Shown: positions 1 through 23,060 of the stretch, piece after piece | Layout of the letters: each line of letters begins with the position of its first letter | Position numbering within the stretch: position 1 is the stretch's first letter | IMG/VR virus record: IMGVR_UViG_3300025168_000712 | Coordinates: 1 to 23,060 of that record | DNA from: a virus | Reading direction: 5' to 3' (one strand) | DNA length: 23,060 nt | The notes under the pieces: generated by a model | Database searches by the model: none | The model's input: only the letters and a program-made list of their open reading frames with translations | Told to the model about the DNA's origin: nothing | Position numbers and translations under genes: made by a program

Positions 1-303
1 TTCGTCGACTACACAAAAAGCATGAAACGGATCCTGAATCCCAACCGGCCTAGCAACTACCATCTGACTTTTAGCCTGTCGGAAACAAACATGGATCAAG
101 CCATACATGTTTTAGCGAATCGCAAAAATGTTGCGGTGGTGTTTGGCGATGGCCAGCCGGAAACGTTCATGGGCCACCGCGTGATCGATGGAACGGAACA
201 TGATTTACGACACTTGGATCCTCAGCCCGTCATAGTTGGACTGGATCCGAAAGGTTCAAAGGCTAAGAATGACACTAGCGGATTTGTAGTGAGGGATTAT
301 TAA
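1..303 (+). CDS. C-terminal part of a GP88-like phage protein (5' truncated)
   Basis: The reading frame is open to the left window edge (it begins F-V-D-Y-T-K-S ahead of the first ATG at 22), so this is very likely the end of a longer gene. Two stretches are recognisable: a NYHLTFSLSETN segment, typical of the phage Gene product 88 family, and a following segment with PETFMGHRVIDG, DLRHLD and DTSGFVV that I know as a recurrent element in phage proteins of unknown role. Function is unknown; a replication-related role has been suggested for similar proteins but nothing here proves it. The next small ORF starts 2 nt after the stop, and both are closed by the terminator at 503-540, so this is the end of a plus-strand operon. 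If translation instead starts at 22 the product is 93 residues. Confidence 0.6.
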   Translation, partial: FVDYTKSMKRILNPNRPSNYHLTFSLSETNMDQAIHVLANRKNVAVVFGDGQPETFMGHRVIDGTEHDLRHLDPQPVIVGLDPKGSKAKNDTSGFVVRDY

Positions 304-304
304 A

Positions 305-460
305 ATGGAAAGGGAAATAATTTTAGACGATTTTGGTAAATCAGATTCAGAACATATATCGGCTCTGGTTTACGAGGCTCTGGTTGATCTAGGTTACGAG
401 GATATCTCGGCCTTTAACTGGCAGATAAAAGTCAACGCTGAATACGGCGCCGGTTGTTGA
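305..460 (+). CDS. Small hypothetical phage protein (51 aa)
   Basis: An ATG one base after the upstream stop opens a 51-codon frame ending in TGA at 458-460. The product begins MEREIILDDFGKSD and is acidic, with one predicted helix (SALVYEALVDLGYED) and no membrane segment. It is too short for a family assignment and I do not recognise it. Support comes from position: it directly follows the upstream gene with no gap and is itself followed, after about 40 nt, by the intrinsic terminator. No clear Shine-Dalgarno is visible beyond purines overlapping the upstream stop, so translation is probably coupled to the upstream gene. Confidence 0.45.
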   Translation: MEREIILDDFGKSDSEHISALVYEALVDLGYEDISAFNWQIKVNAEYGAGC

Positions 461-502
461 CACATAATGGCGCCGCTGGCGGCCGGGTGCACCCCGCCGC
501 CG

Positions 503-540
503 TACCCTGGTCGGAGAAATCCGGCCAGGGTATTATTTTT
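503..540 (+). terminator. Intrinsic terminator of the leftmost plus-strand operon
   Basis: A 13-bp stem (503-515 pairing with 520-532, one G-U wobble) is capped by a GAAA tetraloop and followed by TTATTTTT. The T-tract lies only on the plus-strand side, so it acts on transcripts coming from the left. The stop codon of the convergent minus-strand nuclease gene (533-535) lies inside the T-tract, so the two converging operons share these bases. About 40 nt upstream (461-502) there is only GC-rich sequence with a weak second hairpin. Confidence 0.88.
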
Positions 541-1030
541 CCTCGAGCCCCGGCGCAATGCGACCTCGAACGATATCGAGCATCGACTCCTGGAGCTCTA
601 CCTGGTCCGACCCCGACCAGAGGCACGGAACCATGGTCCCCGACCCGACTTGACCCGACCCCGACCCGACTTGACCCGACCCCGACCCATGGTCCCCGAC
701 CCGACCCGTCTTCAGACCGTGTTCCGCTAACCCCCGACCATGGACCCCGTCAAACAAATATAGGTTGGACGATGCGAGGGCCGCAACAAGGAAGAAACTC
801 ACGCCCCCCGATTGGGAATAGGCGAAATTCCACGCAACTTGATGAGCAGATACATTTACGCGGTTAGTTTTTGTAACTTTGAGCTCTATCCAAAAAGGCA
901 ACCCCTCCGCGCATACGTGAACGTCTGGGATCCCGCCGCCGTAACGGTTTTCAATCCGCGTGGTGTTCCAACTCTTTGGCATCTTCGACCGAAGGTTGTT
1001 CCACATCAGAGTTTCCGGTTTTTGCGTCAT
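533..1030 (-). CDS. VRR-NUC/resolvase-like phage nuclease
   Basis: Probable small PD-(D/E)XK-fold nuclease of the VRR-NUC or Holliday-junction-resolvase type. The N-terminal 100 residues carry the expected order: RIEN, then G-G-G-I-P-D, then W-I-E-L-K about 15 residues later (metal-binding D and E-x-K), then a helix with Q-V-A-W-N. Such nucleases process branched DNA in replication, recombination or packaging. I chose the ATG at 1030 because GAGG lies 6 nt upstream; ATGs at 1006 and 1051 are alternatives. It overlaps the end of the terminase small subunit by 80 nt, so the two are translationally linked. The C-terminal third is unusual: it reads through a tandem DNA repeat and contains Gly-Ser-Gly-Gln-Val repeats, giving a flexible low-complexity tail of doubtful function. 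Confidence 0.7.
   Translation of the reverse strand: MTQKPETLMWNNLRSKMPKSWNTTRIENRYGGGIPDVHVCAEGLPFWIELKVTKTNRVNVSAHQVAWNFAYSQSGGVSFFLVAALASSNLYLFDGVHGRGLAEHGLKTGRVGDHGSGSGQVGSGSGQVGSGTMVPCLWSGSDQVELQESMLDIVRGRIAPGLEEK
631..710. repeat. CCCGA pentanucleotide / 21-bp tandem repeat, G-rich on the minus strand
   Basis: The segment is built from degenerate 5-mers (CCCGA, CTTGA). A 21-bp unit, CCGACCCGACTTGACCCGAC plus C, occurs twice in perfect tandem (640-660 and 661-681), and a 19-mer starting CCATGGTCCCCGACC occurs at 631-649 and 687-705. The minus strand has GGGG-TC-GGG-TCAAGTC-GGG-TC-GGGG, a canonical G-quadruplex pattern with loops of 2, 7 and 2 nt. Because 21 is a multiple of 3, the repeat is read in frame as GSGSGQV in the nuclease gene. 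Confidence 0.9.
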
Positions 1031-1538
1031 CAACAACCTCATAATCGGCATCTAAGAATACACTGGGGTGGGATGTTCTAAGTTCCGTCAACCTAGTTTC
1101 AATCTCATCACGGCTCATATTCTCAATCGCATGAAAGTGATTTGTCTCACGCCGATCAGTTGTCAATCCGCCCAGCGCCGACCGGGTCTTTTCAGCATTT
1201 ATCGCAGCTGAGAACTGACCGGACTCTTCGGCTCCCATTGAGAGATCCCGCAGCCGTTTCAGTTGGCCCATCAAAGTGACGCCATATTTACGCTCACGCT
1301 CTTCGCGCATTTCCAGCACATATTCCGCGACGTGCGGGAAGAATTTTGGGTTGAGAAGTTTGTACGCTTGGATTTTGGCGATGCCGTTCTTGTCAGAATA
1401 TCCTGCGAGCCTGGCGCACTCCGCGTTTGAGTGTGTTGCGTCTACATAGTGCCTGGCGAATTCTTTCTGTCGATTAGTTAATTTACGGCCATGAGCCTCT
1501 TCAATTTCTTCAGCTTTAGTGTCGATGCGGCGTTTCAT
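951..1538 (-). CDS. Terminase small subunit (TerS)
   Basis: DNA-recognition subunit of the packaging terminase, 195 residues. The N-terminal third has the typical Terminase_2 sequence: L-T-N-R-Q-K-E-F-A-R-H-Y, followed by NAECARLAGYS, a helix-turn-helix-type segment, then the helical region that forms the oligomer (roughly residues 60-130, including KYGVTLMGQLKRLRDLS). The C-terminal part is acidic and charged, as expected for the portion that contacts the large subunit. The start at 1538 is supported by AGGAGCT ending 5 nt upstream; a longer frame to 1589 lacks this. The gene runs into the nuclease gene with an 80-nt overlap. The large subunit is not in the window. The promoter at 1867-1895 would give a leader of about 320 nt containing the GTGTAACG repeats. 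Confidence 0.85.
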   Translation of the reverse strand: MKRRIDTKAEEIEEAHGRKLTNRQKEFARHYVDATHSNAECARLAGYSDKNGIAKIQAYKLLNPKFFPHVAEYVLEMREERERKYGVTLMGQLKRLRDLSMGAEESGQFSAAINAEKTRSALGGLTTDRRETNHFHAIENMSRDEIETRLTELRTSHPSVFLDADYEVVDDAKTGNSDVEQPSVEDAKELEHHAD

Positions 1539-1612
1539 CCGATAGCTCCTATATACTAGCTTTCTCAAAACTAACCCTGTTTCCAACAAGGGTCAAACCT
1601 CCGTTTGGCTAG

Positions 1613-1790
1613 AAAAGTGTAACGGGAAGCCCTAAAGTGTAACGGGGTGTAACGAGAGTGTAACGAGTAGTTTTGATATATTTCAACCTGTTACTAGCTG
1701 TTTTTAGCTCCCGTTACACTTTTACACTTTTTTGCACCCATAATTTTATTTTCAAAACTGTTTTTTGAATTTGCCCGTATATGTGTAACG
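1613..1790. repeat. Iteron-like GTGTAACG cluster with inverted copy and AT-rich flank
   Basis: GTGTAACG occurs five times on the plus strand (1617-1624, 1637-1644, 1647-1654, 1658-1665, 1783-1790) and once inverted (1712-1719). The copy at 1613 extends to AAAAGTGTAACGGGA and its near-perfect reverse complement lies at about 1709-1723, making a long-arm inverted repeat with an 80-nt interior. An AT-rich tract (1738-1775) follows. It is placed immediately upstream of the TerS start. It could be a replication origin, a TerS packaging site or a regulator-binding array. No open frame of note covers 1539-1910. Confidence 0.75.
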
Positions 1791-1794
1791 GGGA

Positions 1795-1849
1795 CATTTG
1801 ACAGTGATCCATGCCCCACCCTGATTAAGCATTTGACAGTGATCCATGC
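1795..1849. repeat. Direct repeat of the 20-bp promoter/operator element
   Basis: CATTTGACAGTGATCCATGC occurs twice, at 1795-1814 and 1830-1849, 35 bp apart. The second copy carries a usable -10; the first is followed by CCCACCCTGATTAAG with no good -10, so it may serve only for protein binding. A third copy with one internal change lies at 3188-3207. The element has partial dyad symmetry (CAT-N4-CA-N-TG-N4-ATG). Confidence 0.8.
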
Positions 1850-1863
1850 TTTATGTTTATAGT
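1833..1863 (+). promoter_or_regulatory. Plus-strand promoter for the 1911-3010 operon
   Basis: A consensus -35 TTGACA (1833-1838) is followed at 18-19 nt by TTATAG/TATAGT (1857-1863) with a TG one base upstream, an extended -10 arrangement. The sequence from -35 to the spacer end is nearly identical to that at 3191-3220, which precedes another plus-strand operon. The start codon served is at 1911, with AAGGAG about 8 nt upstream of it. Confidence 0.65.
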
Positions 1864-1866
1864 ACC

Positions 1867-1895
1867 ATTATATCGCGGCAATCATGTCGTGATAA
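1867..1895 (-). promoter_or_regulatory. Divergent minus-strand promoter and overlapping dyad
   Basis: On the minus strand TTATCA (1895-1890), a 17-nt spacer and a perfect TATAAT (1872-1867) form a good sigma70-type promoter aimed at TerS. Its -10 lies 3 bp from the -10 of the divergent plus-strand promoter, so the two probably cannot be occupied at once. A dyad, TATCGCG (1871-1877) and CGTGATA (1888-1894), spacer 10, sits across it and may be an operator. The 12-mer GATATAATGGTA recurs at the helicase promoter near 8745. Confidence 0.6.
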
Positions 1896-1910
1896 AAAGG
1901 AGAATTTGTT

Positions 1911-2537
1911 ATGAACAACATTATTGAAATCCATCCGGTGAAACAGAAAGTGGTTGAGCTTGGTATTGAGGGTCGAACTGGTTTGATTTGCCACGCGTAT
2001 TCTGAGAAGACCCGCAAGCAAATGCAAGACAAGCACGCTGGCAAGAAGGTGGCGGTGAAGCGCGAAAAGCGTGTACCGGAGGACGAGTACGAAGCCTGTT
2101 TTTACAAGCTGGAGGATGGTACGTATGGTTTTCCCTGCACCGCTTTCAAGCAGTCTGCGATTCGTGCGGCCAAGATGATTGACGGCATCAACATGACGGA
2201 TGCGCGGCAGATGTTTTTCATTCTTCCGGACGGTCGTGACATTACGCGTGGCATTGCGTGTGTTCGTATTCATGGTGAGCCTTTCATGCGTACTGATGAA
2301 GTTAAAGTCCAGCAGTCTATGGACCTGCGTTATCGGCCTGAGTTTACTGAGTGGACGGCGACGTTGAAAATTGAGTATGACGAGGACAACATCAGCGCTT
2401 CGTCCATCGCATCGCTTCTGAGCCGGGCGGGTATGTCTGTTGGTGTCGGTGAGTGGCGTCCGGAGAAGAGCGGCGACTTTGGCCGTTTTAAACTTAGTGA
2501 TGTGGCTGTCGTGTTTGACAAAGAGGAGGCGGCCTGA
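1911..2537 (+). CDS. Conserved phage protein with GVGEWRPE...FGRF motif
   Basis: A 208-residue soluble protein of a type I have seen repeatedly in phage genomes without an assigned function. Visible signatures are FPCTAFKQSAIRAAK near residue 75, DLRYRPEFTEWTATLKIEYD near residue 140, and the glycine-rich GVGEWRPEKSGDFGRF at about residues 179-194. The alternating strand pattern followed by a glycine-rich loop superficially resembles RAMP-type RNA-binding domains of CRISPR effector proteins, but that is only a shape analogy. It starts with a strong AAGGAG 8 nt upstream and overlaps the next gene by one base (TGATG), so the pair is coupled. It is the first gene behind a well-formed promoter, so it is probably expressed strongly or early. 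Confidence 0.7.
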   Translation: MNNIIEIHPVKQKVVELGIEGRTGLICHAYSEKTRKQMQDKHAGKKVAVKREKRVPEDEYEACFYKLEDGTYGFPCTAFKQSAIRAAKMIDGINMTDARQMFFILPDGRDITRGIACVRIHGEPFMRTDEVKVQQSMDLRYRPEFTEWTATLKIEYDEDNISASSIASLLSRAGMSVGVGEWRPEKSGDFGRFKLSDVAVVFDKEEAA

Positions 2538-3010
2538 TGCCACGTCTGAGCATTGACGATCTGTCCAGCGAACTGGAAAAGCTGGACGAGCAGGACGGCA
2601 TTACGCCGGAAGCAGTTGTTGAGGTCGCAAGTGACCCCAACAACATCCTTCACGCCCATTTTGAGTGGGATGACGCGAAAGCTGGACACGCACATCGTAT
2701 CCAGCAGGCGCGACACCTGATCAAACGGGTGAAGATCACCACGCCTGCCGGCAGCACCACATCAAAATATGTGTCGGTCAGGATTGTCCACGACGAGGGG
2801 GATCGCGTTTACGAACCTATAGAGCGGGTGGTTTTGGATCAGTCCAAGTGGAGCTTCGTGCTCGACGAAACGCTGTTGGTGATTGATGAGGCGGCTGTAA
2901 AGATTGAGGTTCTGACCGATCTTGCGGTCAACCTTGGACAGGCGGACCTCGCTCGAAACATGAAACGAACCTGTTTCGATCTTCGCGAAATGGCGTCCAA
3001 CGCAACGTGA
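2537..3010 (+). CDS. Conserved phage protein with HFEWDDAKAGHAHRIQQAR motif
   Basis: A 157-residue protein translationally coupled to the preceding gene through a TGATG overlap. Residues 40-65 contain H-F-E-W-D-D-A-K-A followed by a charged helix (HRIQQARHLIKRV), a combination that recurs in phage and prophage small proteins, often just after a gene of the GVGEWRPE type. The N-terminus (LSIDDLSSELEKLDEQDGITPEAVVEVA) is helical and acidic, as in short DNA-bridging or regulatory proteins. No catalytic motif, signal peptide or membrane segment is seen. The two-gene operon ends here: the following 240 nt hold only a repeat array and the next promoter. No hairpin terminator with a T-tract follows. 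Confidence 0.65.
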   Translation: MPRLSIDDLSSELEKLDEQDGITPEAVVEVASDPNNILHAHFEWDDAKAGHAHRIQQARHLIKRVKITTPAGSTTSKYVSVRIVHDEGDRVYEPIERVVLDQSKWSFVLDETLLVIDEAAVKIEVLTDLAVNLGQADLARNMKRTCFDLREMASNAT

Positions 3011-3043
3011 CACATTACGTTCCTGGCCTGGTTTGGCGCGGTT

Positions 3044-3188
3044 GGGATTGGCAAGGCAAGGCAGTTACGGCGGGGCACGGCACGGCCCGGTTCGGCAAGG
3101 CGAGGCAAGGCAAGGCAAGGCAGTTGCGGCGAGGATGGCGGGGTAGGGCCAGGCAAGGCGGGGCACGGCACCGCAAGGCAGTTAAGGC
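3044..3188. repeat. GGCAA pentanucleotide array with 58-59 bp higher-order period
   Basis: A noncoding stretch of degenerate 5-mers (GGCAA, GGCGA, GGCAC, GGGGC). GCAGTT marks higher-order units at 3061, 3120 and 3178, spaced 59 and 58 bp, each preceded by GGCAAGGCAA- or CGCAAG-type sequence. The array ends directly at the TTGACA promoter (3188). The frames that run through it on both strands are products of the low complexity, not genes. Confidence 0.85.
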
Positions 3189-3220
3189 ATTTGACAGTGG
3201 TCCATGTTTCATGCTACTTT
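3188..3220 (+). promoter_or_regulatory. Plus-strand promoter for the 3252-5686 operon
   Basis: TTGACA (3191-3196), an 18-nt spacer ending in TG plus one base, and TACTTT (3215-3220). The block CATTTGACAGTGGTCCATG matches the elements at 1795 and 1830 with a single difference, marking a phage-specific promoter class. The first gene served starts at 3252. Confidence 0.65.
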
Positions 3221-3251
3221 TACGAACTACCACCTAGAAAGGAAGAAAGAC

Positions 3252-3533
3252 ATGTACATTGGATCAGAATACCGGCTTTCCGACCGGCTCGATGCGGATT
3301 CCCACACGCTGCTAGGCTACAAGACAATTGTAATCAAGGAGCGTGTGTTGTCGCGCACGGAGACACGCGCAAAAAGCACTGCCGTTGAAATCACGTCGTA
3401 TCACTACACGCTACTGTGTTTGGTCGATGGCGGCGACTCTTCAGAGCTGGACGAGGGCCAGTTGCAGGACGAGATAATCGCCGGCTACTACGAATTATTG
3501 CCTGTAAATCAATCCTTCCTTGGGAGCAAGTAA
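3252..3533 (+). CDS. Hypothetical phage protein (93 aa)
   Basis: First gene behind the promoter at 3191-3220. The ATG at 3252 is preceded by AGGAAG, and longer upstream frames run through the promoter, so they are rejected. The product begins MYIGSEYRLSDRLDADSHTLLGYKTIV and has alternating strands (KTIVIKERVLSR, AVEITSYHYTLLCLV) with an acidic C-terminal third (DGGDSSELDEGQLQDEI). This looks like a small compact beta-rich domain. I do not recognise the family. It is followed at once by the next gene, whose ATG lies 1 nt after this stop. Confidence 0.6.
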   Translation: MYIGSEYRLSDRLDADSHTLLGYKTIVIKERVLSRTETRAKSTAVEITSYHYTLLCLVDGGDSSELDEGQLQDEIIAGYYELLPVNQSFLGSK

Positions 3534-3534
3534 T

Positions 3535-3705
3535 ATGACGCGCACGGATTGCCGAGAGATGTATCTTGATTGGGTCAACAATTTTTTAACTTTGGAACGC
3601 TTTGCAGAGCATTACGGGATAGACTGCGAAACGGCGGGCCACGTTATTGTGGAGGGCCGCCGCGCCCACGAATTCATGGTCGATCACGGGATCAGGAGAG
3701 TATAA
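3535..3705 (+). CDS. Small helix-turn-helix-like phage protein (56 aa)
   Basis: Starts at 3535 with GGGAG about 9 nt upstream. The sequence YLDWVNNFLTLERFAEHYGIDCETAGHVIVEGRR recurs in many uncultured phage genomes as a tiny stand-alone protein. The two helices separated by a short turn (LERFAEHYGI, ETAGHVIVEGRRAHE) suggest a DNA-binding helix-turn-helix fold, but no characterised homologue is known to me. It lies in a chain of small early-type genes with spacings of 0-2 nt. Confidence 0.6.
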   Translation: MTRTDCREMYLDWVNNFLTLERFAEHYGIDCETAGHVIVEGRRAHEFMVDHGIRRV

Positions 3706-3858
3706 ATGAAAATATGTCACCAGTGTCACGGCAACGGATATATTTCTGTCGCCGCCTTCACTAAAAGCTATGTCGATTGTCCTCGCTGCAACAGCCAAGG
3801 AGAAATCAATGAAGAAAATATGGAAACGCCTCAAACGCAAAGAGAATTGGGAGAGTAG
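3706..3858 (+). CDS. DnaJ-like zinc-finger miniprotein (50 aa)
   Basis: Starts directly after the previous stop (TAAATG, with AGGAG about 8 nt upstream). It holds two CxxCxGxG-type knuckles, CHQCHGNGYI (residues 4-13) and CPRCNSQGEI (residues 25-34), the arrangement of one zinc site in the cysteine-rich domain of DnaJ. The J-domain and substrate domain are absent, so it is a free zinc finger, perhaps an RNA- or protein-binding adaptor. Its last 50 nt overlap, in another frame, the start of the small membrane protein gene at 3809, so the tail (about residues 36-50) may carry little constraint. Confidence 0.65.
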   Translation: MKICHQCHGNGYISVAAFTKSYVDCPRCNSQGEINEENMETPQTQRELGE

Positions 3859-3931
3859 AATGGGACCGGAATATTTTTTGTTAATCGTAGTGGGTAGTAT
3901 CATATCAGCCGTTCTGACGTACTGGTATTGA
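3809..3931 (+). CDS. Small single-span membrane protein (40 aa)
   Basis: A perfect AAGGAG lies 6 nt before the ATG at 3809. The product starts with a strongly basic region (MKKIWKRLKRKENWESR) followed by one hydrophobic helix (YFLLIVVGSIISAVLTYW, residues 22-39), giving a positive-inside, N-in topology. The size and layout fit a holin-like or spanin-like accessory, or an inner-membrane superinfection-exclusion peptide; none can be chosen from sequence. It starts inside the zinc-finger gene and its TGA overlaps the ATG of the methyltransferase (TGATG at 3929-3933), so the three are translationally chained. Confidence 0.55.
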   Translation: MKKIWKRLKRKENWESRMGPEYFLLIVVGSIISAVLTYWY

Positions 3932-4887
3932 TGCTTACAACCGTTGATCTGTTTTCGGGAATAGGTGGATTTGCCCGTGGCCTTGAGGCTACCGGGCATT
4001 TCCGCACTACCTGTTTCGTGGAGCAGGATCCATATTGCCAGGCGGTGCTGAAGCATCACTGGCCCGACGTTCCTATACTGGATGACATAAGAAATGCCAA
4101 AGCCTTCGACTTTCCCGACGTCCGACCCGACCTTGTTTGCGGAGGATTCCCTTGCCAGCCGTTCTCACAGGCGGGAAGACAACGCGCCCAGGACGACCCC
4201 CGCCATCTCTGGCCAGAAATGCTTAGAGTTATCCGGGAGCTCCGGCCCACTTGGGTTGTTGGAGAGAACGTTGTTGGGCTCATCAAACTGGGCTTGGACG
4301 AAGTACTCACTGACTTGGAAGGCGAAGGCTACGCCACAAGGACGTTTAATATTCCAGCTTGCGCGACAGGCGCCCCGCACCTCAGACAGCGCGTCTGGGT
4401 TGTTGCACACGCCGACAGCGAAAGCGAACCAGATGGCACCTTCGATGGCAACGCGGGACAGCGGCAGTTGGGGCTCAACTTTGGGGGGCGCGAAGCCCCA
4501 TCACATGGTGCCAACCCCAACGACCATGGATCACATCGAGCGACAGAACACGAACCTGACGCCCAGCACGGGGAAGCTCAACTACGAGACGAACAAGTCC
4601 GTGAGCCTGGATCGGTGGGTCAGGATGTGGCCGACGCCAACCGTTCAGGACAGTGCGAACAACGGGGGTCCGAGCCAGTTCAGGAGGAACAGTCTGCCTC
4701 TGAATGCACAGGTGAAGCTGGACCAGAAAACCACTGGCGCTCTGAACCCGCAGTGGGTCGCTTGGTTAATGGGCTACCCAACCGAGTATCTCAGTTGCGT
4801 GCCCTGGGAAACTCAATCGTCCCGCAGATCGCGCAAGAAATTGGACAAGCAATAAGGATCGCACATGACGTATCAAAAGAAAATTAA
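3931..4887 (+). CDS. C5-cytosine DNA methyltransferase, main (alpha-type) polypeptide
   Basis: Transfers methyl from S-adenosylmethionine to C5 of cytosine in DNA, probably to protect phage DNA from host restriction. Motif I is DLFSGIGGF (residues 6-14), motif IV GGFPCQPFSQ with catalytic Cys75, motif VI ENV (112-114), motif VIII QRVWVVA (153-159), motif X ALGNSIVPQI (291-300). Motif IX and a normal target-recognition domain are missing from this frame: residues 161-270 are low-complexity and polar. The missing parts are encoded in the overlapping +1 frame (next entry). The length, 318 residues, matches the alpha subunit type of M.EcoHK31I. I start at 3931 (ATG in TGATG) rather than the TTG just upstream. 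No restriction endonuclease gene is nearby, so it is a solitary phage methylase. Confidence 0.9.
   Translation: MLTTVDLFSGIGGFARGLEATGHFRTTCFVEQDPYCQAVLKHHWPDVPILDDIRNAKAFDFPDVRPDLVCGGFPCQPFSQAGRQRAQDDPRHLWPEMLRVIRELRPTWVVGENVVGLIKLGLDEVLTDLEGEGYATRTFNIPACATGAPHLRQRVWVVAHADSESEPDGTFDGNAGQRQLGLNFGGREAPSHGANPNDHGSHRATEHEPDAQHGEAQLRDEQVREPGSVGQDVADANRSGQCEQRGSEPVQEEQSASECTGEAGPENHWRSEPAVGRLVNGLPNRVSQLRALGNSIVPQIAQEIGQAIRIAHDVSKEN
4094..4855 (+). CDS. Overlapping methyltransferase subunit (beta-type, carries motif IX)
   Basis: This 253-residue frame lies wholly inside the methyltransferase gene, shifted +1. Its content is protein-like rather than random: it has TLFAEDSLASRSHRRED and SLTWKAKATPQGRLIFQLA segments that I recognise from phage cytosine methylases, three copies of a P-T-P-T-type motif (HTPTAK, PTPTTMD, PTPTVQD), and LNPQWVAWLMGYP (about 217-229), which fits motif IX. 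It would supply the target-recognition region and motif IX that the main frame lacks, as the beta polypeptide of M.EcoHK31I does. Start choice is uncertain: there is no good Shine-Dalgarno at 4094, and a TTG at the T-L-F-A-E-D segment is possible. A pair of frameshifts in one ancestral frame is the alternative. Confidence 0.72.
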   Translation: MPKPSTFPTSDPTLFAEDSLASRSHRREDNAPRTTPAISGQKCLELSGSSGPLGLLERTLLGSSNWAWTKYSLTWKAKATPQGRLIFQLARQAPRTSDSASGLLHTPTAKANQMAPSMATRDSGSWGSTLGGAKPHHMVPTPTTMDHIERQNTNLTPSTGKLNYETNKSVSLDRWVRMWPTPTVQDSANNGGPSQFRRNSLPLNAQVKLDQKTTGALNPQWVAWLMGYPTEYLSCVPWETQSSRRSRKKLDKQ

Positions 4888-5008
4888 CATGATGACGAAG
4901 GTTATGGACAAAGCAAAAGACCCAAATTTTAAAAAGATTTGGCGCCGTAAAATTGAGTACCTTCATATCAAACACGTTGAAGAAAGCATGAGAAAGGAAG
5001 GTTTATAA
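4865..5008 (+). CDS. Small basic hypothetical protein (47 aa)
   Basis: ATG at 4865 lies 23 nt before the methyltransferase stop; the frame ends in TAA whose last base is the A of the next ATG (TAATG, 5006-5010). The product (start MTYQKKINMMTKVMDKAKD) is lysine-rich and probably one or two helices, with a central KKIWRRKIEYLHIKHVEE segment; a nucleic-acid-binding role is possible. I recognise no family. AAGGAT about 9 nt upstream of the ATG (AATAAGGATCGCAC) is a usable ribosome site. Continuous overlap on both sides supports it as a real gene. Confidence 0.55.
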   Translation: MTYQKKINMMTKVMDKAKDPNFKKIWRRKIEYLHIKHVEESMRKEGL

Positions 5009-5229
5009 TGAAGTTTTTTAATTGGTTATTTGGTAAGAGCGCGAAGCAGCGTGTTGCGTTGATGCCGGTCCCCAAGTGGACCCATGCCGGCAAGGATGGC
5101 AAGACGATCCATTGCCCTCACTGCAAGACCTCAAAAAAAGTATACAACTTTTCGTGGTCCGCGTTGACTTGCTTGTCCTGCGGGAAAGACATCAACAAAT
5201 ATTTATGGTTAATCAAAACAGATGTGTAG
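5008..5229 (+). CDS. Small zinc-ribbon protein (73 aa)
   Basis: Starts by TAATG overlap with the previous gene and has GGAAGG just upstream of its ATG. Residues 27-60 carry HAGKDGKTIHCPHCKTSKKVY and, 20 residues later, CLSCGK: two C-x-x-C knuckles that form a zinc ribbon. WTHAGKDGK..CPHC and FSWSALTC are a recurring combination in short phage proteins. The role is unknown; zinc ribbons of this size commonly bind nucleic acids or RNA polymerase. Its end overlaps the SleB hydrolase start by 8 nt. Confidence 0.65.
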   Translation: MKFFNWLFGKSAKQRVALMPVPKWTHAGKDGKTIHCPHCKTSKKVYNFSWSALTCLSCGKDINKYLWLIKTDV

Positions 5230-5686
5230 GGCGGTGATATTGGCTGCGGCGTTACTCTTGGCGCCCAGCCCCGCTCTCGCTGACGATAAGTCGTGTCTAG
5301 CCGAGGCCATGTACTACGAGGCTCGAGATCAAGGTTGGCGCGGCATGTTGGCCGTGGGCATTGTAATTCAAAACAGGGTCCGTGATGCGCGGTATCCGGG
5401 CACGATTTGCGGTGTTGTGAAGCAGGGTCGTTACCGGAATGGCAACCCGGTCCGGCATAAATGCCAATTCAGCTACTACTGCGACGGCAAACCGGAGCGC
5501 CCGGCAGAGAAGAGACCCTGGTCTGCGGCCCGTGATTTGGCCATCCTTCTGACGACAACAGAGGTCGAGGTGGCTGGGTTAGAGGACGCCACCCACTATC
5601 ACGCAACCTGGGTTAAGCCTTCATGGTCCAGAGTGCTTGCGAAACGGCAGCAGATTGGAGGACATATCTTCTATGCACAAAAATAG
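5222..5686 (+). CDS. Cell wall hydrolase, SleB family, secreted
   Basis: A 154-residue peptidoglycan hydrolase of the Hydrolase_2 (SleB/CwlJ) family, probably acting as a lytic transglycosylase or amidase on host wall. Residues 1-20 form a signal peptide (basic start, AVILAAALLLAPSPALA, cleavage after A-L-A), so the enzyme is exported to the periplasm by Sec. The mature part begins with the family signature CLAEAMYYEARDQGWRGM with the catalytic glutamate (E28), then VIQNRV, YPGTICGVV and CQFSYYCDG. It is the last gene of the plus-strand operon, ending 1 nt from the stop of the convergent regulator gene. A signal-peptide hydrolase can lyse without a holin, or pair with a pinholin. No terminator is visible after it. 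Confidence 0.88.
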   Translation: MCRAVILAAALLLAPSPALADDKSCLAEAMYYEARDQGWRGMLAVGIVIQNRVRDARYPGTICGVVKQGRYRNGNPVRHKCQFSYYCDGKPERPAEKRPWSAARDLAILLTTTEVEVAGLEDATHYHATWVKPSWSRVLAKRQQIGGHIFYAQK

Positions 5687-5887
5687 TCAGGGTTTAACGG
5701 CTTCTAGCTCATAACCCATGGCCGCAAGGAGCGCCTCAACCTTATAGATTGAGGGCTCATCTATTTTGTTCTTTTCGTAGTTTTCAATTGTGGTGACACC
5801 AACACCCGATATCTCCGAGAGCCTAACCCTCGTCAAACCGTTTTCTTTCCGCATTTCCAGTAGTATTTCGGACCAATGCGTAAGCAT
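5687..5887 (-). CDS. XRE/Cro-type helix-turn-helix regulator (66 aa)
   Basis: A minimal HTH_XRE domain: MRKENGLTRVRLSEISGVGVTTIENYEKNKIDEPSIYKVEALLAAMGYEL. Helices 2 and 3 (RVRLSEISGV, TTIENYEKNK) form the DNA-binding unit. The size is like Cro or a short repressor or an antitoxin. It closes the minus-strand operon that begins at 8736, two nt after the preceding gene, and lacks an obvious Shine-Dalgarno, so it is probably translated by coupling. Good candidate to bind the dyads at the promoters of this region (for example 1871-1894), but that is inference. Confidence 0.8.
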   Translation of the reverse strand: MLTHWSEILLEMRKENGLTRVRLSEISGVGVTTIENYEKNKIDEPSIYKVEALLAAMGYELEAVKP

Positions 5888-5889
5888 GT

Positions 5890-6192
5890 TTAGTGTTCAG
5901 AAGTTTTGTTCTGGTTGAAGTCACGTAAGATGTCCTCGAGTTCGTTATCATCGTAGGATCGAAAGTTAGCCTCGTCCTCAGACATGATACCAAGCGTCTG
6001 CGTCATCATGCTGGATATGACATGCAAGATTCCCGTCATGCCGAGTTCTGCGCCGCCGTTTTCAATAGCAATTCTCATCAGAACAATCGCTTGGCCTGTA
6101 GGCGACACTTCGCCACAGCCTTCCAACAAAGATCTTATCTCGTTGTAGAGATCCTGTAGGTGCTCCTCCTCAGAAGTCGGATCGCTGCTCAT
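5890..6192 (-). CDS. Hypothetical phage protein (100 aa)
   Basis: An acidic, mostly helical 100-residue protein without cysteines clusters, signal peptide or a clear membrane segment. A mildly hydrophobic middle (VLMRIAIENGGAELGMTGILHVISSMM) is flanked by acidic ends (SEEEHLQDLYNEI and DDNELEDILRDFN). It overlaps the upstream gene by ATGA (6189-6192), showing translational coupling. Family not recognised. Being between a ribbon-helix-helix-like protein and an XRE regulator, it may be part of the same regulatory unit. Confidence 0.6.
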   Translation of the reverse strand: MSSDPTSEEEHLQDLYNEIRSLLEGCGEVSPTGQAIVLMRIAIENGGAELGMTGILHVISSMMTQTLGIMSEDEANFRSYDDNELEDILRDFNQNKTSEH

Positions 6193-6371
6193 GATTTCAC
6201 CGCTGCAAACTTGGATAGAATTTCCGCGTCGGTAGGCGCGTCTTCTGATGTCTCAACCAAAAACGAAATTTGCTGGGCGGGTGAGCGATGGTTTTTTCCG
6301 GCCATCTTCCAGAGCTTCTCCCAGGTAGGGATTGGCACGGCAACGGATTTGTATTTCTTGATGTCAGGCAT
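6189..6371 (-). CDS. Small ribbon-helix-helix-like protein (60 aa)
   Basis: Begins MPDIKKYKSVAVPIPTWEKLWKMAGKNHRSPAQQISFLVE: a short beta-strand (KSVAVPIP) followed by two helices (TWEKLWKMAG, SPAQQISFLVETS), the order found in Arc/MetJ-type ribbon-helix-helix DNA-binding proteins and in antitoxins. No toxin partner is recognisable nearby. AAAGGAG precedes the ATG, and the gene overlaps the end of the nuclease gene by 8 nt. The assignment is by pattern only. Confidence 0.6.
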   Translation of the reverse strand: MPDIKKYKSVAVPIPTWEKLWKMAGKNHRSPAQQISFLVETSEDAPTDAEILSKFAAVKS

Positions 6372-7065
6372 TCATTTTCTCCTTTGTTACATATTTAACT
6401 CTGTTACAGGCTTTTCCCCAATAATGCTTACAAACAGCACTATTTAAACCCCCATATGATCCATCATAAATTTGTGTAATTCGGTGTGTATAATTTCCCC
6501 AAGGGTGACAAAAATCTGCCAACACTGTTTTTGGGATATCTTCATATTCGTAATATTGACCACCACTTGTTCTAAGGGGGTCACTCCAATCAAGTGTTAA
6601 ATTGTAACATTCTTGTGTAGGTGTTACGATCCGCAAAGGCGCAGCCTCCCAAACAAAGTCCCCTACGGCAATTGATTCAATCTCAGGAGAATGTTCAGCC
6701 AACCATCCAACACTCGAAGTATCGTCAAGACCGTACTTTTCATCCTCCTCAAATAAAGGGGTTAACCCCAGTAATAGTGGTTCAAACTTATTGTTTGATT
6801 TGACAAGGCTTTTTTCGATCCGGTCAGCGGTATCTTTACAGAACTCTGTAATAGGCTTGATTTCAACTAAAACAGGCGGCTGTGTCTTTACAACAGGCTT
6901 TAATAAAAAATCAGGAAACCACCCGTCAAGGTCAAAAGGTTCATAAACCCACGGCCACCCAACAACATCAAAAAAAGCAGCCCAACGCGCCTCTAACCTA
7001 GAACGAAAAACTGTTCCGGCGTATTTAGTTTCAACAGCTTTAATACCGTAATCTATCTCAGCCAT
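6364..7065 (-). CDS. PD-(D/E)XK nuclease-like phage protein
   Basis: A 233-residue protein with an intact PD-(D/E)XK signature near the N-terminus: FRSRLEARWAAFFD (E25 of the first helix), YEPFDLDGWFPDF (D52) and VLVEIKP (E68, K70). Proteins with the R-S-R-L-E-A-R-W start recur in phages and mobile elements and are assumed to be DNA endonucleases. The C-terminal 120 residues are unfamiliar and end in C-K-H-Y-W-G-K-A-C. I start at 7065 (MAEIDYG), 5 nt after the upstream stop, with GGAG 10 nt before; the longer frame to 7143 runs through the upstream gene. This gene looks AT-richer than the replication genes by eye, hinting at separate acquisition. Confidence 0.72.
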   Translation of the reverse strand: MAEIDYGIKAVETKYAGTVFRSRLEARWAAFFDVVGWPWVYEPFDLDGWFPDFLLKPVVKTQPPVLVEIKPITEFCKDTADRIEKSLVKSNNKFEPLLLGLTPLFEEDEKYGLDDTSSVGWLAEHSPEIESIAVGDFVWEAAPLRIVTPTQECYNLTLDWSDPLRTSGGQYYEYEDIPKTVLADFCHPWGNYTHRITQIYDGSYGGLNSAVCKHYWGKACNRVKYVTKEKMNA

Positions 7066-7069
7066 TACG

Positions 7070-7294
7070 TCATAACTCCACCGGCTCACGAGATGCCACA
7101 AGGATCGAATCATATTCCTTTTGTAATTCATGGATAACATCACCCAAGAAATCTAAATAATACACGTATTCCAAACCTTCCGACCCAGGATCTTTTATGG
7201 CCTGTTTCCACTCGTCTAATTTCTTACGAGTTGTAGGTGAGGGTAGCGCTTCTTCCTTTTCTTCGTGCCAGGCAAACGTTAGACTTTCCGTCAT
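7070..7294 (-). CDS. Hypothetical phage protein (74 aa)
   Basis: The ATG at 7294 overlaps the helicase stop (ATGA) and has AAGGAG 8 nt upstream, which favours it over the GTG at 7303. The product begins MTESLTFAWHEEKEEALPS and is charged and helical, with YVYYLDFLGDVIHELQKEYDSI as the most hydrophobic part. I recognise no family. Its position between a helicase and a nuclease, coupled to both, suggests it works with them. Confidence 0.6.
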   Translation of the reverse strand: MTESLTFAWHEEKEEALPSPTTRKKLDEWKQAIKDPGSEGLEYVYYLDFLGDVIHELQKEYDSILVASREPVEL

Positions 7295-8736
7295 CTCAAC
7301 CACTCCTTTAGTTCCTCTCCCATCACCACACTGGCGATGTCCATCTTGGCGCGGAGAGATTTGACAATCTGTTCGTCAATCGTCCCCTCTGCGATCAAAT
7401 CTATATATGTTACGTGCTCCTTCTGACCAATGCGGTGCGCCCGGTCTTCGGACTGCATCCGCACAGCCAGATCAAAGCTGTTGGCAAAGTAGATGACGGT
7501 GGTGGCGGCGGTCAGTGTAATCCCGTAACCGCCGGTCATTGGATTGCCGATAAAGAACCGTGCGTCCCCGTTCTGGAAACGCTCAATGGCCTCCACCCGA
7601 TCATCGTCGGAGGTGTCACCAAAGTAAGTAACCGTGGACCGTGGCCCATACTTCTTGATCAGTGCGGCCGCGATACGTTTTATATCGTACCGGAACCTGG
7701 ACCAGATGATTGCTTTACCATCGGATTCTTCAAGGCAGCCCATAAGCTCATCGAGCCGGTTGTCGGCAACCTCAATGACCTCACCGTTGTCCGACTTGGT
7801 GTGTCCCGACAACACCTGCTGCATCCTCAAAAGCTGGGTCATGACGTTTGTTGCGGTCATAAACTCGGCATCTTCGATGTGTGCGAGAGCATATTTCTTT
7901 AAATCGGTATAAATGCGCTCTTGGTCTGTTGACAAAGTTACATTTCTCTGAACGTAAATCTTGCTGGGCAGATCGAGGCAGTCATCTTTCATGATTCGCG
8001 AAGAAAAGTTCTTTAAAAGCCCTGAAAGTTCATCGAGGTTGCGATATCCGACGATCTGGTTGAACGAATGTGCGCCCATGGTTCGCTTGTTCATGATTGC
8101 GTAGCGATATTGGAATTGAAAGAAGTTATCGCCACAGTCACCCAGCAGATACTTGTTCATGAACCGACATTGCGACCAGAGATCCATAGGCGACTGCGTG
8201 ACGGGGAACCCTGTCAGTATGCGGCGGTATCGTGCCAGATGGCTCATCTTGAGAAGAGCCTTGGTCCGGGAGGCCTTTGGCGACTTAATCGCGGTGGACT
8301 CGTCAATGGCAAGCAGCGCCTTCGACGATCCCAGAACAGACGCTAAAAACTTCTGCCCCTTTTTGGTACTCAAAGCCTCGACGTTCATCATTAACATGCG
8401 GAAGCCTGTTGCGGGGCTCATAAAGCTGATGAGCTGCTGCTTGAGTGCTTTGGGCGGGCTGGGGCGCCAGACAGCTATTGAGGCGCCCTCCGCAACCCGG
8501 TCAGGCATGTGCGCCGGAATTTCAAGGTTCGCCCAGTTTCGATACACTCCCTTCGGAGCGACAACGATAAAGGTGTCGATCTTGCCGGCTTCGTAAAGCA
8601 TTGACGCGGTATCAATGCAGACTTTAGACTTCCCTGTCCCCATTTCCATGAAGAAGGCCCAATCCGTCTTGTCCCAGGAAACGCGCAAGACATCGTCTTG
8701 GTGCTTATATGGTTTTGTTTTGTAATCGTAATTCAT
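7291..8736 (-). CDS. SNF2-like superfamily 2 helicase/ATPase
   Basis: A 481-residue ATP-dependent DNA translocase. Q-motif region KPYKHQDDVL, Walker A MEMGTGKSK (residues 30-38), motif II DEST (145-148, in place of DEAH), motif III LTGFPV (174-179), then the second RecA domain with IIWSRF, GNPMTGGYGITLTAATTVI (motif V) and QSEDRAHRIGQ (motif VI with the arginine finger), the typical SNF2 ending. Without accessory domains it is the short phage form, likely used in replication-fork remodelling, recombination or displacement of host proteins. It is the first gene of a six-gene minus-strand operon. The start at 8736 matches the family start and coincides with the predicted transcription start, so the mRNA is probably leaderless. 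Confidence 0.88.
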   Translation of the reverse strand: MNYDYKTKPYKHQDDVLRVSWDKTDWAFFMEMGTGKSKVCIDTASMLYEAGKIDTFIVVAPKGVYRNWANLEIPAHMPDRVAEGASIAVWRPSPPKALKQQLISFMSPATGFRMLMMNVEALSTKKGQKFLASVLGSSKALLAIDESTAIKSPKASRTKALLKMSHLARYRRILTGFPVTQSPMDLWSQCRFMNKYLLGDCGDNFFQFQYRYAIMNKRTMGAHSFNQIVGYRNLDELSGLLKNFSSRIMKDDCLDLPSKIYVQRNVTLSTDQERIYTDLKKYALAHIEDAEFMTATNVMTQLLRMQQVLSGHTKSDNGEVIEVADNRLDELMGCLEESDGKAIIWSRFRYDIKRIAAALIKKYGPRSTVTYFGDTSDDDRVEAIERFQNGDARFFIGNPMTGGYGITLTAATTVIYFANSFDLAVRMQSEDRAHRIGQKEHVTYIDLIAEGTIDEQIVKSLRAKMDIASVVMGEELKEWLR

Positions 8737-8742
8737 AATACC

Positions 8743-8773
8743 ATTATATCACAACATTTGGTGTTGCATACAA
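8743..8773 (-). promoter_or_regulatory. Extended -10 promoter of the helicase operon (predicts leaderless mRNA)
   Basis: On the minus strand TGA-TATAAT (8751-8743) is a perfect extended -10; TTGTAT lies 19 nt upstream as a weak -35. The ATG at 8736-8734 starts 6 nt after the -10, which is where transcription should begin. No Shine-Dalgarno fits between. The 12-mer GATATAATGGTA is identical to that of the divergent promoter at 1874-1863. Confidence 0.65.
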
Positions 8774-8792
8774 GAAAATGATGGATTATGGT
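8764..8792 (+). promoter_or_regulatory. Candidate promoter of the replication operon
   Basis: TTGCAT (8764-8769), a 17-nt spacer and TATGGT (8787-8792) give an acceptable sigma70-type promoter about 28 nt before the first replication-operon ATG (8820). It is divergent from, and overlaps the upstream part of, the helicase promoter. It does not carry the TTGACAGTG element of the left operons, so this operon may be timed differently. Confidence 0.5.
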
Positions 8793-8819
8793 GTCTAAAT
8801 TCAGAAAGAGAGAAATCGA

Positions 8820-9176
8820 ATGAGCACGGTCTACGTCACACAAGAAAACCCCCGCGTGAATATCGTTTCCGCAGCTAGGTGGGGTGATTTAGAACCGCTC
8901 ACAAGCCCTTTTGATCAGATTCACATAAACCCCATACGCATGGTGTCTCAAATCAGGCGCAAGCTTCGGGGATTTACGGATGATGATTGGCTTTTGGCCA
9001 TGGGCGACCCCGCCATCATAGGGGTATCTTTTGCTATAGCTGCGGAAGTCAACCAAGGCCGTGTCAATCTATTGAAATGGGATCGTATGGAGAAGTCCTA
9101 CTATCCTGTGAAGATATCGTTGCGCGGTGTTGGCATTGAGAACTTAAACCCTGACGAGGAGATACGTTATGAGTGA
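8820..9176 (+). CDS. Conserved phage protein (118 aa), first gene of replication operon
   Basis: Soluble 118-residue protein. The segment DDWLLAMGDPAIIGVSFAIAAEVNQGRVNLLKWDR is a motif I know from numerous phage small proteins positioned ahead of replication genes: G-D-P plus an alanine-rich helix and L-L-K-W-D-R. The function is unknown. AAAGAGAG precedes the ATG. It overlaps the next gene by 8 nt. With the coupling and its first position behind the promoter it is probably an early or middle gene. Confidence 0.7.
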   Translation: MSTVYVTQENPRVNIVSAARWGDLEPLTSPFDQIHINPIRMVSQIRRKLRGFTDDDWLLAMGDPAIIGVSFAIAAEVNQGRVNLLKWDRMEKSYYPVKISLRGVGIENLNPDEEIRYE

Positions 9177-9738
9177 ATCCGACTTATGGAAAACGATAGA
9201 AGCTGATGCGGATGCGTTTGAGGATTTGACGACCGGGGCCAGTACGGAATTGGCTGGATTAATAAGGCAGGTTGGTAAGGTCCAGACGGATCTTGTCCGT
9301 GCCGAGGAGAACCTCAAACTTTTGAAGCGGAACAGAGATCGATACCTGCATGAACTAATTCCCCAAAAAATGCAGGAGACGGGGTTAGACAAAGTTGTAG
9401 TCGGCGGAAATAGCGTCAGCCTAGCAACCTTTGTCAGTGGCACGATGCCAAAAGACCCCATGCAGCGCGACATTGCATTGTCTCATTTACGAGAAATCGG
9501 TGCGTCTGACTTTATTAAGAACCAGGTCAGCGTTTCATTTCCTGTATCCGAGGATAATCGTGCTCGTGCTATGCAAGCGGATCTTGAGGAAAAAGGTTTT
9601 GACACTGCTGCAAAGACTTGGGTCGAACCTCAGACGCTCAAAAAGTTAATACGAGAGCGTGTAGAGTCCGGCCAAGAAATCGATCTCGAAATATTTAACG
9701 CACACATTGGAACCATTGCAAAAATCAAAGGAGAATAG
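9169..9738 (+). CDS. Coiled-coil phage protein of the replication module (189 aa)
   Basis: Residues 20-70 form a long coiled coil (LAGLIRQVGKVQTDLVRAEENLKLLKRNRDRYLHELIPQKM), followed by strands (KVVVGGNSVSLATFVSGTMP) and a C-terminal domain with KNQVSVSFPVSEDNRARAMQADLEEKGF and TWVEPQTLKKLIRERVESG. This architecture recurs next to ssDNA-binding-protein candidates in phages; the general plan (helical N-terminus, small beta part) also resembles siphophage Gp157 and Gam-type nuclease inhibitors, but I do not claim homology. It overlaps its upstream neighbour and ends 2 nt before the next ATG. Confidence 0.65.
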   Translation: MSESDLWKTIEADADAFEDLTTGASTELAGLIRQVGKVQTDLVRAEENLKLLKRNRDRYLHELIPQKMQETGLDKVVVGGNSVSLATFVSGTMPKDPMQRDIALSHLREIGASDFIKNQVSVSFPVSEDNRARAMQADLEEKGFDTAAKTWVEPQTLKKLIRERVESGQEIDLEIFNAHIGTIAKIKGE

Positions 9739-9740
9739 AC

Positions 9741-10514
9741 ATGGCTAAAACAGCAAAATCGCTTACGAAAGAACTCGCCGCCGCTTTTGAAGACGACGCG
9801 GGGTTTGGGTTTGAAGAAGTAACATCATCCGATCTACAGATACCTTTTCTGCGGATCATACAGGCGTTATCGCCGCAACTCAAAAAGAGTGACGCTGCTT
9901 TTATTGAGGGCGCTAGTCAGGGCGACATTTTCAACACCGTGACGAACAAGGTCTGGTCTGCTGACGAAGGCGTAATTGTGCTTCCGGTGCATTTCCAGAT
10001 GAAGTTTCTGGAATTTGTACCGCGCAGCCAAGGCGGCGGATTTGAAGGAGAACTGGCGGCCGACTCAGAGGATGTCCGTACCTCCGTTCGAGATAAGGAC
10101 TCCGGCATGGAGTTGCTGTCCAATGGCAATGAGCTTGTGCGGACGGCCCAGCATTATATCAAGATCGTCCATGAAGACGGCAATCTGGAGAATGCAATTG
10201 TGGACATGAAGAAGACACAACTCAAGAAGAGCCGGTTGTGGATGTCTATGATGATGATGCAGAAGCACAACGGCAAGACCATGCCCTCGTTTGCCAGTAC
10301 GTATCGCCTCAAGTCTGTTGAGGACGGCAACGACAAAGGCTCATGGGGTTCGTGGAGCATTGCTCTGGAGGGTGCTGTTCCATCGATGGAGGCTTACACC
10401 GAGTGTCGGGAGTTGCACGCGTCGATCAGTTCGGGAGAAATAAGGATTTCTCCGCCTAGCGATCCTACAATTCAGGCTATTCATGAGATAACATCTGACG
10501 ATGTGCCGTTCTGA
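9741..10514 (+). CDS. Putative single-stranded-DNA-binding protein
   Basis: A 257-residue protein, AAAGGAG before the ATG. The start (residues 20-50) has the phage sequence SSDLQIPFLRIIQALSPQLKK; the core is beta-rich with glycine-containing loops, and an acidic linker leads to a final T-S-D-D-V-P-F. This tip is close to the D-D-D-I-P-F end of bacterial SSB that docks replication and repair enzymes. Proteins with such a beginning are commonly located ahead of primase, helicase and polymerase genes in phages and are presumed ssDNA-binding. No classical OB-fold motif can be proven by eye, so the function is inferred from tail and context. An intrinsic hairpin follows the stop. Confidence 0.6.
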   Translation: MAKTAKSLTKELAAAFEDDAGFGFEEVTSSDLQIPFLRIIQALSPQLKKSDAAFIEGASQGDIFNTVTNKVWSADEGVIVLPVHFQMKFLEFVPRSQGGGFEGELAADSEDVRTSVRDKDSGMELLSNGNELVRTAQHYIKIVHEDGNLENAIVDMKKTQLKKSRLWMSMMMMQKHNGKTMPSFASTYRLKSVEDGNDKGSWGSWSIALEGAVPSMEAYTECRELHASISSGEIRISPPSDPTIQAIHEITSDDVPF

Positions 10515-10521
10515 GTGACTA

Positions 10522-10553
10522 GGGACCCGCGCAACAGCGGGTCCCGTTTATTC
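10522..10553 (+). terminator. Hairpin with T-rich tail between SSB candidate and primase
   Basis: GGGACCCGC (10522-10530), loop GCAACA, GCGGGTCCC (10537-10545): a perfect 9-bp GC-rich stem followed by GTTTATTCT. The primase ATG at 10556 begins 10 nt after the stem and has no Shine-Dalgarno in between. It is likely a partial terminator or 3'-end stabiliser that makes the upstream products more abundant than the primase and helicase. Confidence 0.8.
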
Positions 10554-10555
10554 TG

Positions 10556-12091
10556 ATGGAAAATTCAGCACAGAGGTTCCTTGATCTGTTCACCGGATCT
10601 CAAGGCGCCCATGGACAGACAGACGTTTTAGGTCGTCAAAAGAACGGCAAACAACAGGCAAAATACGAGATTGTCCGTGAACCGTTGACCGTGGAGCTTG
10701 TTCAAGAGCACTTGGACGGGAGCCTTGGTGTTGGGTCTATTCCCATTGATGAGACTAACAAGTGCCTGTTTGGGGCCTTGGACATAGACGACTACAACTT
10801 AGACCTTCCAGTTCTGTTTGCGAAGGTCAAGAGGTTTAAACTGCCTTTGGTCCTGTGTCGGTCCAAGTCTGGCGGCGCACACCTATATCTTTTTATGTCA
10901 GAGAAGGTTGCAGCATCCGAAATGCGCGACAGGCTGGCAGAGTTTGCATCTGTTTTAGGTTGGGGAAACTGCGAGATATTTCCTAAGCAGGAGGAGTTGC
11001 TGGCGGAACGCGGCGATGTGGGAAACTTTATTAACCTTCCTTATCAGAACGCGAAATACACTACCCGCTACGCTTTGAAGAAGGGTGGCGATTCTCTGGA
11101 CTTGGAGAGTTTCCTTACACTGGCCGAGAAGGCTCGGATTACAGCCAAGCAGCTATCCAACATATCCTTGGGGGGAGACAACGGGGTGTTGCCGGATGGC
11201 CCTCCTTGCCTACAGAAGCTAACAGAGTTTGGGATACCTGAAGGCGGCCGCAACATGACGCTGCTCAACGTGGGTGTTTACTACAAGCAAGCGTCACCCA
11301 ACGATTGGAAGGAACTGCTCGAAAAGCATAACCAGGATTACTGCACTCCCCCTCTGCCGGCGCGTGAGGTTGTCCTGATACAGGAGCAGCTGGAAAAGAA
11401 AGAGTATTTTTATACGTGCAAGTCTGAGCCTATCCACGGCCACTGTAACAAGTCGCTCTGCCGGTCGCGGAAGTTCGGAGTAGGTGATGCTAACTCGCAC
11501 GTTCCGGTTGGCGGTCTGACAGTTGTTGAGTCTGAGCCGCCGGTCTGGTTTGTGGACGTGGACGGCGCTCGCCTGGAGTTGTCTACCAAACAGCTACAGA
11601 TGCAGGTTGAGTTTCAACGGGCTTGCATGGAGCAGATGTACAAGATGCCGGCCCGGATGAAGGAGAACGATTGGCGGGATCTGGTCGATAATCTTCTAAG
11701 TGACGCAACACGGATATCGGTTCCAGAAGAGTTGACCCAGAAGGGTCTCTTCGTGGAACTTTTAGAAAACTTTTGCACTTCTAGAATACAGGCACACAGC
11801 CCAGAAGAACTGTTAACGGGAAAGCCTTGGACCGAGGACGGCCTGACGCATTTCAAGTTAAGTTCTCTACAGGATTTTTTAAAGCGCAATAACTTTACGT
11901 TATACACCCGTGGGCAGATCACCGAACGTTTAAAAGAGATGAACAATGGAGCGGAGTCAGACAAGACTTATCGCTTCCAAGATAACAATGATAACTGGAA
12001 GTCTGTGCGTGTCTGGTGTGTACCGGAGATGCATCGCGGTGAGGTTGACCTGCCAGAGGTTACGTTTGAACCAGAAGATCCACCGTTTTGA
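10556..12091 (+). CDS. Archaeo-eukaryotic primase (AEP) of the TOTE-like phage type
   Basis: Makes RNA/DNA primers for replication. The AEP core is clear: ALDIDDY with catalytic D76 and D78, C-R-S-K-S-G-G-A-H (101-109; nucleotide-binding Ser and His), EIFPKQ (140-145) and GNFINLPY (156-163). The same order occurs in the primase domain of TOTE conflict systems and of phage primase-polymerases. A cysteine/histidine cluster, C-K-S-E-P-I-H-G-H-C-N-K-S-L-C, at about residues 288-305 fits a zinc-binding or PriCT-like element. The 511-residue length leaves about 200 unassigned C-terminal residues ending in PEDPPF, an SSB-tail-like tip. Helicase function is supplied by the next gene, which starts within the stop of this one (TTGA). 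The start lacks a ribosome site; an ATG at 10556 is the only early start. Confidence 0.82.
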   Translation: MENSAQRFLDLFTGSQGAHGQTDVLGRQKNGKQQAKYEIVREPLTVELVQEHLDGSLGVGSIPIDETNKCLFGALDIDDYNLDLPVLFAKVKRFKLPLVLCRSKSGGAHLYLFMSEKVAASEMRDRLAEFASVLGWGNCEIFPKQEELLAERGDVGNFINLPYQNAKYTTRYALKKGGDSLDLESFLTLAEKARITAKQLSNISLGGDNGVLPDGPPCLQKLTEFGIPEGGRNMTLLNVGVYYKQASPNDWKELLEKHNQDYCTPPLPAREVVLIQEQLEKKEYFYTCKSEPIHGHCNKSLCRSRKFGVGDANSHVPVGGLTVVESEPPVWFVDVDGARLELSTKQLQMQVEFQRACMEQMYKMPARMKENDWRDLVDNLLSDATRISVPEELTQKGLFVELLENFCTSRIQAHSPEELLTGKPWTEDGLTHFKLSSLQDFLKRNNFTLYTRGQITERLKEMNNGAESDKTYRFQDNNDNWKSVRVWCVPEMHRGEVDLPEVTFEPEDPPF

Positions 12092-13620
12092 CAGACCAGC
12101 ATGAAACCATCCTTGGGCCGCCCGGCACTGGCAAGACCCAGACCAACTCCAACAAGATCAGGGATTGCATTGAGCAAGGCATAGCGCCTGACCGCATAGC
12201 CTGCGTGTCGTTTACGCGTAAGGCTGCGAAGGAAAGCCGAGATCGCGTGTGCAAGGATTGGGGAATTGACGAACGAGACATGCCCTACTTTCAAACGTTG
12301 CATTCCATGGCCTTCCGGGCTGGGGGGTATAGCTCCGATGAAGTTATTGGACCCAAGGAGATGATCGAAATCGGTAATGCTGTTGGGATACCGTTTGGCA
12401 GCAAGGGCAAGACCGATATTGAGACAGACTTTGACACGGTCGGGGTGGCCAAGGGCGATTTCTACATGAGCCAGTATCACCTGTCGCGGAGCAAGGGACT
12501 AAGCCTCGAGGAGATGCACCGACAGTTGGGTGATTATCAGGTTGATTGGCCAGAACTCAAACGTCTTGTAGCGGCCTACAACGACTACAAAAAGGTTCGC
12601 AACAAAATAGACTTCACGGACATGATTGCGAATTTTGTTAAATCAGACGACGGGCCAAACATAGACGCCCTGTTTGTGGACGAGGCGCAGGATCTGTCTA
12701 CCCTTCAGTGGTCCATGGTCGATGTACTGCGGAAGAAGCCCCGCATACAGGTGTTCACGGGCGATGACGATCAAGCCATCATGGGATTCCAGGGTGCGGA
12801 TGTCGGGGCGTTTCTAAACGCGACAGAGAAAAAGACGGTTCTTGAGCAGTCGTACAGGGTTCCTCGTTCAGTTTGGCAAGAGGCCCAGAACATCGTCTGT
12901 CGGATTGAGGGCAGAGCGCCGAAGACTTGTCGTCCCAAGGATGAAGAAGGCAGCGTCCACGTTCACCAGAGCATTTGGGATGTACCGTTTCATGAGGGCG
13001 AGTGGTGCGTCATGGCGCGAACGAACCGCATTGCGTCTCAATATGCTCAGGCTCTTCGTGCGGAAGGGTGGGTCTATAGCCGCAACGGTCACCCCAGCAT
13101 TCCGGTTAAAACATACGAAGCACTTCACGATTGGGAGGAATGGGCCAAGGGAGAGCCGCTGACGCCCACCAAGATAAGAAACGTCTACGCATTCCTAGAA
13201 GTCGATAAAGGCTACTCACGGGGCCATGGGCCGCGTTCCAAGGCCCTTTTGGGGCTGGATTCGGATGCTATGATCAGCATGTCGGAGGCTAGAGACAATA
13301 TGGGGCTTCTGGTGGATGGTTCTGTGCGGTGGCATCGGGCCTTGGGCAAGATTGATCTGGATACCAAGAACTACGTTTTGAATGCTTTGAAGCGCAAAGA
13401 TAACGTGCGTAATCCTCGAATAAAGGTTAGTACTATACACTCAATGAAGGGTGGGGAGGCCGACAACGTTTTGGTCATTCCGGACCTGTCTTATGCGGCT
13501 CATAAGGAATATCAAAAGAATCCGGCGACTGAACACAGGGTCTATTACGTTGCTGTCACCAGAACCAAGAAGGCGTTGCATATAATGCTACCTGAGACGA
13601 ATCGGTTCTACGACTTATGA
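12088..13620 (+). CDS. UvrD/Rep-like superfamily 1 DNA helicase
   Basis: A 510-residue 3'-5' helicase. Walker A GPPGTGKT (residues 10-17), motif Ia VSFTRKAAKESRDRV, motif II VDEAQD (about 196-201), motif III GDDDQAIMGFQGAD (about 227), motif IV QSYRVP, motif V STIHSMKGGEADNVLVI (about 449-465) and motif VI VYYVAVTRTKK (about 485). It is shorter than UvrD (about 720 aa) because the 1B/2B insertions are reduced, as in phage forms. It starts with TTG in the TTGA overlap with the primase stop, so primase and helicase are made in a coupled way; they are probably the replicative pair, since no DnaB-type helicase is present in the window. It ends in an ATGA overlap with the next gene. Confidence 0.9.
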   Translation: MTDQHETILGPPGTGKTQTNSNKIRDCIEQGIAPDRIACVSFTRKAAKESRDRVCKDWGIDERDMPYFQTLHSMAFRAGGYSSDEVIGPKEMIEIGNAVGIPFGSKGKTDIETDFDTVGVAKGDFYMSQYHLSRSKGLSLEEMHRQLGDYQVDWPELKRLVAAYNDYKKVRNKIDFTDMIANFVKSDDGPNIDALFVDEAQDLSTLQWSMVDVLRKKPRIQVFTGDDDQAIMGFQGADVGAFLNATEKKTVLEQSYRVPRSVWQEAQNIVCRIEGRAPKTCRPKDEEGSVHVHQSIWDVPFHEGEWCVMARTNRIASQYAQALRAEGWVYSRNGHPSIPVKTYEALHDWEEWAKGEPLTPTKIRNVYAFLEVDKGYSRGHGPRSKALLGLDSDAMISMSEARDNMGLLVDGSVRWHRALGKIDLDTKNYVLNALKRKDNVRNPRIKVSTIHSMKGGEADNVLVIPDLSYAAHKEYQKNPATEHRVYYVAVTRTKKALHIMLPETNRFYDL

Positions 13621-13889
13621 AACCAGACGAGATTTTAAAAACAGCAGCGTCACTAGTAAGTGGAGATCGCGCCGAGCAATATGGCGACTACACCATCATG
13701 CATCAAAGGGCGGCAGACCTCTGGAGTGCATATTTGAAAGTTGAGATTAAACCGGCAGACGTTGCTCTTTGCATGGCGTTATTAAAAGTAGCAAGGAACG
13801 AAATGGGCCAAGTCAAGCCAGATAACGGTATTGACGCTTCCGCATACGTAGCCTTGTGGTCAGCAATGATGGAAGACAAAAATGCGTGA
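13617..13889 (+). CDS. DUF6378-like phage protein (90 aa)
   Basis: A short helical protein with the family pattern I recognise as DUF6378: S-G-D-R-A-E-Q-Y-G-D-Y near residue 15, then HQRAADLWSAYL and PADVALCMALLKVAR. Several phages carry it near replication genes. The fold is likely related to all-alpha NTP pyrophosphohydrolase-like or dUTPase-associated helical bundles, but no catalytic E-x-x-E-D set is visible, so no enzyme activity is claimed. It is linked to its neighbours by ATGA upstream and an 8-nt overlap with the polymerase. Confidence 0.72.
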   Translation: MKPDEILKTAASLVSGDRAEQYGDYTIMHQRAADLWSAYLKVEIKPADVALCMALLKVARNEMGQVKPDNGIDASAYVALWSAMMEDKNA

Positions 13890-15810
13890 GGACCTGTTTG
13901 ACGAGACTGTCTGGTTCCCTCCGGAACATCTGCCAGACTTGTCCGGCGAGAAAATTATCGCCATAGACACTGAGACACGGGATCCTCACCTGAGAGACTT
14001 GGGGCCAGGGTGGGTTAGAAACGATGGAAACCTTATAGGAATTTCTGTTGCCGCCTCTGAGTGGAGCGCCTACCTGCCGATTGCCCACGAAGGCGGGGGG
14101 AACATGGCAAAAGATCTTGTACTCAGGTGGCTCCAAGACCAATTAGACCACGGAATGTCTGTGGTATTCCACAACGCGCAGTACGATCTAGGGTGGCTCT
14201 TGAGCGAGGGTGTCGAGGTCAAGGGTAAGATACTCGATACCATGGTCGCTGCACCGTTGGTGGATGAAAACCGTTTCAGTTATTCCTTGAATGCCTTGGG
14301 CGCCACTTATCTTGGTGAGCGTAAGGCGGAGGAGGACTTACGAAGGGCGGCGGGTCAGCATGGTGTCGATCCCAAGGCAGAGATGTGGAAGCTGCCGGCA
14401 GACAGGGTTGCTGCCTACGCGGAGAAGGACGCGACCCTCACACTTAGCTTGTGGCATGTTCTGCACAAGAAATTGATGGAGGAAGACTGCGAGAAGATCC
14501 TTGATCTGGAGTTGTCTCTGCTTCCTATGGTGTTTGAGATGAAGCGCCGGGGTGTTCGGGTTGACGTGTCCAAGGCTGAACAAACAAAAAAACTTCTGAC
14601 GGACAAGGAAAACAAGCTTCTTGGGGAGGTCCACAAAGAATCCAATGTTCATCTGGAGCCTTGGAATGCCAGAAGTCTGGCTACGGTGTTTGATAGTTTG
14701 GGATTAAGCTACGAACGAACTGAAAAATCGGATGCTCCCAGTTTCACCAAACATTTCTTGAAGACCCATGAACATCCTGTTGCGCGGAAAATCTTGGAGA
14801 TACGCGAATACAATAAGGCAAATACGACCTTCGTTGATACAATTCTTAATCATCAGCATGATGGTCGAATCCACTGCCAGTTTAACCAGCTGCGCTCAGA
14901 TGAAGGAGGAACTGTTTCGGGGCGATTTTCTTCCAGTAATCCAAACCTGCAACAGGTGCCCTCTAGGCATCCAGAGATAAAATCTTTGATTAGGGGGCTG
15001 TTTATCCCGGAAGACGGTTGCCGCTGGGGAAGCTTTGACTACAGCGCCCAAGAGCCTCGCTGGATGATGCACTACGCTTCCTTAACGCCCTCGACCAAAA
15101 ATAACGAAAAAGTTAAGGAGATTGCGGAGCAATACCAGAATGACGACTTGGACTTCCATCAGATCGTTGCCGATATGGCTGGTGTAAGCCGGACACATGC
15201 CAAAACGATTAACCTTGGGATCATGTACGGTATGGGCATTGGTAAGCTGGCGGCAACCTTGGGGGACATTCCCTTTCAGGAAGCCAAGTCTCTCCGGAAC
15301 GAATATGACGAGAAAGTTCCTTTTATTCGTGCGCTCGCATCTGCTGTAATGGATGCTGCCTCGAAGCGTTCTGAGTTAAGAACCTTATTGGGCCGGAAGT
15401 GTCGATTCCCCATGCGCGAGTTGAAAGGATATTCCAAGGAGTACAAGAAGCCTGTCCACGCAGAGAAGCTGGAAGAGCGTTGGGCGGATGTTCTGAACAC
15501 GCCTGTTGAGGAAAGAGACAAGAACTGGGCCAGCATGAACCCGGAGAGATATCAGGTTGCCTTTGTATACAAGGCTCTCAATCGATTAATCCAGGCTTCG
15601 GCGGCCGATCAGACCAAGCAAGCGATGAAAGACTGCATGGACCATGGACACTGGCCCATGCTCACGGTTCATGACGAGCTCTGCTTCTCAATAGAGAGCG
15701 ATGAACAGGTGACAGAGATCAAGGGTTTGATGGAGAATTGTGCGCCGGGTCTGACCATACCGTCCAGGGTAGACGTAGGGTTGGGTGATAATTGGGGTTC
15801 AGCGAAGTAG
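13882..15810 (+). CDS. polA: DNA polymerase, family A, with 3'-5' exonuclease
   Basis: Replicative phage DNA polymerase, 642 residues. The proofreading domain is intact: Exo I AIDTET (D29, E31), Exo II HNAQYD (about 97-102), Exo III YAEKDAT (about 179-185). The polymerase domain has motif A FDYSAQEPRWM (D386), motif B R-T-H-A-K-T-I-N-L-G-I-M-Y-G (R437, K441, Y449) and motif C HDE (597-599). No 5'-3' exonuclease domain. At the position of E. coli Pol I Phe762 there is leucine (L445), a variant seen in many environmental phage PolA proteins and linked to slower, more accurate or temperate-type replication. It is the last gene of the replication operon and converges with the late operon 5 nt later (TTTAATTAAA between). 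Confidence 0.95.
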   Translation: MREDLFDETVWFPPEHLPDLSGEKIIAIDTETRDPHLRDLGPGWVRNDGNLIGISVAASEWSAYLPIAHEGGGNMAKDLVLRWLQDQLDHGMSVVFHNAQYDLGWLLSEGVEVKGKILDTMVAAPLVDENRFSYSLNALGATYLGERKAEEDLRRAAGQHGVDPKAEMWKLPADRVAAYAEKDATLTLSLWHVLHKKLMEEDCEKILDLELSLLPMVFEMKRRGVRVDVSKAEQTKKLLTDKENKLLGEVHKESNVHLEPWNARSLATVFDSLGLSYERTEKSDAPSFTKHFLKTHEHPVARKILEIREYNKANTTFVDTILNHQHDGRIHCQFNQLRSDEGGTVSGRFSSSNPNLQQVPSRHPEIKSLIRGLFIPEDGCRWGSFDYSAQEPRWMMHYASLTPSTKNNEKVKEIAEQYQNDDLDFHQIVADMAGVSRTHAKTINLGIMYGMGIGKLAATLGDIPFQEAKSLRNEYDEKVPFIRALASAVMDAASKRSELRTLLGRKCRFPMRELKGYSKEYKKPVHAEKLEERWADVLNTPVEERDKNWASMNPERYQVAFVYKALNRLIQASAADQTKQAMKDCMDHGHWPMLTVHDELCFSIESDEQVTEIKGLMENCAPGLTIPSRVDVGLGDNWGSAK

Positions 15811-15815
15811 TTTAA

Positions 15816-17459
15816 TTAAAGTGGTATTCTGTATCCAAGCATACCACGGCTTTCACCATCTGCTGTTCTTTCACCTTCTATCGATGCAGTTCCTGGCCCA
15901 ACAGGATAGTTGAATCCGGCCTTAAAGGAATTCTGGTTATCCCTTCCCTCATTTATTGCTCTGGCGGCTTCAAGGTTGATAATCCCATCTCCAAGAGAAA
16001 AATTCATATTTGCTGAAATATTTTTGTCGTTCCTGTTGGGTTCAAGATACTGAACGCCGACTGTCGGGGCGTTTTCTCCAAACATTCCTCTCAGGATTTG
16101 CCCTTGGCCACCAATACCACGGGTTATGTTGGAGTTACTTTCGGCAATATCTCCTTGTGTGTTCCGCTTCTCAAAGTCACTTTGACCATAACTAACGTTT
16201 GCAGAGTTAGGCCGAAGAATTCTGTCCATGAAGTCAGGGACCACGCCGTCAGGGAACATGGCGCGTATTCCAACATTGTAGCTGGTGGATTTCTGTTTCT
16301 GATTTTGAAGGCGGAAACGGTCTATAACTTCTTGAGGAATACCCATATATCCCGGAGTTACTTCTTCCGTAGATCTTCCGTAGTTTCCGGTTAAAGTTAA
16401 AGCATCCCCTAATGAAATACCGCCATCTGGCGTCCGAAAATTAAAGTTTGATCCGGTAACGCCGGGCGCACCTTCGGATGCTTTAAAACTTGCGAGTCCG
16501 AGGTTCAGGGTGTCTTTAGGTTTTGCGAAGTTCTGGGCAAGACCACCATTAGCAAATTGATCGTCGTCGAAATCGTCGTAGTCATCCTCGGTTTCGGCTT
16601 CATTACCAGCGTTGACGTTCTCGTCATTATAACCATCTACATTACCTATAGTCGAATCATAGGTGGTAGGGGCTGTGAATGATTCGTAGTCAAAGCTCCC
16701 GCCCGGACCATCCATGGATGTCTCGTTACTATCCCAACTAGTACCCTTCACACCCTCTATATCTTCGTACTCTGTGTTCAGACTCCGATCCGCTATATCA
16801 CGTTGACCAAAAAGCGCTTGTTGGTAAGCGCTTGGAACCGGACTCCGAAGCGTTCTTCCAATAAGACTGGTGTCGTACAACCCTAAATTTCTATCTCTCG
16901 TTCTTTGAGAGGCGGGGTCAATCTGCGAAGCAATAGCGCTTGCCGCTATGCCTGGAATACCTGTTAGCCCAAGTGCCGCAACCCCCCCTTTCGCTACAAG
17001 GGCTGCAAGATTGTCTGGGCTGAAACGATCTTTAGCGTCAAAGAAATCCGAGGCCGCGCTCATCGCAATATTAGGCACGCCGGTAATGTTTGCGAGTGCG
17101 CCCAATCCTAATTGGGTTGCTGCACGAGACGCAGTGATGCCTGAACTATCCATATTGTTTGCTGACGGAGGAGCAGTAATCTCATCCCAGTTGTATAGTT
17201 CTCCCGGATTAGGTCTAGGAGCAGTTGTTGACGATGGAGCAGTTGTTGACGATGGAGCAGAAAGAAAGTTGCCAGAAAGAGGACTTATCACATCCGTCGC
17301 AGGTGTGGCCGTTTTAAAAACGGGGGTGGGAGATTGAGCGGTGCTTTGAATATCTTCATAAGATACCGGCGATAGAGAACTCAAAAATTCCAAAGTTTCA
17401 GCACTAGGGTCAGCACTATATATGTCCTGCAATTGCTCAGACGTGTAATAGCTAACCAT
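15816..17459 (-). CDS. Virion-associated protein with barrel-like C-terminal half (547 aa)
   Basis: The N-terminal 100 residues are low-complexity (Ser/Thr/Pro/Ala, including APSSTTAPSSTTAP from a tandem 18-bp repeat). Residues 105-185 are Gly/Ala-rich and hydrophobic (LGLGALANITGVP, ALVAKGGVAALGLTGIPGIAASAIA). A strongly acidic linker (DDYDDFDDDQFANGGLA, about 295) leads to residues 320-547, which show the alternating pattern of beta strands with polar turns (SYNVGIRAMFP, VGVQYLEP, ISANMNFSLGDG, FKAGFNYPVG) and end in YRIPL. This resembles an outer-membrane barrel or beta-solenoid. It follows the M15 peptidase with an 8-nt overlap and is the last gene of the late operon. It may be an ejected or membrane-channel protein; the function is not established. 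Confidence 0.65.
   Translation of the reverse strand: MVSYYTSEQLQDIYSADPSAETLEFLSSLSPVSYEDIQSTAQSPTPVFKTATPATDVISPLSGNFLSAPSSTTAPSSTTAPRPNPGELYNWDEITAPPSANNMDSSGITASRAATQLGLGALANITGVPNIAMSAASDFFDAKDRFSPDNLAALVAKGGVAALGLTGIPGIAASAIASQIDPASQRTRDRNLGLYDTSLIGRTLRSPVPSAYQQALFGQRDIADRSLNTEYEDIEGVKGTSWDSNETSMDGPGGSFDYESFTAPTTYDSTIGNVDGYNDENVNAGNEAETEDDYDDFDDDQFANGGLAQNFAKPKDTLNLGLASFKASEGAPGVTGSNFNFRTPDGGISLGDALTLTGNYGRSTEEVTPGYMGIPQEVIDRFRLQNQKQKSTSYNVGIRAMFPDGVVPDFMDRILRPNSANVSYGQSDFEKRNTQGDIAESNSNITRGIGGQGQILRGMFGENAPTVGVQYLEPNRNDKNISANMNFSLGDGIINLEAARAINEGRDNQNSFKAGFNYPVGPGTASIEGERTADGESRGMLGYRIPL
17221..17256. repeat. 18-bp tandem repeat within the late gene
   Basis: GCAGTTGTTGACGATGGA is present twice in perfect tandem (17221-17238, 17239-17256), encoding the SSTTAP hexapeptide twice on the minus strand. 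A recent slippage or duplication in a low-complexity linker. Confidence 0.9.
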
Positions 17460-17904
17460 TTAACGCGCCCCAATGACGGCCATCAAAGACCCGTGCTGAC
17501 TTTCGATTATCGTTTTCGATTGTGTAGCTACAATGCACCCAGCCGGAATCTGGAATGTCTTCCTTGTAAAATTCCAATATCAATTGGTCGAACTCGCAGT
17601 TCTCCATAACCCACAGAGCCACTTCTTTGTTCGAGATACCCGGAACCTCAAAGTCTACCGCCTCACCTTTAACGTGCTGCGAGTTACCTGACGAACCAAT
17701 CGCTCGATTTAACTCAAGACAACGAAAACCGCTGTTCGGCGCGAACGGTATGCCGTAGTGGTTGCGGACAGGCTCAAGGACCTGGTCACAGACCATGATC
17801 AGGTTTTCAACTTCCACGGACCCTGGTTCATTGGCAATGCCCAGCCGTTCGGCGGTAGACGACTTGGTAAGCTCGCTCAGGGTGAAGTGATCAGAGATTT
17901 GCAT
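17452..17904 (-). CDS. M15 family D-Ala-D-Ala-type peptidase (endolysin-like)
   Basis: A 150-residue zinc peptidase that cleaves peptidoglycan cross-links. FTLSELTKSSTA at the start, SGFRC (58-62), SQHVKGEAVDFE (H77 and D84 as zinc ligands) and W-V-H-C-S-Y (H124, third ligand) are the peptidase M15A pattern. It has no signal peptide, so it needs a holin, or it is a virion component that opens the wall during entry. The second possibility fits its place between a giant internal protein and a barrel-like protein in the late operon. Its ATG shares the A of the upstream stop (TAATG), and its end overlaps the next ATG. Confidence 0.9.
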   Translation of the reverse strand: MQISDHFTLSELTKSSTAERLGIANEPGSVEVENLIMVCDQVLEPVRNHYGIPFAPNSGFRCLELNRAIGSSGNSQHVKGEAVDFEVPGISNKEVALWVMENCEFDQLILEFYKEDIPDSGWVHCSYTIENDNRKSARVFDGRHWGALNG

Positions 17905-20900
17905 TATTGAATACCCAAGAGTTTATTACGTTCTTGTTGCTCAAGAACCTCTCTCGCTCTTGAAGGACCTGGAACACTTGAAATCTGGCTACGAATTTGA
18001 TCAAAAGACGGCCCTGTAGGTAAACGGGGAAGATTTTTTTCTGCTCGTCCAGTAGCCGGAGAAACGCCGGTTCTCACTTGTTCCTGAACCTGTTTTTCAG
18101 ACTCAGAAATGGGTACATTAAGTATGCCGCTTCCAGAAACTATAGCTGCTTCCGACGCGGCAATGCTGGCCAACCGATTCATGTAATACGTCATAGGACC
18201 TCCCGCCTTCACAGATTGAAGGGAAGGTAGGTTTGCCCCTGCTTTAATAGCGGCTTCATACTCTCTGGCGCGAAGCTTGGGAGAAGTCATAAGGCCCAGA
18301 ACTTGCTTGTTTCTCAAAGCACGGGAAAAAGCTACAATCGGGATTAGGCCGGCAAGAGCGGCACCTGCTGTGGCTACGTTAAGAGAAACCATTCCAGAAG
18401 CAACCGCTATAGCGCCTGTAGCAGCGGCCAAACCACCGTATCCTTTAATCGGAACATCAGAGAGTTTAATAGCGTTTTCGGCAACAGTCGTTAATTTAGA
18501 GACAACATCCTTACCTAATATTGTGTCTAGAGCTCCATTTTTATTCTGATCTAAAAGGTTATCTGCAAGTGTTTTACCCCAGCTACCAGATTGAAGAGAG
18601 GCTTCATCGAGTTTGTTCATCGAGTTGCGGACAAGGCTTTGCATAACCATATCCTGTACACCACCCACTCTCGCTAATTGATCCTCGCCAACAACGTTTT
18701 TAAGTTGCGTATACTTAGAGGGCGTTTTTAAGATAGCTGTGACGAGATCAGACGGATTTGTTATTGCGCCTTCACGAATCGCTGCGGACAAGGCGTCATC
18801 ACTTGCGGCGGTCGTGCCTTCCACAACCTGTTTAAGAGCCTGTATTTGTCCTTGTATGCTCGTAGGGATGGCGCCCGGTTCTTTTAAAGCGAAGTTTAAC
18901 ACATCGTCCTGGGTTTTTCCCAACATACGAAAGCTGCCCATAACTTCTCGCATTCGTCCGGCGCTAGTAACTCCAAACAGCAAGTCTTGGGTTTCTTTTT
19001 CTAAAACATCGAACGCTTGAGCAAACTTCCCCGGAGCAAAAAGTCCCATCATGTCTTGAGACTGCGCTCTAGCGCCTTTAAACCACACTTCGGCAAGACC
19101 ATTTCGGACAGACTCTCTAACAGCTTGAGGATTTGCTCCGGCTCTAGCAAGCGCCGACAAGCCATCCATTTCTTTTAAATACTGTTCTACATGCATTGTG
19201 CGGAAAACATCATCTGATGGGAGTTTAGCTATCCAAGGACTGAGTTTTGGTAGAATGTCGGAAAGACCTGAGTTTTCAATTAAGTCTGAGGCCGCTTGAA
19301 AATTAGGGTTCGGTCCCTCTACCAGAGATTTGATCTGATCGATGGTCTCTAAAGCGCCTGGTTTAGATATCTTAGCCGCTCCCGTGGGGGAAGGAGTTGC
19401 GGCATTCAAGTACATCCTGAGTTTTGGTGCATTACCCTTTTCAACAATCTGTTTCACAACATCTATGTTGCTATTGTAAAACCCGTCCCTTGAGTTTTTG
19501 ACAATTGTGTTAACAGCTAAATTATTGATCTCTTCCTGGCCTTGGGTGTAGAGAACGTTTGCTTGCTTCCAAGATGCAAGACCCTGCCGTAACGATTCAT
19601 TTTCAACAGGGCCAAGTGGGTTTTGATAGAATTTTCCCCCTATTTTGTTCCCCGCATCATCTACTGCTCCCGCAGGATGCCGTAGAATTTGATAACCCCT
19701 AACAGCATCTCTTGAGAGATTGGTGAATGTCGAGTCAATAACTTCATCCACAGATTTTATAATCTGTCCTATACCGGCTTGCGCGGAGTTGGCCACCAGT
19801 TCAGGGTTTCCCGCCGATAATCGAAGAGCCTGTTTTAGCTGGACCAAGTCAGAAAGCCCTAGCCCCGGAGCAATTTTTTCACCTTCGGCACTCACACCTT
19901 TAGCGGCTCTCTCAATCTCGTCAAACAAACTTCCAGAGTAAGATATAAACCTGTTTTCTTCCCCCAACCTAGCAACCGTGTCTGTCAAAGGCTTTAGGTC
20001 GAACAAGACCGCCTTACCAATTTGTTTTTCAGCTAAGTCGTAAGCGGCACTTGATTCAGCGCGGAATAAATTAGCCGCTAACTTAACACCTTCTACGTAC
20101 TGCTCCGGAGCGCCTGTTGCCGGAACAAAAGCTCTCTCGAAAGCTTCTAGTTCAACCTTAACGATATCATCCAAGTGTGACTGAATTACTTTGAATATCT
20201 GTTCGGGGTCCGCAAGTTTTACATTTAGGGCAGAAGCTACAGCGTCGTACTCAGCTTTCATAAGCTTTATAGCTTCGTCTTTTTTCAAGGCGCCGCTTTG
20301 AAAGTCTGCTAAAATCTGTTCCGTGTATTTTACATTTCTCATACCCACTTTAGGGTTGGGCATAATTTTTTCGTTAATAGCCAAGACACGAGCAGCCAAA
20401 GACTTTCCTGTAGCGGCTTGAATTGTTGGCGCGGCCCCTTGTTGAGCCATTTGGTTAAAAACAGCTAAAGACTCGGCTTTGGCGTATTTTGTCGCTACTT
20501 TTTCAGACACGCCGGCTGATGCTTGAATTTCTGCAACTCGAGCCGCTGAAATTTCTGCCCCCGGTCCTTTGAACAATCGACCGATACCTTTGGCTACGTA
20601 TCTACCACCGCCTTCAAAAACAGCGTTTAAGACACCTTCTACAGCAATACTAGAAGCCACCTCACCTGCGGACTGTGTGTTACGACCTTGCAGCCATTCA
20701 ATTCCTTCATCAATAGCTTTAAATCCTGCCGCCGTTGCACCTACAATCGCCATAGCTGGGAGCGTTGCCATACCAGCCACCGCTATACTCGCGCCTACAG
20801 CGCCTGTTACAACTGGTCCGGATTCTCCCGCAAAATCAATTAAATCCATCGAAGAAAAACCAGGCTTATCTACATAAACTTTTCCCGTATCACCCAACTC

Positions 20901-21269
20901 GTATTGTCTGCGTATCTCCGGAGCAACCTTAGATTGGTCAACAACAAATGTGTCTTCGCCTACTCTCTCAAATGTTCCTTCGCCAAGAAGCTCCGTAAGA
21001 ACCAAGGCTTTCTCGTTGTCGTCATCCCCACGGGCAACTTGATAGCGCAGAGAATTATTTTTGATTTCGCCATCAATCTTTTCGGGTTCTGCAACAGGTT
21101 CCGCAACGGGTTCCGTGGGCGTTGAACTAACAACCGAATAATCAAAGGTCTGCCCCTGCTGGGCAGGAGCCAACTGACGAAGGCGATCCAATTCTTCGGA
21201 AGATATTGTATCACCAGCAATATCAACGAGAGCCGGACCTTGGGGAGTGTTAATGGTTATCTGTCCCAT
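17904..21269 (-). CDS. Giant internal virion / ejection protein candidate (1121 aa)
   Basis: The largest gene of the window. The N-terminus (MGQITINTPQGPALVDIAGD) contains EPVAEPVAEP and an acidic linker. Residues about 150-185 (SGPVVTGAVGASIAVAGM and the following LPAMAIVGATAA) and about 965-1005 (GYGGLAAATGAIAVASGM, GAALAGLIPIVAF) are glycine/alanine-rich hydrophobic stretches able to enter a membrane. The 750 residues between are mostly helical and charged. Such a plan, together with the position after another large helical protein and before a peptidase, fits podovirus core proteins that leave the capsid and build a DNA channel through the host envelope. No lytic transglycosylase motif is visible. 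TAATG overlaps on both ends. Function is inference; a tape-measure role is less likely given the missing long coiled coil. Confidence 0.6.
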   Translation of the reverse strand: MGQITINTPQGPALVDIAGDTISSEELDRLRQLAPAQQGQTFDYSVVSSTPTEPVAEPVAEPEKIDGEIKNNSLRYQVARGDDDNEKALVLTELLGEGTFERVGEDTFVVDQSKVAPEIRRQYELGDTGKVYVDKPGFSSMDLIDFAGESGPVVTGAVGASIAVAGMATLPAMAIVGATAAGFKAIDEGIEWLQGRNTQSAGEVASSIAVEGVLNAVFEGGGRYVAKGIGRLFKGPGAEISAARVAEIQASAGVSEKVATKYAKAESLAVFNQMAQQGAAPTIQAATGKSLAARVLAINEKIMPNPKVGMRNVKYTEQILADFQSGALKKDEAIKLMKAEYDAVASALNVKLADPEQIFKVIQSHLDDIVKVELEAFERAFVPATGAPEQYVEGVKLAANLFRAESSAAYDLAEKQIGKAVLFDLKPLTDTVARLGEENRFISYSGSLFDEIERAAKGVSAEGEKIAPGLGLSDLVQLKQALRLSAGNPELVANSAQAGIGQIIKSVDEVIDSTFTNLSRDAVRGYQILRHPAGAVDDAGNKIGGKFYQNPLGPVENESLRQGLASWKQANVLYTQGQEEINNLAVNTIVKNSRDGFYNSNIDVVKQIVEKGNAPKLRMYLNAATPSPTGAAKISKPGALETIDQIKSLVEGPNPNFQAASDLIENSGLSDILPKLSPWIAKLPSDDVFRTMHVEQYLKEMDGLSALARAGANPQAVRESVRNGLAEVWFKGARAQSQDMMGLFAPGKFAQAFDVLEKETQDLLFGVTSAGRMREVMGSFRMLGKTQDDVLNFALKEPGAIPTSIQGQIQALKQVVEGTTAASDDALSAAIREGAITNPSDLVTAILKTPSKYTQLKNVVGEDQLARVGGVQDMVMQSLVRNSMNKLDEASLQSGSWGKTLADNLLDQNKNGALDTILGKDVVSKLTTVAENAIKLSDVPIKGYGGLAAATGAIAVASGMVSLNVATAGAALAGLIPIVAFSRALRNKQVLGLMTSPKLRAREYEAAIKAGANLPSLQSVKAGGPMTYYMNRLASIAASEAAIVSGSGILNVPISESEKQVQEQVRTGVSPATGRAEKNLPRLPTGPSFDQIRSQISSVPGPSRAREVLEQQERNKLLGIQ

Positions 21270-23060
21270 TACGCTTTTGCCTTTGCCCGTAGATCATACC
21301 GAAGAACAGGAGATTTTTTCCTAGATGCATTAGGGGCGAATGGTTTTAAATCTGGAACATTTACATCAAATCTTGACATCTCTTGAGCATATATTGAGTG
21401 TATTTTTTCGTACCGATCTCTAACCAGAGCCGCAGTTTCATTGATTGCTGCCATCACTGTGTTTGGGTTTTGTAAGATTCTGCTGTCGAATCCGGTAATG
21501 CCCCTGAATATTGGTTCGCCGTTTGCATCAGGACGGTCATCAACTGTAAATCCCAAAGACCTAGCAACACGTATACGGTCGGCATCCGAAATTGTTCTAC
21601 CGCTTTCTCCTAAGATAATTGGGGCCATTTTAGCCAGCAATAAACGGCCTTTTGTTGTAAAGCTGTCTCTATCGGATAAATCTGCGCCGTCTAAAAGTTG
21701 GCTTGCAAATTTATCTATTCCAAAACCGCCTAAAAATCTTGCGCCAGAAAGGCCTTTTAAAGCCGTTCCTATTTGCTGCTTGATGGCTCCAGTACCCACC
21801 AACTGGTTTTTTTGAGCTATTTTGTTCAAGTCTTCAAGAGAGTTGTACATACCCTGGTAATTCTTAACGTTTCTCTTGTACGCCTTGAAGAAAGACGCTG
21901 CTTCGTTTTTGTTAATAATTGCCTTTGGTTCTTGTAGACCAGCTAAAGCCGCTTGAGCATAAGCCGAATATTTTGGATCCATGTAACGATAATTGTAGTC
22001 GTCTCCAAAACTCTTAAACGGAGCCGAAGGGGAATTTTTCGGTTCGGTGTAATTCCGGTTTAATTCTTTGGCATCAAACTTTTTACCGCTGCCAGCGATA
22101 ATATCATCTAGTTTCATCGTAGGCTCGCCAACCTTTATAATAGGCACGCGCAGTTTTTGAAGGCGAGCTACTCCATAACTATCCAAGGTCAAAGGCATAA
22201 GTCTAGGAATGGTGATTGTTCCTTTCTCACCATCTGCAATAGCACCACGATCAATGTCTGTTGGCCGAAGAGTAATATACTGCTCCGTTTTAAGACGGGC
22301 TTTTTCGGCGGCTCTGTCTGCTGTTCTAATAGCACGAGATTCGGCTCTGCCCTCTGTTGCAATAGTACGAGATTCAGCGCGTTGTTCAGCCTCCAGCGAA
22401 AGTTTCTGTTGAATAGACATCTTAGCAATAGACATTTGTCGTTCTCGTTTGGCGTTCTTTTTCTTTGCCTTGTAGTTGACTATGGCCGGCATAGATTTTT
22501 CTATTCCAGTTTTTACGTTAGCAAGCCAGTTTGGGCTTTCACCCCCTGCTATTGAAGCACCCAGCATTATATAGAGTAAGCCTTCTGTCTCCGGGTCGTC
22601 TTCTACAGTGGGAAGCAAAGCCTCCAAGTCCGTTCTTAACGCGGCAACGTCTACCGACGAGTCTCCACTAGATTTTTTTATCCCTCGATCAATAACATTT
22701 TCAATTGCCGCTGCGCTTACATCGGCATCAGTGTCTTTTCCGCGACGAGTCAATTCAGTAAAAATATCAGATCCGTTAACCATTGTCTTTTTTTCTGGAT
22801 TACCCGAATCAGTTACAACAATTCCCGTATCGGAACCTGCCCCGCCAAATAACGTGCTGTCCTGTCCCGTAGAAAACTCTTGGTTTTTATTAATGTTTTC
22901 TTGGATTGCGACTTCCGGTGGTTCCGCAGTACCTGTCCCGCCAAATAACGTGCTGTCCTGTCCCGTAGATAACGCTTGGTTGGCCGTCGCGGCACCAGGA
23001 CCACCCATCAGAGTATCGTCTAGTCCGTCCGCCGAACGATCTACGTCACCTATCTCACGA
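21269..23060 (-). CDS. Large late structural protein (5' end beyond the window)
   Basis: The frame stays open to the right edge: upstream of the ATG at 23008 it reads G-L-D-D-T-L and continues the repeat pattern DSTLFGG, so the true start lies outside. Three copies of a D-x-T-L-x-G-G unit occur, two of them as identical 33-bp DNA repeats. Residues after this are acidic, then a coiled-coil region at 22300-22430 (AEQRAESRTIATEGRAESRAIRT) with repeated R-A-E-S-R, and a helical C-terminal half ending KSPVLRYDLRAKAKA. It is coupled to the 1121-residue protein through TAATG. Family not recognised; probably an internal virion or scaffold-like protein. Confidence 0.6.
   Translation of the reverse strand, partial: REIGDVDRSADGLDDTLMGGPGAATANQALSTGQDSTLFGGTGTAEPPEVAIQENINKNQEFSTGQDSTLFGGAGSDTGIVVTDSGNPEKKTMVNGSDIFTELTRRGKDTDADVSAAAIENVIDRGIKKSSGDSSVDVAALRTDLEALLPTVEDDPETEGLLYIMLGASIAGGESPNWLANVKTGIEKSMPAIVNYKAKKKNAKRERQMSIAKMSIQQKLSLEAEQRAESRTIATEGRAESRAIRTADRAAEKARLKTEQYITLRPTDIDRGAIADGEKGTITIPRLMPLTLDSYGVARLQKLRVPIIKVGEPTMKLDDIIAGSGKKFDAKELNRNYTEPKNSPSAPFKSFGDDYNYRYMDPKYSAYAQAALAGLQEPKAIINKNEAASFFKAYKRNVKNYQGMYNSLEDLNKIAQKNQLVGTGAIKQQIGTALKGLSGARFLGGFGIDKFASQLLDGADLSDRDSFTTKGRLLLAKMAPIILGESGRTISDADRIRVARSLGFTVDDRPDANGEPIFRGITGFDSRILQNPNTVMAAINETAALVRDRYEKIHSIYAQEMSRFDVNVPDLKPFAPNASRKKSPVLRYDLRAKAKA
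22841..22969. repeat. Two identical 33-bp direct repeats in the late gene
   Basis: The 33-mer beginning CCCGCCAAATAACGTGCTGT is found at 22841-22873 and again at 22937-22969, 96 bp apart (32 codons, in frame). On the minus strand it encodes STGQDSTLFGG. Identity at the DNA level, including silent sites, means a recent duplication or gene conversion. Confidence 0.92.

Follow-up and report, generated by a model that had tools for sequence, protein, structure and literature searches.

A probable two-subunit C5-cytosine methyltransferase overprinted in two frames of one phage DNA strand

The window analyzed here is a linear virus record of 23 kb (IMG/VR record IMGVR_UViG_3300025168_000712, 23,060 nucleotides), and it contains a pair of overlapping genes on its plus strand. 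The longer one, alpha, runs from an ATG at position 3931 to a stop at 4887 and encodes 318 amino acids with the motifs of the catalytic subunit of a C5-cytosine methyltransferase (I-VIII and X). The other, beta, runs from an ATG at 4094 to a stop at 4855 and encodes 253 amino acids with a TRD-like region of PTP repeats and a motif IX. Both frames are open throughout; beta is in the +1 frame relative to alpha and lies entirely within it, and about 760 bases of one strand are thus read in two overlapping frames. An initial annotation of this DNA had given the same coordinates and frames, and these proved correct. The genes around the pair are those of a phage, encoding a small terminase subunit, helicases, a primase, a DNA polymerase and lysis proteins. 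The scan covered 20 other proteins of the window and recognised no restriction enzyme among them, and the pair therefore resembles an orphan phage methyltransferase. The usual role of orphan phage methyltransferases is protection of the phage DNA. The window also contains short GC-rich tandem repeats at 638-688 and 3094-3169, located near its left end or between genes, with units of 21 bases (CCCCGACCCGACTTGACCCGA) and 10 bases (GGCAAGGCGA).

We conducted separate profile searches with each frame. Alpha matched PF00145 (4.9e-41, amino acids 3-165 only) and, over its full length, PHROG 363 (1.1e-74). Motifs I, IV, VI, VIII and X, which the initial annotation had placed in this frame, were all seen in the alpha sequence. 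Motif I (DLFSGIGG; DLFSGIGGFARGLE), the SAM-binding motif, lies at 3946-3987, and motif IV (CGGFPCQPFS), with the catalytic Cys75, at 4138-4167; L7, F8, G10, G12 and G13 of the former and C75 of the latter are invariant in 56 relatives. Motif VI (GENV, 4264-4278; E112, N113 and V114), motif VIII (HLRQRVWVVA, 4378-4407; H150, R152 and R154) and motif X (LRALGNSIVPQ; LRALGNSIVPQIAQEIGQAI, 4795-4854; L292, G293, N294 and P298) have invariant residues as well. The AlphaFold model of alpha consists of an ordered HhaI-type catalytic core, an ordered C-terminal helix carrying motif X with high pLDDT, and a middle that is not ordered; its best fold match was M.HhaI (Z 21.5, rmsd 3.0 Å, 207 aligned residues). 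The middle, amino acids 165-283 (4423-4779), is predicted to be unfolded, with pLDDT below 50 over nearly all of its length, and the same DNA encodes the recognition region and motif IX of beta in the other frame. We found no segment of the LTPRE..R..GFP type in alpha, in agreement with the earlier claim that motif IX is absent from the main frame. In other words, alpha has motifs I, IV (PCQ), VI (ENV), VIII and X and the HhaI-type fold that characterise PF00145 enzymes, and the TRD and motif IX expected between VIII and X are found only across the two frames, with beta supplying both. Judged by these motifs, which include those for SAM binding and catalysis (I-VIII) as well as motif X, alpha is a C5-cytosine methyltransferase.

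Beta on its own matched PHROG 1008, annotated as "DNA methyltransferase" (1.5e-28, amino acids 13-236). It carries the motif IX-like segment that had been noticed in the +1 frame, LNPQWVAWLMGYP (4742-4780), in which P219, V222, W224, M226, G227 and P229 are invariant. The three P-T-P-T repeats described earlier were found with one correction: the sequence has two exact PTPT repeats (4511-4522 and 4631-4642, the latter with T181 invariant and P180 and P182 nearly invariant), and the one at 4406-4417 reads HTPT, with T106 and P107 nearly invariant. When beta was modelled alone, the mean pLDDT was 54, and the motif IX helix and a hairpin at amino acids 72-92 were better than the rest. This hairpin, YSLTWKAKATPQGRLIFQLAR (4307-4369), overprints alpha motifs VI-VIII, has W75 and L89 invariant and is the best-ordered part of beta (pLDDT 81 for block 71-80 and 86 for block 81-90). 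No fold match was obtained for the model, which was too poor for fold matching, and searches of PDB sequences with beta gave nothing significant. A beta that can fold only on alpha would be expected to give such a poor model, which does not prove that it folds in this way.

The identity of beta is clarified by gp60 of Mycobacterium phage Akhila, a single chain in which motifs I-VIII and X occur together with five LLPTP repeats and a IX-like segment, RLAAAFPEWMMGWPAGW. Given that Akhila gp60 holds all of these parts in one frame and matches both PHROG 363 (8e-77) and PHROG 1008 (2e-81), beta can be equated with the part of a single-chain enzyme that comprises the recognition region and motif IX. 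The pairwise similarity between the window beta and Akhila gp60 is weak, and the link rests on profiles. In the related locus L042, the segment GSLNPQWVAWLMGYPTEY is collinear with KLHPRECARVMGYPDSY of M.HhaI (269-296), in an alignment that is far below significance.

We shuffled the alpha codons synonymously and counted how often the +1 frame was open. For the window this occurred in 0.05% of 2000 shuffles, with a mean of 4.6 stops, and for eleven relatives treated in the same way in 0-0.25%. Two separate searches of IMG/VR, one with beta and one with alpha, supplied relatives; in the first 157 loci beta was in the +1 frame of alpha in every case, including 80 loci found with alpha alone. A first genome scan with beta alone gave no matches; scans of GTDB genomes and IMG/VR with a beta alignment did find distant relatives. 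Altogether, beta overlaps alpha in +1 in 308 of 308 fetched loci, from phages and many bacterial phyla, a set that includes repeat fetches of one contig and was found by similarity and is not a census. Because every relative examined that has beta overprints it likewise, the second protein is real despite its often missing annotation.

Stop counts from a region set by the open frames would be circular because those frames define the region, and the counted region was instead anchored on alpha motifs IV and X. Across 65 clusters (95% identity) and 15,297 codons between these motifs, there were no stops in alpha, four in +1 and 791 in +2. The initial annotation would have been contradicted by homologues in which the +1 frame is broken and the main frame is kept; three of the 65 clusters have a +1 stop, and all are explained. 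In L151 and L154, which have one stop each, the stop is beta's own end directly after motif IX. In L042, which has two, the TRD and motif IX have been shifted into alpha's frame after a frame change. At L042:2736-4106, motifs I-VIII continue in-frame into the PTP repeats and motif IX (457 residues), and part of the recognition region is duplicated. Either a real frameshift has re-fused these parts naturally, or the assembly contains an indel.

Next, we examined selection on the two frames. At four-fold sites of alpha (first two bases conserved), 30% differed in the non-overlapped 5' part and 7-14% in the overlap across 27 independent pairs. When pooled, the differences were 179/592 outside and 257/2547 inside the overlap, an approximately three-fold suppression that was seen in 23 of the 26 informative independent pairs (sign test p = 9e-5). 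The window and its nearest relative, L001, differ at 9 of 24 such sites outside the overlap and at 7 of 110 inside. We also used an overlap-aware count of changes (dNN/dSN for alpha and dNN/dNS for beta). Alpha dNN/dSN was 0.17-0.22 over the motifs and 0.77 in the middle (codons 165-265). Beta dNN/dNS in the overlap was 0.53 (0.44-0.62), compared with 1.57 for the +2 frame; by part it was 0.32 (alpha codons 110-165), 0.53 (TRD) and 0.44 (IX/X), and the +2 frame ranged over 1.5-2.3 in the overlap. The +1 control in the non-overlapped 5' part was already 0.70, not 1, and therefore nearby values such as 0.59 in codons 55-110 are by themselves no sign of selection on beta. Taken by part, these ratios indicate that beta is the main reason for retention of the middle and alpha the main reason for retention of the catalytic motifs, and that the IX/X end is retained for both. 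Thus, codon-wise comparison across homologues gave suppressed synonymous sites in alpha and a beta ratio below that of the +2 frame, and the earlier claim that more than 750 bp would code twice is borne out by conservation of both frames in homologues together with the suppressed synonymous change in alpha. By these patterns of substitution, alpha and beta are both conserved protein-coding genes.

The beta ATG is nearly invariant in relatives. In the window it is preceded, 8 bases upstream, by a weak Shine-Dalgarno sequence, GGATGA (4080-4085), and most relatives have AGGAG 8-10 bases upstream, written within alpha codons. The predicted anti-Shine-Dalgarno pairing had a median of -7.3 kcal/mol, compared with -5.2 kcal/mol in synonymous shuffles (Wilcoxon p = 2e-9, 55 related loci, relatedness not corrected). 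Internal initiation is favoured over programmed frameshifting because of the conserved ATG and Shine-Dalgarno sequence, and because a frameshift would leave the conserved N-terminal half of beta untranslated.

The initial annotation had cited M.EcoHK31I as a precedent. This enzyme has the site YGGCCR, and according to a 1995 report the gene of its beta subunit overlaps the alpha gene in an alternative frame. M.EcoHK31I and M.AquI are exceptions among C5 methyltransferases in that each consists of two polypeptides (PMC3404938). In M.EcoHK31I, motifs I-VIII and X are in the larger subunit and motif IX alone is in the smaller, and the predicted TRD was placed in the larger subunit, a placement that is itself a prediction (PMC3404938). 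The precedent stands for the motif layout across two frames: as in M.EcoHK31I, the window alpha has I-VIII and X without IX, and beta has IX in an overlapping alternative frame. For the TRD the two may differ, as it is predicted in alpha there and appears to be in beta here; unlike the published description of M.EcoHK31I, the recognition-like repeats of the window are in beta, and the alpha middle looks unfolded. The window pair also differs in that it is found in a phage record, with no recognised restriction enzyme among the 20 window proteins scanned. A search of plasmids and E. coli genomes for M.EcoHK31I-like genes returned no record under the name EcoHK31I, and those hits that were inspected were relatives of the prophage type.

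Counterparts also occur in other phages. Paenibacillus phage Shelly gp55/gp56 and Escherichia phage K1ind2 ORF29/ORF28 are pairs matching PHROG 363 and PHROG 1008, with the same nested +1 layout and the same motifs as the window. The window beta is about 35% identical to that of Shelly and 28% identical to that of K1ind2. The depositors annotated the nested gene in both, as 'g55 internal gene' in Shelly and 'Mte8-like' in K1ind2. Between motifs I and IV, the window alpha has a stretch that is missing from the K1ind2 alpha; at L157:2278-3207, motif IV follows motif I almost directly, and the motif II/III region seems shortened.

A different division is found in the mycobacteriophage and gordoniaphage pairs of Pumbaa, Geodirt and Firecracker, in which alpha ends after motif VIII and the TRD, IX and X are carried by a second frame that overlaps it in part. 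Like M.AquI and these pairs, the window has a second polypeptide that supplies the TRD and motif IX. However, the second polypeptide of M.AquI and these pairs also carries motif X, and their frames overlap only in part; in the window, alpha carries motif X and contains the whole of the beta frame, so that the second polypeptide does not have the IX and X combination of the M.AquI type. The single-chain M.HhaI and Akhila gp60 share the motif set of the window pair, and Akhila also has the PTP-repeat region, but both carry all motifs in one frame. In Gordonia phage Geodirt (L308:1483-2376 and 1838-2704), gp4, annotated as a DNA methyltransferase, is the beta-type polypeptide, and the alpha-type frame with motifs I-VIII lies directly upstream and is unannotated. 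In Mycobacterium phage Pumbaa (L159:2326-3072), gp78 is annotated from a late TTG, and its frame is open for about 160 bases further upstream; this extension overprints the end of gp79 and contains a W..FSGTFPTSGMTRSG segment that resembles those of Firecracker and Geodirt. An HNH endonuclease hidden within a methylase of a mycobacteriophage represents a different overlap (PMC11855218). In the literature searched, the overprinted family as such was not reported, beyond mentions of M.EcoHK31I.

We considered other explanations for the two frames. The possibility that the +1 frame is open merely as a by-product of alpha composition and codon usage is scarcely conceivable. Long secondary frames are indeed frequent in GC-rich phage genes, and the Thr/Pro/Ser-rich beta resembles a shadow frame, but synonymous shuffles leave the frame open in at most 0.25% per locus, alpha synonymous sites are suppressed and a curated family matches the +1 frame. 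A chance open frame was accordingly rejected on the shuffles, the PHROG 1008 match, the motif-anchored stop counts and the synonymous suppression. It would also be extremely improbable that the locus is a monomeric methyltransferase into which damage or mis-assembly introduced two indels, with the +1 frame as a displaced piece. The motif order across the frames is that expected from two compensating shifts. Against this, the same layout is found in every fetched locus, in independent assemblies and annotated genomes, and both frames are under constraint; moreover, the N-terminal part of beta overprints motifs IV-VIII and is no displaced piece. An indel artefact was rejected, given the nested layout in every fetched locus.

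Two further explanations accept beta as translated. In the first, alpha I-VIII would be joined to the TRD and IX of beta by a programmed +1 frameshift in place of internal initiation, with alpha alone as a product of truncated function. Such a fusion is structurally plausible, because L042 has I-VIII, TRD and IX in one frame and Akhila gp60 is a natural single chain. However, beta is equipped with a conserved ATG and Shine-Dalgarno sequence of its own, and the N-terminal half that a late shift would skip is conserved (S39, G40, G54 and W75 invariant) and selected in codons 110-165 (dNN/dNS 0.32); the fusion would also be without motif X, and we regard it as improbable. Very improbable, in our judgment, is a beta that is real but does not serve as a subunit of a methyltransferase, such as a separate regulatory or DNA-binding protein whose overlap with alpha is fortuitous. 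The lack of a PDB sequence or fold match for beta agrees with such a protein, but PHROG 1008 and the single-frame relative put the beta sequence inside C5 methyltransferases, and motif IX is missing exactly from alpha, with the IX segment collinear with M.HhaI.

The explanation that we strongly favour is a natural two-subunit C5-cytosine methyltransferase with its subunits overprinted on one strand. The initial proposal that the two frames each carry part of one C5 methyltransferase is supported by the profiles, the conservation of both frames, the synonymous suppression and Akhila gp60. From the sequences, it is most likely that alpha catalyses and beta supplies target recognition and motif IX, as an enzyme of the M.EcoHK31I kind, and we infer that alpha and beta form one working heterodimer. 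The ribosome would start alpha at 3931 and, separately, beta at the internal ATG at 4094. The two proteins would then assemble, with the recognition region and motif IX of beta completing the catalytic core of alpha, and the completed core would flip out and methylate cytosine at a specific site. Methylation probably shields the phage DNA from host restriction. The DNA of the disordered alpha middle would be retained mainly for beta. An origin of this layout by two frameshifts is plausible. We also tentatively suggest, as an idea with somewhat less than an even chance of being right, that one or a few ancient overprinting events gave rise to a large phage and prophage methyltransferase family across many bacterial phyla, with catalytic and recognition halves locked in the same DNA. 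Single-chain relatives have no counterpart of the N-terminal half of beta, which lies over alpha motifs IV-VIII, and under this idea that half would be a newborn subunit-interface domain.

In two E. coli prophages, of strains E21 (L314:3026-3757) and Ec1117 (L315:2930-3958), an intact beta frame lies under RefSeq genes annotated solely as 'DNA cytosine methyltransferase'. For E21, RefSeq lists alpha without beta, and in Ec1117 it splits alpha into two 'incomplete' pseudogenes; there the frame is open over 404 codons, and the beta frame is open too. The arrangement is already known in kind, and it is much more widespread than the single cited precedent suggests and often unannotated. Long same-strand overlaps that code for parts of one enzyme are rare curiosities, and here one has been retained in phage and prophage loci numbering in the hundreds. 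A prediction of methyltransferase specificity based only on alpha would leave out the probable reader of the DNA site. The overlap also provides a natural experiment on enzyme evolution under a constraint that keeps the catalytic and recognition parts from mutating independently of each other.

Follow-up and report, generated by a model that had tools for sequence, protein, structure and literature searches.

Two neighbouring replication genes of a marine phage, encoding a gp34-like protein and then an AEP primase, both end in a tip resembling that of bacterial SSB, and sequence comparisons suggest that the two tips tend to covary across related phages. The genes lie in a window of 23,060 nt, by which we mean the whole stretch of DNA that was analysed (Table 1). 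The initial annotation had claimed SSB-like tips on two adjacent replication proteins, and this was confirmed: gp34 ends ...HEITSDDVPF and the primase ...VTFEPEDPPF. Among the 53 complete ATG-started ORFs of at least 60 aa in the window, the PF end is confined to these two.

Table 1. Positions in the window of the tip-bearing genes, their tips and neighbouring genes.
Feature	Position	Strand	Basis or remark
gp34-like protein, 257 aa	9741..10514	+	Pam3_Gp34 family (PF23977, phrog_2402) profile matches
gp34 C-terminal tip SDDVPF, codons	10494..10511	+	ORF translation
AEP primase, 511 aa	10556..12091	+	PF22548 AEP-TOTE; phrog_21866 primase
Primase C-terminal tip PEDPPF, codons	12071..12088	+	ORF translation
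UvrD-like SF1 helicase, adjoining the primase	12088..13620	+	profile matches; candidate tip receptor only
Family A DNA polymerase	13882..15810	+	profile matches; candidate tip receptor by analogy with T7
gp33-like protein (PF23984, phrog_2378), same conserved gene order, without tip	9169..9738	+	
gp32-like protein (PF23992, phrog_5888), same conserved gene order, without tip	8820..9176	+	

The C-terminal tip of SSB (SSB-Ct, DDDIPF) is commonly regarded as a bacterial motif with almost no variation. Conservation in homologues, which the initial annotation had proposed as a check, was borne out when unique C-terminal ends from viral contigs were counted: PF is the end of 64/66 gp34 proteins and 63/63 primases, [DE]xPF of 62/66 and 62/63, and [DE][DE]xPF of 55/66 and 57/63, respectively. 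The two gp34 homologues without PF (L099 and L003) are apparently frame-broken or cut ORFs. PF ends of gp34 and primase homologues exceed chance: at the same loci, PF occurs at 5 of 1616 other unique ORF ends in any frame, and [DE][DE]xPF at none of the 1616. Unrelated C-termini among homologues, named beforehand as evidence against the idea, were not what we found within the window's clade; every row of the gp34 (32 rows) and primase (25 rows) alignments has P and F, and the preceding stretch differs from row to row in both sequence and length. Neither end is a DNA-level copy of the other, as their codons differ (GAT GTG CCG TTC TGA in gp34 vs GAT CCA CCG TTT TGA in the primase). The tails before the tips, residues 237–257 of gp34 and 494–511 of the primase, are predicted to be disordered, and in the window's clade both proteins have the features by which we recognise an SSB tip, namely acidic residues and x-P-F at the extreme end of such a tail.

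The gp34-like protein is a clear member of the Pam3_Gp34 family (E 4e-66, 223.7 bits, cut-off 27), with no other Pfam match at E values up to 0.1, and both this family and phrog_2402 are annotated without a function. The bacterial SSB family PF00436 had no match in 24/24 gp34 records, several of them fragments. Structure prediction gave an OB-like core at residues ~28–236, whose best structural match was the phiC31 RDF (Z 8.0, 155 aligned residues, 3.9 Å), with lower scores for a BRCA2 region (Z 6.1) and the RB69/T4 gp32 core (Z 5.8, 154 aligned, 4.2–4.3 Å) and scores below the latter for bacterial SSBs. At E 0.001, Foldseek returned no match of the gp34 model in the PDB; predicted viral structures gave 41 matches at this threshold, nearly all uncharacterised and one of them named ssDNA-binding protein. 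With all Z scores at or below 8, the resemblance of the predicted OB-like core to phiC31 RDF and T4 gp32 is suggestive only, and it lends qualified, model-based support to the earlier designation of the 257-aa protein as an ssDNA-binding candidate. On inspection, the phiC31 RDF that gave this best match (gp3) lacks a PF end. A sequence search with the gp34 alignment had a designed cage protein as its sole PDB match (E 1.1), which was taken as chance.

For the second protein, the AEP primase, AEP-TOTE is the sole Pfam match (E 4.8e-15, 56.2 bits, cut-off 27), the match to phrog_21866 reaches E 3.2e-91, and its fold aligns with the CAPP Prim-Pol (Z 20.0, 191 aligned, 2.8 Å). The catalytic domain covers residues ~1–208, and D76, D78 and H109, which we take to be the AEP catalytic acidic pair and histidine, are invariant in 25 alignment rows; weak fold matches indicate a winged-helix-like C-terminal region at ~391–494. 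The helicases are encoded by separate genes, and there is no primase-helicase fusion.

In distant relatives the tip has changed, often in gp34 and primase alike, giving the pairs PF/PF, IV/IV, NY/NY, SF/SF, PY/PY and EF/EF. The gp34 and primase ends are QDIV and ENIV in HTVC027P, GGEF and KSEF in DMU1, HSEF and KAEF in Kokobel2, and ENIPF and GSPF in DSL-LC04; in ct3Et533 both carry one additional residue past PF (KDIPFA and PPPFV). Both complete genes were present in 363/451 sequences, which yielded 250 unique pairs, the other loci being dropped, and 209 of these 250 were kept as tree leaves after removal of leaves >95% identical with equal tips. The final two residues are identical in the two proteins at 133/209 leaves, with 11 dipeptide types, whereas simulations of independent evolution, in which a simple model was applied to a tree derived from gp34 and primase themselves, reached maxima of 105 leaves and 6 types (p at its floor of 5e-4). 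Permutation among clusters at 50% identity likewise gave 10/22 identical tips vs 2.26 expected (p 5e-5), a signal lost with clusters at 40% identity (2/5 identical, p 0.15). Matching ends in eleven control gene pairs from the same loci were not above expectation, a comparison of low power in which the ends seldom share any dipeptide and the null lies near 0. Among seven protein types compared, the matched tip was limited to the ssDNA-binding candidate and the primase. Acidic residues are scarce in the NY and SF tips (0.25–1.0 D/E at positions −8 to −3). Because the gp34 and primase tips covary across phages, the part of the initial annotation that had both share one docking pocket gains support.

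The covariation lies mostly between lineages, and the tips of gp34 and primase are mismatched at 76/209 leaves. The mismatched groups comprise HTVC023P-like phages (gp34 VPF, primase KFRT or similar), R26L, Pan1 and R5C (gp34 DEVPF or EEIPF, primase without the tip), PSA28-like phages (gp34 DM or EM, primase EF), and phages pairing gp34 APF with primase ML, MI, LL or MM, or gp34 HY, HF or IM with primase IL. No convincing partner was found for 14-1 and ECML-117 (gp34 AEEF in both) or for HTVC023P (SVPF), GEDF in 14-1 and KDEF in ECML-117 being weak candidates by their ends. A binary independent-pairs test of five traits, with at most 9 usable pairs, was not significant; its averages per trait (same 1.6–2.9, opposite 0–0.1) lie in the direction expected of covariation. 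A held-out scan of 62 new loci gave 55 with both genes and 49 with <90% primase identity to earlier pairs, of which 42/49 have PF in both proteins and 7/49 differ, too little variation to bear on covariation. The mismatched leaves and the non-significant pairs test are consistent with each tip having its own partner, the likeness then reflecting convergence on a common SSB-like end and inheritance within lineages, as is the observation that one phage's two tips differ in their acidic residues and at position −3. However, independence was rejected by both the cluster permutation and the tree simulation, and the rare NY, SF, IV and PY ends would need to arise twice per lineage, and we consider separate partners unlikely.

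Host SSB-interacting proteins include PriA, RecO and the clamp-loader chi subunit, and both tips might copy the host SSB tip, either recruiting such proteins or keeping the host SSB off. The clade's tips SDEVPF, DDVPF and DEDIPF indeed resemble those of the bacteria examined, which may not be the hosts. In these bacteria the SSB-like ORF ends in PF at 31/31 loci (DDEIPF 19, DDDIPF 8, and NDDVPF, NDDIPF, DDEVPF and DDDVPF 1 each), the search seed having been an ORF picked for its PF end; three more ORFs, outside the 31 counted, matched the seed and have other ends. The SSB tips of the examined bacteria do not vary as the phage tips do: related phages end IV, NY, SF, PY or EF in both proteins, and gp34 has a different end in phages with a small SSB of their own, described below. 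With the IV, NY, SF and PY lineages no longer SSB-like, docking on a host protein, one of the options in the initial annotation's shared-pocket idea, is disfavoured as an explanation for all these phages, and we give imitation of the host tip a low probability. A search for the host via prophages returned two relatives in genome contigs, both of which come from metagenome bins and are probably phage contigs placed there by binning, and hence no safe host.

In YuA-type phages, the primase belongs to another family (phrog_1829) and ends in PF in 9/10 IMG/VR records. The gp34 beside it ends KPVF in 6 records and PF in 3, and the last two residues are the same in both proteins in just 3/10; Ab18 ends KKAPF and KKDPF (gp34 and primase, respectively). 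The paired tip changes together with this YuA-type pattern favour a single common docking site that would be phage-encoded rather than of host origin.

We propose that the gp34 and primase tips share one phage-encoded pocket serving a polymerase or helicase hand-off, an explanation that, taken as a whole, we hold to be somewhat likelier right than wrong. gp34 would be an ssDNA-binding protein supplied by the phage itself, gp32-like and with an OB fold, whose flexible C-terminal tail acts as a dock like the SSB tip, and the AEP primase would bear a second copy of the tip on its own flexible tail. Both tips would enter one identical pocket that reads the final two residues and the free carboxylate, most likely on a replisome enzyme, either the family A polymerase or else the SF1 helicase of the adjoining gene. 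This enzyme would be held, via the common plug, either by ssDNA-bound gp34 or by the primase on a fresh primer, in a hand-off device resembling the one that T7 gp2.5 and gp4 provide with their acidic tails. Within this explanation, the tips themselves, their conservation, the predicted disorder of the tails and the covariation are results of the analysis; ssDNA binding, docking, the single pocket, its phage origin and the hand-off are what we infer. The chances seem about even that across a large group of phages the tips form a lineage-specific paired C-terminal code, which would co-evolve with the phage pocket, provide orthogonal docking versions and perhaps survive replacement of the primase family. 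A scan for association between alignment columns and tip type in seven proteins, judged against a poor null from the tree of the tip-bearing proteins, revealed no residue that stood out, the strongest columns mostly splitting the PF lineage from the rest.

Alternatively, gp34 itself might be the receptor, its tail docking on its own OB cleft and being displaced by the primase tail, which would bring the primase to ssDNA-bound gp34. This would fit gp34 and primase being the tip-sharing pair, and a pocket in gp34 would be expected to evolve along with the gp34 tail; docking of the T4 gp32 tail on its own protein is discussed in the accessible text of PMC11551737, and a reference cited in PMC5686142 hints by its title at a precedent in the T7 gp2.5 tail. 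However, the gp34 tail is undocked in the AlphaFold2 model (pLDDT <50) and gp34 column scans were indistinguishable from shared ancestry, and this arrangement appears doubtful to us. A sorting or stability signal for a protease or adaptor (a C-degron), with no replisome dock, would suit a free hydrophobic C-terminus on the predicted disordered tails of two proteins but is very improbable, as the tip is common to the ssDNA-binding candidate and the primase alone among the seven protein types and SSB has the same PF end.

The proposed phage-encoded common pocket has partial parallels in known systems. Like SSB-Ct, the tips combine a disordered linker, acidic residues, x-P-F and a free carboxylate, with gp34 as the presumed OB-fold ssDNA-binding protein; in contrast to bacterial SSB, gp34 has no profile match to PF00436, the primase carries a tip too and the tip differs among phage lineages. 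According to the accessible text of PMC6783573, E. coli DnaG binds the SSB tip via a pocket and is a tip binder, whereas the phage primase here is a tip bearer. In T7, as described in the available portions of the sources, the acidic C-tails of gp4 bind basic patches on the family A polymerase (PMC8472574, PMC12593628), the gp2.5 tail is implicated in binding of polymerase and primase-helicase (PMC5686142), and gp4 is a bifunctional primase-helicase (PMC3997047). As in T7, acidic C-tails are present on both the ssDNA-binding protein (here the gp34 candidate) and the priming protein of one phage. Unlike T7 gp4, the AEP primase stands alone, and its end residues tend to match and change with those of gp34, which the available portions do not report for T7. 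T4 gp32, the OB-fold ssDNA-binding protein whose core is among the best matches of the gp34 model, recruits the helicase Dda via an internal segment, 248–270, and not its extreme end (PMC11551737, accessible text), whereas the candidate dock of gp34 is at the extreme C-terminus. For Pam3_Gp34/phrog_2402, of which the window protein is a member, we report here the tip and its pairing with the primase; a search of the accessible open-licence literature brought up no account of a phage whose SSB and primase carry matched tips.

Pam3_Gp34, a protein family without an assigned function, thereby gains a likely role and an end that is common to the primase and appears to change with it. The sharing of a docking site by primase and SSB becomes testable through natural variation, as the lineages offer both matched and mismatched peptide pairs, and the last residues provide a handle to find the receptor and to annotate phage primases and SSB candidates.

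The end of gp34 differs from PF where the phage has a separate small SSB ending DDDIPF, DDGIPF or DDDLPF. Six phages combine a small SSB with a gp34 without PF, namely ZP6, K227, PSA28, DMU1, K21lambda1 and PMBT28, the small SSB of the last two being taken from annotation. By relatedness these six look like two lineages, and they offer a lead that the small SSB may have taken over the gp34 tip.

The initial annotation had read SSB-like tips at the C-termini of two adjacent proteins, the gp34-like 257-aa protein and the 511-aa primase, and translation confirmed both ends, which are the only PF ends among the 53 complete ATG ORFs of at least 60 residues in the window, a 23,060-base IMG/VR virus record. 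Conservation of these ends in homologues, which it proposed as a check, was likewise borne out: PF closes 64/66 unique gp34 ends and 63/63 unique primase ends in the first two viral-contig scans, the two exceptions being gp34 ORFs apparently broken or cut. Among the other ORF ends of the same loci, the background was 5/1616 for PF and 0/1616 for [DE][DE]xPF. The tips of gp34 and the primase are thus real and conserved. In alignments, the tail before the tip differs in sequence and length and P and F are invariant, which is the anatomy of the SSB C-terminal tip.

Coordinates and C-terminal ends of the features discussed
Feature	Record	Coordinates	C-terminal end
gp34-like 257-aa protein	window	9741-10514 (+)	SDDVPF
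511-aa primase	window	10556-12091 (+)	PEDPPF
Candidate methyltransferase ORF	window	3928-4887	
Repetitive translations	window	~540-760; 3010-3180	
Phage YuA gp26	L484	11964-14375	SDKPPF
R26L phrog_8203 protein (vBDshSR26L_20)	L486	6027-7106	DDEVPF
Small phage SSBs (phrog_7364, phrog_18154)	L207	4388-4675	DDDIPF, DDGIPF or DDDLPF (four small SSBs)
	L208	4625-5104	
	L209	11147-11473	
	L212	11669-11971	

The 257-aa protein belongs to Pfam Pam3_Gp34 (PF23977, E 4e-66) and phrog_2402, neither with an assigned function. Annotations of its homologues vary, most of those listed being hypothetical proteins; named ones are an ssDNA-binding protein in Lydia, an ATP-binding protein in PaTs-2 and DSL-LC04, and a primase in PAKlein3. 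An AlphaFold2 model built from 32 relatives (mean pLDDT 77) has a core rich in beta structure, with pLDDT <50 over the last 21 residues. Foldseek returned no PDB match at E 0.001; a second structure comparison ranked the phiC31 RDF first (Z 8.0), followed by a BRCA2 region (Z 6.1) and the RB69 and T4 gp32 cores (Z 5.8), with bacterial SSBs lower (Z ~3 to 4) and interspersed with other proteins. Of 41 matches at E 0.001 among predicted viral structures, almost all are uncharacterised and one is named ssDNA-binding protein. On these results gp34 is probably a gp32-like, OB-fold ssDNA-binding protein, for which such Z values are suggestive rather than proof. Family membership and fold are ordinary additions to knowledge.

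The 511-aa protein is an AEP primase (PF22548, phrog_21866). Its model matches CAPP Prim-Pol at Z 20. The middle of the protein is helical, the C-terminal region gives weak matches of winged-helix type, and pLDDT is <50 over the last 18 residues. The gene order gp32-gp33-gp34-primase-UvrD helicase is conserved, with polymerase A farther along; it recurs in DSL-LC04, and R26L, 023Pt and HTVC023P show part of it.

Tips of named relatives are not always PF, yet gp34 and primase of one phage often agree, as in Pelagibacter phage HTVC027P (QDIV and ENIV, respectively), Acinetobacter phage DMU1 (GGEF, KSEF), Providencia phage Kokobel2 (HSEF, KAEF), DSL-LC04 (ENIPF, GSPF) and ct3Et533 (KDIPFA, PPPFV), where both proteins run one residue beyond PF. 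Because of this agreement we scanned for distant primases, and 363 loci with both genes complete gave 250 unique pairs. In clusters at 50% identity, the last two residues were identical in 10/22 against 2.26 expected (p 5e-5), and in 6/13 against 0.62 where neither end is PF (p 5e-5); at 40% identity, with only five clusters left, there was no signal (2/5, p 0.15). On a core tree with tails removed, 133/209 leaves matched, 44 of these non-PF, with 11 types (PF, IV, NY, SF, PY, EF, NF, VF, IM, II and IL). In simulations where primase ends evolved independently (three frequency models with 2000 runs apiece), the maxima were 105 matched leaves, 29 non-PF matches and 6 types (p at the floor of 5e-4), under a simple model and on a tree built from gp34 and primase themselves. 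For five binary traits, a test on independent pairs agreed in direction at low power and was not significant; for P before the last residue, a mean of 2.9 of 7 pairs changed the same way, 0.1 the opposite way and 4.0 showed no difference. Applied as a control to 11 further gene pairs from these loci, the cluster test gave no match in ten and one in primase and helicase (p 0.35, 0.10), although these are weak controls whose ends seldom share any dipeptide. A later replication scan added 49 pairs; both proteins end PF in 42, which left no variation for a covariation test.

Against a shared ending, the last two residues differ in 76/209 leaves. HTVC023P-like phages have VPF on gp34 and KFRT or similar on the primase; R26L, Pan1 and R5C have DEVPF or EEIPF and a primase without a tip; other groups combine APF with ML, MI, LL or MM, or HY, HF or IM with IL; and PSA28, K21lambda1 and PMBT28 combine DM or EM with EF. 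Acidic residues are few in NY and SF tips.

We also screened ORF ends in ten isolate phages, covering most or all of each record. YuA gp34 ends GGGKPVF and its gp26 bears a PF tip; in Ab18, gp34 ends GKKAPF and ORF22 EKKDPF. Both partners belong to the DNA primase family phrog_1829 and carry a DUF5906 helicase part; this family is different from that of the window's primase, although the ORF22 N-terminus matches RepB_primase. YuA gp26 is annotated as a putative integrase, yet matches phrog_1829 at E 6e-170. The family occurs in 11/14 YuA-like IMG/VR records, some of them the isolates' own. Its end is PF in 9 of 10 readable cases (the exception is record G024); of the nine neighbouring gp34 proteins, six end KPVF and three PF, so that the last two residues match in 3/10 and the terminal F in 9/10. 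A search of three large window-clade records and nine named phages detected no phrog_1829 in the three records or in six of the phages. A primase of this kind is present in Vibrio phage K227, with unmatched ends (PAEM, GDTV). In R26L, the AEP primase lacks a tip, unlike gp34 and a 359-aa phrog_8203 protein of unassigned function whose end equals that of gp34.

The initial annotation left the owner of a shared docking pocket between host and phage. An SSB match occurs in 51/58 genomes of the class containing a genome titled Maricaulis bin, and the SSB-like ORF ends PF in 31/31 loci read (30 from these genomes and one more), most commonly DDEIPF (19) or DDDIPF (8); three further ORFs matching the SSB seed do not. 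Since tips of the window's clade resemble these ends, host partners are possible there. As a general explanation, a host pocket adapted to PF accounts poorly for IV, NY, SF or PY in both proteins. Moreover, phages with a separate small SSB carry the PF tip on that protein (DDDIPF in ZP6 and PSA28, DDGIPF in K227, DDDLPF in DMU1), and their gp34 lacks it. The co-varying non-PF endings and the PF tip on the small SSB lead us to favour a putative phage-encoded pocket. Two window-clade contigs, L517 and L518, come from metagenome bins whose titles name Maricaulis and SAR202 Chloroflexi, and are probably phage contigs binned with those genomes. The last ~30-60 positions of phrog_2544 and phrog_4477 (362 and 393 positions, no assigned function) match the C-terminal tails of small phage SSBs, and these families may carry SSB-like tips too.

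In the mechanism that we propose, gp34 on ssDNA and the primase on a new primer would dock on a single replisome enzyme through an identical plug. Polymerase A and the UvrD-like helicase are conceivable receptors, and an analysis of alignment columns singled out neither. The proposal draws on analogy with T7 and T4. T7 gp4 C-tails bind basic patches of the family A polymerase (PMC8472574, PMC12593628), the acidic gp2.5 tail is implicated in polymerase and primase-helicase binding (PMC5686142), and T4 helicase Dda is recruited by the gp32 C-terminal region (PMC11551737). E. coli presents the reverse arrangement, with the pocket that binds the SSB tip on its primase (PMC6783573), whereas the window's primase wears the tip. 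The ends of gp34 and primase are of the same kind as the bacterial SSB tip, but co-change among phages. A full-text search of open-licence papers found no description of co-changing ends on a phage ssDNA-binder and primase; as far as this literature goes, they are apparently an undescribed variant of the SSB tip, with a putative receptor.

Elsewhere in the window, an ORF that we take to resemble a DNA cytosine methyltransferase (motifs DLFSGIGG and PCQPFS) shares most of its length with a 253-aa ORF in a different reading frame, and short repetitive translations (TRLDPTP, GKARQ) suggest intergenic tandem repeats.
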